64,000 nt of DNA from Candidatus Fermentithermobacillaceae bacterium (lineage in GTDB: Bacteria; Bacillota; Sulfobacillia; Fermentithermobacillales; DUSS01). The stretch lies in contig DYEQ01000072.1 of assembly GCA_020725645.1 (NCBI GenBank), positions 1 to 64,000 of the forward strand. Reading direction: 5' to 3'. Made by a program: the position numbers and the translations under genes. The notes beneath the pieces are model-generated. The model saw only the letters and a program-made list of their open reading frames with translations, searched no databases and was not told the DNA's origin. Shown here one piece after another: positions 1 through 64,000 of this stretch (within the stretch, counting starts at the first letter, position 1; each line of letters opens with the position of its first letter).

Positions 1-108
1 GGAGAGGAGACCATCTGAAGCGGTCGTGTGTACGTGAAGGTCAGCTCTACCTACCGCACCCTTCCCAGCACGGGTCACGATGCATGCGTCCCCTGATTTA
101 TGTTGTCA

Positions 109-360
109 TTACCTGGGCATGACGATGAGCTTGATCGCGGTGCGCTCGTGACCTTCGATGATTACGTTGGAGAAGGCCGGAATGCAGATGAGATCGATCC
201 CTCCCGGCGCTACGTAGCCCCTGGCGATGGCTACCGCCTTTATCCCCTGGTTGATGGCGCCGGCGCCGATCCCCTGGATTTCGGCATAGCCTTTTTCTCT
301 GATTAGCCCGGCTAACGCGCCTGCCAGCGCCACGGGGTTGGACCTGGCCGATACTCGCAA
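109..360 (-). CDS. spoVS: Stage V sporulation protein S (SpoVS)
   Basis: SpoVS is a small conserved DNA/RNA-binding (Alba-like) protein needed for normal sporulation in Bacillus and found through the Firmicutes. The whole conserved family sequence is present: RVSARSNPVALAGALAG near the N-terminus, the IQGIGAGAINQ core, and a C-terminus ending AIKLIVMPR. The start is uncertain. The family usually begins Met-Glu-Val-Leu, but here the codon at the Met position (367-369) reads TCC. The nearest in-frame start is TTG at 358-360, about 22 nt from the AAAGGAG site; the next ATG in frame is at 436-438 and would add 26 residues. It is the last gene seen in the recA-rny-ymdB cluster. Identity is sure; the start is not. 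Confidence 0.88.
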   Translation of the reverse strand: MRVSARSNPVALAGALAGLIREKGYAEIQGIGAGAINQGIKAVAIARGYVAPGGIDLICIPAFSNVIIEGHERTAIKLIVMPR

Positions 361-564
361 TACCTCGGAAGAACCGCCCGGTCTCCTTTCTACAGGTCGC
401 CTATCGACATCCCTTACTCCCAATGGTAGTCCCTCCATTTCCCCAACGTGGCTGGTGCGTAAGTTGCGCCCTACCGGAATCTGGAGCAATGTTATTCTAA
501 TTGGTAAGGTATGCCTTTGGCAAGAGGCTTTTTCCACGGGAAATTCAACGGCATCTTGTGGAGG

Positions 565-1350
565 CTATTCTTCCAGAATGTGAATTCTTTTGATGTCCCG
601 GGCACGGCCCGAAGACTCGGTCACGAGGACGCCGTTGAAGCGGCAACGCCCTTTGGCGACCTCGTGCCGGACGGGCAACTGAGTCAAGAACCGTTTCAAT
701 ATAATATCCCTACGGACGCCGATGACTCCTTCCCAGCTTCCGGTCATACCCGCGTCGGTGATGTAGGCGGTTCCGCCGGGCAAGACCATCTCGTCTGCGG
801 TTTGAACGTGCGTGTGAGTTCCGAGAACCGCAGTCACCCTTCCGTCAAGGTACCACCCCATGGCCACTTTCTCGGATGTAGCTTCCGCGTGAAAATCTAC
901 TATTATCACCTGGGTAGACCTCCGGAGTTCGTCTACCGCCTCGTCCAGGGCCCTGAAAGGACAATCGAGGTTAACCGGGGAAAAGACACGTCCTTCGGCA
1001 TTAGCTACTCCCACCAGGTACCCGTTCTTGGACTGAAAAACGCCGAGTCCTCGTCCGGGCGCACCGGAGGGATAGTTCAGGGGCCGCAGCACCTTGGGCT
1101 CGGAGTCAAGAAAGGACATAATCTCTTTCTTGCTCCATATGTGATTACCCGACGTGATGACGTCTACTCCCGCTTCCAGTATCTCCCTGGCTACTTCCGG
1201 CGTGAGCCCGGACCCGCCCGCGGCGTTTTCGCCGTTGGCGATTACGAAATCCACGGAATATTCGGCGGTGACCTCTGGGAGTTTTCTCTTCAGTATCTTT
1301 CGCCCCGGCTCGCCCACTATATCTCCGATCAAAAGGATGTTCATGCGCAA
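565..1350 (-). CDS. ymdB: YmdB-type metallophosphoesterase (TIGR00282 family)
   Basis: Calcineurin-like phosphoesterase of the YmdB family. The Bacillus member hydrolyses 2',3'-cyclic nucleotides and affects biofilm and sporulation decisions. The two-metal site is complete: D10 (GDIVGEPG), N39-E41-N42 (IANGENAAGG), N69-H70 (SGNHIW), H154 (DFHAEATSEK) and H179/H181 (GTHTHVQTAD). Its 261 residues match the family length. The TTG at 1350 is preferred because GGAGGT lies nine bases upstream; an ATG two codons later is the alternative. The usual neighbour rny lies upstream with one unknown gene between, and spoVS follows, as in other Firmicutes. Confidence 0.93.
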   Translation of the reverse strand: MRMNILLIGDIVGEPGRKILKRKLPEVTAEYSVDFVIANGENAAGGSGLTPEVAREILEAGVDVITSGNHIWSKKEIMSFLDSEPKVLRPLNYPSGAPGRGLGVFQSKNGYLVGVANAEGRVFSPVNLDCPFRALDEAVDELRRSTQVIIVDFHAEATSEKVAMGWYLDGRVTAVLGTHTHVQTADEMVLPGGTAYITDAGMTGSWEGVIGVRRDIILKRFLTQLPVRHEVAKGRCRFNGVLVTESSGRARDIKRIHILEE

Positions 1351-1383
1351 CCCCGGTGGACCTCCAGCCTGAACCTCGACCGG

Positions 1384-1902
1384 TCAGCTATGGTACACCA
1401 GAACTTTCTCTCCTTCGCGAATCGCCACCAGTTTCTTCTTGACTTTTAGAGTCCTCAGCCCTTCCAGGGCATCCTGCATCAGCATCTTTTGAGCCCAGCT
1501 CGGATCTTCTTCGGAATTCCCTTCGAACGCTGCGGTTGAGATAAGAGGAGTCACTTCCTTAACCAATTCCGCCCACATCGAGATCTCGCCGGGCATAAGC
1601 GTGTCCACGTCCCGTTCGACTTCAAAGGCGGGGTACTTCCCGACTTTGTCCCACGTTCTTCTGGCAATTCCCGGTTCAACGCCGGTGAGACGCGCGTAAA
1701 CGGCCACCGCGTCGTCCCAGGTTTTCTCGAGCCACGTCTTAGCGCCGCGAGTGAGCGGACCCTGACAAATAAAAGCTACGCTCAGGGTCCGCTTGTCCGG
1801 GTTGAAAACAGCCCGCCCTATTTCGGGAAAAGCCATGAGAAGCGTCGCGAGGATTTCTCCGCTTTCGCTTCTGAGCTTCGTTCCTTCCGACCTCCTCGGC
1901 AT
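1384..1902 (-). CDS. Conserved hypothetical protein between rny and ymdB
   Basis: A soluble protein of 172 residues that I do not recognise. It is rich in Trp, Lys and Glu, with no signal peptide, transmembrane segment or cysteine cluster. The sequence reads as one alpha/beta domain with a charged C-terminal part (KVKKKLVAIREGEK). It begins 21 nt after the rny stop and ends 33 nt before ymdB, so it is very likely co-transcribed with both. Codon use matches its neighbours. A function in RNA turnover is only suggested by position. Confidence 0.75.
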   Translation of the reverse strand: MPRRSEGTKLRSESGEILATLLMAFPEIGRAVFNPDKRTLSVAFICQGPLTRGAKTWLEKTWDDAVAVYARLTGVEPGIARRTWDKVGKYPAFEVERDVDTLMPGEISMWAELVKEVTPLISTAAFEGNSEEDPSWAQKMLMQDALEGLRTLKVKKKLVAIREGEKVLVYHS

Positions 1903-1923
1903 ATACCATCGCCCCTGAATTCA

Positions 1924-3453
1924 TTATCTGGCGTATCCTACAGCTCTTGTTTCTCTTATGACGGTCACCTTAACCTGCCCCGGATACTCGACTTCCTTCT
2001 CTATCTTCTTGGCGATATCCCTGGCCAGGTTCAAGGCGCCCAGATCGTCCACCTTGTCCGGTTTCACCATTATACGGATCTCGCGTCCCGCCTGGATGGC
2101 GTAAGCCTTCTCCACTCCGTCGAAGGAGTCAGCTATAGCCTCGAGCTTTTCCAGGCGCTTCAGGTAATTCTCAAGAGTTTCCCGCCGGGCACCGGGGCGC
2201 GCTGCGGAAATTGCGTCGGCTGCCGCGACCAGGAAAGCTTCCACGCTTTGAGGCTCTACGTCTCCGTGATGAGCCTCAACAGCTTTTACGACCTCAGGGG
2301 ACTCCCTGTAACGGTTGAGAAGGTTGATGCCTACCTGCACGTGAGTGCCCTCAACCTCGTGGTCGATAGCTTTACCTATGTCATGTAAAAGGCCAGCTCG
2401 GCGCGCCACAGCTACGTCGGCACCTAGTTCGGCGGCCATGTTCGCCGCGAGCCTCGCCACCTCCACCGAGTGCTTGAGGACGTTCTGCCCGTAGCTCGTC
2501 CTGAACTTTAACCTTCCTAAGAGCTTAATGAGTTCCGGGTGCAGCCCATGGATTCCCAGGCTGAGAGCGGCTTGCTCCCCTTCCCTCCTCATGGTCTCTT
2601 CCACTTCTCTTTGAGCTTTCTCCACCATTTCCTCAATGCGGGCTGGATGGATCCGACCGTCTGCTACGAGTCTTTCCAGAGCTAAACGGGCAACTTCCCG
2701 TCTCACAGGATCAAATGCTGAGAGGATGACCGCCTCGGGTGTGTCATCGATGATAAGCTCCACGCCGGTGAGCGTCTCAAGCGTCCTGATGTTGCGGCCT
2801 TCCCGACCGATTATGCGTCCCTTCATCTCATCACTGGGAAGCTCCACCACGGAGACGGTATTCTCGGCCACGTGGTCCGCGGCGCACCTTTGAATCGCTA
2901 AGCTCACTATGTTCTTGGCTATGGTCTCTCCCTCGTCCTTAGCTTTTTGCTCAGCAGCCCTGATTATCTGCGCCGCTTCGTCTCTGGCAGCTTGCCTTAC
3001 TTCCTCCAGGACCATGGCCCTGGCTTCCTCCCGCGTAAGTCCGGATATCCGCTCGAGTTCCTGGAGGGCTCTTTCCTTTGCCTCTTGAGCCTCTTTTTCG
3101 GCTTCCGCCAGGCGTCTTTCCTGTCTCGCCAGGTTCTCCTCGCGCACGGTCAGGGACTCTTGACGCCTGTCAAGGGCCTCTTCCCGCTGAATGAGGCGTC
3201 TTTCAAGCCTTTGCAGCTCTTGCCTGGCGTCCCTGATCTCCCGCTCGGTTTCGGACTTCATCCGCAGAGCTTCATCCCGAGCTTCGATGAGAGCTTCCCG
3301 CCGTCTTGATTCAGCTTCTTTTATCGCCGACTGTATGAGACGTTTTGCTTCCTGCTCAGCGCTGGAAATCTTCGCTTCACCTATGACTCGCCTTGCAAGA
3401 TAACCCCCGGCGAAGCCGAGGATCAACGCCACGAACGCGTAAACGTAGACCAT
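1924..3453 (-). CDS. rny: Ribonuclease Y
   Basis: Membrane-anchored endoribonuclease that starts mRNA decay. In order: an N-terminal transmembrane helix (about residues 2-18), a long charged coiled coil (about 30-185), a KH RNA-binding domain with [11 protein letters not shown] at about 212-222, and an HD domain with its H-D pair in LLHDIGKA at about 357-358. The length of 509 residues fits the family. The ATG at 3453 is chosen because AGGAGGT sits eight bases upstream; a longer reading frame runs back to 3546 but has no site. A hairpin with a T tract lies just upstream of this ribosome binding site, so expression may be attenuated or autoregulated. Confidence 0.96.
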
Positions 3454-3477
3454 AGTCACCCACCTCCTCGCCGATAA

Positions 3478-3503
3478 CGAAAAAGCCGAGCTGAAGCCCG
3501 GCT
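3478..3503 (-). terminator. Terminator-like hairpin in front of rny
   Basis: On the minus strand an eight-base-pair stem (AGCCGGGC paired with GCTCGGCT, one G-U pair, loop TTCA) is followed by five T residues. It lies only about 25 nt upstream of the rny start and 280 nt downstream of recX. If the rny promoter is upstream, it acts as an attenuator; otherwise it ends recX transcripts. Confidence 0.6.
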
Positions 3504-3785
3504 GAAAACGCTGCGCTGTGCAAATGGCGGCTCGATGATCGAGCACTCGATGATCGAAGCAGGCGAAATGCCGCTAGCACGGACGATCGATTTGAATCAG
3601 CAGTTCAAACCCCGTCCGGTTTCACACGCCCGGTGTTCCTCCTCAGTCTCATCGTTCTTTCCGCCTTTGCCTGAGTCCGCAGTTATATCCCACTGAAAGC
3701 TCCTTAAAGGAGCCGAGACTCCGTTTTCAGCCCGGTCATCAGCGTGTTCCTTGGTTCTATCTCTTCACAACTTACGCGTCATGAT
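3504..3785. other. recX-rny intergenic region with tandem palindromes
   Basis: No convincing gene is visible here. Two copies of the odd palindrome CTCGATGATCGA(G) lie at 3531-3543 and 3546-3557, two bases apart, an operator-like layout. A further inverted repeat, GCTCCTT-A-AAGGAGC, is at 3698-3712 and could help end recX transcription. No clear sigma-A hexamers were found. Confidence 0.5.
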
Positions 3786-4286
3786 TTACGCGTCAGAGTC
3801 GATAGCCTCCGGGAATTCCAGGTCGGAGTTCAATTCAGATATTACCAGAAACACTAGCTCGTCATCAAATCCCCGCCGGGAGAGGTATTTTGCCAGGTTG
3901 GCCGCACGTTTCCTTCCGGACTTGGAAGGCAGACTCCCTCCCTTTGCCAGATAGTTCCTGGCCGCCCTTTCGGCCAACTCCCTTTCCGACGTTACCGAGA
4001 ACACCTGGGAAACGGTCTCTTCGGCGATATGCGAAGGCACTCCCCTGGCCTGAAGTTCCCAGACCATCCTCGACCGGCCCATGGGTGCCTCGGCCACGAC
4101 CTTATCGACCCAATCCCGGGCGTAAGAACGGTCGTCGAGATAACCCCATTCCTCCAGCCTGCCGAGGCATTCGAGGATTTCTTCAGCTGAAAAACCCTTC
4201 TTTTCGAGATGGTCCCGCATTTTGGCGACGGTGACCCGGCGTCTGGATAGAACCGTCAACGCCTCATCCATGGCCCCGGAGCTCAC
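3786..4286 (-). CDS. recX: Regulatory protein RecX
   Basis: RecX binds RecA filaments and modulates strand exchange. The 166-residue sequence shows the helical repeat architecture of the family: an early VTVAKMRDHLEKKGF segment, the typical GYLDDRSYARDWVD motif, and a last repeat KYLSRRGFDDELV. It starts 33 nt downstream of recA on the same strand, the usual recA-recX arrangement. Nothing unusual apart from an acidic tail. Confidence 0.93.
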   Translation of the reverse strand: MSSGAMDEALTVLSRRRVTVAKMRDHLEKKGFSAEEILECLGRLEEWGYLDDRSYARDWVDKVVAEAPMGRSRMVWELQARGVPSHIAEETVSQVFSVTSERELAERAARNYLAKGGSLPSKSGRKRAANLAKYLSRRGFDDELVFLVISELNSDLEFPEAIDSDA

Positions 4287-4319
4287 GACCGTAGCCTCCC
4301 GTCCTCGATGACTGAAGCA

Positions 4320-5360
4320 TTATTCTTCATCGGTAACAGGCTGGCTATCTGTCGCGGACTCCGCCTTAGCTAAACCCGCTTTGAGGACCTCCCTGATCTT
4401 CGCCTCGATCTCCTGGGTCACCTCGGGATGTTTCTTTAAGTAATCCCTGGCGCCTTCTTTGCCCTGACCCAGCTTGACATCTCCGTAGGAGTACCAGGTC
4501 CCGGTTCGGGAAACCAGTCCCTGAGTCAGAGCTACATCCAGGATCGAACCTTCCCTGGAGATCCCCTCCCCGTAGATGATATCGAATTCCGCCTGCTTGA
4601 AGGGGGGAGCCATTTTGTTCTTGACGACCCTCACTCGAGTGCGGGCTCCTACGTTCTCCTGTCCCTGCTTTATGTTCTCTACCTTTCTCACCTCAAGGCG
4701 CACCGAGGCATAGAACTTGAGTGCCCGTCCCCCCGGGGTAACCTCGGGGTTGCCGAACATAACTCCGATTTTCTCCCTGACTTGGTTGATGAAAATGGCC
4801 ACGGTCCTGGAGCGGGACACGGCCGCGGTGAGTTTTCTCAAAGCTTGGGACATGAGACGAGCCTGAAGGCCCACGTGGGAATCTCCCATCTCGCCCTCGA
4901 TCTCCGCACGGGGTGCCAAAGCAGCGACGGAGTCCACCACCAGACAGTCGACGGCGCCGCTTCTCACCAGAGCTTCGGCGATCTCCAAGGCTTGTTCTCC
5001 GGTGTCGGGCTGGGATATCAGAAGGTTGTCCACGTCCACCCCCAGCTTCCTTGCGTAAGTGGGGTCCAGAGCGTGCTCCGCGTCGATAAAGGCGGCTATG
5101 CCGCCGGCTTTCTGAGCTTCGGCGACCACGTGCAAGGCCACGGTGGTCTTACCGGACCCTTCCTGACCGAAGATCTCCACGATCCGGCCGCGCGGGAGAC
5201 CGCCGATGCCCAGGGCGATATCGAGACTCAGAGCCCCCGTGGGGATCACTTCCACGGAAAGCCGCTGAGACGCCTCTCCCAATCTCATTATCGCGCCTTT
5301 CCCAAATTGCTTTTCGATCTGGCTCACTGCCAGCTCCAGCGCTTTATTTTTCTCCAACAA
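4320..5360 (-). CDS. recA: Recombinase RecA
   Basis: DNA strand-exchange ATPase and SOS co-protease. The 346 residues contain the Walker A loop GQEGSGKTT (about 65-73), the Walker B strand [10 protein letters not shown], loop L1 ([17 protein letters not shown]), the [14 protein letters not shown] region, and the acidic C-terminal tail. TTG at 5360 is the start, with GAGGAG nine bases upstream; it is followed by a second TTG. Located between thpR and recX in the classical Firmicutes order. No clear SOS box was found in the 70 nt upstream. Confidence 0.98.
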
Positions 5361-5430
5361 AGCGTCTCACTCCTCATTTACCGCCCTTGCCCTGGTAGAA
5401 CCTTCCTGCTACAGTATAACATCGACACGC

Positions 5431-6063
5431 CTAGCGGACAACCGGTGCGAAGCCGGATTCATGGATGATCTCGTACTGGGAGCCTGCCGGTGTGAGAATG
5501 CTCTTGACGAGCGTCAAGGATGACACGATCCACGTGGCCCCCTCCCCGGTTTTGCCCGCCCAGGCGGCCAGCCCTACCAGGTCCTTTAACTTCTCGTCCC
5601 AGAGGTTTTGCCATCCGGCTGAAGACACAAATCCTCCGACCCCGGTCTTCTTCCTGGCCAGGGTAAGATGGGCCACGAAATCCTTGTCCGGGAAAAACCC
5701 GAGAGGTTTAAGGCCTTCTACTATGTTCCGGGCCAGGTGAGAAAGATTCCGTTCCGGGTCCGATACGTCCACCCATAACACCTTGGCCTTTTCCCGCGGA
5801 CCGAAGGTCCCGGGTCGTCCGAGCGCGAGTTCGAACGGGACCACCTTTGACGCGATTTCGTCGAGGACCCCGGCTATTGGGGCCACGCCGGTTCTTCGGA
5901 CGTTTCCCAAAAACTCGATGGTGATATGGAGGTTTCGAGGCTCCACCCAACGATACCCCGGAAGTCCTTTCCTGAATTCTAGAACGGCTGAGCCCACAAG
6001 AGAGGCGATTTCCGGAGAAGGCCACACGGCCACGAAAGCTCGAATGGTCTCGTCACCCGTCAA
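5431..6063 (-). CDS. thpR: RNA 2',3'-cyclic phosphodiesterase (2'-5' RNA ligase family)
   Basis: 2H phosphoesterase that opens 2',3'-cyclic phosphate ends of RNA. Both signature motifs are present: H46-I-T48 in NLHITIEFLG and H132-L-T134 in FVAHLTLAR. With 210 residues it is slightly longer than the usual 180-190 because of the C-terminal half. The TTG start lies four bases after the cinA stop with GAGGAA just upstream, so it is translationally coupled to cinA. It sits upstream of recA, as in many Clostridia. Confidence 0.93.
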   Translation of the reverse strand: MTGDETIRAFVAVWPSPEIASLVGSAVLEFRKGLPGYRWVEPRNLHITIEFLGNVRRTGVAPIAGVLDEIASKVVPFELALGRPGTFGPREKAKVLWVDVSDPERNLSHLARNIVEGLKPLGFFPDKDFVAHLTLARKKTGVGGFVSSAGWQNLWDEKLKDLVGLAAWAGKTGEGATWIVSSLTLVKSILTPAGSQYEIIHESGFAPVVR

Positions 6064-6066
6064 CGA

Positions 6067-7314
6067 TCATTCCTCCAGTCCCCGGGTGAGAAATCTCCAC
6101 AGCAGGGCAAGGGCAGCTTGAGTTCCACGGCTGATTACGCTGGAACGGTCCCCCGGATAACGCTGGACTTCTACGTAATCCCCGTCCGGCCACACAAGAC
6201 CGATGTATACGGTGCCCACCGGGGCACCGGGGGCGCCTCCGGAAGGTCCCGCAAACCCCGTGGTGGAAAGACCGATATCCGCCGCGGCGAGGGCGCGTAT
6301 TCCCCGGGCCATGGAGACCGCTACTTCCGGGTTTACGGCGTCGCCCCGTTCGACGTCCTCCTTCCTCACAGAGAGGCATTCCCTCTTAACTCCGGGAGAG
6401 TAAGCTATAAGCCCCATCTTGAAGTACCTGGAGGCGCCGGGTACGGAGCTTATCCTGTGAGATAAAAGGCCCCCGGTGCAGGATTCTGCCACGGCCAGAC
6501 TCAACCCTTTCCTGGCCAGAAGATTCCCCACTACGGACTCGAGATCGTCCCCATCCGATCCGTAAATGTATTTACCGAGCTTCCTGCGGATGGTCTCTTC
6601 CACCTGCGCGACTTTTTCACGCGCCCGCCTCTCATCGGAATCTCTGGTGGCAATTCGCACTCGTACCTCACCGGGTCCCACGTACGGTGCCACCGTCGGG
6701 TCGGGGGACCGGAAGAGATCGCCTATAGCTTCTTGAACCAGAGCCTCGGGAATGCCTACGAGCCTGAGGTGCCTGGAGAAAAGAGGTTTCAATCCGGGGA
6801 AATTCCGCTGGATGACGGGACGTACGTCTTTTTCCCACATGGGGATCATCTCCCGGGGAGGACCCGGCAAGAGGACGACTGTCTTACCCCCATCCGTCAC
6901 GACCTGACCCGGAGCAGTCCCAACGCGATTAGGAACAAAGGTTGCTCCCCAGACCAGAAGCGCTTGCTTTCTATCGCTGTCGCATGGTGAGCGGCCTCTC
7001 ACGTCAAGCTGGGCTTTCACCGTTTTCCAAGCTTCCTCGCTGAAAATCAGGTCTCTACCGAGAGCCCGGGCGAGAGCTTCGCAAGTCACATCATCGGATG
7101 TAGGCCCAAGGCCGCCGCTGGATACCACGAGATCCGCTCTGGCGACGGCGGACTCGAAGGCCCTCCTCAGCCGCTCAACGTTGTCGCCTACGGTGACCCT
7201 GTGATACAGGTCGAACCCGAGGTTTTGCAACTCGCGGGATAAATATTGAGCGTTGGTATCCAGGATCTCGCCCAGCAGAAGCTCAGTGCCGATCGACAGG
7301 ACTTCAGCTTTCAA
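6067..7314 (-). CDS. cinA: CinA family nicotinamide-nucleotide amidohydrolase
   Basis: Two-domain protein of 415 residues. The N-terminal MoCF/COG1058 domain starts KAEVLSIGTELLLGEILD and has SSGGLGPTSDD; the C-terminal PncC domain has VAESCTGGLLSHRIS with the catalytic serine and the TTGFAGPSGG loop. The C-terminal domain deamidates NMN; the N-terminal one is an ADP-ribose pyrophosphatase in studied homologues. It starts with TTG seven bases after the FtsH-like gene and leads into thpR and recA. Confidence 0.95.
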   Translation of the reverse strand: MKAEVLSIGTELLLGEILDTNAQYLSRELQNLGFDLYHRVTVGDNVERLRRAFESAVARADLVVSSGGLGPTSDDVTCEALARALGRDLIFSEEAWKTVKAQLDVRGRSPCDSDRKQALLVWGATFVPNRVGTAPGQVVTDGGKTVVLLPGPPREMIPMWEKDVRPVIQRNFPGLKPLFSRHLRLVGIPEALVQEAIGDLFRSPDPTVAPYVGPGEVRVRIATRDSDERRAREKVAQVEETIRRKLGKYIYGSDGDDLESVVGNLLARKGLSLAVAESCTGGLLSHRISSVPGASRYFKMGLIAYSPGVKRECLSVRKEDVERGDAVNPEVAVSMARGIRALAAADIGLSTTGFAGPSGGAPGAPVGTVYIGLVWPDGDYVEVQRYPGDRSSVISRGTQAALALLWRFLTRGLEE

Positions 7315-7321
7315 TCGAAAG

Positions 7322-8872
7322 TCACCCCGCGACCCGGATTTCTCCGCCTAAGCGCCTCCTCCCTCTTGCGGGAGGGCTTTTCCGGTATACCCAGGCCGGG
7401 CCTTTTTTAACCCCCGCGATTCGTCTCAGGTCGTCTCCGGCCACGGATTCCCTCTCTACGAGAATTCTCGCTAGTTCCGTCAGGGTCCTCTTGTGCCGAA
7501 CGAGGATCCGGTGGACCCGGCGCTCGGCCTGGGTCAGGATTTCCCGCGTCGCCCGGGCCAGCGCCTCCGGAGGAGCGGTATCTCTATCAACGACTCCTAG
7601 GGGAGACATACCTCCCGCCACGATCTTCTTAGCTAGATTGAGGGCCTGAGCGAAGTCGTTGGCAGCTCCGGTGGATCGAGAGCCAAACGCGATGTCTTCC
7701 GCAATGGCACCGGCAAGCAGTATGGTAATTTCATCCTCCAAAGCCTCTTTAGGGTAAAGAAATACGTCATCCTTGGGGAAGTGTCTCACGTGGCCCAGAG
7801 CCATTCCGCGAGGGGAAACGGTGACCGAAGCGACCGTGCCCGGACGAATACGTTCTGTGACTATGGCGTGACCTGCCTCATGAACTGCTACTCTGTAGAG
7901 TTCCTCCGCGCTCGGACGTCGCTCCAGCTTTTCCCCCAGGATCACCTTGTCTATGGCGCTCTCCAGGTGCGCCCTGGTGATTACACTAGAACCGTCTCTA
8001 AGAGCTGCGATGGCCGCCTCGTTGGCCAGACTTTCAAGGTGAGCTCCGGAAAAGCCGAAGGTCTGCCTGGCCAGTTCCTCCAGATCCACATCGGGAGCAA
8101 GCGGCTTGTTCCTTAGGTGGAGAGCTAGGATTTCACGCCTGCCTTCCTTGTCGGGAAGATCCACCCGAACGATGCGGTCAAAGCGCCCGGGCCTTTCAAT
8201 GGCCGGGTCGAGCAAATCCGGCCTGTTTGTGGCACCTACGACCAGTATCGTCACACCGTCCCCAGAAGTGAGACCGTCCATCTCCACGAGGAGCTGGTTC
8301 AAAGTCTGATCGTACTCGAGATGCCCTACTTGCGCTCCGCGCTTACCGGCGAGAACCTCGATCTCGTCTATGAACACTATCGCTCCGGACTTCTTCCGTT
8401 CCTTGGCGAGCTTCCGCGCCCTGGCGAAAAGCTCCCTCACCCTCTGTGCGCCCAATCCGGCGTACACTTCGATGAACTCGGAACCGCTGGCGGAGATGAA
8501 AACCGAATCGGTGTAATGAGCGGCCGCCCTGGCCAGAAGAGTCTTGCCTGTACCCGGAGGTCCGACCAGGAGTATGCCCCGGAGAGGCCTGACACCCAGT
8601 TTCCTGGCTCTTTCGTGGTCCTTCAGGAAATCCAGAGCTTCCCGGAGCTCTCTCTTGGCCACGCTCTGGCCTCCGATATCGTCGAAGGTTACCTCGGGAA
8701 TCTCACGGGGGATAACGCCTACCTTCCTCCGGCCGATGTCCCCCAGACGCCCTGAAGCGACCACGAAGTAGGCTAGAGCACCGAGGAGCATAAAAGGTAG
8801 CACGTTTACGCCCGCGACGATGAGAAACACCGTCAGGCCAAGGGCCACTCCTAAGAACCATTCCTTTTTCAC
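7322..8872 (-). CDS. FtsH-like AAA+ zinc metalloprotease without extracytoplasmic domain
   Basis: Membrane-bound ATP-dependent protease of 516 residues. A hydrophobic N-terminus (about 5-40, likely two helices close together) leads directly into an AAA+ domain: Walker A GPPGTGKT at 104-111, Walker B IVFIDE ending at 170, and the arginine-finger region RPGRFDR. The zinc peptidase motif HEAGH is at 331-335, with a downstream AEDIAFG segment for the third ligand. Standard FtsH has about 70 residues between two helices; here that domain is missing and the pore-loop segment reads EVYAGLG instead of EMFVGVG. Its GTG start overlaps the stop of the upstream membrane-protein gene by four bases, implying a partnership. 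Probably a paralogue of the housekeeping FtsH. Confidence 0.9.
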   Translation of the reverse strand: MKKEWFLGVALGLTVFLIVAGVNVLPFMLLGALAYFVVASGRLGDIGRRKVGVIPREIPEVTFDDIGGQSVAKRELREALDFLKDHERARKLGVRPLRGILLVGPPGTGKTLLARAAAHYTDSVFISASGSEFIEVYAGLGAQRVRELFARARKLAKERKKSGAIVFIDEIEVLAGKRGAQVGHLEYDQTLNQLLVEMDGLTSGDGVTILVVGATNRPDLLDPAIERPGRFDRIVRVDLPDKEGRREILALHLRNKPLAPDVDLEELARQTFGFSGAHLESLANEAAIAALRDGSSVITRAHLESAIDKVILGEKLERRPSAEELYRVAVHEAGHAIVTERIRPGTVASVTVSPRGMALGHVRHFPKDDVFLYPKEALEDEITILLAGAIAEDIAFGSRSTGAANDFAQALNLAKKIVAGGMSPLGVVDRDTAPPEALARATREILTQAERRVHRILVRHKRTLTELARILVERESVAGDDLRRIAGVKKGPAWVYRKSPPARGRRRLGGEIRVAG

Positions 8873-9423
8873 GCTCCTCCTCCTCTCGCCGGGGTGCCTA
8901 TCTCCGCGAGCCTGCTCACGATTTCGTACAAATACCTGCTATGATCGGAAGAGTATATCTGCACAAAGATGGCTTTTCCGGTGACTGTCACCTTGTAAGC
9001 TCCAAGACCCATCGCGCCAAGGGTTTTCTCAACCCGGTCGGCCATTTCAGAGAAGTTTCCCCTCTGGGCTGCTTCGGCGATGAAGAAGTGGATCGCGTGG
9101 TAGGCTTCCTCGAGTTCTTCGTCTCTTTTGTCCTCGAGCACAAGACGGTAGCCGGAATCTCCCAGGCGGGATGCGAGAATCTCCTCCAGTCTCGCATATG
9201 AAACGGCCAAATCCTTGACCGGGCGCATCCGAACTTTCACTACGACGCCCTGTTCCCCTCGCTCTACCTTGACTTCCTCGACGTCAGGATCGGATGTCAA
9301 CAGCAACTCGACGGGTCCCGTCACCCAAAAACGCCGGTACAGCATGTAGCCCCCGCTGAGAACGGAAAGAGTGACGAGAAGGGCGATAAACACATGTACC
9401 CAGCGTATCTCCGGAAAAGACAA
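8869..9423 (-). CDS. Membrane-anchored hypothetical protein coupled to FtsH-like protease
   Basis: A protein of 184 residues with one N-terminal transmembrane helix (about 11-29) and a soluble remainder of mixed alpha/beta character, including a charged helix around residues 95-135. I do not recognise a family. A TTG start at 9423 is supported by GGGAGGT eight bases upstream. It overlaps the FtsH-like gene by four bases, so the two are translationally coupled. Given that the protease lacks its own extracytoplasmic domain, this protein may supply an adaptor or regulator; that is inference from layout only. Confidence 0.8.
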   Translation of the reverse strand: MSFPEIRWVHVFIALLVTLSVLSGGYMLYRRFWVTGPVELLLTSDPDVEEVKVERGEQGVVVKVRMRPVKDLAVSYARLEEILASRLGDSGYRLVLEDKRDEELEEAYHAIHFFIAEAAQRGNFSEMADRVEKTLGAMGLGAYKVTVTGKAIFVQIYSSDHSRYLYEIVSRLAEIGTPARGGGA

Positions 9424-9452
9424 CCTCCGACACCTCCCCCGGTGTTAACATA

Positions 9453-9483
9453 ATTATACTGGTGCCGAACTTCCGGCACCAGT
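9453..9483 (-). promoter_or_regulatory. Palindrome and -10-like element upstream of the FtsH-like operon
   Basis: A ten-base-pair inverted repeat (ACTGGTGCCG / CGGCACCAGT, six-base centre) covers 9458-9483. On the minus strand it runs directly into TATAAT (9453-9458). No T tract follows, so it is less like a terminator and more like an operator overlapping a promoter spacer. No good -35 hexamer is seen at the right distance. Confidence 0.4.
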
Positions 9484-9651
9484 GCAATTGTTTCCAGGGT
9501 GGGACCTACCCGACTTAAGGAGAAAAGCGAAAAACATGCGGAACCCACCCGGATCTCTTCCGGATTTCTAGGAGTTCGGTCGATGCACCCGCGCGCGTGG
9601 ATTTCCGCACGGTGGTTTACCTGTTTTCCGCCCCGGCGGTGGCCGCACCCT

Positions 9652-11055
9652 TTAATCTGCCACTTCCCGGGCCCAAAGATTGAGGAGCCCCGGGGAACTC
9701 ACCCTACCTCGCCGGATATCTCCCGGAACCGCCTTGGAGGCCGGTCCTATTCGCAAGAAGACCTTTCCGTCCACTTCGGGTGCCTGATGAACGCCTCTGC
9801 CCGCCCACCATTCCTCCTGAAGCGCCGGCCTTTCCAACATCACGTCGATGACCTTCGCTTCCAACCGGAGAGACGACTGTCTCGAGAGGGCCGTGCTCAA
9901 ATGCTGCATCTCCCTGATGCGCCGCACCCGCGTTTGCGGTGGGACGCGGTCCGGAAGGGACGCAGCAGGCGTACCCTCTTCCAGCGAGTACCCAAAAACC
10001 GCGACGCGATGAAATTCGCACTCTGCCAAAAGCTCCATGGTTTCTTCGAAATCGCGCCGGGTCTCCCCCGGGAAGCCTACTATTACGCTCGTCCTGATGA
10101 AGATCCCGGGAACTTGCTCCTTTAGCGTGTCGACTGCCTGACGGATCCGGTCGGGTCCGGGCCTCCCCATCAGCTTAAGGACCCTGGCCGAACCGTGCTC
10201 TATGGGCATATCCACGTACGGAACCGCTTTCGAACGAGCCATAGCTCGAGCGAATTGGGAACTCACCCCGTCCGGGTGAACGTACAATGGCCTTACCCAC
10301 GATATCCCCGGTACGTCCGAGAGCCGGAGCAAGAGCTCGGGCAAGAGCTTCTTACCGCATAAGTCCACTCCATAGTCTCCGAGGTCCTGGGCGATGAGGT
10401 TTACCTCCCTGACTCCCGCGGCAGACAGGAACTCCACTTCCTTCATGATGTGTTCAAGGGGTCTGGATACTAAAGGCCCTCGCATCGAGGGGATGGCGCA
10501 ATAAGTGCACCGGCGCCGGCACCCTTCAGCTACCCGCACGTATGCCCAGGGTCTTGACTGGGGCCGGTACCTCAAACCAGGTGCACCGGATATCTCTCCC
10601 CCACAGGTTCCTGGCGCACCTCTTCCAGGCGGTCCGACCTCGACCACCCTTTCCCCCGACAGGATGCGCCGGACGAGATCGACGATATCTCTGGGTGCTT
10701 GAGTACCTGCCAGGCCATCGAGTTCGGGGATTCCTTCCAGAAGTTCCCCGGGGTATCTCTGGGAAAGGCAGCCTGTTACCAAAATCTTGGGACTACCGGT
10801 GCCGTCCTCCCGTTCGTCTTCCTTCTGCTTTTGTGCGTCCTGCTTCAGAGAGACTACATCCATCAGGGCACGGATGGATTCCCGTCGCGCCTTTTCGATA
10901 AACCCGCAGGTGTGCACTATTATCAGGTCGGCCGCGGCAGGGTCCGCGGATACGGTGTAACCTGCCTGTTCCAGGCGGACCGCCATTTCCTCCGCATCAA
11001 CGTGATTCTTCGCACATCCCAGGACCACTATGGAGCAGCGACTCTTTTCTGTCAC
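9652..11055 (-). CDS. rimO: Ribosomal protein uS12 methylthiotransferase RimO
   Basis: Radical SAM enzyme adding a methylthio group to an aspartate of ribosomal protein S12. The N-terminal UPF0004 domain has its three cluster cysteines (C14, C50, C96). The radical SAM motif C179-x3-C183-x2-C186 lies in EGCRRRCTYCAIPS. The C-terminal part has a TRAM-type domain. At 467 residues it is slightly long, owing to a charged insertion around 70-90. The opening VLGCAKNHVDAEEM favours RimO over MiaB. A GTG start is used. Confidence 0.93.
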   Translation of the reverse strand: MTEKSRCSIVVLGCAKNHVDAEEMAVRLEQAGYTVSADPAAADLIIVHTCGFIEKARRESIRALMDVVSLKQDAQKQKEDEREDGTGSPKILVTGCLSQRYPGELLEGIPELDGLAGTQAPRDIVDLVRRILSGERVVEVGPPGRGAPGTCGGEISGAPGLRYRPQSRPWAYVRVAEGCRRRCTYCAIPSMRGPLVSRPLEHIMKEVEFLSAAGVREVNLIAQDLGDYGVDLCGKKLLPELLLRLSDVPGISWVRPLYVHPDGVSSQFARAMARSKAVPYVDMPIEHGSARVLKLMGRPGPDRIRQAVDTLKEQVPGIFIRTSVIVGFPGETRRDFEETMELLAECEFHRVAVFGYSLEEGTPAASLPDRVPPQTRVRRIREMQHLSTALSRQSSLRLEAKVIDVMLERPALQEEWWAGRGVHQAPEVDGKVFLRIGPASKAVPGDIRRGRVSSPGLLNLWAREVAD

Positions 11056-11103
11056 AGCCCCAATGTTACAGCAAAGAGCGGCAAACGGTCCAGATGACCG
11101 TTG

Positions 11104-11985
11104 TCACCTGCCGAAATAGCTGAGGATGCCCCGAACTATCCCCTGAGCAAGGGCGTCCTGAAACCAGTTCTGTCTCAGGAGCGAAACATCGTGCCAGTTG
11201 GTCATAAAGCCGAGTTCCATCAATACCGCCGGCATGTACGTGTGGTTCAATACGTAGTACGGTCCCTCCTGAACACCCAGGAGTTCGAGGCCGGAGGTTC
11301 GGGCGACGGGACCCGCCAGGTTCCATGCGAGTCTCGCGGACTCGGCCGACCCGGCCCTGTAAAACGCCATTACCCCCGAAACTGCCGGGTCTTTCGGGTA
11401 AGCGTTGCAATGAATGCTTACGAAGATGTCGGCGGCGTTGGAATTGGCCAGGGAAACTCTGGCGAGGAGCTCGTCCACCGGTTGCCACCAGTCCCAACCC
11501 GGCGAATAGTCGCCGTACCTGGTCAGGATCACCCTGGCGCCATAACGCTCTAGATATTCCCGGGTCTTCAAAGTAATGGGCAACGTAAAGTCCTTTTCCT
11601 TATCACCCCAGGGCGATATGGCCCCCGGTTCTTTGCCCCCGTGACCTGCATCGAGAACGATGGTGATACCGCGGAGCCGGCCCAAGTTTCTTGAGACTTC
11701 TGAAGCTCTTTCTAGAGCTGCCCATGTAAGGGGACCACATATGCCATCCGGCACAAGTCCATATGTAGACTGAAACGATTTCAACGCCGCAAGCGTCCGC
11801 GGCCCGAAATACCCGTCCACAGGACCGGGCGAAAAACCCGTTTGGGCCAGCATCTGTTGAAGCGTGATAACAGCTTGTCCGGTATCGCCCAGTCGCAGGA
11901 TAGGAGCGGCGTGACCTCGAATTGGAATCAGGACGAGTATCGAGACGATAAAGACGATAGCGCTTCCCCTCAGGATTCGGAACAT
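11104..11985 (-). CDS. Secreted N-acetylmuramoyl-L-alanine amidase
   Basis: Cell-wall hydrolase cleaving the bond between muramic acid and the stem peptide. Order: signal peptide (1-26), a peptidoglycan-binding type 1 domain (about 30-92, with GPVDGYFGPRTLAALKSFQ), and an Amidase_3 domain (about 107-291). Zinc ligands and catalytic residues are visible: H115 (LDAGHGG), E130, H192 (SIHCNA) and E257 (LMELGF). The start has AGGAGGC upstream. It is divergent from mrfA and upstream of rimO. Resembles CwlC/SleB-type spore or mother-cell amidases in layout, but the exact role is open. Confidence 0.93.
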   Translation of the reverse strand: MFRILRGSAIVFIVSILVLIPIRGHAAPILRLGDTGQAVITLQQMLAQTGFSPGPVDGYFGPRTLAALKSFQSTYGLVPDGICGPLTWAALERASEVSRNLGRLRGITIVLDAGHGGKEPGAISPWGDKEKDFTLPITLKTREYLERYGARVILTRYGDYSPGWDWWQPVDELLARVSLANSNAADIFVSIHCNAYPKDPAVSGVMAFYRAGSAESARLAWNLAGPVARTSGLELLGVQEGPYYVLNHTYMPAVLMELGFMTNWHDVSLLRQNWFQDALAQGIVRGILSYFGR

Positions 11986-12193
11986 TTTGCTAATGCCTCC
12001 TTTATTTTGGTGGCAATGGCGACAAAGGGTCCTGAGAGGATTTTATCGCGTGTATGCTGGTATTTTCACCTTATGTCATTGAGATGGTGGCGGGATTCTC
12101 GCAAAATCCCATGTTTGAATAGGGTTTTTGTACGTGTTTTTGAACAAAGCTGCGCGATCCCAGAAATAGGGTTTCAAAGGAGGGACCCGGTTA

Positions 12194-14539
12194 TTGGACC
12201 GGTTACCCAAGGGCCGGCCCGCTGGAACCAAGATGAAACGCGGAGTTGACGATATCCTCGTTGAACTTAGATCGGATCCTCGCTTCGTCCAGGGGATCCG
12301 GGCGTGGCGTCACCTGCCTCCATCCCCCGGCGACTATCGCGAGATCCCCGGGGACATCTCCCCTTCTTTGGAGAAGGCCTTGACCGCGATGGGAATAGAA
12401 AGGCTCTATTCCCACCAGCTCGAGGCGTGGAACCTGGTTCGGGAAGGAAGGAACGTCGTCGTCCTGACCCCCACGGCTTCCGGCAAAACCCTGTGTTACA
12501 ACCTTCCTGTGCTCGACACAATCCTGAAAGATCCTTCCGCAAGAGCGCTGTATCTATTTCCCACCAAAGCTCTAGCCCAGGACCAGCTCGACGAGCTCAA
12601 CGAACTCAAGGTAAAGGGCGATTTTGAACTCAAAAGCTTCACGTACGACGGGGACACCCCCGGTCACTTGAGGCGGCTTGCGCGAGAAGTCGGGCAAGTG
12701 ATCGTCACCAACCCGGATATGCTCCATCAAGGTATACTTCCTCACCATCCGAGATGGGTTGGATTGTTCCAATCTCTAAGATTCGTGGTGATCGACGAAA
12801 TCCACAATTACCGTGGTGTATTCGGGGCGCACGTAGCTAACGTGTTGAGGCGCCTTCAGCGGATATGCCGGTTTTACCGGTCGTCCCCCACCTTCATTCT
12901 TGCTTCCGCCACCATAGCTAACCCGGCGGAGCTCGCCCGTTCCCTTACGGGAATGGACTTCGCGGTCGTGGATAAAAGCGGTGCCCCTTCGGGGGAAAAA
13001 GACTTCGTTTTCTACAATCCTCCCGCTCTTTCCCCGGATGGATCCTTCAGGCAGTCAGCAATCGCCGCCGCCACGAGACTAGCTTCCCGTTTTATCAAGG
13101 AAGGGGTTCAAACCATAGTGTTCGCGCGGTCGAGGATATCCGTAGAGCTGTTAGTCCAATACCTTAGGGATTCACATCCTCTGCCTACCGAAAAAGAAAA
13201 GATACAGGGTTACAGAGGCGGATATCTTCCCAGCGAAAGGAGAGCTATAGAGAAAGCTCTGCGAGAAGGAGAGGTACTGGGGGTGGCCGCGACGAATGCC
13301 CTGGAGCTCGGGATCGACATTGGGTCTCTTGACTGCGCGATTTTAGCCGGATATCCGGGAACGATAGCTAGCGCCTGGCAGCAGGCAGGCCGTGCGGGAA
13401 GGCGTAAAGGCAAGTCCGTAGCTTTCCTCGTGGCGGGACAGGGTCCCCTCGATCAGTTCATAATCAACCATCCCGATTATTTTTTCAGCCAGCCTCCGGA
13501 ATATGCCCTGGTCAATCCAGACAACAGGTACATCATGGGCGAACACGTCAAATGCGCCGCCTTCGAGCTCCCCTTTGCCGACGGTGAGACCTTCGGAGCT
13601 AACGACGTGTCGGAGATCCTCGAAGAGCTTGAAAGGAGCGGAATCCTACACCATTCGGGTGGTAGATGGCACTGGTCCAGCCAGTCTTTCCCGGCCGAAT
13701 CCGTGAGCTTACGGTCTGCCACCAACGAGAATTTCGTCGTCGTGGATGTGTCGTCGGGGAATGAGGTCATCGGGGAGGTGGACTGGACTTCAGCGCCCCT
13801 TCTCATCCACGACGAAGCTATATACATGCACCGGGGTCAGCAGTATCACGTTTTGAAACTGGATTACACGGCGCAAAAGGCTTACGTAAAGAAGGTTAAC
13901 GTTGATTATTACACCGATGCTAACCTGGCTGTGAGCGTAAGGGTGATCTCGAAAGATGCCGAAAAGACTGAGGACGGGTTCTCCGCCGGGTTCGGAGAGC
14001 TTTCGGTGACGGCAATCGCCACGATATTCAAGAAGATCAAGTTTTACACCCAGGAAAACGTAGGTTCGGGACAGATACATCTTCCCGAAATGACCATGCA
14101 TACTCAGGGTATGTGGGTGTCTTTGCCGGAGGAAGTCGCCGGAGAAGTATCTCCAGATGAACTGGGGGAGGTGTTGTCGGGACTCGGGCATCTCCTCGTG
14201 AACATCGCGCCGCTGTTCTTGATGTGTGATCCCCACGACCTCGGCGTGGCCGTTGAGGTCCGGTCCCTTGTGGACGGAAGCCCCACGGTGTATGTTTATG
14301 ATGCTTACCCCGGCGGAGTGGGGCTCTCTGAAAAGGCCTTCGCTCTTTCCCGGTACATTCTGGCGGCGTGCTTCGAAGCTATCAGTTCGTGTCCCTGTGC
14401 CGAGGGTTGTCCCGGTTGTGTGGGCCCCAGAAACGTCGCGGGGAAGAACGTGAAGCACCTCGTGATGAAGACCTTAAGCGGTCTCGACCTTCCTTCATTG
14501 GAGGACGAAAAAGTCCGCGATGGATCCGAAGACCATTGA
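12194..14539 (+). CDS. mrfA: DEAD/DEAH-box helicase MrfA (YprA family)
   Basis: Superfamily 2 helicase of 781 residues. Helicase motifs: TPTASGKT at 92-99 (Walker A), VVIDEIHNYRG (motif II), ASATIAN (motif III), and QQAGRAGRRKG (motif VI). The C-terminal DUF1998 domain ends in a cysteine cluster (SSCPCAEGCPGCVGP) that binds zinc. In Bacillus subtilis MrfA (YprA) acts with MrfB in mitomycin-lesion repair independent of UvrABC. TTG at 12194 is preferred, with AAAGGAGG nine to ten bases upstream; an ATG at 12233 lacks a site. Overlaps mrfB. Confidence 0.93.
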   Translation: MDRLPKGRPAGTKMKRGVDDILVELRSDPRFVQGIRAWRHLPPSPGDYREIPGDISPSLEKALTAMGIERLYSHQLEAWNLVREGRNVVVLTPTASGKTLCYNLPVLDTILKDPSARALYLFPTKALAQDQLDELNELKVKGDFELKSFTYDGDTPGHLRRLAREVGQVIVTNPDMLHQGILPHHPRWVGLFQSLRFVVIDEIHNYRGVFGAHVANVLRRLQRICRFYRSSPTFILASATIANPAELARSLTGMDFAVVDKSGAPSGEKDFVFYNPPALSPDGSFRQSAIAAATRLASRFIKEGVQTIVFARSRISVELLVQYLRDSHPLPTEKEKIQGYRGGYLPSERRAIEKALREGEVLGVAATNALELGIDIGSLDCAILAGYPGTIASAWQQAGRAGRRKGKSVAFLVAGQGPLDQFIINHPDYFFSQPPEYALVNPDNRYIMGEHVKCAAFELPFADGETFGANDVSEILEELERSGILHHSGGRWHWSSQSFPAESVSLRSATNENFVVVDVSSGNEVIGEVDWTSAPLLIHDEAIYMHRGQQYHVLKLDYTAQKAYVKKVNVDYYTDANLAVSVRVISKDAEKTEDGFSAGFGELSVTAIATIFKKIKFYTQENVGSGQIHLPEMTMHTQGMWVSLPEEVAGEVSPDELGEVLSGLGHLLVNIAPLFLMCDPHDLGVAVEVRSLVDGSPTVYVYDAYPGGVGLSEKAFALSRYILAACFEAISSCPCAEGCPGCVGPRNVAGKNVKHLVMKTLSGLDLPSLEDEKVRDGSEDH

Positions 14540-15851
14540 AAGACTCAGGGAAATCATCGCATCTATAGAAAAGCGATCGTCGACCATCAGGACCCGGGAG
14601 GATAAAGAGGATACCGGTCTTGGCCAGCCCGCCGGGCTCGAGCAACCGTCTCGAGAGCCCCCGTCCCGTTTCCCCTCCTCTGCGGCATATCCACATTGTC
14701 CGCCCCCGGCCTCGGTGACGATGCCAGCACCAGGGGTAAAGCTCGTTACCTACCATCTCACTCCGGGTGATTATCCGGGCCTCGAAGACAGGTCGGGCGA
14801 CGACGTCCTCAGCATTCTTGTCGATGCAGGACTCCTCCCGGGTGTCGCGGTTTCGGTGAGATCAGGGGAGCTTCAAGCACCACGGTGCCCGGTTTTCCTC
14901 GACCTTGAGACCACAGCCCTGGGAGGAGCGGGAACCCTTCCCTTTCTTGCGGGCCTGGGTTATTGGGCGGAAGGAAAGTTCGTCGTGAAGCAATTCCTGC
15001 TCGAAGAGAGGTTCGCGGAAGCTTCAATGCTCGAGAAGCTCGCACCGGAGCTTCGCTCTCCGCTTCTGGTCACTTTCAATGGAAAATGCTTCGACGTTCC
15101 GGTGCTAAGAGACAGGTTCGTCCTCTCAGGGGCGGGCCCGCTGCCGGTACCCGGAGCTCATCTCGACCTCTACGCGGTCGCCAGACGCCTAGGGAGAAAA
15201 CCGGGCTACAGCTGGAGCCTGGCGCAGTGCGAAGCCCGCTATCTCGGGTTTTACCGGACAGGAGACATTTCAAGCAGAGCTGTCCCCGCCCTCTATTTCA
15301 TATACGAAAGAGAAAGGGACGGATCGATTTTGACGCCCGTGCTCAGGCACAACCTCATGGACGTGGCCGCCATGGCCTCTCTGACCAGCGTCTTTTGCGA
15401 GATCATGCGGGCCGGACCGCGGTCGGCTGGTCATCCCGAGGCGCTTTTCGGGGCCGCCAGAATTCACGCTGCCTCCAAGAGATACGACCGGGCCAAAGCC
15501 TGCCTCGAAGCTGCTCTAGCTTACCCCTTCTCGACCATAGGTTCGACTCTGGAATTCCGCCATCTCCTTGCGGATGTGTTGTGGAATTTTGGAGAGAAAC
15601 AAAGGGCTGCCGGAATCATGGAGGGCCTCATGCGCGAAGGTTGTCTGGACAAATACAGATATGCCCGCCTCTCCTCGTACTACGAATCCTCGGGAGAACC
15701 TCGAAAGGCCTTGGACGTCCTGGAGTTAGCTCTGGATAAACTGGCTCAGCCGGTCAACGAGGGAAAAGTCATCGAATCGCTCCGGCGGAAAGCTTCAAGA
15801 CTGCGAAAACGCCTTTACGGAATGCCCCTCCGGCGCGTTTCCCCGGAATAA
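14520..15851 (+). CDS. mrfB: RNase H-like exonuclease MrfB (YprB family)
   Basis: A DnaQ-like exonuclease of 443 residues, the known partner of MrfA. The exonuclease I motif is VFLDLETTALGGAG (the D-x-E pair), with later acidic residues in FNGKCFDVPVLRDR and in HNLMDVAAMASL. The C-terminal third is helical and looks like tetratricopeptide repeats (ALFGAARIHAASKRYDRAK; YYESSGEPRKALDVLE). The gene overlaps the mrfA end by 20 bases, as expected of a coupled pair. The first 60 residues are a low-complexity Pro/Ser-rich linker. Confidence 0.9.
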   Translation: MDPKTIERLREIIASIEKRSSTIRTREDKEDTGLGQPAGLEQPSREPPSRFPSSAAYPHCPPPASVTMPAPGVKLVTYHLTPGDYPGLEDRSGDDVLSILVDAGLLPGVAVSVRSGELQAPRCPVFLDLETTALGGAGTLPFLAGLGYWAEGKFVVKQFLLEERFAEASMLEKLAPELRSPLLVTFNGKCFDVPVLRDRFVLSGAGPLPVPGAHLDLYAVARRLGRKPGYSWSLAQCEARYLGFYRTGDISSRAVPALYFIYERERDGSILTPVLRHNLMDVAAMASLTSVFCEIMRAGPRSAGHPEALFGAARIHAASKRYDRAKACLEAALAYPFSTIGSTLEFRHLLADVLWNFGEKQRAAGIMEGLMREGCLDKYRYARLSSYYESSGEPRKALDVLELALDKLAQPVNEGKVIESLRRKASRLRKRLYGMPLRRVSPE

Positions 15852-15906
15852 TCCGGGTTTCCCCCCTCATAGCTATTCAGGGACTGAATACACGGGGGGA
15901 GAGCCC

Positions 15907-16638
15907 ATGCTCATCTTCTTGACGAAAGCCACCAGAACGAAACTCCTCATCTTGCTTTCTCTTTGCCTCGTCGTCATCGGTGCTAGAACCGGGATGGAGC
16001 TATCAAGGGGGGTTCAATGGACGACGGGCGCTAAAGTGAGTCCCATCACCCGGGTGGCAACGAACCGTCCGGAGGCGGCCCTCATGATAGACGTCATCGC
16101 GGCCAAACCCGAGACTGCGGAAGAGCTCCGAAAGGCACTGTCTCAAGCGGCGCTGAAAGCAACGTGGTTTGTGTCGGCCACCTGGGCGGAAGCTAACCCT
16201 GAACTCCTCGCCGCCCTGGCACAGGACGGACATGAAATCGGCGTCAAAGGAGCAGATGACAGGCGCGTCGACAAACTCAGTACCGATGAGCTTAAACTTC
16301 GTCTCATCCGAGCGCGGGAAGCCGTGGCCAAGGCCCGGGTGGAACCCGCACCGTTCTTCTATCCTCCCGGCGCGAAGCTCGGCGAGGCCGGGGTGGTGGC
16401 GGCCCTGGAGGAAGGTTTTCACACGGTGCTCGGCAGTGCCGATCTACGAAAGATCGGAGGCAAACCGGAGGACGTTTCCCGCAAACTCAACTTGATGCCC
16501 GGAGACATAGCTCTCATCGAGATATCCGGAAAGGCGGTGAGGCCGCCCGCCTCATCCATAGAAACCATCAAATCCTGGGCGAAATTACACGGGCTATCGC
16601 TGGTCAGAATCTCGGACCTTATCCGGGGAGTACGTTGA
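15907..16638 (+). CDS. Polysaccharide-deacetylase-fold protein lacking catalytic residues
   Basis: A protein of 243 residues with an N-terminal signal anchor (about 8-30) and a NodB-like region. The layout is like PdaB/YlxY sporulation deacetylases: KATWFVSATWAE, then HEIGVKG, then FFYPPGAKLGE. The catalytic signs are altered. The expected D-D pair after the first strand reads MIDVIAA, and the second metal motif (normally H-x3-H after HEIG) reads VKGADD. It is therefore probably inactive as a deacetylase, as described for YlxY-like members. GGGGAG lies upstream of the ATG. Confidence 0.75.
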   Translation: MLIFLTKATRTKLLILLSLCLVVIGARTGMELSRGVQWTTGAKVSPITRVATNRPEAALMIDVIAAKPETAEELRKALSQAALKATWFVSATWAEANPELLAALAQDGHEIGVKGADDRRVDKLSTDELKLRLIRAREAVAKARVEPAPFFYPPGAKLGEAGVVAALEEGFHTVLGSADLRKIGGKPEDVSRKLNLMPGDIALIEISGKAVRPPASSIETIKSWAKLHGLSLVRISDLIRGVR

Positions 16639-16803
16639 GGAACGTAAAGACGTGAAAAGAATGGGGAAGGGCGCATTGGTGGTTGTGCTTAAGCAGCATG
16701 ATGCAAGACGGCGACATCGAGGGAATCCGGCTCAAGAAAGTCTGGCCACAGACTTGTAAGAACTGAACAGGAAAAGTGCGTACCATCTGTGGTACATCGA
16801 GGA

Positions 16804-17997
16804 TTAGTACAGCGAAAACGAAATCAAAAGCTTTGAGATGAGAGCTCCTGCGTGAGCCAGGAGGTTCAGTAGAGTAAGGAGCTCCACCCATTCGTCAGCC
16901 AAGAGATTCACCGAGACAAGAGGCTCGCTCCCCAGAAAGGCCGTAGCCCTGCCGACTATCGCTCCCCGGGCTACGGGAGCTCTCACTTTTTTCGGAACGT
17001 CGAGTTCCACCCGCAACCCCGTGGAGAACCTCGGAATACAAACGACGATATCATCTTCGAGCACCAGGGGAACTTGGCGCTTAAGCCCCCCACTGACCGG
17101 GACGGTTGCCACCCTTTCGCCCGCGTTGAGGAGCTTCTCCGTCCTCCACTGGGAAAAACCATAATCGAACAAGGTAGCAGCATCCGACCAACGATCGCCG
17201 CTGGCCAGCACCACGGCGAGAAGTCTCATATCATCCCTCGTGGCCGACGCCACGAGACACTGTCCGGCCGCCTCGGTGGTGCCGGTCTTGACTCCATCCG
17301 TGCCGAGGTACAGCCACAGGAGTTTGTTGGTGTTGTACAGGGAGATGATCTTATCTCGCCGCGCATCGATCACGTCTTTTTCTTTGGTGGCTACGAGGTT
17401 CTTGAAGAAAGGATGCTTGAGAGCGGCCCGGCTGATAAGGGCAAGGTCGAAAGCTGTTGTATAGTGATTCGGGTCGGTAAGTCCATGCGGGTTAGAAAAC
17501 CTCGTGTTAATAGCCCCTAATTGCCTTGCCCGTTCGTTCATCATGCGGAAAAACTCGCCGGGATCACCGTTTCCGATGTGTTCAGCTATTGCCCAGGCCG
17601 CGTCGTTTCCTGAATTCAACATTAAGCCGTAGAGGAGGTCCTCCAGGGTAAACGTGTCTCCTTCTTTCAGGTACATGGTGGAGCCCGGTTGGGAAGCGGC
17701 CTCTTCGGAGACCTGGACAATGTCCTCAAGGCGCCCTCTCTCCAGAGCGATGAGAGCTGTCATGATCTTCGTGAGGCTCGCCGGGTGCATCCTCGTAAAC
17801 CCGTTGCGGTGGTACAGGATCCTGCCGCTTTGCCATTCCATCAGGATCGCGGCATAACAACTGAGCCCGGGTCGGGAAGCGGGAACGCTGAACGCGAGTC
17901 CGCTAGATGCCTGCGTGACCCCTCCTATTGCGAGTACCGCGGCAGAAAACCCATAAGCGAATGACCTGAGGAACAAGCGGGTTCTTGCGGTGGCCAC
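16804..17997 (-). CDS. D-alanyl-D-alanine carboxypeptidase (PBP5/DacF type)
   Basis: Penicillin-binding protein trimming the terminal D-Ala of peptidoglycan stems. The 397 residues include a signal peptide (about 1-36) and the active-site motifs S74-L-T-K77, S129-G-N131 and K-T-G in DGVKTGTTEAAG. A C-terminal beta domain (PBP5_C) and a hydrophobic tail follow. It starts at a GTG with GGGAG ten bases upstream. Homologues of this length include DacF, DacB and DacA; context with a RodZ-like gene upstream fits cell-shape or sporulation wall work. Confidence 0.92.
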   Translation of the reverse strand: MATARTRLFLRSFAYGFSAAVLAIGGVTQASSGLAFSVPASRPGLSCYAAILMEWQSGRILYHRNGFTRMHPASLTKIMTALIALERGRLEDIVQVSEEAASQPGSTMYLKEGDTFTLEDLLYGLMLNSGNDAAWAIAEHIGNGDPGEFFRMMNERARQLGAINTRFSNPHGLTDPNHYTTAFDLALISRAALKHPFFKNLVATKEKDVIDARRDKIISLYNTNKLLWLYLGTDGVKTGTTEAAGQCLVASATRDDMRLLAVVLASGDRWSDAATLFDYGFSQWRTEKLLNAGERVATVPVSGGLKRQVPLVLEDDIVVCIPRFSTGLRVELDVPKKVRAPVARGAIVGRATAFLGSEPLVSVNLLADEWVELLTLLNLLAHAGALISKLLISFSLY

Positions 17998-18217
17998 CTC
18001 GAGACGACTCCCTTTCCCCGCTGGGTAGAAGGGGACCTGCGGTCCCGAGGAATATTCTATGTTTCGGCTGAGTGCTCTATCTCTCGGGAAACACAGGCTC
18101 GAGCACGTCCCGCCGGGGGGCAGCCTTGGTGATGCATCCGAACGGAACCTCGCCGGTTTCCCGAGGCGGGCTTACTGGTCCCCGAAAAGTCTTCGTGACT
18201 GAGCTGAAGCCCCATCG

Positions 18218-19141
18218 TCAGGATGGCCCCTTTGCCTTGAACACGATGTTGAGAACCGGGCCGAAGGGACCAGCTTGGCCGAGGTCCTTTCCATTGACGC
18301 TGAGGTTCACCACCCAAGGCTTGCCCAGCCTTAATGATATTTCCTGGCTAGCTTCGAACTTCTTTTCCGAACCCGGTTCGAGTGTGGCCTCGAAAACGAC
18401 TCTGCCGTCGCACGCCGCCCTGACCCAGCAGCGACCGTCATCTACGGGCAAGGTCTTCACCACTACCATGAGGGAATCCGCCTTTACCGCAAATCCTATA
18501 GTTTCGCGGTCGATCTTCTCCTTCGTGATCTCGAGTTCGAGCTCGCCTTCCGGCTCGGCCGGAGCAGCGGAGGGGGCTGTAGGAGGAGAGGCTCCTTCCC
18601 CAGGTGGCGGCGATGGGCTGACGCCGCCCCGTTCTGAACGAGACGCAGGCGTACCGACAAAAAGCCCGGAATTCCTACCGACTACCATGGCAGCTGCGAC
18701 GAGTAGCGCCGCGCACAAAAGCAGAATGGGAATCTTTTTTTTACTTCCTAACCGCACCCGACCAGGCTCTGGTTGGGCCTCATGTGAACCCTCCGGCAAC
18801 CTTTCTTCGTCACGCGGGGTTTCGGGCTGTCCCGGACGGGCAGGGCCCGAAGAACGGGTCCACTCCTGGGATTCCCCGCCTTCCTCCAGCGCGATCCGGG
18901 CGTAACGACGGGAGTACTCCATGGGGTCCAAACCAAGAAAACCCGCATACGACTTGATGAAAGCGCGAAAATACGCCTTGCCTACGGGGATGGAGTCGTC
19001 GCCCGCCTCCACGGCCTCGATGTAAAGCCGGCGTATTTTCGTGGCCTGCGCCACGTCTTCAAGGGAAAGGCCAAGCTCCTCCCTTTTGGATCGCAGCTCG
19101 CGTCCCAGAGCTTTCAGTTTCTCCCGCGGTTCTTCGTCCAT
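18218..19141 (-). CDS. RodZ-like helix-turn-helix membrane protein
   Basis: Protein of 307 residues. The N-terminal HTH_25 domain (about 12-80: LRSKREELGLSLEDVAQATKI) precedes a charged cytoplasmic linker, one transmembrane helix (about 134-153), a Pro/Ser/Gly-rich extracellular linker, and a C-terminal DUF4115 domain (about 205-305). RodZ links MreB to the membrane. Downstream is the dacA-type carboxypeptidase. The linker and C-terminal part are divergent, so RodZ-like is safer than RodZ. Confidence 0.88.
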   Translation of the reverse strand: MDEEPREKLKALGRELRSKREELGLSLEDVAQATKIRRLYIEAVEAGDDSIPVGKAYFRAFIKSYAGFLGLDPMEYSRRYARIALEEGGESQEWTRSSGPARPGQPETPRDEERLPEGSHEAQPEPGRVRLGSKKKIPILLLCAALLVAAAMVVGRNSGLFVGTPASRSERGGVSPSPPPGEGASPPTAPSAAPAEPEGELELEITKEKIDRETIGFAVKADSLMVVVKTLPVDDGRCWVRAACDGRVVFEATLEPGSEKKFEASQEISLRLGKPWVVNLSVNGKDLGQAGPFGPVLNIVFKAKGPS

Positions 19142-19251
19142 GCCGCCTATGCCCCCTCAGCGTGGAACAAAGATCGTGCTACCGTCCAATCAATACCACT
19201 TTATCATAAATCTGATCACAACCATTGACGAAGGCCGGGTTGCTATGTTCC

Positions 19252-20580
19252 CTAAGGCCTCATCCTCGTCAACATTCTGGGGAAGGGCGCCGTCTCCCGA
19301 ACGTGTTCAAGGCCGCATATCCAGGCAACAGCTCTCTCTATTCCCATCCCAAAGCCGGAGTGGGGAACGGAACCGTATTTCCTCAAGTCGAGGTACCACT
19401 GATAGTCTTCAACGGGGAGCTTGTGCTCGCGGATTCTGTCCATCAGCAAGTCGAAGTCATGGATCCTCTGCCCTCCTCCGGTGATCTCGCCGTAACCTTC
19501 CGGCGCCAAGAGGTCGGCACCGAGAACCACATCATCTCTGGACGGGTCCGGTTGCATGTAGAAAGCCTTTATCGCCTTAGGATAATGGGTTACGAAGACG
19601 GGTTTATCCCACATGAGGCTGATTTCGGATTCCTGGGGCGCTCCAAAATCGTCTCCCCACGCGATCTCGTGGCCCTTTTCCTGCAACGCTTTCACCGCTT
19701 CGTCGTACGTAATCCTGGGAAACGGCGGAACGATTCTCGCCAAAACTTCGGGATCCCGACCGATCTCTCTCAGCTCTTTCTCGCAAGTCTCAAGCACCTT
19801 GGAGACTACGTAGCTTACCATTCCCTCTTCAAGCTTCAATAGATCGTCGAATTCCATGTATGCAGCCTCCGGTTCGACCATCCAAAACTCGGCCAAATGC
19901 CGTCTGGTCTTGGACTTTTCCGCCCGGAAAGTCGGTCCGAAGCAGTACACACGCCCGAGGGCCATCGCCGCAGCTTCCATGTACAGCTGGCCCGACTGGC
20001 TCAAATACGCCTTATCTTCAAAGTAGGTGGTCTCGAATAAAGTCGTAGTGCCCTCGCATGCCGAGGGAGTCAAGATGGGAGCTGACACCTCGATGAACCC
20101 ACGTCTGTCCAAAAACTCCCTGCATGCGGCCATGAAACGCGCGCGAATCGTCAGGATGGCCCTTTGTCTCGGCGTCCGTATCCACAGGTGCCGCTGGTCC
20201 AGGAGAAAATCGACGCCATGTTCTTTTAACGTGATTGGGTAGTCGGGGTCAGCTTCATCCACTACGCGGAAGTCCAAGAGGTGTATTTCGTACCCTCCAG
20301 GTGCCCTCTTGTCCTCCCTCACCTTTCCTACCACCACGATGGAGCTTTCCTGAGGCAAGCGGTCCAGGAGCTTAACCCCTTCTTCCCCCACTTCCCCGTG
20401 GGAAGCTACTGCCTGAGTGAGCCCTGTACCGTCCCGCACGATGATGAAAACGATTTTCCCTGAGGATCGTTTGTTATACACCCACCCTTTGATCCTGCAA
20501 ACGTCCCCATTAAAGCGGGATATTTCCGAAATAGTACAATCCTTAATCGCCGGGTCATCAACGAGTTTTGCTCCAGTCAA
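19252..20580 (-). CDS. asnS: Asparagine-tRNA ligase
   Basis: Class IIb aminoacyl-tRNA synthetase of 442 residues. The N-terminal OB-fold anticodon-binding domain ([20 protein letters not shown]) is followed by the catalytic core: motif 2 region [19 protein letters not shown] and motif 3 region [12 protein letters not shown]. Features favour Asn over Asp: no large GAD insertion and the overall length. The TTG at 20580 has AGGAGGG seven bases upstream; the in-frame TTG two codons earlier is too close to it. No T-box leader was recognised upstream. Confidence 0.94.
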
Positions 20581-20700
20581 ATACAAACCCTCCTATCCAA
20601 CTGCCTACGAGCTTGAGACGCGGCAATGGTCCGTGCGCCGAAGCTCTCTCCCTGCAGTCGCCTCACAAATCAGTTTACACCAGGGATGCGCCTTTTTCGA

Positions 20701-20901
20701 GAGCACCTGTCAGGGGACGGTGCGTGGGATGGCAGAATTGTTACCGCACGTTCAACTGCTCTAAAAAACGGCTTCTGGTAGACCGGACCTCACCAGTGGG
20801 GAAATTACTTTCCCGACAAAGCTATCGTATACGATAAGTCCGGAAAAGTTCTCTACGAGGGAGTTTTTCCTCCCCGGCTGTCGGAGCGGCCCTGGCGCTA
20901 G
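20701..20901 (+). pseudogene. Decayed copy of an unknown gene with in-frame TAG
   Basis: This plus-strand stretch is closely similar to 50771-50880: over positions 20767-20876 the two align without gaps, roughly four bases in five identical by eye. Read in the matching frame it gives KNGFW, then a TAG stop (20779-20781) where the other copy has Trp, then TGPHQWGNYFPDKAIVYDKS and GKVLYEGVFPP, ending at TAG 20899-20901. Upstream of 20764 the similarity fades and small length differences break the frame. It lies between asnS and the UPF0182 gene, both on the other strand. The family is not recognised. Confidence 0.7.
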
Positions 20902-21056
20902 AGACGGGTTTGGTTTGCCGGTCCTTCGTTTGATGGATCTGTCTCCTTTTTGGTCTGTGGGCCAACTTCGGGGTGGCAACATTTCGTGAACGGGTAATGC
21001 CGCGAAAATGTCCCCACCTGATAATCGACTACCCTCGGCAAGTCAGACGGGCGGCG

Positions 21057-23768
21057 CTAGGTTCCCGCCGGGCTTACAGGCCCTCCCAGGCGGCGCATGT
21101 CCTCCAGAACCCGCCCGAGCTCCTCGATGGCCCTGCCGTACCCGGCCCAGTCACCCTGCCTGAGCTTTTCTTGAGCTTCGCGGTACAGCGCATGAGCTCG
21201 CTCGATCAGGGAAGCTATGTTCCCCGGCTCGGTGGGCTCTCCGGGCGTGACGGGAGGCGCTTGGCCCGCACCCAAAAGCTGCTCGAAGGCGTCTCTCACC
21301 GACACTCCCATGACAACCCTGCCGGCGTGATAGACGAGGACTCTTTTGAGTTCGGGGATCTGAACGTTCTCCGCCTGGATGTAAAGGGGCTCCACGTACA
21401 GGATGGACGTGTCGATGGGAATCGCCAGGAGATTTCCCCGAATCACCTGCGAGCCGACCTGGCCCCACAGGGTCATAGCTTGAGATATGGCTGGATCCTG
21501 CGCAAATATGGACTCCACCTGCATTGGTCCCGGAACGAGCTTATCCTTGGGGAACCGGAACAGAAGCATTTTCCCGTAGTGCTCGGGGTCGCAACGGGCG
21601 CATAACCAAGCTGTCATGTTCGGTTTTCCTCTAGGCGTGAACGGCCTCATGAGGATGTACTCTCCCGTCTCGGCGGTCGGCAGCTTTATGACCACGTAAT
21701 ACGGCTCAACGGGTTGGGTTTTCCTCCCGCCGTACATTTCTTGAGGTATCTCCCAATAGTCCTCCTTGTTGTAGTAGACCCGGGGGTCCGTCATATGGTA
21801 AGTGGCGAGCATTCTGGACTGAATCTCGAACAGGTCCTGCGGGTACCGGATGTGGGCGAGAATCTCACCAGGCATCTCTTCTTTCGGTTTCAAAAGGTCG
21901 GGGAAAATCTTCTGGTACGTGGAGATGATAGGATCGGTCTCATCGAAACGATAAAACGTGACCTTGCCGTCATAGGCGTCCACAACAGCTTTTACCGAGT
22001 TCCTCACGTAATTGACGCCCGTCTCCGAATCGGGTTGGCTGTATGGGTAGTTGGCCGAAACGGTGTAGGCATCAATCACCCAATAGAGCTTTCCACCCGC
22101 GAGCACCATGTAGGGATCTCTGTCGTACATGAAGAACGGCGCTATCGCCTGCACTCTGTCGACCACGTTCCGCCTGAACACCATTACGCTGTCGGGGGTT
22201 AGCGCACCCGAGACCATGATTTGGTAGTCTCTGAATCTCAACGTGAAAGCGAGACGCTTCAGGAAGCTGTCTAGTTTGATCCCGGTGTTGCCCTCATAGA
22301 ATGTGGCGGCCACAGCTTCCTCGCCCATTCGCGGGTAATCGAACTCGGGTTCCTTCGTCTTGAGGATGACGTAATGGTTGGTAAGCTCCCCGAAATACAC
22401 TTCAGGACGATTGATGGGAAGATCGGGAGGGGTTTTCGGTGGAACGTCTTTCACGTAAAGGGATGGCATGCCTCCAGCTTCAACCCCCGAAGCCGGGCTC
22501 ATGACCAGACCGTATCCGTGGGTGTACTTCAGGTGAAGGTTCACCCAGGTCAGCGCATCGGGAGGCAAAAGCGAGATGTCGATTTCCCTCGGAGACAGAA
22601 ACACCTGACGGTACTGCTCGTTCACGGTATATCTATCCACGTCCACATCGTGAAAACGGTAGTACATGCGGATTTCCTGGATCTGCCTGTACGTCTGCTG
22701 AAGCACCCTGTAATCCCAAAGACGCAGGTTTTCAATGGTTGACGCGTTTCGAGCTAGCGTATCCCAGGATAGCGTGTCCAGTGCCGGATACTCGACCTCT
22801 TCTATTTGCTCTAAGTTAAACGCCTGCCTGGTGTAAGCTATGTTCTTTTCTATAAACGGGATCTCATAGGCGATCTCGTTGGGAGAAACCGTGAACTGCT
22901 GCATAAACGCAGGATAAGCCCAACCGACCGCGATGGACAAGACGACCAATACGGCAGCCGCGTACCCTGTCCAACGCAAACTCCTGAGAGCGATCGACAG
23001 AAGCGAGACTCCCGCGGCCACGATGGAGTAACCCATCAGGATCCTGTAGGCTGGAACCTGCGCGTGGATGTCGGTATAGCTCGCTCCGAAGGCGACCCCT
23101 CGGGGTGAATACATCAGATTCCAGGTGGATATCTGATATCCGTATGCCTTGAGGAGGAACAGCCCGGCGGAAACCACGGACAGATGAACCAACGCACGCC
23201 TTGAAGCTACAACTCTTCTTCCGCTCACCCTGAGGTCCCCGAGGACGTAATAGATAAGGCCCGAAAGTATCAGGGACAGTAGCCCGGCCGCCCACAAAGA
23301 TTGCTGGACCATCTGGATAAAGGGAAGCTTAAAGACGTAGAAGCTCACATCCTGTCCAAAAAAGGGATCGGCGATTCCGAAAGGTGTCGCATTAAGATAG
23401 GCGAGAACGATGTGCCATTGTCCAAATAAGGCCAGACCCCCGAAAAAGCCCGGTATCACAGCTAGGAGGTAAAACCACCTTCTCACCGTCGGGGGTAGCT
23501 GGATAGGCATGACCAGCCCCCCTATTACGGTAAGCTCTTCCCTTCTCCAGAGAACCGCCGCAAGGTTCACGAGAGCTACGAGGAAAAACACGAAGCCCCC
23601 CACGAGCGCCAGAACCCATCTGGCCTGGAGCATCTTCATGAACACCGAAAGGTACCCAACCTCACGAAACCACAGGATGTCCGTATAAAAGGTAGCTAGC
23701 TTCGTAGCCACCAGACCTACGAAGATCGCCAGGCCAACCGAAATCCATAACCACCGTCTGGATGGCAC
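21057..23768 (-). CDS. UPF0182 family membrane protein (COG1615)
   Basis: Large protein of 903 residues. The N-terminal third has about seven transmembrane helices (first at about 7-27, then 45-70 and onward to about 290). The rest is a long extracytoplasmic region with family hallmarks such as PAFMQQFTVSPNEIAYE, YPALDTLSWDTL and LIRGNLLAIPIDTSILYVEP-type sequence. It ends in a helical tail (HALYREAQEKLRQGDWAGYG). The family is widespread in Actinobacteria and some Firmicutes; function unknown. GTG start. Confidence 0.92.
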   Translation of the reverse strand: MPSRRWLWISVGLAIFVGLVATKLATFYTDILWFREVGYLSVFMKMLQARWVLALVGGFVFFLVALVNLAAVLWRREELTVIGGLVMPIQLPPTVRRWFYLLAVIPGFFGGLALFGQWHIVLAYLNATPFGIADPFFGQDVSFYVFKLPFIQMVQQSLWAAGLLSLILSGLIYYVLGDLRVSGRRVVASRRALVHLSVVSAGLFLLKAYGYQISTWNLMYSPRGVAFGASYTDIHAQVPAYRILMGYSIVAAGVSLLSIALRSLRWTGYAAAVLVVLSIAVGWAYPAFMQQFTVSPNEIAYEIPFIEKNIAYTRQAFNLEQIEEVEYPALDTLSWDTLARNASTIENLRLWDYRVLQQTYRQIQEIRMYYRFHDVDVDRYTVNEQYRQVFLSPREIDISLLPPDALTWVNLHLKYTHGYGLVMSPASGVEAGGMPSLYVKDVPPKTPPDLPINRPEVYFGELTNHYVILKTKEPEFDYPRMGEEAVAATFYEGNTGIKLDSFLKRLAFTLRFRDYQIMVSGALTPDSVMVFRRNVVDRVQAIAPFFMYDRDPYMVLAGGKLYWVIDAYTVSANYPYSQPDSETGVNYVRNSVKAVVDAYDGKVTFYRFDETDPIISTYQKIFPDLLKPKEEMPGEILAHIRYPQDLFEIQSRMLATYHMTDPRVYYNKEDYWEIPQEMYGGRKTQPVEPYYVVIKLPTAETGEYILMRPFTPRGKPNMTAWLCARCDPEHYGKMLLFRFPKDKLVPGPMQVESIFAQDPAISQAMTLWGQVGSQVIRGNLLAIPIDTSILYVEPLYIQAENVQIPELKRVLVYHAGRVVMGVSVRDAFEQLLGAGQAPPVTPGEPTEPGNIASLIERAHALYREAQEKLRQGDWAGYGRAIEELGRVLEDMRRLGGPVSPAGT

Positions 23769-23875
23769 AGGCCATCACCTGCCCTTAATCAGTAATCAGA
23801 TTATCTTCCCTCGAGCAGAGTTACGTCAGGCGTAATTGCGCAAGCTCTGAACCACTCCTCTGGGACTACTCAGAA

Positions 23876-23911
23876 AAAAGCTCGTCGCGCCCTCAGGTGA
23901 CGTATCAGCTA
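23876..23911 (-). terminator. Weak terminator after the M20 amidohydrolase
   Basis: On the minus strand, AGC and CGTC pair with GACG and GCT around an internal loop, followed by six T residues. It begins at the stop codon of the M20 gene and separates it from the UPF0182 gene. Confidence 0.45.
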
Positions 23912-25264
23912 AGCCGGGCGTAACAAGGAAGGCTCTGAAATCCCCGTCCGCGAGAGTATTTTCTCCCACGTGGAAAGGTATTCCTCCCTGGTCAAAGCCG
24001 GCCGGAACTCCTCAATTATGCGTCGCGCCCCGGATGCGTCGTCCCACAAAAGGTCAATGACGGTCGCGGCCAGAAGCTTCGCCGGAAGGATGTATGCCAT
24101 TTCCGGGTCGTCCACGAGGAATTCCTCGGAATGAGCCGATCCTTTCGCCCCTCCCACTGCGGGATGGATGGCGGGCATGATGTGACTCAAGTCACCGATG
24201 TCAGACGACCCCGTACTATGGTCCCCCCCGGATACCCGGGACGAACCCACTATCTCTTCGGCGTTCGCTCGAAAGACCTCCACCAGGGCCGGAGCCGGAA
24301 TCCTCGGCAGGTACCCCGGTACGTCTTCGATGGTTACGTCGGCCCCTATGGCCATGCCACCCGCGAAGAACGCCCTGTTCACTTTGGAGTTGGCGTCGAT
24401 CATCGCCTCGATGCTGGACGCCCGAACGTAACTCTCGATCCTTACGTCCGCGGGAATTACGTTTACGATGTCTCCTCCTTTGGTGATTATCGGATGGACC
24501 CGCACGTGATCCTCTTCTTTCCAGGTTTCCCGCAGCAAGCTTACTCCAATCAGCCCGAGGATGGCGGCACTCAGAGCGTTTATGCCCATATGAGGCGCGG
24601 CGCCGGCGTGAGCTTCTTTGCCGCGGTAGCGCACAAGTTTTCCGATGAACCCGTTGGAACTCCCTCCGATGGTAACGACTTTATCGCCGGAGAGGCCGGC
24701 AAGATGAACCATCATCGCCATATCCACGTCGTCGAAAAAACCCCTGGCGATAAGCTCTTGCTTGCCCCCGAGAAATCTGATGGTTCCTTTCTTCCTTAGA
24801 GCTTGTCTCCATTCTATTTCCACGTATTCCTCGGCAGGAACGCCCAGGAACGTAATCCTACCCGATAGATAGTTTTTGGCGCCCGAGAGAACGAGGCCCA
24901 TAGCAGCTCCGATTACCGACGCCACCTGGGCATTGTGGCCGCAGGCGTGGGCCGCCCCGGTCACGGGATCCGCGTAGGGGTGACCCGGACAAAGGACAGA
25001 ATCGAGCTCTCCCATGACGCACACGTTGGGGCCGGCTCTGCCGGTGTCGAGCACGCCTGCGGCACCCGTTACGGCGAGTCCCTCCCTGACCTCGAGGCCG
25101 AGCTCCCCCAGTCTATCTGCGACAACCCTCGTCGTCCTCTCTTCCTTGAAGCCCAGCTCCGGATGCCTCAGAATGTCCTCGCCTACCGCGATGATTTCTT
25201 CGCGAGTTTTATCAATAGCGGCGAGGACCTGCCCTTTAAGATCCTCTTTGGTCATGGTGATCAC
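23909..25264 (-). CDS. M20 family amidohydrolase
   Basis: Zinc-dependent amidohydrolase/peptidase of the M20D (aminoacylase, AbgB-like) group, 451 residues. Metal-binding sequence is visible as AAHACGHNAQV (first His and Cys/Asp region), GVPAEEYVE with the catalytic Glu pair, and VHLAGLSGDK. The dimerisation domain lies in the middle (GKEAHAGAAPHMGINALSA). A late Gly-His motif (SGGDHSTGSSDIGDLSH) is as in AbgB-like enzymes. It lies 50 nt downstream of urocanase and may be co-transcribed. Substrate unknown. Confidence 0.88.
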   Translation of the reverse strand: MITMTKEDLKGQVLAAIDKTREEIIAVGEDILRHPELGFKEERTTRVVADRLGELGLEVREGLAVTGAAGVLDTGRAGPNVCVMGELDSVLCPGHPYADPVTGAAHACGHNAQVASVIGAAMGLVLSGAKNYLSGRITFLGVPAEEYVEIEWRQALRKKGTIRFLGGKQELIARGFFDDVDMAMMVHLAGLSGDKVVTIGGSSNGFIGKLVRYRGKEAHAGAAPHMGINALSAAILGLIGVSLLRETWKEEDHVRVHPIITKGGDIVNVIPADVRIESYVRASSIEAMIDANSKVNRAFFAGGMAIGADVTIEDVPGYLPRIPAPALVEVFRANAEEIVGSSRVSGGDHSTGSSDIGDLSHIMPAIHPAVGGAKGSAHSEEFLVDDPEMAYILPAKLLAATVIDLLWDDASGARRIIEEFRPALTREEYLSTWEKILSRTGISEPSLLRPA

Positions 25265-25313
25265 CGCCTGAACCCGGAGTCTTGCGCGTCGGGACCGGCA
25301 GGCCGCTTCGCCC

Positions 25314-26960
25314 TCACTTCAGCATTGGCATCTTCAGCGAATGACGCTTTGCCGTCTCGATAGCTTTTTCGTAACCGGCGTCGGCATGTCTCACCACGCC
25401 TATGCCCGGATCTGAGTTCAAGACCCGCTCCAGGCGCCAAGCAGCTTCGGGACTCCCGTCGGCCACCACGACCATGCCGGCGTGAATGGACAGTCCTATT
25501 CCAACGCCTCCTCCGTGATGCACCGAGACCCACGAAGCGCCGCAAGCGGTGTTCAACAAAGCGTTCAAGATGGGCCAGTCGGCGATGGAATCCGAGCCGT
25601 CTTTCATCCCCTCGGTTTCCCTGTAAGGCGAAGCTACCGAACCGGTGTCCAGATGGTCCCGGCCTATTACGATAGGGCACTTCAAGATGCCTTTCGCAAC
25701 CATCTCGTTGATCTTCAAACCAAACCGCGCCCTTTCGCCATAACCAAGCCAGCACACTCGCGAGGGCAGGCCCTGGAACGGGACGTGTTTTTCAGCTTTG
25801 GTGATCCACCGTCTCAGCGTGGCGTTCTCGGGAAACAGCTCCAGGACGGTCTCGTCCGTCTTGAGGATATCTTCCGGGTCACCGGAAAGAGCTGCCCACC
25901 GGAATGGCCCCCGGCCTTCGCAAAACAGGGGCCTGATGTAAGCTGGCACGAATCCCGGGTAGGCGAAAGCTTCCTCAAAACCGGCAGCTTTGGCCTGGCC
26001 ACGCAGATTGTTCCCGTAATCGAACGCCACCGCTCCCCGTTTTTGCATGTCAACGATGGCCTCGCAATGGCGCTTCATGGACTCCATGGACCTGCGCACG
26101 TACTCTTCGGGATTCCTCTTCCTGAGATCCCGAGCTTCAGGTAAGCTCATGCCGCCCGGCACGTATCCGTCGAGGGCGTCGTGAGCTGAAGTCTGATCCG
26201 TCACCACGTCGGGGATGATACCGCGCTTTACGAACTCCGGGTGGGTTTCGGACGCATTGCCCAAAAGCGCGATGGAAAGAGGCTTGTTTTCATCAAGAGC
26301 GCGCTGGGCCATGGAAATCGCCTCATCCATGCTGGTGGTCATGACGTCAACGTACCCGGCGTCTAGCCGTTTCTTTATCCGCTCGGGATCGACTTCTACG
26401 ATGATTCCCACTCCGTCGTTCATGGTGATGGCCAGCGGCTGGGCACCCCCCATCCCGCCAAGACCGGCAGTAAGCACCAGCTTCCCTTTGAGGCCACCCC
26501 CGAAGTGCCGTTCGGCACAGGAAGCAAACGTTTCGAATGTCCCCTGAAGGATCCCCTGAGTCCCGATATAAATCCAGCTTCCCGCGGTCATCTGACCATA
26601 CATCGTCAGACCCCTGGCCTCGTACTCCCAAAAGTTCTCCCAGGTGGCCCACTTTGGGACGAGCATGGCGTTGGAAATGAGGACTCTGGGAGCAAGTTTG
26701 TGGGTGGGAAAGACCGCCACGGGTTTTCCCGATTGGATGAGCAGAGTTTCTTCGTCCCCCAGCTCCCGCAAGGCCTTCACGATGGCGTGGTAACACTCCC
26801 AGTTCCGCGCAGCCTTGCCCGTTCCCCCGTAGACGATGAGGTCGTCGGGTTTTTCTGCGAGCTCCAGGTTATTCATTAGCATCCGCAAAGCTGCTTCCTG
26901 GTTCCACGACCGGCATGATATCTCCGGGCCCCGCGGAGCTCGTATTTGTTGAGATGGCAA
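25314..26960 (-). CDS. hutU: Urocanate hydratase
   Basis: NAD-dependent urocanase of histidine degradation, converting urocanate to imidazolonepropionate. Family signatures are plain: [15 protein letters not shown] near the N-terminus, the [15 protein letters not shown] nucleotide-binding segment, the [16 protein letters not shown] region, and HHGGGVGIG near the end. TTG at 26960 is chosen: AAAGGAGG lies eight bases upstream, and the resulting 548 residues match the family. The longer frame to 27005 has no support. No hutH, hutI or hutG is nearby, so it works with genes elsewhere or with the adjacent M20 enzyme. Confidence 0.95.
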
Positions 26961-27395
26961 GGGAAAATCCTCCTTTCCTGGTCTAGAACTTGACCATTCC
27001 CGCATTTCGAGATCCTCTCTTATCCAGCTTTAGAGTTTCTCCAGCCGAAACCGCCGTTCCTGCGATCTTCAGGTTACTCGCATATTCACCCGGTGTTCCC
27101 TTTGGCCCGCGCCGTTCTGTCGGGCGATACGGCGCAGATCGGGCCTCTCCGGTTTGAGGTTCACTCTTGAGTTGGCCGGGTGTTATTCTTGTGAAGGCAG
27201 CGGCTGGTCAGGAAGTATGACGGTTTTCGCATGCGGCGTTTTCTGCCGCCGGTTGTTCCATGAAAACCCGCAACAGGCGTCTTAACTGAAACCAGCCGCG
27301 GGAAAGGAGTTGAAGACCCGGCCTCTGGACTCTGGGTTGAGTTGCCGAAAAGAGCCTACCGGCACGAAACCGGGATCCTATAGGAGCGGGCGACC
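26961..27395. other. Divergent intergenic region between hutU and rqcH
   Basis: About 435 bp without a convincing gene. It must hold the promoters of hutU (leftward) and rqcH (rightward), but no pair of hexamers is good enough to name. Apparent reading frames on the minus strand lack ribosome binding sites. Confidence 0.5.
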
Positions 27396-29165
27396 GTGGA
27401 CGGGATAACGCTTCTTGCAGTAGTCGAAGATTTCCGGAGGCGGCTGCCTCTGAAGGTACGCCGTATCTACCAACCGTCCGCCTCCGAGCTTCACATTCTC
27501 CTCTGGGGCAAGGACGGCGAAGTTCGTCTCGGTGTCTCGGTGGACCCGCATTTCCCTTTCTTCGGTCCGATACGCTCACATCCCCAGTACCCGACCACCC
27601 CTCCTTCCTTTTGCCAGCTACTCCGTTCAAGGTTGGAGGGGCAGAGTTTGATCTCCATCGAGCAGGCGGACACTGACAGGTACGTTTCCTTAATATTCGT
27701 CCCGCATCCCGCTGTAGACTCGCCATCCGCTCGCACGGTGCTTGTTTGTGACCTGCGTGGGGCTCGAAGCAACATCATTTTCGTTGAACCCGGGGCTGCC
27801 GCGGTATCCTCCCTGAGGAAGAAACCCCAGTCGGGTTGGACCCCGCCGGCGGACAGCTCTGAGCAGCTTGAGGACCGTTCCTCGCCCACCAACGACTTTG
27901 ACAATCACGCAGCGCTGGATGAACGGAACCTGAAAGAGGCCCTGGAGAGCTCCATTGAGCTCTGGAGGACCCTCATCAGGTTCCTTCCCGGCGCCGGCAA
28001 AGAGCTTTGTATTTCAATCCTTACGAAGGCCGGCGTGACCCCTTCCCTCGCCGTTGATTCACGCAACACGGATAAAATCGCAGCTAGCCTCCGGGAAATG
28101 AAGGAACGGATAAATGAAAGACGATGGGAACCCCGCGTTTACCGGGGTATCGAAGGCAGGCCGGTCTTGCACGTACTCCCTCTCATCCACCTCGAACCGG
28201 TGTCGAGGTTCAATTCTCCGGAGGAAGCTGCGGCCTGTTATTACGACCTCGCGGTGGCACACAGGGAGTTTAAAAGTTTAAAGAAGCGTCAGATTTCGCT
28301 TCTATCTCTCCTTAAGAAGAAATTGTCCTCGCGGCTGGAAGCTCAGGAGCGCGACAGTGTGGAAGCTTCATCTTATGAGGAGCTGAAGATCCGGGGGGAG
28401 TTATTGTACGCCTCAGGGAAGAAGCTCCCTCCCGGGTTCCGGTCGGTCCGCGTGGTCGACTACTACCGGGACCCGCCCCAGGAGGTGGAGATACCGCTGG
28501 ACCCGTCGAGGTCTCTGGAAGAAAACGCCCGAAGTTACCTCGAGAAATACAAGAAATTAAAGAGAAGTCATGAACTCCTCCGGGAATCGGTGAAACGTAT
28601 CAAAGAAGGGATTGACGCCGCACATGAGGTTGAGGAGCTCTTAGCTTCCGCATCCTCCAAAGAGGAGCTCCTAGCTCTCGGCGACGAAATCGAAGCTATT
28701 GCTCACCGGCATGACATCCGCCTCCGGCGAGAAGCTGGTCACCCGCTCCCGTCCACGGAGGGTAGTATCCGGACAATCCCGGTGCGGGAACGCGGTCCGC
28801 GTATACCCTCGTTTTCCATGGGTGAGTATCGCGTATTCGTCGGTGGAACGTCCCGACAAAACGACTACCTCGTAACGAGGGTCTCGCGCCCCGGAGACAT
28901 CTGGCTTCACGCAAAAGGCGTCCCCGGAGCTCATGTCCTCATACGGCCGCCAAACGGCGTGACTGTGGAGACGGTTGACCCGAGCGTGCTTCTGGAGGGA
29001 GCTAGAATAGCTGCAACCCGGTCGCGGGCAAAGCATTGGGGCAAAGTGGACGTCGACTATACAGACGCCCGTTACGTGAAAAAGCCCCCGGGTTCCGAGC
29101 CTGGATTTGTGACCTACTCGGGCCAAAAGACGTTGACCGTCTTTACGGACGACGCGGCTCACTGA
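27396..29165 (+). CDS. rqcH: Rqc2 homologue RqcH (NFACT protein)
   Basis: Ribosome quality control factor that adds alanine tails to stalled nascent chains on free 50S subunits. The 589 residues show the NFACT-N domain (MDGITLLAVVEDF onward, with CDLRGARSNIIFVEP), a helical/coiled-coil middle (about 300-440), and the NFACT-R (DUF814) domain at the end: GGTSRQNDYLVTRVS, PGDIWLHAKGVPGAHV. GTG start with AGGAGC eight bases upstream. Formerly called fibronectin-binding protein A (FbpA). Confidence 0.94.
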   Translation: MDGITLLAVVEDFRRRLPLKVRRIYQPSASELHILLWGKDGEVRLGVSVDPHFPFFGPIRSHPQYPTTPPSFCQLLRSRLEGQSLISIEQADTDRYVSLIFVPHPAVDSPSARTVLVCDLRGARSNIIFVEPGAAAVSSLRKKPQSGWTPPADSSEQLEDRSSPTNDFDNHAALDERNLKEALESSIELWRTLIRFLPGAGKELCISILTKAGVTPSLAVDSRNTDKIAASLREMKERINERRWEPRVYRGIEGRPVLHVLPLIHLEPVSRFNSPEEAAACYYDLAVAHREFKSLKKRQISLLSLLKKKLSSRLEAQERDSVEASSYEELKIRGELLYASGKKLPPGFRSVRVVDYYRDPPQEVEIPLDPSRSLEENARSYLEKYKKLKRSHELLRESVKRIKEGIDAAHEVEELLASASSKEELLALGDEIEAIAHRHDIRLRREAGHPLPSTEGSIRTIPVRERGPRIPSFSMGEYRVFVGGTSRQNDYLVTRVSRPGDIWLHAKGVPGAHVLIRPPNGVTVETVDPSVLLEGARIAATRSRAKHWGKVDVDYTDARYVKKPPGSEPGFVTYSGQKTLTVFTDDAAH

Positions 29166-29178
29166 AAGAAGCCTGAAT

Positions 29179-30096
29179 TCAGCGACCCGTCTTCCATGCC
29201 AGACCAGTAAGGGCATCTATCCTATCGATCCCCTCACGCACACAGTATTCTTGTAGCCCCTTCAGAATCTCCGGAGGGAGTCTGGGATTGACCAGAAGAC
29301 CGCTCCCAAGAGCGAGCGCGCTGGCACCGGCCAGCAGGAACTCCACGGCATCCTGCCAGCTTACGATTCCTCCCATACCTATGATGGGAATGCTCACAGC
29401 TTGAGATGCGTCCCATACGCAACGGAGCGCCACAGGCTTTACCGCAGGTCCCGAGAGCCCTCCGGTGACGTTCCCCAGAACCGGCCTTTTGGAATAGATA
29501 TCGATGGCCATCCCCACCAGCGTGTTGATGAGGGACACCGCTTGAGCTCCCCCTTCTTCAGCAGCTCTCGCCACATCCTTGATGGAAACCGCAGCGGGGC
29601 TCAGCTTCACGATCACCGTTCGGGAGAAGTTTTGCCTTACAGCTCTCGTTGCCCTGTAAACCGAACGCGCATCGATTCCGAACGCTATTCCACCGGCATT
29701 TACGTTCGGGCAGGAAACGTTGACCTCGATCGCGTCTATTTCCGGAACTTCCTCGGCCATCGCCGCTATCCGTGCAAATTCATCGTAGCTCTCGCCCGCA
29801 GCATTTAAGATGATGGGGACGCCGAATCCGGAAAGCCATGGGATTTCGTGGCGGATTACCGCCTCGATCCCCGGGTTCTCCAAGCCGATGGAATTCAGCA
29901 TCCCCGAAGGGGTTTCGGTCACCCTGGGAGGCGGATTGCCGGCCCTGGGATGAAGCGTGGTGCCCTTCGTCGAGACCGCGCCGAACCACCGGATATCTCC
30001 TACCCTTGAATACTCTCTCCCGTAACCGAAGACGCCCGATGCAGCTATCAACGGATTCTTGAGCTTCAGGTCACCCAGACGAACTCCGAGGTCCAA
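29179..30096 (-). CDS. pyrD: Dihydroorotate dehydrogenase B, catalytic subunit
   Basis: FMN enzyme of class 1B oxidising dihydroorotate to orotate with NAD via PyrK. Visible: NPLIAASGVFGYGREY, the catalytic Cys in IEVNVSCPNVNAGG, and the phosphate-binding GMGGIVSWQDAVEF. TTG at 30096 is the start: CTGGAGGG overlaps the pyrK end and sits eight bases upstream, giving 305 residues. A longer frame to 30264 runs through pyrK and is rejected. Last gene of the pyr operon here; pyrF, pyrE and carAB are not in the window. Confidence 0.95.
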   Translation of the reverse strand: MDLGVRLGDLKLKNPLIAASGVFGYGREYSRVGDIRWFGAVSTKGTTLHPRAGNPPPRVTETPSGMLNSIGLENPGIEAVIRHEIPWLSGFGVPIILNAAGESYDEFARIAAMAEEVPEIDAIEVNVSCPNVNAGGIAFGIDARSVYRATRAVRQNFSRTVIVKLSPAAVSIKDVARAAEEGGAQAVSLINTLVGMAIDIYSKRPVLGNVTGGLSGPAVKPVALRCVWDASQAVSIPIIGMGGIVSWQDAVEFLLAGASALALGSGLLVNPRLPPEILKGLQEYCVREGIDRIDALTGLAWKTGR

Positions 30097-30100
30097 CCAT

Positions 30101-31030
30101 TCATCCCTCCAGATCGACGTCTTCGGCAGAAAACACCGGACCGTCGAGGCACACATGGAAGTACGAATCTCCAGCCCGGATGGATGACCGGCCTGTATAA
30201 CTGCCTCCGGGGCCCGGCTGTTCGACGGAATCCACCGGGTTTTTAGATTTAAACCCGCCGGCACGCCGAACCGCGCAACCGCGGCACAATCCGAGGCCGC
30301 ACGCCATCCTCTCTTCCAGGGAGACGTATAGCGGAATCCTCGCGGACGTCGTTATAGCTTTCACTGCCGAGAGCATGCGTTTGGGGCCGCAAGCGAACAC
30401 CAGGATGCTCGGCTGGCCTGAAACCCGCGTTAGGCAATCCTCGAGGAGACCGGTAACCAGGCCCTTTTTACCGTAGCTTCCGTCCTCCGTTGAAACCTGC
30501 ACGGCCACCCCGGGGATCTCTTGCGTCAGGCGGTCCACAGGGTACATCGAATCTTTGTCTTTTACACCGTAGAGGAGCGAAATAGATGCCCTCGGGTTTT
30601 CCTTGAAGCTCTCTAGGCAAACGAAGGGCATCGGGGCGATGCCGGTTCCCCCGGCTACCAGTATAAGGTGCTTAAATCGCCCGGGTCGAAAACCGTTTCC
30701 GAGCGCTCCAAGCAGGTTCACCGTCTCGCCCGGTCTCCACCGGCTCATAAGCTCCGTCCCGTATCCCACCCGGGCCCAGAGGATTCCCACCGTTCCACGG
30801 TTCCTGTCGACGCGAGCAATGGAAAAGGGCCTCCGTAAAAACGGGTCTCGCCCGGCACTTACTTTCACGCCGATGAACTGGGCAGGCCGAGCTTCCAACG
30901 CCAACTCGGGGGCGCGGAAAACGGTCTCGTACAATCCGAGCGAGATCGCTTCGTTGGAGAGCACCTCGGCATCAACAAGGACGGGTCTCGGTTCTTCGGC
31001 TTGCGGCCCAACGGGTCCATCTTGACTCAT
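30101..31030 (-). CDS. pyrK: Dihydroorotate dehydrogenase B, electron transfer subunit
   Basis: FAD and 2Fe-2S subunit passing electrons from PyrD to NAD. FAD-binding motif RRPFSIARVD, NAD-binding ILVAGGTGIAPMPF, and the iron-sulfur cysteines in RMACGLGLCRGCAV plus a later Cys in YFHVCLDG. 309 residues is longer than usual (about 255), because of a 20-residue N-terminal extension rich in Pro and Glu. The stop is separated from the pyrD TTG by four bases. Confidence 0.94.
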   Translation of the reverse strand: MSQDGPVGPQAEEPRPVLVDAEVLSNEAISLGLYETVFRAPELALEARPAQFIGVKVSAGRDPFLRRPFSIARVDRNRGTVGILWARVGYGTELMSRWRPGETVNLLGALGNGFRPGRFKHLILVAGGTGIAPMPFVCLESFKENPRASISLLYGVKDKDSMYPVDRLTQEIPGVAVQVSTEDGSYGKKGLVTGLLEDCLTRVSGQPSILVFACGPKRMLSAVKAITTSARIPLYVSLEERMACGLGLCRGCAVRRAGGFKSKNPVDSVEQPGPGGSYTGRSSIRAGDSYFHVCLDGPVFSAEDVDLEG

Positions 31031-31054
31031 ATCCGGATAACCCCTCGATTCGGT

Positions 31055-32383
31055 TTAATCTCCCCGGTTTATTAACACCCGGTTTTTCATCTTGATTTCG
31101 CCACCGACGATGGTCGCCCAGGGCGCCCCGGTCAACCTCCATCCGCCGAAAGGTGTGTTTTTCCCCTTGGATTCAAATTTCCTGGGATCCACTGCGAACT
31201 CGAGTTCAGGATCGATGATGGTGATGTCCGCGGCATCCCCTGGGGAAAGCCGACCACCGGGCACTCCCAGTATTTTTGCGGGATTGATGCTGAAGAGTTC
31301 CGCCAGCCGCGACCAGCTGATTATCCCCGGAATCACGAACCTGTCGACTATGAGAGCCACTTCCGTTTCCAGGCCGGAAATGCCGAAGGACGCGAAATCG
31401 AATTCCACCCATTTATCGTCCAGGTGGTGTGGGGCATGGTCTGAGGCGATGGCGTCTATAGTACCGTCCTTTAAGGCCTCCATGAGGGCTTTAACGTCCT
31501 CCTCCGACCCAAGAGGGGGATTTACCTTGGTATTCGTATCGTACCCCGAGGACTTCACAATTTCGTCGGTGAGGATGAGGTGATGAGGAGTGACGTCGAT
31601 GGTTACGTCGACACCCCTTTCCCTGAACCACCTGACAAGCTCGAGCGAACCCTTGGTTGAAAGATGCGTAAGGTGGAGCTTCCCTCCGGTAAGTCCGCCG
31701 ATGAGGAGGTCTCTTGCGACCACGATGGTTTCAGCTTCGTCGGGAATCCCTCTGAAACCGGCTATAGTAGACACCGGTCCCTGATTCATCTGCCCACCTT
31801 CGGAGAGCGTCAAGTCTTCGGGGTGGTCGATGAGGACGGCGCCGAAGGATTTCAGGTACAACAGCGCACAACGCAGTACCTCCGCAGTGGATACCGGCGA
31901 ACCGTCGTCGGAGAAAGCTAAGGCCCCGGCCTCCAGCATCTCGCCCATCTCAGCTAGTTCCTTGCCCTGCCTGCCCTTGGTCACAGCTCCTACCGGGTAT
32001 ACTCTCACCCACCCTCTGGCCCGCGCGGCGTCCAACACGTACCGGACCGTAGCTTCGTTATCGCATGGGGGCTCCGTATTGGGCATGGCGGCCACCGCAG
32101 TAAATCCCCCCATCGCCGCAGCCCTCGTTCCGCTCTCTATATCCTCCTTTTGCTCAAAACCCGGCTCGCGCAGGTGGACGTGCATGTCGATGAAACCGGG
32201 CATCACTATCTTGCCTGAAGCGTCCAGCACCTCTACCTCTTTCTTGCCTTCGCCTCTTTCGTTCAGGCCTTTCCCGACCGCTTTGATTTTCCCTTCGGAA
32301 ACGAGGACGTCGAGGACATCATCGACGGAGTTCGCAGGATCTACTACTCTGCCTCCTTTGATGAGAAGGTCTTTCGTCATCAT
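31055..32383 (-). CDS. pyrC: Dihydroorotase
   Basis: Zinc amidohydrolase closing carbamoyl-aspartate to dihydroorotate. Class I type: metal motif [12 protein letters not shown], later HLTHLST, and DHAPHH. 442 residues is close to the usual 425-430. The start ATGATG overlaps the pyrB stop by four bases, with GGGAGG upstream in the pyrB end, so the two are coupled. Part of pyrRBCKD. Confidence 0.96.
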
Positions 32384-33303
32384 TCCTTACCTCCCAGGAT
32401 GAGATAGAGGATGGCCATGCGCACGGCGACGCCGTTGGTGACTTGTTCGAGGATAACCGATTGAGGAGAATCCGCCACATCCGTAGAAATCTCGATGCCC
32501 CGGTTCATGGGCCCGGGATGCATCACCAGCGCATCGTCTTTGGCCAACCGGAGCCTCTCCCGGTCCAAACCAAAGAAGTCGTGGTATTCCCGCTTCGAAG
32601 GAAACAGCCCAGACTTTTGTCTCTCCAGCTGGAGTCTTAGGCAATACACTACATCCGCTCTTTCGATGGCGCCCTCAGGCCGGGAGTGGACTTTTACCCC
32701 GAGGGTTTCGGCGTAAGGTGGGATGAGCGTCGCGGGCCCAGCGATGTGCACTTCAGCCCCCAGCTTTCGGAGGCCCCACGTGAGAGACCGGGCTACCCTG
32801 CTGTGAAGGACATCCCCTAGAATCGCTACTTTGAGTCCCTTAATCCTGGACTTGTACTCGAGGATCGTGAATATATCCAAAAGCCCCTGGGTTGGGTGTT
32901 CGTGCATCCCGTCTCCGGCGTTGATGACGGGTACGTCCAGGACCTTGGCGAGGAAATGACATGAACCCGAGACGGAGTGCCTCATTATCACCACGTCCGT
33001 CCCCATAACCTCGATATTGCGAGCGGTGTCCGCCAGCGTTTCGCCTTTTTGCATCGCCGAGGTGCTGGTCGCGATGGAGACGGTATCTGCGGACATATAC
33101 TTTGCGGCCAGTTCGAAAGAAGTCCGTGTCCTGGTGGAAGGCTCGTAAAACAAGGTGCACACCACTTTGCCCCGAAGAGTGGGCACCTTCTTGATGGGTC
33201 TTGCCAGTATCTCTTTGAGAGACTGAGCGGTGGATAAAACGAGTTCTATGTCTTCTGTACTCAATTCCTCCAGGCTCAAGAGGTCTTTGCCCTTCAACGA
33301 CAA
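32380..33303 (-). CDS. pyrB: Aspartate carbamoyltransferase catalytic subunit
   Basis: Makes carbamoyl-aspartate from carbamoyl phosphate and aspartate. Signature [18 protein letters not shown] is complete, with [12 protein letters not shown], the [13 protein letters not shown] loop and [16 protein letters not shown] at 33303 has GGGAGGG seven bases upstream and gives 307 residues, the family size. No pyrI follows. 143 nt separate it from pyrR, and no second attenuator is visible there. Confidence 0.96.
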
Positions 33304-33446
33304 ACCACGTCCCTCCCTATTTGATGATGTTGGACGCAAGCTGCCTGGATGCTCGCCCTGACGCTCCCAAGCACCGGTTTGACCACAATACATTCGCCAG
33401 ATCTTCGGGCGTTCTGCACGGGAATCCGCCCGGGTCGCCGCCAGCC

Positions 33447-34160
<714 letters not shown>

Positions 34161-34189
34161 TTAAAGGCGTGTAAAGCTCGTCCAGGTAC

Positions 34190-34218
34190 ACAATACACCA
34201 AGGATTCAAACGAGTCAA
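34190..34218 (-). promoter_or_regulatory. Sigma-A promoter of the pyr operon
   Basis: On the minus strand TTGACT (34213-34218), a 17-base spacer and TATTGT (34190-34195). Initiation near 34183 would produce a leader of about 170 nt that holds the PyrR site and the terminator. Confidence 0.7.
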
Positions 34219-34257
34219 CGGAATCCTCAAAGCAGGCCGTGTCAACACTGATACAGT

Positions 34258-34639
34258 ATGCTTGTTCTCGCATGCATCGGGGGGATAACGTTAGGCCTGG
34301 AGGTGGCTTTGGTTCTGGATGTGCATTAACTGTTTTCTTCTGGCTGTAGCGGTCGGTTCAATAAACCTCGCAGCATCAGTCTGGATCAACGACTATTCAT
34401 CTGGGGTTCGCATATTGCTGGCGGTAGTGGTGGGCCTGTTCTTCGCGGATCTCGGCATAAGAATTGCAGACTCCCCTTATACCGCGAGGTTTTTCAACCC
34501 GTTTTCGCATTACGACCCGGCGTACGCCATAAAGAACGGCGGCATGCCCGCTGGCAGCCTGTTGACATTGCTCCTCATGAGCGCTGTATCTCTCATCGTT
34601 GCAGTTAAGAAGTTCGAAGAGAAACAGATGGAGACCTGA
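34258..34639 (+). pseudogene. Remnant of an ABC-2 type transporter permease (C-terminal part)
   Basis: From 34319 an open frame encodes a hydrophobic sequence ending VAVKKFEEKQMET, with three likely membrane helices and a FNPFSHYDPAYA segment, the usual end of ABC-2 type permeases. No start with a ribosome site is found. Just upstream another frame from ATG 34258 gives a hydrophobic LVLACIGGITLGLEVALVL run and then stops, as if one base shift split the gene. It looks like the 3' end of a lost exporter gene. Confidence 0.55.
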
Positions 34640-34818
34640 TGGAGTGTTTCGCCCGTATGCTCGTTGAACTCGAGAAATTGATCAGGGAGATGCCGCCGTC
34701 GGTACAGGCCCCCATGGGTGGTCAGGGTATATTCAGCATGGGTACTTTCGAGGGATACATTGAACAAGTGGTGTACAGTGGCTTTGTCCAACTGTGGCGT
34801 TCGAGAGAAAGGAGATAG
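34639..34818 (+). pseudogene. Truncated second ABC-2 permease fragment
   Basis: A 59-codon frame starts at an ATG overlapping the previous stop (TGATG). It encodes LVELEKLIREMPPSVQAPMG and TFEGYIEQVVYSGF, which resembles an early extracytoplasmic segment of ABC-2 exporter permeases (elements like PP-x-L-x3-GG and TPEGF). No membrane helices follow before the stop, so the protein cannot be complete. Together with the preceding fragment it suggests an internal deletion in a two-permease operon. Confidence 0.45.
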
Positions 34819-34829
34819 CTGCTTAACAT

Positions 34830-35228
34830 TTGATGTGGCTGCATATCGATCATTCCGGCGGAACGCCTATATACCGTCAGATCGCTGACCAAATAAGGCA
34901 GGCGGTGGCAGGAGGGATTTTGCGTCCCGGTGACCGCTTGCCCTCGGTCCGCGATCTTGCCGTTCACCTGACGATCAATCCGAACACTATGGTTAGAGCC
35001 TACCAGGAATTAGAGAAAGATGGGTTGATCGAGACAGCCAGGGGTAGAGGAGTGTTTGTGTCCTGCCGCGCCACCGACGTCGAACCTGACGAAAGAGTCC
35101 AGAGAATAGCTCCCGTCCTGGATAGGCTGGTGGCAGAGGCGTACCTGCTGGGGATCGGCGAAAACGAACTGTTGGAGCTCGTCAGAGACAAACTCAGGGA
35201 GCGGGGGGGTTTGCTGCCGTATGAGTGA
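34830..35228 (+). CDS. GntR family transcriptional regulator (YtrA type)
   Basis: 132 residues: winged helix domain (about 10-78: GGTPIYRQIADQIRQAVAGG, RPGDRLPSVRDLAVHLTINPNTMVRA) followed by a short helical tail for dimerisation. YtrA-type regulators normally head operons for ABC exporters. Here the only ABC traces are the broken permeases just upstream, so the regulator may be an orphan. A GGAG site lies about 16 bases before TTG 34830, with ATG the next codon, so the start spacing is not ideal. Confidence 0.88.
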   Translation: MMWLHIDHSGGTPIYRQIADQIRQAVAGGILRPGDRLPSVRDLAVHLTINPNTMVRAYQELEKDGLIETARGRGVFVSCRATDVEPDERVQRIAPVLDRLVAEAYLLGIGENELLELVRDKLRERGGLLPYE

Positions 35229-35323
35229 GGCAGCTGTCTTGTTTTCAGGGATTGTTAAGGAAAGGGTCTGGTCAAGTCTTGCGCGGAACTGAATCCGCAT
35301 ATTAAGACCGAGGCGGTCGACAC

Positions 35324-35572
35324 TTACGTCGCCTGTTTAAGCTGCCGATGAACTCGATGGTGGTCAAGCGCTTTTTCCGCCTCAGGCAGGAGCTTCTGGT
35401 AGTTTAGCGTCCGCTTATCAAGGTCTTCTCTCCAGAACACGTCCACCCTGCGGTCCCGGGCCGGAGCCCCATATATGGCGCCAAGAAAGGGTCCCAAGAC
35501 CCTCTTGGCGTTCTCACTGGCCTCGGTCGTCCGGGTCTTTACCACGCAGTAGTAGCCTCGTCCCAACGCCAC
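35324..35572 (-). CDS. Small hypothetical protein
   Basis: A frame of 82 codons whose codon use looks like local genes. The product is basic with a helical C-terminus (LNYQKLLPEAEKALDHHRVHRQL). GGGAGGT is upstream but 14 bases from the GTG, which is long. No family recognised; could be a remnant. Confidence 0.35.
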   Translation of the reverse strand: MALGRGYYCVVKTRTTEASENAKRVLGPFLGAIYGAPARDRRVDVFWREDLDKRTLNYQKLLPEAEKALDHHRVHRQLKQAT

Positions 35573-35647
35573 CCGCGTTGCTTGAGACCTCCCGGATTGT
35601 CTGTCGGGTTTAGAGACTGTTTCGGCCTCTTCACAGTATTTTCAAGG

Positions 35648-35666
35648 TATCTTGAAAGTATCTTGA
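35648..35666 (+). repeat. Direct repeat TATCTTGA with 11-bp period upstream of the Spy-like gene
   Basis: TATCTTGA occurs at 35648-35655 and again at 35659-35666. The second copy overlaps TTGACA (35663-35668). An 11-bp period of direct repeats is the usual site form for OmpR-type response regulators. The -10 is not clear. Confidence 0.45.
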
Positions 35667-35767
35667 CACTTTGTACGTATACTTCCTGGTAGGAAAGCGC
35701 GGTCATTCAAGTCTCGCGCGGGTCGGTTGCTCGTACTAGCAATCAACAATTGAGGAGGAGGATGTTT

Positions 35768-36262
35768 ATGAAAAGGGCAGCCGTCGTAGCACTAGTGGTA
35801 CTCTTTGCGTTGGGGTTTGCAGGACCTGCCTTGGCCAAAGGTTTTGGAGAGCGTGCTTTCTGTAGTGGCTTCTTTGGCAGGGATCCTGCTGCGTTAGCTG
35901 AGGTCATCGCGGGGTTGGGGTTGAGCGATGACCAGGTAGCAAAGATACAGGCGCTCCAGAAAGATGCATATGAAAAACTCCAGAGTATGCGGGAGACCAT
36001 GTGGAAAAAGCAGCAAGAGCTCATGACCTTGCTGTGGCAGAAAAACCCCGACAAGAACGCCATTTCTGCCAAATGGGAGGAACTGCGTGAGCTTCGTCAG
36101 CAGATGAACGATGTAATGCAGGAACTCCGACACCAAATGCGTAGCATCCTATCGGAAGAGCAGCTGAATAAGTTGCAGCAAAGTCGGCCTTGCGGGAAAG
36201 GCCGGTGGGGAGCTAACCGTGCTGGCCGTCAAGCGAGAAAAGTTCCCGGTTCCACCTTGTAA
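35768..36262 (+). CDS. Spy/CpxP-like periplasmic protein
   Basis: 164 residues with a clear signal peptide (about 1-24, ALGFAGPALAKG). The mature part is helical and rich in Gln, Met and Lys: LGLSDDQVAKIQALQKD, MRETMWKKQQELMTLLWQ, and SILSEEQLNKLQQ, the LTxxQ-like pattern of Spy/CpxP/ZraP chaperones and metal-stress sensors. GAGGAGGAGG lies six bases before ATG 35768. A hairpin follows. No two-component genes are adjacent. Confidence 0.75.
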   Translation: MKRAAVVALVVLFALGFAGPALAKGFGERAFCSGFFGRDPAALAEVIAGLGLSDDQVAKIQALQKDAYEKLQSMRETMWKKQQELMTLLWQKNPDKNAISAKWEELRELRQQMNDVMQELRHQMRSILSEEQLNKLQQSRPCGKGRWGANRAGRQARKVPGSTL

Positions 36263-36298
36263 GCAATAACAACTACTAGTGTTTCGAACTAGCAACGC

Positions 36299-36329
36299 AT
36301 GGCGGTGAGGTCCTATGCCTCACCGCCAT
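36299..36329. terminator. Perfect 12-bp hairpin after the Spy-like gene
   Basis: ATGGCGGTGAGG and CCTCACCGCCAT flank a seven-base loop. There is no T tract on either strand, so it may act as a transcript-end stabiliser or a weak terminator. The stop codon of a leftward broken frame falls in the loop. Confidence 0.5.
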
Positions 36330-36606
36330 ATCTGCCCTCAGTCTTGTCAACAAGGTTCGCAAGCTCCTCTAGAACCTCATGCCTCCGCTTGATGTTGGTC
36401 ACCACGAAGACATCCCTGATTAGGCTTTCATGAGGATCAATGATAACTTCGCCGCTGCCCTTGGCTCGGTGAATCGGGCGAGATTAAAACAATACTTGTG
36501 CCACCTCCAGGAAGAAGGTGGCGATGAGATAGACCCGGCCCTCGCCCCCTGCGTCAGAGACGTACTCCTGAACTACGACCGGTGCGAGGTGGTACTGGCT
36601 TTCCAT
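36313..36606 (-). pseudogene. Broken unknown reading frame downstream of tRNA-Leu
   Basis: One minus-strand frame runs from ATG 36606 (MESQYHLAPVVVQEYVSDAG...) to TAA at 36484-36486. It then continues open in the same frame for 56 residues, with protein-like sequence such as GEVIIDPHESLIRDVFVVTN and KRRHEVLEELANLVDKTEG, to TAG at 36313. The stop in the middle suggests a decayed gene or two small genes. No family recognised. Confidence 0.35.
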
Positions 36607-36610
36607 ATGG

Positions 36611-36695
36611 TGGTGTCGGGAGCGGGACTTGAACCCGCACGGCTGTCGCCATACGCCCCTCAAACGTACGCGTCTGCCAATTCCGCCATCCCGAC
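36611..36695 (-). tRNA. tRNA-Leu (anticodon GAG)
   Basis: 85 nt with encoded CCA. Acceptor arm GTCGGGA / TCCCGAC, anticodon stem TACGT / GCGTA with loop TTGAGGG (anticodon GAG), a long class II variable arm, and T arm GCGGGTTCAAGTCCCGC. Reads CUC and CUU. Confidence 0.96.
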
Positions 36696-36772
36696 ACCTG
36701 GGGGTATCCTGCACCAGTAAGTATAGACTGAGGTGCGCCAGCTGTCAAATCAAACGAGGCTCGGGAGTTCGT

Positions 36773-37405
36773 ATGCGTAGGTTCATCTCCGTGGGTCCAG
36801 TCGGACACAACCTGCCGACCACCGGCACACGCTTTACATTTTCCGCCCGTATCATGACATGCGATCGCCCGCTTACAGGCGATGCCTTCGTTGCACTCTT
36901 AAAAGGGGGTCCCGACGTGTACGTTCTAGCTGAGCTCTACTGCGAAAACACGGTGTTCTTTGACGACACCTCTTTTTTGGAAATGAGTCTTGAGAGGAAC
37001 GGCGTCCCCTTGGAAGATACCCTGGGACACGACCGGTTTCTCTTTAATGGGGCCGCCCTTCCTGGAAGGAGGGTAGGAGCTACGGGAAGAGCTTGCCGTC
37101 ACGGAATGAACGAGCTTACCTCCGGAATAGGCCTGGGAAACCTCGACGTTCCAGGCGGTCACGCGGTTTCGATAGGCCTCGATATGTCCGATGAGCTCAA
37201 ACTCCGGGTGCGAACCAACCTCGTACTGGATCCCGGCGTGTTCGCCAAGGTTTTCTCGATCCGCCTGGAACTCGGCAACTCCTGGTTTGATATCCCACTG
37301 GGCAGGCCCGACGTGGAGATCGAGTGGGTAGGCCGGGGTGAGTATCTCGTATCCCTGGAACGCTTTCTGGTCGAGGCGTTTAAACGACACCGCCTGCACG
37401 CTTGA
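36773..37405 (+). CDS. Hypothetical protein
   Basis: 210 residues, soluble, with no signal peptide or membrane helix. The middle has beta-rich sequence (DVYVLAELYCENTVFFDDTS; GNLDVPGGHAVSIGLDMS; LRVRTNLVLDPGVFAKVFSI). I do not recognise it. ATG 36773 has GGGAG five to six bases upstream. It stands alone between tRNA-Leu on the other strand and a strong bidirectional terminator. Composition matches the neighbourhood. Confidence 0.65.
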   Translation: MRRFISVGPVGHNLPTTGTRFTFSARIMTCDRPLTGDAFVALLKGGPDVYVLAELYCENTVFFDDTSFLEMSLERNGVPLEDTLGHDRFLFNGAALPGRRVGATGRACRHGMNELTSGIGLGNLDVPGGHAVSIGLDMSDELKLRVRTNLVLDPGVFAKVFSIRLELGNSWFDIPLGRPDVEIEWVGRGEYLVSLERFLVEAFKRHRLHA

Positions 37406-37456
37406 TTGTAGGTTAAGCAGTTACATGACCTGCGGTATGCCGAACGGCAAACCGAG

Positions 37457-37481
37457 AGGAGGGGGTCAAGCACCCCCTCCT
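37457..37481. terminator. Bidirectional hairpin between convergent genes
   Basis: AGGAGGGGGT and ACCCCCTCCT pair over a five-base loop CAAGC. It lies 50 nt after each of the two converging genes. T residues downstream are few on both strands. Confidence 0.65.
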
Positions 37482-37528
37482 CCTTTCCCGGAACAACCGT
37501 CGGCCCTCGGCCGGTCCAGGACTTTCAA

Positions 37529-38614
37529 CTAGATGAGCAGCGGCGTAATGACCAACGCCATGAATATCGCCGAGATGATACGTATCACCATGCCGAGCAC
37601 AGCTGCGCCCATCGCTTCCAGTCCGCTCAAATCCGAAGCCTGGCTCCAGACGGCGGGGATCTGTCCGAAGATCACCTGAAGCGGGAATCCAGAGGCAGCC
37701 AGGATGAACGAACCGACAACCATCCTCGGGTCCACGCCTGCGGCCATGTCCTTGAGGGTCGCCATGGCAAGCGTCGGCGAAGCCAGGACGGAAAGCAAGC
37801 CTGTCTTTGGCTCTATGGAGACAGCTTGCAGAACCGAGCCCATTCCCGACTCGATCGCTTTCCACACCCCGATGTAATCCAGAGCGCCGATGAAGGCGAA
37901 CACGACGGCAGCGGCGGGGATGAGCAGAAGGAACATGAGCTCCGCACCCTCTCTGGCTCCGCCGAAAATCGTGTCCATTATCTTCGTGGTCGGGGTCATC
38001 CGGGGGATGTCGCCGAACTCAACGGGCTTAGTGTTCCTCCAGATGGTCTTGGAGAGAATCAACGGAACGACGATCAAGGGCAAGAACAATCCGACGATGA
38101 TCACGGGAAAAGCCCACACTTTGGCTGTGCTGAGAGCAATCAAGCCCAGCATAAAAGTGGAGAAAGACTGCTGGGATTGGACCATCGTGCAAATCGCGAT
38201 TTTCTGCTCATCCTTCGTAGCCTTGGCCTTCTTCAACACGGGTCCGCTGATACGCCCGGCTGCGTTAATGTCGCCGAGGATGTTGTAAACGCCCGGAACC
38301 ACTACGGCCGGGTTCACCCCAATGAGTTTTGCAAGGGGCATGAAAACTCGGAGAAGAGCGTCGGTGAGCCCCAACCTCTCGAGGATACGCCCGGTCATGA
38401 CGGAACAAATGATAGCCGTGCCTAGAGTTCCAACCAGGTACACGTTGGATACGATACTCTTCGCTCTGTTAACCATGGCGTCAAAGACCCCGCCGATAAA
38501 TCCGGGGTTGACGAAGAGCCCTATGAGCGAAAGCACGAGCACGACGAGACCTACTATCTCGACCCGCGAAAGCTTCCTGTGAGTCTTCTCGTTGGTCGCA
38601 ACCTGCGTACTCAC
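37529..38614 (-). CDS. Gate/nucleoside-recognition domain membrane protein
   Basis: 361 residues with about eight to nine transmembrane helices and two gate-type repeats: GTLGTAIICSVMTGRILERLG, VVPGVYNILGDINAAGRISG, and FILAASGFPLQVIFGQIP. Such proteins (SpmA/FeoB-gate relatives) include transporters and sporulation membrane proteins. GTG start with AAGGAGGT upstream. It is the last of three genes after the FAD enzyme and the NIF3-like protein, suggesting uptake or export of their substrate. Confidence 0.82.
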   Translation of the reverse strand: MSTQVATNEKTHRKLSRVEIVGLVVLVLSLIGLFVNPGFIGGVFDAMVNRAKSIVSNVYLVGTLGTAIICSVMTGRILERLGLTDALLRVFMPLAKLIGVNPAVVVPGVYNILGDINAAGRISGPVLKKAKATKDEQKIAICTMVQSQQSFSTFMLGLIALSTAKVWAFPVIIVGLFLPLIVVPLILSKTIWRNTKPVEFGDIPRMTPTTKIMDTIFGGAREGAELMFLLLIPAAAVVFAFIGALDYIGVWKAIESGMGSVLQAVSIEPKTGLLSVLASPTLAMATLKDMAAGVDPRMVVGSFILAASGFPLQVIFGQIPAVWSQASDLSGLEAMGAAVLGMVIRIISAIFMALVITPLLI

Positions 38615-38713
38615 TGCAGTACCTCCTTTTCGATTGATTTTGATGCTCTTTGCCTTTTTCTTAATGTCCTCAGTGCGTACGGTGACCGGCCCATCTGCGA
38701 CCGGTCGCTTCCC

Positions 38714-39802
38714 TCACAGCCTTCTCTCCGGCAGCAAAAACCTCTCCGCCATATCAGCTGCGTAGTCCCTTATTCTGCGATTCCCGGCCCTGGTCAGCGG
38801 GGTTGCGGTGACGCGTTCCCTTAGAAGAAATACCTCCACGTCGGGAAGCAGCCGGCTCAGGGCGAACGCCAGGGGCAGCCCGTTTTCGAATATCTCCATG
38901 GCGTGAGTGTTCCCGCAGATGAACGTGAGGCCCTTTTCCTTCGCCGCCTCCACCAGCGGATGGTCAGCTTTCACTCTACTAATGGATGCTATCACCGTGT
39001 CGATGTCGGGGTGTTCCCTGAGCGCGTGTTCGAGGTGCGCTACGGTGAACCCGGTGTGCGGGTAGATATGGAGGATTACCTTGACCGGCGAAGATTCGTT
39101 TCCGTTCAAAATGTGGGGGCGGGTACATACGTTGGTCTCCTGTATGTCGGGGACCCCCCTCACCCTCTTTTCCGCGTCCAGGATTTCGGATTCTTCCGCT
39201 ATGCCGCAGAACTCATCCAGCCGCCTTATGATGTCCCCCGCCGTCTTCACTTCGGGCAGGGCGCGTCCGACGTTCATGATGTTGCCCGGCACTCCACCGT
39301 AAGCTATATCCACCCGAAAAGATTGATGGCCATGGATGAACGCTAGGCCCGGGTGCAGCCCGTGAAAAGCTTCGTGGAGCTCGAACACCGATATCCCGTA
39401 AAGAGACAGGTAGTTCTTGAGGGGCACGCCGCCCGAGTTGGCCGCATCCGCGATGGGATGATGACAAACCACCGCATCGATTCCCACGCCGCAGCAAAGC
39501 TCCAGCTGGGATTCGGTCAACGTCATTGAAACACCGATTCTCCTGACCAGGCCGTCGGGGTTCCCGAATACGAGTCCTGGGGTCTCGGTGATAGCTTTCC
39601 CCGGGATGTTGGACGATTTCGTGACCACGAAAGGCGAATGGCAACGGTTGACGTAACCGGTCCCTTTTATCACGCGCCCGCCGGTGATCCTGTCGAGAGC
39701 TTCTAACACATCGAGAACGGTGACTGCGCCTGTGACACCCCCTACCGCCGTCTCGGGAACCATCGCTTCCACCGCCGGGTGAGCTTTTGTGCCTTCAGCC
39801 AT
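38714..39802 (-). CDS. NIF3-like metal-dependent protein
   Basis: 362 residues. The core has NIF3 features: VSMTLTESQLELCCGVGIDAV, then the metal-binding CHHPIADAAN, and a late IICGNTHAME-like segment (GLTFICGNTHAMEIFENG). Members of this family bind two metals, and a few have GTP cyclohydrolase or related activity. It starts six nt after the FAD enzyme gene, with AAGGAGGT in between. Longer than simple NIF3 proteins (about 260), so a divergent branch. Confidence 0.72.
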   Translation of the reverse strand: MAEGTKAHPAVEAMVPETAVGGVTGAVTVLDVLEALDRITGGRVIKGTGYVNRCHSPFVVTKSSNIPGKAITETPGLVFGNPDGLVRRIGVSMTLTESQLELCCGVGIDAVVCHHPIADAANSGGVPLKNYLSLYGISVFELHEAFHGLHPGLAFIHGHQSFRVDIAYGGVPGNIMNVGRALPEVKTAGDIIRRLDEFCGIAEESEILDAEKRVRGVPDIQETNVCTRPHILNGNESSPVKVILHIYPHTGFTVAHLEHALREHPDIDTVIASISRVKADHPLVEAAKEKGLTFICGNTHAMEIFENGLPLAFALSRLLPDVEVFLLRERVTATPLTRAGNRRIRDYAADMAERFLLPERRL

Positions 39803-39808
39803 CCTTTG

Positions 39809-41116
39809 TCACCTCCTTTCCCCATCGAGTTCCTGACCCTCGAACCTGTTTTTTCCGAAGATGCCCTCAAGCCCAAGTCTCTTGATGCGTTCGTGGATTT
39901 GGCCGGGGTCACTGGAATAGAGGCCGCGCTCCTTCATGCGCCCGAAATAGTAAGAACCCGAAAACGTATACCTTCTAGAGAGCCCTTCCCCCGCTGCGAT
40001 TTCCCGGCCGGAGACGTCTATCATGTCTCCGATGGCGGTTTCCGAGGGGAGCTTGAGGAGTTCTTCGCCCTGCCCGTGTAGCGCAGCATTTCTTCCCGCC
40101 AGAGAACCGGTGACTATGGCCTCCGTATGTCCCACCAGCGTTCCCGCTTTCTCGCCTCCGCAGAACAGGTTGTCAAGCCCCTCGACTCTCAGCGCGTTAT
40201 CTCTGGGGGCGATGGCCATGTACCGGATGGAGTTACCCTTGCTACCGGCGTAAGGGTCGACGAAACGAGCGTCCTCGAAACCGGGGATGTGTCGCAACGA
40301 CGAGAGGGGGAAATACGGGGCCATGAGTTTCGCATGACCGGTGTCAAGCAAAACCACATTCTCCCTGTATTCATCAAGGGCGTACTGCTGGCAGGCCTTG
40401 AACGAGAGGTCCTTCTTTCCAAGTTCCGGCGGAATCGGCGTCACGAATACTCCGGTGGAATTCAACGCTTCGACGATACGGGGATGAAGGGATTCCTTGA
40501 GGAGCTTGCAGCTTCCGCTCATCGAACCAGGCCTTCCCGACGCCGAAATACCCATCTTCTCGGAAACACCCGCCAGAGATGAGAAACTCACGCGCCCCCC
40601 AAAGGAAGGGCATCGCAGAGCGCACATGGCACATCCGTTTCCGAACCTGGTGCAGTTGGTCTGAGGACCCGCCGATCCCGTCGCGTCGACGAAGGCGTCC
40701 CCTTCTATTCGTTCACCCCCTTCCGTTACGCAGGCGGTGATGCGTCCGTTCTCCTTTTCAGCTCTCGTTACTCTTTTTCCGAAGAGAACCGTGATACCCT
40801 GACCCTCGAGGAACCTGCGTACCACCGGCTCTATTCTGGCCACGTCGTACAAGGTGGCATGGGCATGGCCCGGAAAATCCACGTTGGTGTGCTTCGCGAC
40901 CCTGTCAGCTATGAGGAACATCTCGCCGCAGCCCATAGCTATCGCTTCTTCGGCCGCCGTATATCTTCCGTTGTTCCTCATGATGCCCCCGACCAGGCCC
41001 GTTCCCAAGAGGGAATCGGTCCGTTCGAGAAGCGTCACCTCCGCCCCGGCCTTTCTTGCGGCTACGCTCGCGGCGCACCCGGCCCAACCTCCGCCTACCA
41101 CGACGACTTTCGGCAT
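39809..41116 (-). CDS. FAD-dependent oxidoreductase
   Basis: 435 residues. The N-terminal dinucleotide fold KVVVVGGGWAGCAASVAARKAG binds FAD; a second motif AFVDATGSAGPQTNCTRFGNG leads into a cysteine-rich segment (CTRFGNGCAMCALRCPSFGG). The C-terminal half has GLDNLFCGGEKAGTLVGHTEA, similar to the FAD-binding end of GidA/TrmFO-type proteins. It heads the operon with the NIF3-like and permease genes. Substrate unknown; it is not clearly TrmFO. Confidence 0.82.
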   Translation of the reverse strand: MPKVVVVGGGWAGCAASVAARKAGAEVTLLERTDSLLGTGLVGGIMRNNGRYTAAEEAIAMGCGEMFLIADRVAKHTNVDFPGHAHATLYDVARIEPVVRRFLEGQGITVLFGKRVTRAEKENGRITACVTEGGERIEGDAFVDATGSAGPQTNCTRFGNGCAMCALRCPSFGGRVSFSSLAGVSEKMGISASGRPGSMSGSCKLLKESLHPRIVEALNSTGVFVTPIPPELGKKDLSFKACQQYALDEYRENVVLLDTGHAKLMAPYFPLSSLRHIPGFEDARFVDPYAGSKGNSIRYMAIAPRDNALRVEGLDNLFCGGEKAGTLVGHTEAIVTGSLAGRNAALHGQGEELLKLPSETAIGDMIDVSGREIAAGEGLSRRYTFSGSYYFGRMKERGLYSSDPGQIHERIKRLGLEGIFGKNRFEGQELDGERR

Positions 41117-41167
41117 GATGAAGACCTCCTGAGCGAGTTGATTTGCCCGGGTTCCGCTGGAAAATCA

Positions 41168-41199
41168 AACGGGACCCGGACTCACCACCAGGTCCCGTT
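41168..41199 (-). terminator. Hairpin between the regulator-like gene and the FAD operon
   Basis: AACGGGACC pairs with GGTCCCGTT around a 14-base loop, followed on the minus strand by TGATTTT. It can end the upstream transcript or attenuate entry into the FAD operon. Confidence 0.6.
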
Positions 41200-41247
41200 C
41201 TAACCTGCCTGAAGCGAGTGTCGCTTTCTTTTTTAAACTTGAAAGGT

Positions 41248-41799
41248 TCAGGACGCCTCGGTCTGGAACTGGACCACCGCGCTGATTATCTCCCCTACCG
41301 ACGAAGGAGAGAGACTTCTCGGAAGCACCATCACCTTTTCGCGGGGTCCTTGATACTTGGCCCAGAGGACCGCATCCATTTCCTCGGCCACCGTGAAGAT
41401 CTCCACGGGCATCGACTTCATGTCGGAAAACGCGCCGGAGATAAACCTCGGTTCGAACACGCCGCTGTCGAGAATCTCCCTGAGCAGCATGTTAGCGCAT
41501 TCGTGGTGATCGGCCACCACACCCACCAGGGTGCCGGGCGCGAGCTGGTTTAAAGCTCTCACCGCTTTCGCCTGGATGGTAAACCGGATGCCGATTACCT
41601 TCAGATCCCGGTACTGCCTTGTGAGCAGACGTTGGGTGGGGCTTTCCGCGTAAGCTACGGCGATGTCGCAATCGCTGGGATCGAACTCTTCGCGACCGCA
41701 GCTTTTAACTTGAGCCATTCCCTTCAGGATGCCCCCGACATAACGTTCCAGGAGCAACCGGGACATGGGGTACGGCGTCACCGCGGTTACCCTTACCAC
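41248..41799 (-). CDS. Possible sensor domain of a transcriptional regulator
   Basis: 183 residues, alpha/beta, starting VRVTAVTPYPMSRLLLERYV and with VIGIRFTIQAKAVRALNQLA and GVVADHHECANMLLREILDS. It resembles a Rossmann-like ligand-sensing domain, but no DNA-binding domain is present in this frame. A short frame immediately upstream encodes a basic helix that could be a detached helix-turn-helix. It precedes the FAD/NIF3/permease operon on the same strand, so it may sense the operon's substrate. The family is not recognised. Confidence 0.6.
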   Translation of the reverse strand: MVRVTAVTPYPMSRLLLERYVGGILKGMAQVKSCGREEFDPSDCDIAVAYAESPTQRLLTRQYRDLKVIGIRFTIQAKAVRALNQLAPGTLVGVVADHHECANMLLREILDSGVFEPRFISGAFSDMKSMPVEIFTVAEEMDAVLWAKYQGPREKVMVLPRSLSPSSVGEIISAVVQFQTEAS

Positions 41800-41806
41800 C
41801 TCGGGA

Positions 41807-41911
41807 TCATCTCCGGGTTACCGGCTTTCCTCGGGCTCGCTTGTCATAAAGCCGCTGCGCCGCCTCGATTCGTTCTCTCGAGCACAAGCTAGGTTCGACA
41901 TAAATCGTCAA
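41807..41911 (-). CDS. Possible short peptide upstream of the sensor gene
   Basis: 34 codons from a TTG at 41911: a basic product with SRERIEAAQRLYDKRARGKP, which could be a small helix-turn-helix. It ends eight bases before the next start. It may be a separate gene or the N-terminal part of the following one after a frameshift. Confidence 0.3.
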   Translation of the reverse strand: MTIYVEPSLCSRERIEAAQRLYDKRARGKPVTRR

Positions 41912-42052
41912 AATCCTGCTACGCTCCGAGGAAATTGAATCAAAATACAAAAACAAACGAGAAGGTGAATATGGAGGTGAATATCGCGAACAACCGGTAA
42001 CCGGAGAACTGCTTCCCGGACTGCACCGAGAAGAGATTGGAACCGGGGACTG

Positions 42053-42129
42053 TCCCGGGAGAGGATGGACCCGGGGAGAGCCCTCACCCGGGAGAGTCTC
42101 GACAGAACGATACTTCCCCGGGAGGATGG
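42053..42129. repeat. GC-rich direct repeats (CCCGGGAGAG type)
   Basis: Four related units occur: TCCCGGGAGAGGATGG (42053-42068), CCCGGGGAGAG (from about 42070), CCCGGGAGAG (from about 42087) and CCCCGGGAGGATGG (42116-42129). They lie just downstream of the beta-lactamase-fold gene. No gene is seen. Each has a self-complementary CCCGGG core. Confidence 0.5.
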
Positions 42130-42152
42130 TTCCCACAGTCCACCGGCAGCCG

Positions 42153-43391
42153 CTACTTTGTTTCAAGCGACATCTGATAATCGTAGATGACTTTCGATAT
42201 ATGGCCGATCTCCTCGAAGCCCGCTTCGACGTCGTAATGCCCTTTGGACATTATAGCGAGCACATACGGGTGTCTCGCATAAACCACTCCGACGTCGTTG
42301 GCAACACCGGTTATATCTCCTTCTTTATGGGCGACCTCGACCTGGTCCGCAATGAACCGGTTGAGACCCGTGTTCCAGATGGTATGGGCCAGGTCGTACA
42401 TGAGCTTCTTTCCTTCCTGCGACTGCTGAGCGAAAGATAGAGCCGCCTTCATGTATAGAGCCATGTCCCTGGGAGTCGATACGTTTTCCCCGTTCGGGTA
42501 CACGACGGTGCCACCCAGCTCCCGCATGAAGTTCGCGATGTTCTCTTTGCCGAGCCTTCTCTCCAGCAATTTCCAGGCAATGTTGTCGCTCTCCACGATG
42601 GCCTTTTCAGCGAGCTCTCTTATGGTAAAAGTGTCGCCGTCTCTGGCGGTAAACTGGAGTGACCCGGCACCCCCGCGCCAATCCCTGGATGCCACGTAGG
42701 TTAGCCTCTCATCCCACGACAGCTCTCCCCTGGAAACAAGGTAACTCGCATACAAGACCACGGGCACCTTCACGGTGCTCGCAGCGGGTACCCACAGGTC
42801 TTCATTGACCCCGAAAGTCTTTCCGGAAGTCAAGTCTTCGAAGTAGATCCCCCATTCTTGACCCGTCTCCTGCTTTATCGCCTCGATTCGCTCCCGAAGC
42901 TCTCTTTCCAGCGGTGCGTAATCGGGATTCCACTGCTCCTCGGAACCTATGGAGACCAGAGAGCTCGAGTTGTCGACACCGGCCCCCTTCTCGTCACCGG
43001 CGCCCTCGCCGCCGGTCGCAGCTTTCCCAGGTTCGGCTGGGATCCAAACGGTCGAGTTCCCCGAACCATAGCTACCTTCTGATTCGCCCGTCGGTTCGCC
43101 TGTCCCCTGCAAGGCCGCAACAGTCCCGCCGGGTTTCAGTCCGGTAGCGACCAGCGTCTTACCAACGATCAACTGCCCCCACAAAACGGGGGACCACCCA
43201 AAAGCCGGTAAGAAAGCTATGGCGACCACCAGTGCTATGCCCGTAACAACCAGGGTCCCGGTTCGTCTCTTCGACGTACCCGTTGTCTTTCCGGGCTTTC
43301 CGGAACAGCCAGCTCTCTTAGCAGCGGCTTTGGTCACACAGCGAAAGGCATTAAACGTCGTATGAAGGATTTTGCAGAGCCTACCCTCCAT
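42153..43391 (-). CDS. Membrane-anchored class A beta-lactamase-fold serine hydrolase
   Basis: 412 residues: basic N-terminus, one transmembrane helix (about 47-64), a Gly/Ser/Glu-rich linker (about 85-150), then a serine beta-lactamase-like domain (PF13354 type). Motifs are S205-T-V-K208, S268-D-N270 and K356-E-G in place of K-T-G. The substitution and the anchor make it uncertain whether it acts on beta-lactams or on peptidoglycan. ATG 43391 follows GAGGAGG by about six bases. A leader of about 255 nt with an internal terminator precedes it. Confidence 0.88.
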   Translation of the reverse strand: MEGRLCKILHTTFNAFRCVTKAAAKRAGCSGKPGKTTGTSKRRTGTLVVTGIALVVAIAFLPAFGWSPVLWGQLIVGKTLVATGLKPGGTVAALQGTGEPTGESEGSYGSGNSTVWIPAEPGKAATGGEGAGDEKGAGVDNSSSLVSIGSEEQWNPDYAPLERELRERIEAIKQETGQEWGIYFEDLTSGKTFGVNEDLWVPAASTVKVPVVLYASYLVSRGELSWDERLTYVASRDWRGGAGSLQFTARDGDTFTIRELAEKAIVESDNIAWKLLERRLGKENIANFMRELGGTVVYPNGENVSTPRDMALYMKAALSFAQQSQEGKKLMYDLAHTIWNTGLNRFIADQVEVAHKEGDITGVANDVGVVYARHPYVLAIMSKGHYDVEAGFEEIGHISKVIYDYQMSLETK

Positions 43392-43564
43392 GTTTCCCCT
43401 CCTCAAGAGCGGAATTCCTAAGCAAACCTTGTCTATCCCGGTGCATCGTCTGGCGCTGAGCACGACCTGTTCCGGGCCGCGCCCGTCGGGGCAGCGACGC
43501 CAGTGCGCAGGCGAATTCCGCCTGAGCACTGGTCCTTGCATAACCGCGCACAACATAGCCACAT

Positions 43565-43597
43565 ACAAAGAAAACGCATCGGGTCTTCCCCGATGCG
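43565..43597 (-). terminator. Intrinsic terminator inside the beta-lactamase-like leader
   Basis: On the minus strand CGCATCGGG pairs with CCCGATGCG over a five-base loop and is followed by TTTTCTTTG. It lies about 50 nt after the predicted start site and 170 nt before the gene, so it looks like an attenuator. A second large stem (CCAGTGC...GCACTGG, 43500-43532) follows it. Confidence 0.7.
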
Positions 43598-43652
43598 ACC
43601 GACATCCACCCTTCTCCAAGCTCATCCCGAAAGATGCCGCTTGCGCATACTT

Positions 43653-43681
43653 ATTGTAACAGTTTTATGTTAACAGGCCAA
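43653..43681 (-). promoter_or_regulatory. Promoter of the beta-lactamase-like gene
   Basis: On the minus strand TTGGCC (43676-43681), a 17-base spacer, then TACAAT (43653-43658) with an extended TG before it. Start expected near 43646. Confidence 0.6.
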
Positions 43682-43951
43682 GCTAATCTGGGGTTCACGG
43701 CTTCTCGCCCTTTTTTGCCTTCTACCGACCCACAGAGATTTTACTCATACGGGAAACGATTAAGGTGCAAGCGTCGAGTTTAACCGTGGTAACGAAAGCA
43801 CTCCCGTTACGTAGGTACCCGGCGTCGACAGCTAAAGCTACCGGCCGGGGTGTTGTAGCCTACCCGCAAAGAAACAGCACGAGGCCAGGAACGGCAGCAG
43901 CATTCCTCCTTGAAACCCACATGACCTAGCCGTAGGGAGCCGCGGGGATCT

Positions 43952-44608
43952 TCATTGAGATTCTCTCACCCATTTCTCGAGCCACTCCGCCCACCTGTCG
44001 ATCCCCTCACCGGTACGGCAGGACATGGTAAACGTCTTCATGTCGGGTTTCATGGCTCTTACCTCTCCCAGGACCCGCTCGAGATCAAAGTCCGTGTAGG
44101 GCACGAGATCCATCTTGTTGATGAGAACCACCTGCGAAGACAGAAAGGCCGCCGGATACTTCGCAGGCTTATCCGTCCCCTCGGCAACGCTCAATACGAC
44201 AACCCTGAGATTCTCCCCGAGGTCGAAAGAAGCGGGACATACCAGATTCCCCACGTTCTCGATGAACAGTAGGTCCACTCGGGACAGATCCATCTCCTCG
44301 AGAGCTTTCCAGACCATCGACGCGTCGAGGTGGCACGCTCCGAGGGTCGTTATTTGTACGAGAGGAATCCCGAGGTGAGAAAGCCTTTCTGCATCCCTGG
44401 TAGTCGCTACGTCTCCCTCAATTACCGCTGCCCGAACCTTTTGGAGTCTGGGGATGGTGGCCTCCAGGATGCTGGTCTTGCCGGCACCAGGGGAGCTCAG
44501 CATATTTACGACCTTGATTCCCATTTGCTTAAACCTGGCCCTGAGGTCCTCAGCTCTCTTCCTGTTCACCGCTAGAATATCCTTGCCGACTACGACCTTG
44601 ACCGACAT
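43952..44608 (-). CDS. hypB: Hydrogenase nickel incorporation GTPase HypB
   Basis: GTPase that helps insert nickel into NiFe-hydrogenase. P-loop MLSSPGAGKTS, the nickel/zinc Cys-His site in LGACHLDASM, FIENVGNLVCPASFDLGE, and NKMD for guanine. 218 residues; there is no His-rich stretch and no N-terminal CxxCGC nickel site, so it is the minimal form. ATG 44608 has GGGAGGG six bases upstream; a longer frame to 44653 exists. The first 59 nt overlap the hypA end. Confidence 0.94.
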   Translation of the reverse strand: MSVKVVVGKDILAVNRKRAEDLRARFKQMGIKVVNMLSSPGAGKTSILEATIPRLQKVRAAVIEGDVATTRDAERLSHLGIPLVQITTLGACHLDASMVWKALEEMDLSRVDLLFIENVGNLVCPASFDLGENLRVVVLSVAEGTDKPAKYPAAFLSSQVVLINKMDLVPYTDFDLERVLGEVRAMKPDMKTFTMSCRTGEGIDRWAEWLEKWVRESQ

Positions 44609-44954
44609 CTCCATCCCTCCCGTGATACGACTGGATTTCGAGTTCGAGACCACCTTGAAGCAAGACGTTCTGCGAGCGGCACGACGGGCATGCCCACCCC
44701 GTCTCGCTGGGCCTGAAGACTGCGCCGCACTCGCGACACCTGAGCTCCGCAGGGACCTCTTCGATCACGAGCTCGGCCTCTTCCATAGGGGTTGCGCGCG
44801 ATGCCACAGCGAAAGCTTCTCGAAGGGCGTGGGGATACGCCCCGGAGAACTCCCCTACTTTGAGTTCGACCCGGGTTATCTTCCGGATCCCTCTGGACTG
44901 GGCATCCTTGAGGATGAGGTCCATCATCGCGGTGATGAGGCTGAGCTCGTGCAC
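44550..44954 (-). CDS. hypA: Hydrogenase maturation nickel metallochaperone HypA
   Basis: Delivers nickel with HypB. Begins with the nickel-binding MHELSL (start codon GTG, AAAAAAGGAG upstream) and has the zinc site C-x2-C ... C-x2-C in LRCRECGAVF and WACPSCRSQN. 134 residues, about 20 longer than usual because the C-terminal tail runs into the hypB start region. The overlap makes translation of hypB coupled. Confidence 0.94.
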   Translation of the reverse strand: MHELSLITAMMDLILKDAQSRGIRKITRVELKVGEFSGAYPHALREAFAVASRATPMEEAELVIEEVPAELRCRECGAVFRPSETGWACPSCRSQNVLLQGGLELEIQSYHGRDGDVGQGRSRQGYSSGEQEES

Positions 44955-44989
44955 GAAAACGTTCTCCTTTTTTGTACATCTCCGAGCTA

Positions 44990-45048
44990 ACTCTACCGCC
45001 GCTAGACGAGTCGGGTCAATTGGCCTATCTTTACGGTTTTGCGATAAT
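44990..45048. promoter_or_regulatory. Back-to-back promoters between hypA and hypF
   Basis: Rightward: TTGGCC (45020-45025), 17-base spacer, GATAAT (45043-45048), for hypF. Leftward: TTGACC (45014-45019 on the minus strand), 18-base spacer, TAGAGT (44990-44995), for hypA. The two -35 boxes abut. The rightward leader is about 170 nt. Confidence 0.45.
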
Positions 45049-45223
45049 GGGAGTAAAGTTAACCTCGAAGAAGCGCTGACCAGGTGCCTTGCCCAGTTTC
45101 AGCGCAACGTTTACGGAAAGTTTTATTCTGTTTGGAACGTTAGGTTAAACTCGATAACGCGTCCTTCCGAGTCTAAGGACATATTCAGGAACATTCGGAG
45201 GAATTAGGGGCAGTCGCGGGAAC

Positions 45224-47884
45224 ATGGCGTCAAAACCCGGGGAATTTGACCAAGAACACGCGAGCGGTCTTATCCACGCCACGATTACGGTGCGGGGTGC
45301 CGTTCAGGGCGTGGGTTTCAGGCCCTTTGTCTACAAGCTCGCAACCTCCCTCGGACTTTCCGGCTTCGTTCGGAACCAGGGTGGCCTCGTATATATAGAA
45401 GCTACGGGGACCCGCGAAAAACTCGATGAATTCGTATCCCAGATTAGATCCAACCCTCCCTCCCTGGCACGGATCGACGGCACGGAAGTCTTGTACAGCG
45501 CGGTAGCAATACCCAGAACGTCCAGCGAGGAAGGAGGCGAGCTTTTCAGAACAGGCCCCCCCGGAACAGCCCTGGGTTGTTTCGTCGTCGTCGAAAGCAC
45601 AGATGAGAAGGCGAGCGCTTACCAAGAACCCTTCGGAGGTCCGGGCGTTCCGCCCGATTCAGCTATCTGTTCGAACTGTCAAAAGGAATTGTCGGACCCG
45701 CGCGACAGGCGTTACTTTTATCCCTTCATCAATTGTACGGAGTGCGGTCCCCGCTTCACTATAGTCGAAAGTGCTCCGTACGACCGGGAGCGTACCACCA
45801 TGAAGGTTTTCCCAATGTGTCTCCGGTGTCGGGACGAATACACAAATCCCCTGGACAGGCGGTTTCATGCGGAGCCCAACGCCTGCCCGGACTGCGGGCC
45901 GCAAGTCGTCTTCGAACATTCGGAGATAACCGGGTCACCTGCGCTCGGGCCAGATGACTACCGCGCGGACGACGATTGGTTACAAAAAGCAAGGCGGGTA
46001 TTATCGCGCGGGGGTGTGCTGGCCGTTAAGGGCATCGGCGGGTTTCACCTCGCCTGCGACGCTACCAATCCCGACGCCGTGGCGCTTCTCAGGGCAAGAA
46101 AGAGGCGTCCGGCGAAGCCGTTCGCCATCATGGTGAAGGACATCGATACGGTTCGCCGGTGGTTTTACGTAAGTCCTCTGGAAGAGGAAATCCTGACGTC
46201 GAGAGCGGCGCCCATCGTGATCCTGAGGGCGCGGGAAAACTGCCCGGTAGCAAAGAACGTCGCCCCGGGGCTTATGCACGCAGGCGTAATGCTTCCCTAC
46301 AGTCCCCTTCATCTCGTGCTCTTCCTCCCAAGGGACGGCGAAGCGCGCGAACTCACTCAAGAAGCCCAGCCAGAGCTCGGTGAACCGGTCCCGGAAGCTC
46401 TGGTTATGACCAGTGGAAATCGTTCGGGTGAACCTCTAGTCTTCCGAAACGATGAAGCTCGCTCCAGTCTCGGACCGCTGGTGGACGGATTTCTCATGCA
46501 CAACAGGGAAATCGCAAGGCCTTGCGATGATTCGGTAGTGCGGATGATTGGCGAAAAAGTTCTGTTTTACCGGCGTTCTCGAGGGTGGGTGCCGGAGACC
46601 CTGGAGGTAGCTGGTATTTGTGCTTCAGGGGATGGAAGGATGCCGCCCGTCTTCGCAGCTGGAGCTGAGGGCAAGAACGTTTTCGCGTTCCTGTCCCGTG
46701 GCAAAGTACTCCTTTCCCAGCACGTGGGGGATCTTTACTCCGAAGAAGGCATTTCCCGTTACAAGTTCCTCGTTAGGGATTTAGCTTCTCTGTACAAGTT
46801 CGAGCCCGGTATAATCGCCGTCGACAGCCACCCCGGGTACGAGGTGTCAAAGGCAGCCCGCGAGTTATTCCCGGATAAGCCCGTAGTCGAAGTACAGCAT
46901 CATCACGCGCACATGGCTTCGGTCATGGCCGAGCACGGGCTCAAGGGAAGGTGCGTGGGCATCATCCTTGATGGCACAGGTTACGGGACCGACGGGCGGG
47001 TTTGGGGAGGCGAGATCCTGGCCGGCGATTACCGTTCCTTCGAACGCTTATATCACCTGGCATACGTTCCGATGCCCGGGGGCGAGAAAGCTGTCGCCGA
47101 GCCGTGGCGGATGGCTCTAGCTCACTTAAAGCGCGCCTACGGTGACAATGCGCTAGAAATCGCTCTCCGCCTCTTTCCAGACCTGGCCCGGAAAATCGAG
47201 AAGCTCTGGCCGGCCCTGGATTTCCAGGGTTACCCGCTCACATCCAGTGCGGGGAGGCTGTTTGACGCGGTAGCTGCCATCACCGGTGTGTCCGCAATTA
47301 ACACCTACGACGGCGAGAGCGCATCTCTTCTCGGGGAACTCGCGGATGAAGCCCGAAGTTTGAAGGGAGCTCAACATACAGCTAAGTCTCCGTACACCAG
47401 GATGGCCCGCGACACGATGCCCACTCGAGGCACAGGGCTGGCTCACCGAGGGGTGACTCCGCAACAAGCAGGCCTGGCCCATGACGCGAAACCGGCCCAT
47501 GGGAACGGTCCAGATTTTACTGCCGCCCATCCTTCGAACCCCGGTATCTCAGGTTTCTCCGCTGAGGCGATCGACGTCTCCTTTCTAATACGCATGGTGG
47601 TCGAAGGAGTGCTTCGAGACTCGGCCAAAGAGGAGATCGCCTTTTCCTTTCACGAGGGTCTCGCGGAGCTTCTCGCAAGCTACGCCGCACGCGGTGCCGC
47701 ACGAATCGGGACGAAAAACGTGGTATTATCGGGCGGGGTGTTCCAAAACCCGGTCTTCATGGAACTCGTCACGGACTTTCTGCGAAAAGAAGGGCTTTGC
47801 GTGTATGTGGCGCAGACGGTGCCCCCTAACGATGGGGGGATGGCGCTCGGCCAAGCTGTAATAGCCGCGAACAGCGTCGATTAA
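45224..47884 (+). CDS. hypF: Carbamoyltransferase HypF
   Basis: Makes the cyanide ligands of NiFe-hydrogenase from carbamoyl phosphate. Order: acylphosphatase domain (about 17-105, GAVQGVGFRPFVYK), two Cys4 zinc fingers (C-x2-C pairs in ICSNCQ, NCTECGP, CLRCRD, CPDCGP), a YrdC domain (about 250-430, KGIGGFHLACDA), and a Kae1-like domain with VQHHHAHMASV and GIILDGTGYGTDGRVWGGE. 886 residues is about 110 more than usual. Part of the excess is a low-complexity insert at about 708-774, rich in Ala, His, Pro and Thr, inside the last domain. Confidence 0.96.
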   Translation: MASKPGEFDQEHASGLIHATITVRGAVQGVGFRPFVYKLATSLGLSGFVRNQGGLVYIEATGTREKLDEFVSQIRSNPPSLARIDGTEVLYSAVAIPRTSSEEGGELFRTGPPGTALGCFVVVESTDEKASAYQEPFGGPGVPPDSAICSNCQKELSDPRDRRYFYPFINCTECGPRFTIVESAPYDRERTTMKVFPMCLRCRDEYTNPLDRRFHAEPNACPDCGPQVVFEHSEITGSPALGPDDYRADDDWLQKARRVLSRGGVLAVKGIGGFHLACDATNPDAVALLRARKRRPAKPFAIMVKDIDTVRRWFYVSPLEEEILTSRAAPIVILRARENCPVAKNVAPGLMHAGVMLPYSPLHLVLFLPRDGEARELTQEAQPELGEPVPEALVMTSGNRSGEPLVFRNDEARSSLGPLVDGFLMHNREIARPCDDSVVRMIGEKVLFYRRSRGWVPETLEVAGICASGDGRMPPVFAAGAEGKNVFAFLSRGKVLLSQHVGDLYSEEGISRYKFLVRDLASLYKFEPGIIAVDSHPGYEVSKAARELFPDKPVVEVQHHHAHMASVMAEHGLKGRCVGIILDGTGYGTDGRVWGGEILAGDYRSFERLYHLAYVPMPGGEKAVAEPWRMALAHLKRAYGDNALEIALRLFPDLARKIEKLWPALDFQGYPLTSSAGRLFDAVAAITGVSAINTYDGESASLLGELADEARSLKGAQHTAKSPYTRMARDTMPTRGTGLAHRGVTPQQAGLAHDAKPAHGNGPDFTAAHPSNPGISGFSAEAIDVSFLIRMVVEGVLRDSAKEEIAFSFHEGLAELLASYAARGAARIGTKNVVLSGGVFQNPVFMELVTDFLRKEGLCVYVAQTVPPNDGGMALGQAVIAANSVD

Positions 47885-47904
47885 TGGGAGGAAGTGAATG
47901 GCCG

Positions 47905-48114
47905 GTGTGTGTAGCTCTACCGTTGAAAGTTAACGAGGTGGACGGCAATTGGGCCATAGTCGAGGTTTCCGGAGGGAAGATCCGGGTGCGGTCGGACCTG
48001 GTTTCCGTAAGGCCGGGTGATTACGTGCTGGTGCACGCCGGGTTCATCATCGAAAAACTCGAGCTCGAGGAAGCCAGGAAAACTCTGGACATGTTTCGGG
48101 AGATAGAAGGATGA
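47905..48114 (+). CDS. hypC: Hydrogenase maturation chaperone HypC
   Basis: Small chaperone shuttling the Fe(CN)2CO unit between HypD and the hydrogenase large subunit. The essential Cys2 is in (M)CVALPLKV, so translation must start at GTG 47905; an upstream ATG at 47884 would bury the cysteine. GGAGG is 13 bases away, which is long. Body VRPGDYVLVHAGFIIEKL is typical. The last four bases overlap hypD (ATGA). Confidence 0.92.
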   Translation: MCVALPLKVNEVDGNWAIVEVSGGKIRVRSDLVSVRPGDYVLVHAGFIIEKLELEEARKTLDMFREIEG

Positions 48115-49220
48115 ACGACGACGTAGTGGAGCGCGCCATCAAATCCTCTCGGGACCCTCAGGTTTTCCGGGCCTTGCTGGCTTCGGTTAAACGGAACGTC
48201 GGCTTCCTAAGTAAGAAACCCATTTTGATGGAAGTCTGCGGTTCCCATACGTGGGCCATATCCCATACCGGAATCCGCGAACTCTTAAAGGACGAGGTGG
48301 AACTGATCTCCGGCCCCGGGTGCCCGGTCTGCGTTACGTCTCCGGGCGAAGTGGCGCAGATGATAGAGCTATCTTACCGGCCCGGCGTGATCGTGACCTC
48401 CTACGGTGACATGATTCGGGTGCCTGGACGAGGTGGCAGCCTTGAAGCTTCGAGAGCAGCCGGCAACCACGTCGAGGTAGTTTACAGCGCGATGGACGCC
48501 GTGACGATCGCGGAAAACAACCCGGAACAGCAGGTGGCATTCCTGGGAATCGGGTTTGAAACGACGGCACCGGCCGCTGCTGTGGCGGTGGAACTGGCGA
48601 AAGCTCGTGGCCTTGGTAATTTCACTGTCTACAGCGCTCACAAGCTTATGCCTCCCGCACTCCGGGCGATCCTGAGTTTACCGGATCTCAACATCGACGG
48701 GCTCATCTTGCCCGGTCACGTCTCCGCCGTAACGGGCAGAAAGTATTTCGACTTCATATCCGATTACGCTGTGCCTGCGGTGATATCCGGTTTTGAGGCC
48801 TGCGACATCCTGTACGCCATCCTGAAATTGGTGAAAAAGATTCGCGCCCGGGACTTCAGCGTGGAAAACGCTTATCCCCGCGCCGTTCGGGAGACGGGAA
48901 ACACAAAAGCCATGGCAGAGATAAGCAAAGTGTTCCGTCCATCGGACGCTTTCTGGCGCGGTCTCGGGAACATCCCGTTGAGCGGACTGGAACTGAACAC
49001 CCAGTATTCGTCGTTCGATGCTAAGGTCAGGTTCGGGCTGCCTCCGGTGGTTGAAGAACCGGAACCTCCCGGGTGCAGCTGCGCTGAGGTGCTCTCCGGA
49101 CGGAAGACGCCTCGCCAGTGCCGCTTGTTCGGAAAAGCATGTACGCCCTCAAATCCGGTGGGTCCCTGTATGGTTTCGTCCGAGGGGTCTTGCAGAGCTC
49201 ATTACGTATTTGGACGGTAG
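48111..49220 (+). CDS. hypD: Hydrogenase maturation protein HypD
   Basis: Scaffold on which the Fe(CN)2CO cofactor is built; holds a 4Fe-4S cluster. Conserved motifs: MEVCGSHTWAISHTGIRELL, ISGPGCPVCVTS, GFETTAPA, and the C-terminal cysteines in CSCAEVLSG, CRLFGKACTP and GPCMVSSEGSC. 369 residues is normal. Coupled to hypC by a four-base overlap. Confidence 0.96.
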   Translation: MNDDVVERAIKSSRDPQVFRALLASVKRNVGFLSKKPILMEVCGSHTWAISHTGIRELLKDEVELISGPGCPVCVTSPGEVAQMIELSYRPGVIVTSYGDMIRVPGRGGSLEASRAAGNHVEVVYSAMDAVTIAENNPEQQVAFLGIGFETTAPAAAVAVELAKARGLGNFTVYSAHKLMPPALRAILSLPDLNIDGLILPGHVSAVTGRKYFDFISDYAVPAVISGFEACDILYAILKLVKKIRARDFSVENAYPRAVRETGNTKAMAEISKVFRPSDAFWRGLGNIPLSGLELNTQYSSFDAKVRFGLPPVVEEPEPPGCSCAEVLSGRKTPRQCRLFGKACTPSNPVGPCMVSSEGSCRAHYVFGR

Positions 49221-49364
49221 GTCATGTTCCAAGTGTGAGGGAATTTAAAGCCCTTGGTATATCTCGGGTTACGTATCGCGTTGACAGGCCAACATGGACT
49301 CTGTGCCGGCGAGAATCTTTGAGGCGTCGAGCAGAGCCAGGTAACCTTCTTAGGGCGAGGTGGC

Positions 49365-50483
49365 GTGACGGTGAGATGCTGTAACGACGATAACATGTAC
49401 GGAACCCACGGTTACGAAGCTGGTAACTGCGGAACCCGCATCAACCACATCACCGGTAACAATCCCCCTATCGGCAGTGGTAACGCTCGGGGCAACGCCG
49501 GAAACCCCCTTAGGCGGAGGGACGGTCGAGTACTCCTGTCCCACGGCGACGGAGGGCTTCTCACCCGCCGCCTTGTAGAAGATGTTTTCCTCAAGCACCT
49601 GGGTAACGCTTTTACTGGCCAGATGGACGACTCCGCTCGCTTACCCCTCCCCCCTGGCGCGGAGATCGCGTACACCACCGATTCCTTCGTAGTGGACCCC
49701 ATCTTCTTTCCCGGAGGAGACATAGGAAAGCTCTCCGTTTTGGGCACTCTTAACGACTTGTGGGTTTCGGGTGCTCTTCCCCTTTATCTCTCCGCCGGGT
49801 TCATCATCGAAGAGGGGCTCGGGTTTGCAGAGCTCGAAGCGATTGTGCGCTCCATGGGAGAAGCTCTTTGTTCCTGTGGCGTCAGCTTAGTTGCCGCCGA
49901 CACCAAGGTCGTTCCCAGAGGGAAAGGGGATAAAATCTACATCAACACTTCCGGCGTGGGCGTTATCCCACCGGAAAGAAAGATGCAGCGAAAAGCTCTT
50001 CCCGGGGACAGGGTGATCGTTTCGGGTACCATAGGCGAACACGGCCTGAGCATAATGGCCCTCAGAACCAACGTCGATCCGGGCAGCTTGACTTCAGACT
50101 GCGGACCCGTGGGTCCCGCTGTCGATGAGTTGTTCCGATCTGGGGTCCAGGTCCACATGATGCGCGACCCGACCCGCGGTGGCCTTGCATCCGTGATGAA
50201 AGAAGTAGCTGAACTATCCGCTTGCGACCTGCTCATCAGGGAGTCTCAGATCCCCGTACGACCTGAATCTCAGGAGCTCCTCGACCTTTTGGGCCTTGAC
50301 GCGCTCTACCTTCCCTGCGAAGGGCGGGTCGTCGCCTTCGTGGGCCCCGGCCCCATCCCCGAAGGATGGAGCGAAATCGGAGAGGTCCGCGATGGGAGCG
50401 GCAATGTAATCCTCGAAACAAAATACGGTGGGCACCGCCGCCTTGGCCTCCTGGAGGGAGCACCGCTTCCTCGCATCTGCTGA
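49365..50483 (+). CDS. hypE: Hydrogenase maturation protein HypE
   Basis: Dehydrates the HypF-bound carbamoyl group to a thiocyanate on its C-terminal cysteine. The C-terminus PRIC is intact. Body: LSHGDGGLLTRRLVEDVF, TTDSFVVDPIFFPGGDIG, and MRDPTRGGLASVMKEVA. An N-terminal extension of about 50 residues before RVLLSHGDGG is Gly/Asn/Thr-rich and unlike the family. The GTG start at 49365 has only a poor site; no good internal start was found. The 144 nt gap from hypD is also unusual. Confidence 0.93.
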   Translation: MTVRCCNDDNMYGTHGYEAGNCGTRINHITGNNPPIGSGNARGNAGNPLRRRDGRVLLSHGDGGLLTRRLVEDVFLKHLGNAFTGQMDDSARLPLPPGAEIAYTTDSFVVDPIFFPGGDIGKLSVLGTLNDLWVSGALPLYLSAGFIIEEGLGFAELEAIVRSMGEALCSCGVSLVAADTKVVPRGKGDKIYINTSGVGVIPPERKMQRKALPGDRVIVSGTIGEHGLSIMALRTNVDPGSLTSDCGPVGPAVDELFRSGVQVHMMRDPTRGGLASVMKEVAELSACDLLIRESQIPVRPESQELLDLLGLDALYLPCEGRVVAFVGPGPIPEGWSEIGEVRDGSGNVILETKYGGHRRLGLLEGAPLPRIC

Positions 50484-50647
50484 AGCTTCGTTCGGGGATT
50501 TTGGTCCGCACCATCTTTCCTATGCGACTGGGGCGTTCTCCCATATTGACTCGTGTTCTTTCGTCAAGACGATTCAGGTCACTTCGACAAAGTATCCCTT
50601 GCCCATGGCGTGTTCGGTGAGTTTTCTCGCGCACGGTGTCGCTCTAG

Positions 50648-50899
50648 AAGTTCGGCGGCGCACACAGTACAGGGTACGCTGCTGGTTGGGCATTAGACCC
50701 GCGAATTGCCAAGGTAGTGCTCGTGCGAGCTGGTACTGCTGGTGAAGAACAATTCAGCTGTACCGTCAAGAACGGTTTCTGGTGGACGGGCCCTCATCAA
50801 TGGGGAAATTACCCGCCCGACCGAGCCATCGTATACGACAGGTCTGGGAAGGTTCTCTATGAAGGACCTTTCCCTCCCCCAGAACCGGCTTCATGGTGA
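50648..50899 (+). pseudogene. C-terminal fragment of an unknown protein; paralogue of 20701-20901
   Basis: An open frame with no good start encodes TGYAAGWALDPRIAKVVLVR, then EEQFSCTVKNGFWWTGPH, QWGNYPPDRAIVYDRSGKVL and ends EPASW at TGA 50897-50899. It looks like the beta-rich C-terminal end of a larger protein. Upstream, between hypE and 50647, other frames carry protein-like pieces but stops interrupt them. The DNA from 50771 to 50880 matches the copy near 20.8 kb without gaps. Confidence 0.6.
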
Positions 50900-50914
50900 G
50901 AAGGCGCAAAGGGT

Positions 50915-51154
50915 TTGACGGCCACCGGGGCGATAACGGTAATGTTTGTCTCCATACTCAGCATGATGTCGAGGCGGTCGAGATCCAACTCCGAAGGACA
51001 CAGGTTCGCCGGTTGGGCTCGCGTTCTGGCCGGTCTTGCGGTGCTGGGTATAGTAGCTGTCATCGCCGTGACGCTCGTGACCCAACACCCCAATTTGCCA
51101 CCGAAACGTCCTCGCAATCGCGGACGTACCGAGGTGGCGTCTCAGGACCCCTGA
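50915..51154 (+). CDS. Small two-helix membrane protein, possibly a NuoJ-like remnant
   Basis: 79 codons from a TTG. Two hydrophobic segments: TGAITVMFVSILSMM and WARVLAGLAVLGIVAVIAVT. The first resembles a membrane segment of NuoJ/hydrogenase subunits (GAI-x-VLF-x-FVIML pattern), but the match is short. It lies in the same frame as the preceding fragment, separated by its TGA. May be part of a decayed membrane-hydrogenase gene; this is a guess. Confidence 0.35.
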   Translation: MTATGAITVMFVSILSMMSRRSRSNSEGHRFAGWARVLAGLAVLGIVAVIAVTLVTQHPNLPPKRPRNRGRTEVASQDP

Positions 51155-51539
51155 CGTAGGGGCCCCTGGTGACTGGCTTTCCGTTCCGGCAGGCGCCGTT
51201 GCTGAAAACTACCTCTCTGCGGTCACCCGCTTTCTCCCGACCCACGTCATCGTGGTCGATGCGTTTGACCGTGGGGCCAGGCCCGGCGCCGTCTCCATCA
51301 TCCCTGCTTCAGCCATCCAGGGCATGAGCTTGTCGTCACATCAGCTTCCTCTCTGCTTGATCCGCGATTTTCTCTCGTTGAACGGGATCTTACGTCAGCT
51401 CTACGTCGGCATAGAGCCGAGCTGCATCGACCTTGGGACACTCATGACACCTCCAGTGAGAAGGTCGTCGCGGAAAGTAGCGCAAGCTATCGCGCGCCTG
51501 GCCCGCTGCCGAGACCAGGCGCGTTCTTTCCCCACTTGA
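51153..51539 (+). pseudogene. N-terminally truncated HycI-type hydrogenase maturation protease
   Basis: The frame encodes GDWLSVPAGAVAENYLSAVT, FLPTHVIVVDAFDRGARPGA, SIIPASAIQGMSLSSHQLPL and YVGIEPSCIDLGTLMTPPVR. This matches the middle and C-terminal part of HycI proteases that trim the large-subunit tail of energy-converting NiFe-hydrogenases. The Asp and His of the nickel site are present (VVDA, SSHQLPL). The N-terminal GN-x-L-x-GDD segment with the first ligand is missing in all three frames upstream. No start with a ribosome site. Sits at the end of the hyp operon. Confidence 0.75.
51493..51530 (+). terminator. Terminator at the end of the hyp operon
   Basis: CGCGCCTGG (51493-51501) pairs with CCAGGCGCG (51515-51523) and is followed by TTCTTTCCCC. 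It overlaps the 3' end of the hycI remnant. Confidence 0.75.
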
Positions 51540-51594
51540 CGGTCTTCCTGTTAGGTGTTCTATCTACGACTGTTCCGCCTGGACGCTCGGAAGG

Positions 51595-52041
51595 TCAGTC
51601 GATGAACTTCAACTGTTTCAGCACGCCCACCATAGCGCGATAATCGTGGTACCCGACTACACCCCCGATCATCTTTCCTTGAGCATCGAAAAAGATCAGA
51701 GTCGGAACAGCCGGGACTTCATACTTGGCAGCTTCCGAGGGATATCGTTCCATGTTCATCGTAACGACGAAGATCTTATCCCCGTATTCAGTCCGAAGCC
51801 GCTCCAGTACGGGAACCATCATTCGGCAATAGGGGCACGAAGTGGTGTAGAACTCGAGAATACCGGGCTTTCCTTGCGCTACGATTTTCTCGAACTCTGC
51901 GGGGCTGACATCGGGGACTTTTGAAACCGGCCGCTCACTGCGGCTTAGCCGGAAATACCAGAAAAGTCCGGCAGCTACGGTTACTAAAACGAGAACGGCG
52001 CCGATTCTCAACACTCCGGAGGTGTGAATACCCCGGTTCAC
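51595..52041 (-). CDS. Membrane-anchored thioredoxin-like protein
   Basis: 148 residues: N-terminal membrane helix (about 10-30) and a thioredoxin fold with redox motif C-P-Y-C in FYTTSCPYCRMMVPVLERL and the cis-Pro segment VPAVPTLIFFD. It works outside the membrane, likely reduced by the CcdA-like protein encoded just upstream. GTG 52041 with AAAGGGGG is preferred; a longer frame to 52095 lacks a site. Confidence 0.88.
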   Translation of the reverse strand: MNRGIHTSGVLRIGAVLVLVTVAAGLFWYFRLSRSERPVSKVPDVSPAEFEKIVAQGKPGILEFYTTSCPYCRMMVPVLERLRTEYGDKIFVVTMNMERYPSEAAKYEVPAVPTLIFFDAQGKMIGGVVGYHDYRAMVGVLKQLKFID

Positions 52042-52214
52042 GACGGGAACCCCCTTTTTGACCGAATACACGAACTCGAACTCGATATGCTCCACAAACC
52101 CTGGTTCACATACTTCTTAAACGACGTTCGTACCAGGATACTTTCACTTTTCTCAGCCGCTAAAGGATAACCTTTGCCACCAATACATGGATGGCTATCC
52201 ATTTAACAGATAAG

Positions 52215-52961
52215 TTAAGGTAGATTAAGATACGGCCTTACCAGCAGGTACACCCCGATGGCCAGGACGAGCCCGCCTCCCACCTTTCTTAGAGACTGCA
52301 GCGCTGCTACGTTCCTTTCTTGTTCAAAGAACGCACCGAACCCGGAAGTCGCGAGCCCGGCCAAAACCACCAGCAAGGATTGCCCGAGCGAGTACGCCAG
52401 GAGCAGCATGGCCCCACGAACCAGCGATCCCGTCGCCGCCACCAGCGCCAGGATGGCCAAGAGCGCAGGAGTGGCGCACGGCGATGCGGAAAGTCCGTAC
52501 AGCGCTCCCATGGCAAGCCCACCTAGTGAACCCCCACCGGTCCACCTTCTTGACGGCCGCCTTTCCCCTTGCTTGCCCCTCTTCTCATCGTTCTGGGGCA
52601 CTGGTGCTTCCGAAGGCAGAACTACCTTGCAGGTCTTCGGACCCCCAAAAGCTCCCAGATACCCAAGGCCCGCAACGATAAAGGCGATGCCTGCTACCCA
52701 GCGTATGGCCGGTACCGTTAGACACAGGGTCCGTCCGACCGCGCCGGCGACCATCCCCACTACGGTCAAAGAAACAACCATACCGGTGAGAAAGAAGACC
52801 AGAGCGCTTCCTCGCCCTCTTCTCTGGGTCCCCGCCAGGTGTCCCACGACCAGAGGAATCGCCGCCAAAGCGCACGGACTGCCGGAAGTGAGGATGCCGG
52901 CCAACAGCGCATAAAGCGGACCCAACACCGGGCTTTCCAGACCTTTGACGATGTACTCCAT
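52215..52961 (-). CDS. ccdA: CcdA/DsbD-type thiol-disulfide transporter
   Basis: 248 residues with six or seven membrane helices. The paired redox cysteines each follow a proline: LTSGSPCALAAIPLVVGH and YGLSASPCATPALLAI. It moves electrons from cytoplasmic thioredoxin to extracellular thiol proteins. A charged loop (about 119-140) divides the halves. ATG 52961 has AAGGAGGT seven bases upstream. It lies 30 nt after the ROK-cupin gene and upstream of the thioredoxin-like gene. Confidence 0.9.
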   Translation of the reverse strand: MEYIVKGLESPVLGPLYALLAGILTSGSPCALAAIPLVVGHLAGTQRRGRGSALVFFLTGMVVSLTVVGMVAGAVGRTLCLTVPAIRWVAGIAFIVAGLGYLGAFGGPKTCKVVLPSEAPVPQNDEKRGKQGERRPSRRWTGGGSLGGLAMGALYGLSASPCATPALLAILALVAATGSLVRGAMLLLAYSLGQSLLVVLAGLATSGFGAFFEQERNVAALQSLRKVGGGLVLAIGVYLLVRPYLNLP

Positions 52962-52991
52962 TTTTCTCACCTCCTTTTGTAAGTCACCAAC

Positions 52992-54293
52992 CTAATCCGT
53001 TGTCCTGCCGTAGTTGTCATCTAACCTTACTACGTCATCCATCTCCGGAGTAGACGCTTCGTGAAGGACCAGATCCGTTCGGGCCCTGACCCTGTGGACA
53101 GTGCCCGGAGGGATGTCCACCGAAAGCCCCGGCTTAATCGGGATCTCCTCGCCGCCGAGGTACAGAGTTCCCTCGCCCGAGGAAAAGAACATCGTCTCAG
53201 ATTTCCGTTGGTGATACTGCAAGCTCAAAGAATGACCAGCGTTGACGTAGATGGTCTTCCCGGCGTACCTCGGGGTATGGGCCCACCATACCTCTTTGCC
53301 CCACGGTTTTTCCACCACTTTCGGCAAAGCTTCCGTCCTGTCCCGATTCATCTGAGGACCCTTCAAATACTCCTGACGGGCAAGCCATGCCGCGCCCAGA
53401 ATCGCCGCATCTACTCCCAGCGTGCTCACTACGTGCGGTATATCCCGCTTAGCTGGCAGAAACGCTCTCTTTTCCAGCTCTTCTTTGCACGCATCGAGAT
53501 AAAGCCGGAGAGCCAGGGGATTGCCCTTCGCCATTCCGCCGCCGAACACCGCAGCCTCAGGGTCGAGTACCGTGAAAACCTGGGCCAGACCCCGACCGAG
53601 AGCGCGACCGGCGGTTTGGAGAACATCGCGAGCTCTCGCGTCGCCCGAAGCTGCCAGCGCGAACACTTCCGCCGATGGCTTGCCGTAAGCCCTTTCGATG
53701 GCCGGACCGGCGGCGAGAGCTTCGACGCAACCTTTTCTGCCACAGCCGCAGAGGGGCCCATCCGGGTTCACCTGAACGTGACCGATCTCTCCCGCGCCTC
53801 CCCAATGGCCCCGGTAAAGCTCTCCGTTCAAGATGAGCGCTCCGCCGATCCCCGTGCCGAGCGTCACGTAGACGAAGTCCTCGAATTCCCTGCCCGCGCC
53901 GAACCTCCTCTCCCCCACCGCCGCGGCGTTGGCGTCGTTCTCGAGGGTAACCGGCACTCCCAACTCTCTTTCCAGGGCCCGAGCGATTGCGAAGCCCCTC
54001 CATTTCGGAAGATTCGGCAAGGCGAGGAGCTGTTGCTCTTTGATATCCAGAGGACCCGGCGCGCCCACTCCTACTCCCAACAGTTCCGCGTTTCGATCTC
54101 CGAGGGTTTGGTTAACACCCGAAACGATCTGACGTACCAGGGATGCGATGGATTTGATGCCTTCGTCGGGGTCGTCCCTTACCGTAGGGACGCTCACGGA
54201 AAACACCACCCGTCCCGGCTCGCCGGCCAGGACGGCCCCTATTCTGGTTTTTGTGCCTCCCAGGTCTATGCCGGCGAAAATCCCGTTCACCAT
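52992..54293 (-). CDS. ROK sugar kinase fused to a phosphomannose isomerase-type cupin
   Basis: 433 residues in two domains. Residues 1-305 are a ROK kinase: ATP motif GIDLGGTKTR (8-17), catalytic Asp in LENDANAAAVGE (D120), and the zinc site H172, C182, C184, C189 (CGCGRKGC). Residues about 325-433 match the cupin end of type II phosphomannose isomerase/mannose-1-P guanylyltransferase: EKPWGKEVWW, SLSLQYHQRKSE with Q359, H361, E366, IPPGTVHRV with H400, and the typical ending DDVVRLDDNYGR. One chain could turn mannose into mannose 6-P and then fructose 6-P. GH38 and GH4 genes nearby support a mannoside pathway. The kinase specificity is not proven. Confidence 0.9.
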   Translation of the reverse strand: MVNGIFAGIDLGGTKTRIGAVLAGEPGRVVFSVSVPTVRDDPDEGIKSIASLVRQIVSGVNQTLGDRNAELLGVGVGAPGPLDIKEQQLLALPNLPKWRGFAIARALERELGVPVTLENDANAAAVGERRFGAGREFEDFVYVTLGTGIGGALILNGELYRGHWGGAGEIGHVQVNPDGPLCGCGRKGCVEALAAGPAIERAYGKPSAEVFALAASGDARARDVLQTAGRALGRGLAQVFTVLDPEAAVFGGGMAKGNPLALRLYLDACKEELEKRAFLPAKRDIPHVVSTLGVDAAILGAAWLARQEYLKGPQMNRDRTEALPKVVEKPWGKEVWWAHTPRYAGKTIYVNAGHSLSLQYHQRKSETMFFSSGEGTLYLGGEEIPIKPGLSVDIPPGTVHRVRARTDLVLHEASTPEMDDVVRLDDNYGRTTD

Positions 54294-54610
54294 TTACACG
54301 ACCTTTCGTATTCCACTGCTCTTGAGACACGAAACCCTGTGCCGTACTGAACCGATCATAGCCCAAAGAGAGGCAACAGGGGAACCGATACTCGCCTGGG
54401 GGAGCAGGACCTCTTCCTCCAGACACCAAGAAATCTCCGGCTCACGCGCGGTGCGTATGTGGGAGTCGACAGGGCAACCACTGCAAGGCGCGCAGGAACG
54501 CATCTCTCCTAATAAAAGGGCGGGTACACGGGAATTCGTGTTGCAGGTACCGGGCACATCTTGCTCGAACCGCTTATAAGGTTCGACGTTCCTCGGGAGG
54601 TGGTTCATCG
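54294..54610. other. Divergent regulatory region between ROK-PMI and GH38
   Basis: 317 bp between two divergent starts. No gene is supported. The GH38 side ends with GGGAGGTGG before the ATG; the ROK side has GAAAGG. No sigma-A pair or operator could be named. Confidence 0.5.
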
Positions 54611-57600
54611 ATGAACAAAAACGAAAACGTTCTGCCGGAGCTGTTCATCGTACCGCACACGCACTGGGACAGAGAATGGTATGCTCCTTTCCAGGAGTTC
54701 AGACGAAGGCTCGTGAATCTCATCGATGAACTCCTCGTCATACTCGACGAGGACCCTGACTTTTCCCGGTTCACATTGGACGGGCAGACGATCGTCCTCG
54801 AGGACTATCTCGAGGTCCGTCCCAAAATGGAAAGTCGTCTTAAGAAAGCGATAGCTGCCGGGCGGATTGAAGTAGGTCCCTGGTACGTGTTACCCGACGA
54901 AAACCTGGTTTCGGGAGAGGCCATCATCAGAAACCTCGAACGGGGAGTGACCATTTCCCAACGGTTCGGGCGTCCTATGATGCTTGGATACCTTCCCGAC
55001 CAGTTCGGCCATATAGCTTCGATGCCGGAGATCCTGTCAGGATTCGGAATGGACACGACCTGCTTGTGGCGGGGCGTCGGCCAAGACGTGAACAGCCCCG
55101 TATTCGTCTGGGAAGGACCGAGCGGTGCCCGAGTTACCTGCATCTACCTTCCCTTGGGCTACGGAAACGCCGTTAACCTCCCCATGAATCCGGACGAGCT
55201 CCGCCAGGAAATCGATGACATCGTGAGAAAACTCCAAACATGGCACAAAGCATGTCCTCTGCAGGGTCTCCCCTATCTTCTCATGAACGGCTCCGATCAC
55301 CAGGAAGCCCAAAAAGGCCTTCCCGCCGCCTTAAAGTGGGCCCTCGACGGCAGAAGAACCTGGCAAATCGGCACTCTGCCAGAATATGCAGCTATAGTTC
55401 GAAGGCTGGTCGGCAAGGACGCGAGTCTTTCGGCGCATGTATTAGACGTTCATGAAGGTGAACTGCGTTCCCCGCTTCGCGCTCCCCTTCTCGTGGGGGT
55501 AACATCGGTTCGTCATTGGATCAAGCAGCGAGACTGGCAGCTTTCCCGCGATCTCGAGAAATACGCGGAGCCCCTTTCGGCACTGACGAGTCTCGCCGAC
55601 ACCGAACCTCCCAACTCCCAAGCTTACCTCGATGTCGCGTGGAAGTATCTCCTGCAGAACCAGCCCCACGACAGCATCTGCGGCTGCAGCGTGGACCAGG
55701 TTCATACCGATATGTCCTACAGGTTCGACCAATGTGAAATGGTCGTAAGAAAGCAAGTGGAAGAAGCGGGCAAAGCTCTGGCAGCGCAAGTCGACCGCTC
55801 TTTCGCAGGTGACCGGCCGGTCATCGTCGTTTATAACCCGGGCCCCGAGACGGACCAAGCTTTGGCCGAGGTGTCCCTGCGCGGCTTCCCGCCGGGAACG
55901 AACTACCTGGAAGATGCAGATGGGAACCTCTACCCGGTCCAGGTCAGGGCCGGCGGTTCCTCTATGATGCTCGAAGAAGACTTCTCTCCGAGCCAGATTC
56001 GTTTTTACTTTAGGTTCCTCAAAGGCCGCAAGTTCTTGAACTTCTACATAAACGACGCCCGCATTTCGTCGCCAGACTCCGGTTGGATCTTGCTGGAACT
56101 TGAAACGAGTGACCATCTCGAGGGAGACCTCGACGTCGAAGCTTTGAAGCGGGAACTCCTCTCAAGAATGGAAGCACAACCTCCCGGATTCAAAGTCCGG
56201 GTCCGAATCAGGACTTCCGGAGACCTCCAAGCTGTGTTTCGCCCGGGGCTCATGCCGTCGCTGGGGGTGAAGACCTTTGCCCCTGCTACAACCGCCAACT
56301 GGGGCCGAGAATCTGCGCCGAACGCAACGGCTTCGTCCGCAGACAGGAGCATTACACCTTCCCGCACGCCGAATAACGGGATCATACAGCCGGAAAACGC
56401 ACGGGGCACGCCCTCCTTCCCCTCGACCGCCGGCCGGCTTTCCGTCTCCAAAAGGCACCTTGAAAACGAGTTCTTCCGCGTTGAACTCACCAAAGACGGG
56501 TACTTCGTCGTGACCGACCTCCGAACAGGCGTGGTGTATCCTGCCATAAATCTCTTCGTAGACGGGGGAGACCGCGGCGATGAGTACAACTGGGACCCGC
56601 CGGCGTCGGACAAACTGGTAAGCCGGCCGGTCCGAAGTTTCCTACCCTTCCGGTGCCCGCTACGTGTGTCCATTGAGGAAAAAGGACCGGTACGGGCCAC
56701 CCTTCGAGTGGAGATGATTTACGCTGTACCCCGGGCTTTAGCCAGGGACAGGGACTCCAGAGACAAAAGGAAGGTTCCGCTCAAGATCATCACCAGGGTC
56801 TCCTTGGCGTCGGGAATCAGACGAATCGATTTTAAGACAACTGTGGAAAACCAGGCTCGGGACCATAGGCTTCGGGTGCACTTCCGCGTCCCGTTTATAG
56901 CGGAAAAATCCTATGCCGGCTGCCAATTTGCCGTGGTAGAAAGGAGCGTCCGTCCCGTGGCGGGCCTGAGCGAACCAACGCAGGCCGGCCAAACGACCCC
57001 CCCTGCCGAGACCCCGGTCGGTACCCATCCCATGCGGGATTTCGTGGACGTAAGCGACGGGACGAAGGGACTCGCCATCTCCACGAAGGGGCTCTTCGAG
57101 TATGAGGTGATTCCTGGAAAAGACTCGAGCGATCTCGCCATCACTCTGATGAGGTGCGTCGGGTATCTCTCCAGGCCCGACCTGCGTTTGAGGCCCGGAA
57201 ACGCAGGACCTGAAATCGAAACACCCGGTGCTCAATGCCTCGGCCGGTGGCCCTTTGAGTACTCGATTTATCCGCACGCCGGTCTCTGGGACGAATCTCG
57301 GGTGCATGCCTTCGCCCAAGCTTATCAGGCGCCTCCTCTGGCATTTCCGCCCGAAGAGCAGAAGAAAGCGCCGCGCATTCCGCCTGCAGCTGCTTTCTTC
57401 CACATCGATAACCCGGATCTCGTCTGGAGCGCCATGAGGAAGACCGCTGAAGGCGGCCTTCATCTCAGGTTTTATAATGTCTCGAACCGCCCGGGGCAGG
57501 CGAAGCTCGTGAGTCTCTTCCCGCTGCAGGAGGCAACCCTGGTAGACCTCGCCGGAAATCCCTTATCTCAGGCAAGTGGTCTGCCTTCGGCCAAGCTGAT

Positions 57601-57763
57601 CAACAATAACGCCGTTGAACTGCGCTACGGGCCGTGTCAAATCATCACCTTGAAGCTTTCGGCTGTGCAGGCCCCTCAGCCTCACGGAGCCGGCCGAATG
57701 TGCCCGCTTACATCTCAAGACGAAGTTGAACCATCGAAGAACTGCGGCAGAAACTCCCTGTGA
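54611..57763 (+). CDS. GH38 alpha-mannosidase
   Basis: 1050 residues. The catalytic domain has the zinc ligands H18 and D20 in PHTHWDREW and the nucleophile D130 in GYLPDQFGH. A late NGSDHQEAQKGLP gives the fourth ligand His. A three-helix bundle and a long beta-rich C-terminal half follow, as in the family. A Ser/Pro/Thr-rich linker (about 555-605) is unusual. No signal peptide, so it acts in the cytoplasm, perhaps on imported oligosaccharides or on phospho-mannosides as E. coli MngB does. It overlaps the GH4 gene tail to tail by 49 bases. Confidence 0.93.
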   Translation: MNKNENVLPELFIVPHTHWDREWYAPFQEFRRRLVNLIDELLVILDEDPDFSRFTLDGQTIVLEDYLEVRPKMESRLKKAIAAGRIEVGPWYVLPDENLVSGEAIIRNLERGVTISQRFGRPMMLGYLPDQFGHIASMPEILSGFGMDTTCLWRGVGQDVNSPVFVWEGPSGARVTCIYLPLGYGNAVNLPMNPDELRQEIDDIVRKLQTWHKACPLQGLPYLLMNGSDHQEAQKGLPAALKWALDGRRTWQIGTLPEYAAIVRRLVGKDASLSAHVLDVHEGELRSPLRAPLLVGVTSVRHWIKQRDWQLSRDLEKYAEPLSALTSLADTEPPNSQAYLDVAWKYLLQNQPHDSICGCSVDQVHTDMSYRFDQCEMVVRKQVEEAGKALAAQVDRSFAGDRPVIVVYNPGPETDQALAEVSLRGFPPGTNYLEDADGNLYPVQVRAGGSSMMLEEDFSPSQIRFYFRFLKGRKFLNFYINDARISSPDSGWILLELETSDHLEGDLDVEALKRELLSRMEAQPPGFKVRVRIRTSGDLQAVFRPGLMPSLGVKTFAPATTANWGRESAPNATASSADRSITPSRTPNNGIIQPENARGTPSFPSTAGRLSVSKRHLENEFFRVELTKDGYFVVTDLRTGVVYPAINLFVDGGDRGDEYNWDPPASDKLVSRPVRSFLPFRCPLRVSIEEKGPVRATLRVEMIYAVPRALARDRDSRDKRKVPLKIITRVSLASGIRRIDFKTTVENQARDHRLRVHFRVPFIAEKSYAGCQFAVVERSVRPVAGLSEPTQAGQTTPPAETPVGTHPMRDFVDVSDGTKGLAISTKGLFEYEVIPGKDSSDLAITLMRCVGYLSRPDLRLRPGNAGPEIETPGAQCLGRWPFEYSIYPHAGLWDESRVHAFAQAYQAPPLAFPPEEQKKAPRIPPAAAFFHIDNPDLVWSAMRKTAEGGLHLRFYNVSNRPGQAKLVSLFPLQEATLVDLAGNPLSQASGLPSAKLINNNAVELRYGPCQIITLKLSAVQAPQPHGAGRMCPLTSQDEVEPSKNCGRNSL

Positions 57764-59043
57764 GCTTCCAGAAGCTCATCCACGAGCTTTTCCGCGACCG
57801 CTTTCGAAGGCACCAGGGGATTTGTGGCCATTGCCTCTACGGCAAGAGACCTGTCCCCCTCAAGTGCAGCTTGGGCGTTGACGATTTCCGCCTCCTGGAT
57901 TCTCCTGATGAGGGTAGCCTGTTTTTCCGTTAGAGGAGGCACCGGGACAGGCCGCCACCCATCAGGACCGACGTCCGCGGGAAACTGCGCTGCGTGTCCC
58001 TGGGGAAGACCAGGCACGTTTCCTTCGTTTCGTTGTTGAATGATAAACCGGGCCCTTCGCCCTGAAAGAAGGGTCAGGATGACGCTGGCGGCCAGATCGC
58101 TGTGGGAAGCATGACCGCGGTGCATCCTTAACCGCGGCTTCGGGCTTGCCGCTTCTTTCTGGTAATAGGCATACAGCCTTTCTACCCGATCCATGAGATA
58201 CTCAGCCCGGGTCATTTTCACCTTCGACAGACGGGAGAAGACTATGTCGGTGTAATAGTAGTATCGCAGGTAAGGGTCGGGGAGCGAACCGTGTTCTTTC
58301 ACCAGTCTTATTGTGCCGAAAACCTCGCCGATCGGACGAACAAGAGAAGGAATCCACCTGGCCCACGAGCGGATCTTGGGCAGAACGTCCCTGACTTCCC
58401 CCTGTTCGCCCCGGGCGGGTTTAAGGTAAAGGTGATCAACCCATCCCGCGTGGTTGATACCCCGGTACTCCATCTCCAGTCTTGACGGTTCGACCCGCAA
58501 GAGCCTTGCGATTTCATGCTGAACCCCGCTGGGCTCATCGCACAGCGCGAGGAACCGTGCGTTCGGGTACTTCTTCAAAACCGCCTCGCATACCATCCCG
58601 GCGGGATTGGTGTACGATATGAACCAAAATCCCGGTTCAGCTCGCTTGAAAGCGGTATCCAGGAGGTCCATCACCACCGGTATAGACCGCCACGCGAAGC
58701 TCAGTCCTCCGGGTCCCACCGTCTCCTGTCCGATAACCCCGTGTCGGAGCGGGATACGTTCGTCGAGAGCTCGATGCCGGAGTCCACCGGGGCGCGGCTG
58801 AGCTAAAACAAATCTGGCCCCGTCAAGAGCTTCGTCCTTGTCAAGGGTATAGGTGACCTTTAGCTCGGCGCGAGCTTCATTTGCGAGAGCTTGCCCAAGC
58901 GATGCGATGATCCGTGCCGGTTCTTCGGCCACATCGTACAGGACCCAATACCAGCCAGCAAACAGATCCTTCTCCCGCAAGAGTGAAAGAAGGATGTCGG
59001 GAGTGTAAGCACTACCTCCCCCGACGATGGTAAGCTTGTTCAC
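57715..59043 (-). CDS. GH4 family glycosidase (6-phospho-beta-glucosidase-like)
   Basis: NAD- and Mn-dependent glycosidase of 442 residues. N-terminal NAD fold KLTIVGGGSAYTPDILLSLL; QETVGPGGLSFAWRS; metal Cys in ALCDEPSGVQ and His in GINHAGWVDHLY; C-terminal LVPSKAVAEKLVDELLEAH. The CDEPSG motif and INHAGW point to the 6-phospho-beta-glucosidase branch rather than alpha-galactosidase, with modest certainty. GTG start. Tandem 11-bp repeats lie in its upstream region. Confidence 0.92.
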   Translation of the reverse strand: MNKLTIVGGGSAYTPDILLSLLREKDLFAGWYWVLYDVAEEPARIIASLGQALANEARAELKVTYTLDKDEALDGARFVLAQPRPGGLRHRALDERIPLRHGVIGQETVGPGGLSFAWRSIPVVMDLLDTAFKRAEPGFWFISYTNPAGMVCEAVLKKYPNARFLALCDEPSGVQHEIARLLRVEPSRLEMEYRGINHAGWVDHLYLKPARGEQGEVRDVLPKIRSWARWIPSLVRPIGEVFGTIRLVKEHGSLPDPYLRYYYYTDIVFSRLSKVKMTRAEYLMDRVERLYAYYQKEAASPKPRLRMHRGHASHSDLAASVILTLLSGRRARFIIQQRNEGNVPGLPQGHAAQFPADVGPDGWRPVPVPPLTEKQATLIRRIQEAEIVNAQAALEGDRSLAVEAMATNPLVPSKAVAEKLVDELLEAHREFLPQFFDGSTSS

Positions 59044-59064
59044 CGTGCCGTCACCTCTCCACGT

Positions 59065-59130
59065 TTCAGCCTGTGTTTAGCCTTTGCTCAGCCTCTGTTC
59101 AGCCTCGTTTCAGCTTCTTTTCAGTCTGGA
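59065..59130. repeat. Six tandem 11-bp repeats upstream of the GH4 gene
   Basis: Six units of 11 bases with consensus TTCAGCCTCTG run without gaps: 59065, 59076, 59087, 59098, 59109 and 59120. Read on the minus strand each gives AGGCTGAA. The array lies 22 bp upstream of the GH4 start. One helical turn per unit suggests a protein-binding array or a slippage-prone tract. Confidence 0.8.
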
Positions 59131-59280
59131 TTTGCGCTACGCCCCATCGTGCGTGGAGGCGAGCTTTCCTATACCACAGGCGACCCTTTGCTCATTCAAC
59201 GAGGGCAGGTTCGGCACCTTCCCGGGGAGCAACATTCAGCCGGGTCCCCTGAGCAAAAGCTGAATTCTGGTCATGAGGTA

Positions 59281-59309
59281 TGGACATCCGACGTTTCGTG
59301 TGCTACAAG
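59281..59309 (+). promoter_or_regulatory. Promoter of the SAM riboswitch-met operon
   Basis: TGGACA (59281-59286), 17-base spacer, TACAAG (59304-59309). Initiation near 59316 fits an RNA starting 25 nt before the aptamer. Confidence 0.55.
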
Positions 59310-59340
59310 TATCTCAATATCCAACTGAATAACCACTGGA

Positions 59341-59460
59341 CCTTATCCAGAGCAGGCGAGGGACCGGCCCCATGACCCTGCGGCAACCCGCGACGCAAAC
59401 GTCGCGAAGGTGCCAACTCCGGCAGAACCGGTCCAGCATAGGCGGTTCTGACAGATAAGG
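59341..59460 (+). ncRNA. SAM-I (S-box) riboswitch aptamer
   Basis: P1 is CCTTATC (59341-59347) paired with GATAAGG (59454-59460). The S-box core is present in order: CAGAGCAGGCGAGGGA, CTGCGGCAACCC, a P3 arm GCGACG/CGTCGC, GGTGCCAACTCC, GGCAG, and TGACAGATAAGG. SAM binding should shut off metNIQ. Confidence 0.95.
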
Positions 59461-59463
59461 GGA

Positions 59464-59514
59464 CGAAAATGTGCCTCTCTTCCTGTCAGGGAGGCATTTT
59501 CGTTTCCTCGGTGG
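59464..59514 (+). terminator. Riboswitch expression-platform terminator
   Basis: CGAAAAT and GCCTC pair with GAGGC and ATTTTCG (small bulge) and the stem is followed by TTTCCTC. It directly follows the aptamer and ends 10-20 nt before metN. Confidence 0.85.
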
Positions 59515-59523
59515 GGTGATTCT

Positions 59524-60219
59524 ATGATAACCGTCGAGCACCTTTGCAAATCCTACAATGGACCACATGGCCCCATAAAGGTTCTCAATGACGTGAGTTT
59601 CCAGGTACAACGCGGCGAAATCTTCGGTATCTACGGACCGTCAGGGGTCGGAAAAACTACTCTTCTTCGCTGTCTTTCGCTCCTGGAAAAACCCGATTCC
59701 GGTGACATCTTCATCGCCCGGGAGAAAGTCTCGTCCTTAGCAGGCAAGGACGCAAGACATGTGAGACTGCGTTTGGGCTTGAGCGTTGTGTTTCAGGGGT
59801 ACAATCTCCTGAACTCCAGGACCGCCCTGGGAAACGTGATGCTTCCCCTCGAGATCAGAAGGGTTCCCAGGGCCGAAGCCAGATCGAAGGCAAAGGAGCT
59901 TCTGAAACTCACCGGGCTCGGGTCACGACAAGACTTTTATCCTTCGAACTTGTCCGGAGGTGAAAAGCAACGGGTCGCCATAGCTCGAGCACTCGTTACT
60001 GAACCGCGGGTCCTGCTCTTGGACGAGCCCACATCCGCTCTGGACCGGGAAACAGCTATCTCCATCTTACAGCTCGTGGAAAAGCTCAATCGCATCTACT
60101 CCGTGACGGTGCTGATCGTGACGCACCAAATAGAGCTGGCCAGACCGATTACGAGTAGGGGAATCTTCATGTCTCCAAACGGGAAGGGCGTGGAGGTGAA
60201 AGAGAATGTCGTCAATTGA
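59524..60219 (+). CDS. metN: Methionine ABC transporter ATP-binding protein, short form
   Basis: ATPase of the methionine importer, 231 residues: Walker A GPSGVGKTT (about 38-46), Q loop VFQGYNLL, signature LSGGEKQRVAIARAL, Walker B VLLLDEPTSALD. The usual C-terminal NIL (ACT-like) domain that senses methionine is absent; full MetN has about 340 residues. Control may rest only on the riboswitch. GGTGGGGTG upstream serves as ribosome site. Overlaps metI by 14 bases. Confidence 0.92.
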   Translation: MITVEHLCKSYNGPHGPIKVLNDVSFQVQRGEIFGIYGPSGVGKTTLLRCLSLLEKPDSGDIFIAREKVSSLAGKDARHVRLRLGLSVVFQGYNLLNSRTALGNVMLPLEIRRVPRAEARSKAKELLKLTGLGSRQDFYPSNLSGGEKQRVAIARALVTEPRVLLLDEPTSALDRETAISILQLVEKLNRIYSVTVLIVTHQIELARPITSRGIFMSPNGKGVEVKENVVN

Positions 60220-60862
60220 GAGGACCGTAGCTTTACTCTGGCCGGCAACCCTTGAAACGTTCGCAATGGTGGCGTGGTCGCTCTTCCTTTCGCATCTCCT
60301 GGGGATCCCTCTCGGCCTCCTTTTGGTGCTCACGGGACCCGGGGGAGTCGCTGAAAACAAGCTCGCATACAGGATTCTTGATGCCGCCGTAAACTTCGGG
60401 CGCTCGGTACCTTTTGTGATCTTGACGGTGAGCGTGGTGCCCCTCACGCGTTTTCTCACGGGTACGTCCATCGGTCCGGTGGCAGCAGTGGTCCCCCTTA
60501 CCCTCGCGGCCTTACCCTTCGTGGCGAGACTTACCGAGACCGCGGTTCTTACAGTGGATCGGGGAACCATCGAGGCGTGCATATCCATGGGCGCTTCCCG
60601 GTTTGACCTGATAAGGTTCGTTTTCATTCCCGAGTCCCTTCCCTCCCTGGTCTCGGGTATGGCCATAACCGCGGTGAACCTGGTGGGCTACTCAGCCATG
60701 GCCGGCGCTATCGGCGGAGGCGGTCTCGGCGATCTGGCCGTCAGGTTCGGGTACCAGCGTTGGGAGACCGGAATCATGCTGGCCTCGGTGGCGGTCCTTG
60801 TCGCGGGCGTTCAGATCATCCAGCTCCTCGGCGACAGGATATCGCGCCGGCTAAGGAGGTGA
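60206..60862 (+). CDS. metI: Methionine ABC transporter permease
   Basis: 218 residues with five likely membrane helices. The EAA-type coupling loop is TIEACISMGASRFDLIRFVFI. SVPFVILTVSVVPLTR-like sequence (GRSVPFVILTVSVV) and MAGAIGGGGLGDLAVRFGYQ are hallmarks of MetI. It overlaps metN and precedes metQ. Confidence 0.95.
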   Translation: MSSIERTVALLWPATLETFAMVAWSLFLSHLLGIPLGLLLVLTGPGGVAENKLAYRILDAAVNFGRSVPFVILTVSVVPLTRFLTGTSIGPVAAVVPLTLAALPFVARLTETAVLTVDRGTIEACISMGASRFDLIRFVFIPESLPSLVSGMAITAVNLVGYSAMAGAIGGGGLGDLAVRFGYQRWETGIMLASVAVLVAGVQIIQLLGDRISRRLRR

Positions 60863-61025
60863 CGGAGCGACGCAGCAGTTGAGACATGTGTCCGTTACAG
60901 GCCATTGAACTACCCAAACACGCCGTCAGGCGCAGTAAGGGTACAAGACCGGGGGTACATCCAATCCTGGTTTGCGGCTGGAAAGACGCAAAAGGAGTGC
61001 TCCCACAGAAGAAGAGGTGAGGTAA

Positions 61026-61847
61026 ATGAAGAGGTCAAGATCAGTTTCTTCCGCAGTTACACTGCCCGTCGTCGCCCTCATATGTCTCGTCGTGTTTTCC
61101 ACGGCACTCGGGGGCTGCCGTAAGCACCAGAAATCACTTAAGGTAGGAGCCACCTCGGTACCTCATGCGGAGATCCTGGAGTTCGTTAAACCAACCCTTG
61201 CGAAGCAGGGAATTACTCTGGAAATCGTCGAGTACAATGACTACGTCCAGCCAAATCTGCAGCTTGCCGACGGCGAGCTCGACGCCAACTACTTCCAGCA
61301 TGTACCCTACCTTGAGGATTTCTGCGCATCGCGAAAGCTCGACCTGGTTTGGGTGGCAAAGATCCACATAGAACCGATGGGAATCTACTCGAACAGGGTG
61401 AAGTCCCTCTCGGAGTTGAAGGACGGCGACAAGATAGGGATCCCGAATGACGCCACCAACGGCGGCAGAGCTCTTGCTCTCCTGGAAAAAGCAGGTCTCA
61501 TCAAACTGAAGGAAGGATTGGGCGTGAAAGCGACCGTCCAGGACATCGTCGAAAACCCGAGGAATTTCCGGATAGTGGAGATCGAAGCGCCGATGCTCCC
61601 AAGAGTGCTACCCGACCTAACGGTCGCCGTCATCAACGGCAACTTCGCCATCCAGGCGGGGCTTCAGCCGACGAAAGACGCCCTTTTCCTCGAAAGCGGC
61701 GACTCTCCCTTTGCGAACGTACTCGTTGTCCGCAAGGGAGACGAAAAGAGAAAGGACATACAGGAGCTGGCTAAAGCTCTTCAAAGCCACGATGTCAGGA
61801 AATTCATCGAGGAGAAATACAAAGGAGCGGTGATACCAGCTTTTTAA
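61026..61847 (+). CDS. metQ: Methionine-binding lipoprotein MetQ
   Basis: Substrate-binding NlpA-family lipoprotein of 273 residues. Signal peptide with lipobox ALGGC (C31). Family segments: KVGATSVPHAEILEFVKP, ELDANYFQHVPYL, IPNDATNGGRALALLEKAG, and VINGNFAIQAGLQP. Preceded by a 163-nt gap after metI and a GAGGTGAGG site. Confidence 0.95.
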   Translation: MKRSRSVSSAVTLPVVALICLVVFSTALGGCRKHQKSLKVGATSVPHAEILEFVKPTLAKQGITLEIVEYNDYVQPNLQLADGELDANYFQHVPYLEDFCASRKLDLVWVAKIHIEPMGIYSNRVKSLSELKDGDKIGIPNDATNGGRALALLEKAGLIKLKEGLGVKATVQDIVENPRNFRIVEIEAPMLPRVLPDLTVAVINGNFAIQAGLQPTKDALFLESGDSPFANVLVVRKGDEKRKDIQELAKALQSHDVRKFIEEKYKGAVIPAF

Positions 61848-61877
61848 GCGTCCGCAAGCCGGTCGAAAGTAAGCTTC

Positions 61878-61922
61878 GAAGCGCTGGGCGCCCATTACCG
61901 GAACACCCAGCGCTTCGTCTTT
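61878..61922 (+). terminator. Terminator after metQ
   Basis: GAAGCGCTGGG pairs with CCCAGCGCTTC over a 17-base loop, followed by GTCTTT. It also separates the convergent gene at 61937. Confidence 0.75.
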
Positions 61923-61936
61923 AGCCCCCTTCTTTG

Positions 61937-62299
61937 TCAGCTGTTACCCGTTGCCTCCTTCTGGATCTTCATCCAGTGGTACATCCATACGGGCAACCCG
62001 ACGAGAACGTAAGCAAGCGCCCGGCGCAGATTAGAATAGCGGGAAGCCAGAAAGTTTCTCCTAGCCTGCTCCTTTTCGAACTGGATCTGTTGCTCGATGA
62101 TCTCTTTAGGTATTTCCGTCTCCCGGTCTGGGATCTTGTATCTGCTGTATATCTCGGCAGGACCGGGTTCGTAGTAAGTCTGGGGGATGAAGAAATCGGC
62201 GACAGCCATTACGAATTGAATGAGGCCTGCCACCAGGATCATCAGGGCGACGAAAGAGACGAGATACAGATAGATCTGCCTCAGTGAAAGATTCCTCAT
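61937..62299 (-). CDS. Small membrane protein of unknown function
   Basis: 120 residues with two membrane helices (about 9-36 and 93-110) and a charged loop between (RETEIPKEIIEQQIQFEKEQ). Preceded by GGGAGGTAATGCGAA. The layout (short loop, YLYLVSFVALMILVAGLIQF) resembles DUF5671-type proteins. Follows a small gene on the same strand. Confidence 0.7.
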   Translation of the reverse strand: MRNLSLRQIYLYLVSFVALMILVAGLIQFVMAVADFFIPQTYYEPGPAEIYSRYKIPDRETEIPKEIIEQQIQFEKEQARRNFLASRYSNLRRALAYVLVGLPVWMYHWMKIQKEATGNS

Positions 62300-62344
62300 T
62301 TCGCATTACCTCCCTCCTGCGCCACACGAAAATGCATCTTCGTC

Positions 62345-62545
62345 CTACTCTGACTCTGACGTAAAAAGCTCGTTCCGGTTCCGACAAGTCGACTCGCCAT
62401 CCGGGATAAGAAATGCGTCGCGATTCATCATACCAGAAGAGTGCGCTAATACCAATGCCAGGAACCTTGCTAACCTCGGCGTTGCAGAAGTTTTTTCGAG
62501 GACCTCAACGATATTTCCGAAGTCATCCAGAAGCTTCAGTATCAA
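62345..62545 (-). CDS. Small hypothetical protein
   Basis: 66 codons starting at TTG 62545, with GAGGAGGT seven bases upstream. The product begins ILKLLDDFGNIVEVLEKTSA and has no membrane helix. It lies 45 nt before the small membrane protein on the same strand. The strong ribosome site makes it a likely gene, though it overlaps nothing known. Confidence 0.5.
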   Translation of the reverse strand: MILKLLDDFGNIVEVLEKTSATPRLARFLALVLAHSSGMMNRDAFLIPDGESTCRNRNELFTSESE

Positions 62546-62598
62546 GTCTACAACCTCCTCTCGCAGTTTCCGGTAGTCAACGATTCGAGGTCATCAGC

Positions 62599-63399
62599 GT
62601 GACTGCTGAGCCTATGCATGAAGAGTCGCCCGACGTTCAAGTCCGGGGCGGGGCCAGGCAGGAGCAGTCCGGTTCAGGAAGTTCCGGGCCAAGTGACCGT
62701 TACCGGGAGTTCAAACCCCATCCGGCGATGAAAACTTTCCTGTACGTGCTTTCCCTTGGAATCCTGACCTTGAGCACACTGTCGTGGAGCATCCCGGTAT
62801 CGGTCTTCGTCCGCGATCCCTGTGTGTTCTGGATAATAGGCGTTGGCGTGCACGTAGTCTACGTAGTCCTGGCATTATGGTTCATTTCCTGGGTGCCGAG
62901 GTACTACGAAAGAGTGCGGTACGGCATACAAGACGGCTGGCTCGAGGTTGAAGGGGGCGTGTATTGGCGAAACAAGTCAAGACTGCCCGCGGCCAGAGTT
63001 CAACTGGTGGAGGTAACTCAGGGGCCCTGGCAGAGAAAGTACGGAGTTTACAACGTACTTGTGCACACGGCAGCCAGAGGTTCTGACATACAAGCTGAGC
63101 TCGGATATCTCAACGTCGAAAACGGTGAGGCGCTGCGAGACCGCATCTTGGCTGAGGTACGAGCCACCGGCTTGTCAGGGTCGGGATTGAACGGCTTCAC
63201 CACGAGGGCCGGATCTGCCATCGCAACCGAGCAAGATAGACCAACGAGTTTGCCCGGACGCGACGGAGTTCAGCCGGGGGCTGCGGCGATTCGACCCGAC
63301 ATGACTCTCGGGGAAGTGATGGTGGCGAAGATTTCAGAGCTTTCGAGCGTAGCCCAGCAGATCCTCGAAGAGCTCAGATCACAGCGGAATCGCCGCTAG
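62599..63399 (+). CDS. Membrane protein with bacterial PH domain (YdbS-like)
   Basis: 266 residues: a disordered N-terminus, two membrane helices (about 45-95), and a bPH_2 (DUF304) domain with RYGIQDGWLEVEGGVYWRNK, LPAARVQLVEVTQGPWQRKY, GVYNVLVHTAARG. A long Gly/Ala linker and a charged helical tail follow. GTG 62599 is chosen because GAGGT is eight bases upstream; an earlier start at 62413 would overlap the opposite gene's 5' end. Single bPH_2, so unlike the paired YdbS-YdbT. Confidence 0.78.
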   Translation: MTAEPMHEESPDVQVRGGARQEQSGSGSSGPSDRYREFKPHPAMKTFLYVLSLGILTLSTLSWSIPVSVFVRDPCVFWIIGVGVHVVYVVLALWFISWVPRYYERVRYGIQDGWLEVEGGVYWRNKSRLPAARVQLVEVTQGPWQRKYGVYNVLVHTAARGSDIQAELGYLNVENGEALRDRILAEVRATGLSGSGLNGFTTRAGSAIATEQDRPTSLPGRDGVQPGAAAIRPDMTLGEVMVAKISELSSVAQQILEELRSQRNRR

Positions 63400-63472
63400 C
63401 TCGGCCGCCCCCCCGGATTCATGGCCTCCCACGCGTCTTAGGTTCCTTCGCGCTGTAGAGGGCGAAGCTGTG

Positions 63473-64000
63473 CTATTCAACCTTGAATATCACGCGCGAT
63501 CCGTACTGTACGGCCCATACTTCGCCACCGGGATTGAACAGGAACCGCGCGTGGTTATCAACCCCTCTGATTGTGATGCATGCTGCTCCAGGTCCGGTGA
63601 GCTTGACCGGGTATTCTTTTGACTCGATTTGAGCAGTGAGCTCACCGCTCTTCAACTCGACTTTTATGTCGGCGCCTTCGCCCGAACGATATCTGCCGCA
63701 TAGCTTCCTCATTCCTTCCAGGGTCTCGTGATATTCTTTCGTCACAACCGGCGGATGATCGACCGGTAGCCCCAAAAGCAGGTTGACCACCCCCAGCCAC
63801 ACTTTGGACGAAGGAAAACCGGTCAAGTTGGATAGCACGGCAACGCCTACTTGCTTCTCCGGCACAAAACCAATGTTTGAAGCTACTCCCCTCAGCGACC
63901 CGCTGTGTTGCACGAGGGTCACTCCCGGCCCGTAACCAAGCCGTACGTTAAAGCCGTACCCGTACCACACATCCCGGGGGTAAGGGTAATAAGGGGTGAT
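63473..64000 (-). CDS. Serine hydrolase, beta-lactamase class C type (partial)
   Basis: Only the C-terminal 175 residues are in the window; the frame runs open to the edge. It has the third active-site motif as H-S-G (LVQHSGSLRGVASNIGFVPE) and AVLSNLTGFPSS, followed by a C-terminal beta domain. S-x-x-K and Y-x-N lie outside. Likely a peptidase or esterase of the AmpC fold. Confidence 0.85.
   Translation of the reverse strand: MTPYYPYPRDVWYGYGFNVRLGYGPGVTLVQHSGSLRGVASNIGFVPEKQVGVAVLSNLTGFPSSKVWLGVVNLLLGLPVDHPPVVTKEYHETLEGMRKLCGRYRSGEGADIKVELKSGELTAQIESKEYPVKLTGPGAACITIRGVDNHARFLFNPGGEVWAVQYGSRVIFKVE

Follow-up and report, generated by a model that had tools for sequence, protein, structure and literature searches.

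Background

ManC, AlgA, XanB and PslB are bifunctional proteins of polysaccharide synthesis in which phosphomannose isomerase (PMI) makes up one half. A C-terminal PF01050 cupin with the motifs PWG, SLQxH...E, PxxxHR and DD(I/V)VRxxDxYGR is joined to a nucleotidyltransferase (GDP-mannose pyrophosphorylase, GMPP). ROK hexokinases/glucokinases such as those of T. thermophilus (PDB 3vov) and S. griseus (3vgk) are without a cupin domain. In GNE, the UDP-GlcNAc 2-epimerase/ManNAc kinase, a ROK kinase domain (3eo3) is joined to a second enzyme of the same sugar branch. The PMI of Thermococcus (7zvy/7zvm) is unfused, as are the type II PMI cupins of picocyanobacteria and cyanophage S-SCSM1, small single cupins that have been assigned as PMIs (PMC9602691). 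In PslB, R408 is reported to be important for catalysis (PMC9602691). CBU0671 is a type II PMI that carries the canonical signature; it was active in vitro, yet did not complement a manA mutant (PMC3204966), so that motifs are no guarantee of activity in vivo.

Here we describe a gene in a 64,000-nucleotide stretch of DNA (the window) that joins a ROK kinase to a type II PMI-like cupin. The cupin shares its domain and motifs with the ManC group, and is likewise half of a protein that is probably bifunctional. In contrast to that group, its partner is a ROK kinase, its context is catabolic, and a Lys takes the place of the Arg at the R408 position. The cyanophage homologues are approximately 35% identical to the fused cupin, and the Thermococcus PMI is its closest solved fold at approximately 22% identity. 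The kinase half shares fold, zinc motif and catalytic Asp motif with 3vov and 3vgk; aligned by fold, it is 36% identical to 3vov. GNE differs from the fusion in that its partner domain is unrelated, its domain order is reversed and it belongs to the sialic acid pathway. Both halves of the new protein belong to known enzyme families, and to judge from the open-licence literature it is the combination of ROK kinase and PMI cupin that is new. No paper on a mannokinase-PMI fusion was found among the open-licence papers searched. A preliminary description of this DNA had put it forward as a fusion not known to be a described enzyme. We consider it likely that the protein is bifunctional, combining a hexokinase for mannose, and probably also for glucose, with a phosphomannose isomerase, and that it brings mannose into glycolysis.

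Structure of the fused gene

The fusion is encoded on the reverse strand at 52992-54293, as is every feature of it given below, in one open frame of 433 aa with an ATG start and no internal stops. The ROK kinase domain (aa 7-307; 53373-54275) is followed by a linker (aa 308-323; 53325-53372) and the cupin domain (aa 324-426; 53016-53324). Pfam placed ROK (PF00480) at aa 7-307 (E 1.3e-66), MannoseP_isomer (PF01050) at aa 324-426 (E 1.7e-8) and Cupin_2 at aa 350-407 (E 5e-10), all above the gathering cut-off. NCBIfam returned ROK kinase models and then the cupin end of GMP_PMI, all below their own cut-offs. An AlphaFold2 model, built from an alignment of the loci collected in this analysis, has two confident domains (mean pLDDT 93.9) and is weak only at aa 316-321, in the short linker, and at the C-terminal end; at a pTM of 0.75, the relative placement of the domains is not fixed by the model. 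The preliminary description of a complete ROK kinase with its zinc site, followed in frame by a cupin, is borne out by these matches, and every motif that it quoted was found in the protein, including DDVVRLDDNYGR.

The kinase half

The PF00480 match (225.5 bits; gathering 22.9) spans positions 2-293 of the 294 in the profile, i.e. its full length. The ROK motifs are kept, namely DxGGTK (aa 10-15), the catalytic-Asp motif of the NDAN kind (ENDANAAAVGE, aa 118-128; 53910-53942), ExGH (aa 169-172) and the CxCGxxGCxE zinc motif (CGCGRKGCVE, aa 182-191; 53721-53750); the catalytic-Asp and zinc motifs were located by both motif check and alignment. The ROK glucokinase model TIGR00744 scored 208.6 bits against a curated cut-off of 260.35, and the kinase was therefore not filed in that subfamily. 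The domain scored under the cut-off of every named NCBIfam kinase, the NanK and allose-kinase models being among those that match below it. Its best fold matches are ROK hexokinases/glucokinases (3vov, 2qm1 and 3vgk).

ROK sugar specificity is not readable from sequence, and the nearest solved relatives are broad hexokinases/glucokinases. ROK glucokinases have been described as acting on various hexoses (PMC5673643), and mannose is a plausible substrate of the fused kinase. Since no ROK match besides the fusion was detected in the genome, which is 90.55% complete, the substrates probably include glucose as well.

The cupin half

The cupin domain scored 35.1 bits against PF01050 (gathering 23.6). 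Against GMP_PMI (TIGR01479, ManC) it reached 39 bits where the cut-off is 372.95, with the cupin end alone matching, and Pfam found no match to the cupin phosphoglucose isomerase (PGI) family PF06560 in the fusion. The cupin model has a pLDDT of 94.9, and its first fold match is the Thermococcus PMI (7zvy/7zvm).

Q38, H40, E45 and H79 of the alignment (Q359, H361, E366 and H400 of the full protein) are invariant in 31 aligned cupins, the canonical ManC-type rows included, as is the C-terminal D..R..D..R (D99, R102, D105 and R109). By their position against other cupins, the Q/H/E/H residues are putative metal ligands. Three lie in SLQYHQRKSE (aa 357-366; 53196-53225) and the fourth in PPGTVHRV (aa 395-402; 53088-53111). 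VEKPWG stands at aa 327-332, and the C-terminal motif common to ManC-type cupins, DDVVRLDDNYGR, at aa 419-430 (53004-53039), was recovered by both alignment and motif check. Lys364 aligns with R408 of PslB, and this K form is nearly invariant across the subfamily. The assignment as a ManC-type isomerase cupin thus stands for the domain, whereas the motif is of a K type, SLQYHxxKxE, and not the textbook R type of ManC.

Distribution and origin of the fusion

The fusion was seen in five species of two families. Two Candidatus Fermentithermobacillaceae MAGs of the genus (DUSS01000003.1 and JADBKE010000003.1) have the same fused frame at 88-89% identity, and so do two genomes of another family (G058 and G066), in which the ROK domain is approximately 53% and the cupin approximately 60% identical. 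Its presence in these four other genomes rules out an assembly or frameshift artefact; the preliminary description had allowed for an assembly fusion, and the same frame in assemblies of two families excludes it. Codon changes between the window and a sister genome (G001) are mostly synonymous, in the kinase half and the cupin half alike.

In a tree of 40 ROK domains, the five fused ones form a single clade (support 100/97), and a single origin of the fusion, followed by transfer or loss, is the simplest reading. The fused cupins likewise group together, though less strongly supported (72/85), and two separate fusion events are not supported. A contig search, the reach of which is close relatives, returned the genus only and no fusion outside the class. 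A plasmid search gave three records in which one place spans 80% of the query or more; the ten matches listed include none of the three.

Genomic neighbourhood and other sugar isomerases

A gene for a GH38 alpha-mannosidase/mannosylglycerate hydrolase-like protein (54611-57763, forward strand) lies divergent to the fusion. The same arrangement is found in the window genome and its sisters (G000-G002) and again in the other family (G066). In a third family (G150), whose ROK is of a different lineage, the genes for cupin, ROK and GH38 succeed one another as an operon on one strand, with little or no space between them. The 16 kb examined around the fusion of G058 yielded no GH38 gene. The adjacent GH38 mannosidase of the preliminary description is therefore a neighbour whose linkage is kept in three families, although in the window it is divergent and not co-transcribed with the fusion. 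A GH4 family glycosidase gene (57715-59043) lies downstream of GH38, and is kept in both sister genomes.

Searched family by family, the genome gave no PF01050 match other than the fusion. Neither a type I PMI nor a type IV PGI/PMI was found there, and no second PMI was detected in G001 or G002; at 90.55% completeness, a further PMI could be missing from the assembly. Classical PGI (PF00342) was not found in G000-G002, and we weighed whether the fused cupin is the missing PGI of the genome; this candidate was lowered once a separate archaeal-type cupin PGI was found on another contig (L212 8297-9199; C108 of G000). Archaeal-type cupin PGI is described as specific for glucose 6-phosphate/fructose 6-phosphate (PMC12965863), so that no PMI candidate other than the fused cupin has been detected. 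Among 61 relatives, this PGI family occurs in 44, and classical PGI matches, mostly weak or partial, in seven.

Cupin pairings across the class

The cupin was matched at E ≤ 0.001 in 98 of 154 genomes, and the loci of strong matches were fetched and checked. By genome, the motif is of the intact K type in 86, of the canonical R type in three and degenerate in four. That the cupin might be a separate gene in homologues, which by the preliminary description would count against the fusion, is true of most relatives, but in several lineages this separate cupin adjoins a ROK gene, which supports a functional link. Eight genomes (G042, G060, G063, G078, G081, G082, G083 and G150) have a ROK gene on the same strand no more than 500 bp from the cupin, where chance would give approximately 0.2, a rough figure that takes each genome to have about three ROK genes; in G022 and G047 the ROK gene is somewhat farther away. 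In the tree, the ROK proteins of these ten genomes are distributed over four lineages, all outside the fusion clade.

The cupin is also joined to GMPP in five proteins (G017, G022, G050, G053 and G059) and to phosphomannomutase (PMM) in two, with the motif intact in G089 and degenerate in G057. GMPP and PMM are the enzymes on either side of mannose 6-phosphate, and with these and ROK kinases as partners, the fusions and pairings centre on that metabolite. The degenerate cupins occur in G056, G057, G142 and G138, the first three of which have a type IV PGI/PMI. This enzyme is thus present in three of four genomes with a degenerate cupin versus five of 86 with an intact K type (Fisher p ~0.002, indicative only, as kinship is ignored and the counts are not independent, G056 and G142 being of one genus). 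The pattern is consistent with an isomerase that may degenerate once a second PMI is available.

Proposed function and alternatives

We propose that the N-terminal ROK domain would phosphorylate a hexose (mannose, probably also glucose) with ATP, and that the metal-dependent C-terminal cupin would convert mannose 6-phosphate to fructose 6-phosphate, so that mannose freed by the neighbouring GH38 enzyme would reach glycolysis through one polypeptide. The activity, substrate range and metal given for the enzyme are those that we infer. Such a route had been put forward in the preliminary description, and it is partly supported, by the GH38 linkage in three families, the recurrent ROK-cupin pairing and the lack of any other detected PMI. 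That mannose 6-phosphate might be channelled between the two sites is speculation.

A ROK glucokinase whose cupin acts mainly as a phosphoglucose isomerase (glucose to glucose 6-phosphate to fructose 6-phosphate) would suit the three genomes of the genus, in which classical PGI was not found, as well as the ROK genes that stand beside a type IV PGI/PMI elsewhere (e.g. G056, G137, G140, G146, G148, G149 and G150) or beside a cupin PGI (G027). We hold this to be improbable, because an archaeal-type cupin PGI is encoded by another gene of the genome, the profile match of the fused cupin is to PF01050 rather than PF06560, and both the GH38 linkage and the GMPP and PMM fusions of the same cupin indicate mannose. 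The PF01050 match, the GH38 neighbours and the GMPP and PMM fusions, all concerned with mannose, also tell against a kinase and isomerase of some other hexose or derivative (e.g. fructose, allose or N-acetylmannosamine), which ROK kinases, spanning many sugars, and the sub-threshold NanK and allose-kinase matches would allow; we give this reading very little weight.

It is about as improbable as the glucose reading that the cupin is a catalytically dead domain with a regulatory or binding role that modulates the kinase. The Lys at the R408 position and the loss of the motif in several family cupins of other genomes would be consistent with this. However, the ligand set is unbroken in all five fusions, synonymous changes exceed replacement changes in the fused cupin as they do in the kinase, and a type IV PGI/PMI in most of the degenerate-motif genomes is what would be expected if the intact form is a working isomerase.

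If active as a hexokinase/PMI, the fusion would be a single-polypeptide path from free mannose to glycolysis, and would explain mannose handling in a class of Bacillota in which most genomes are without ManA. Another question that it would test is whether Lys can do the work of the catalytic Arg in type II PMIs. More tentatively, and with some doubt, the K-type cupin may be a distinct PMI subfamily that replaces ManA as the usual PMI of the class and serves as a plug-in, by fusion or pairing, for every enzyme that forms or consumes mannose 6-phosphate (ROK, PMM or GMPP), this intermediate passing between the sites of the ROK fusion. Natural fusions around mannose 6-phosphate offer a ready system in which to ask what such fusions gain.

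Additional cupin architectures

Three stand-alone cupins of one genus (L108 6741-7487, L050 7064-7699 and L052 7016-7765) have an N-terminal extension of ~100-140 aa; that of L108, the one scanned, had no Pfam match. In G089, the cupin is at the N-terminus of the phosphomannomutase (L115 6242-8089). The PMM-fused cupin of G057 (L061 5403-7103) is without the SLQxH motif, and a cupin on a GMPP-like frame in G056 (L062 6806-7813) has lost it, each in a genome with another PMI. A canonical R-type PMI cupin is joined to a glycosyltransferase in G033 (L063 5888-7264).
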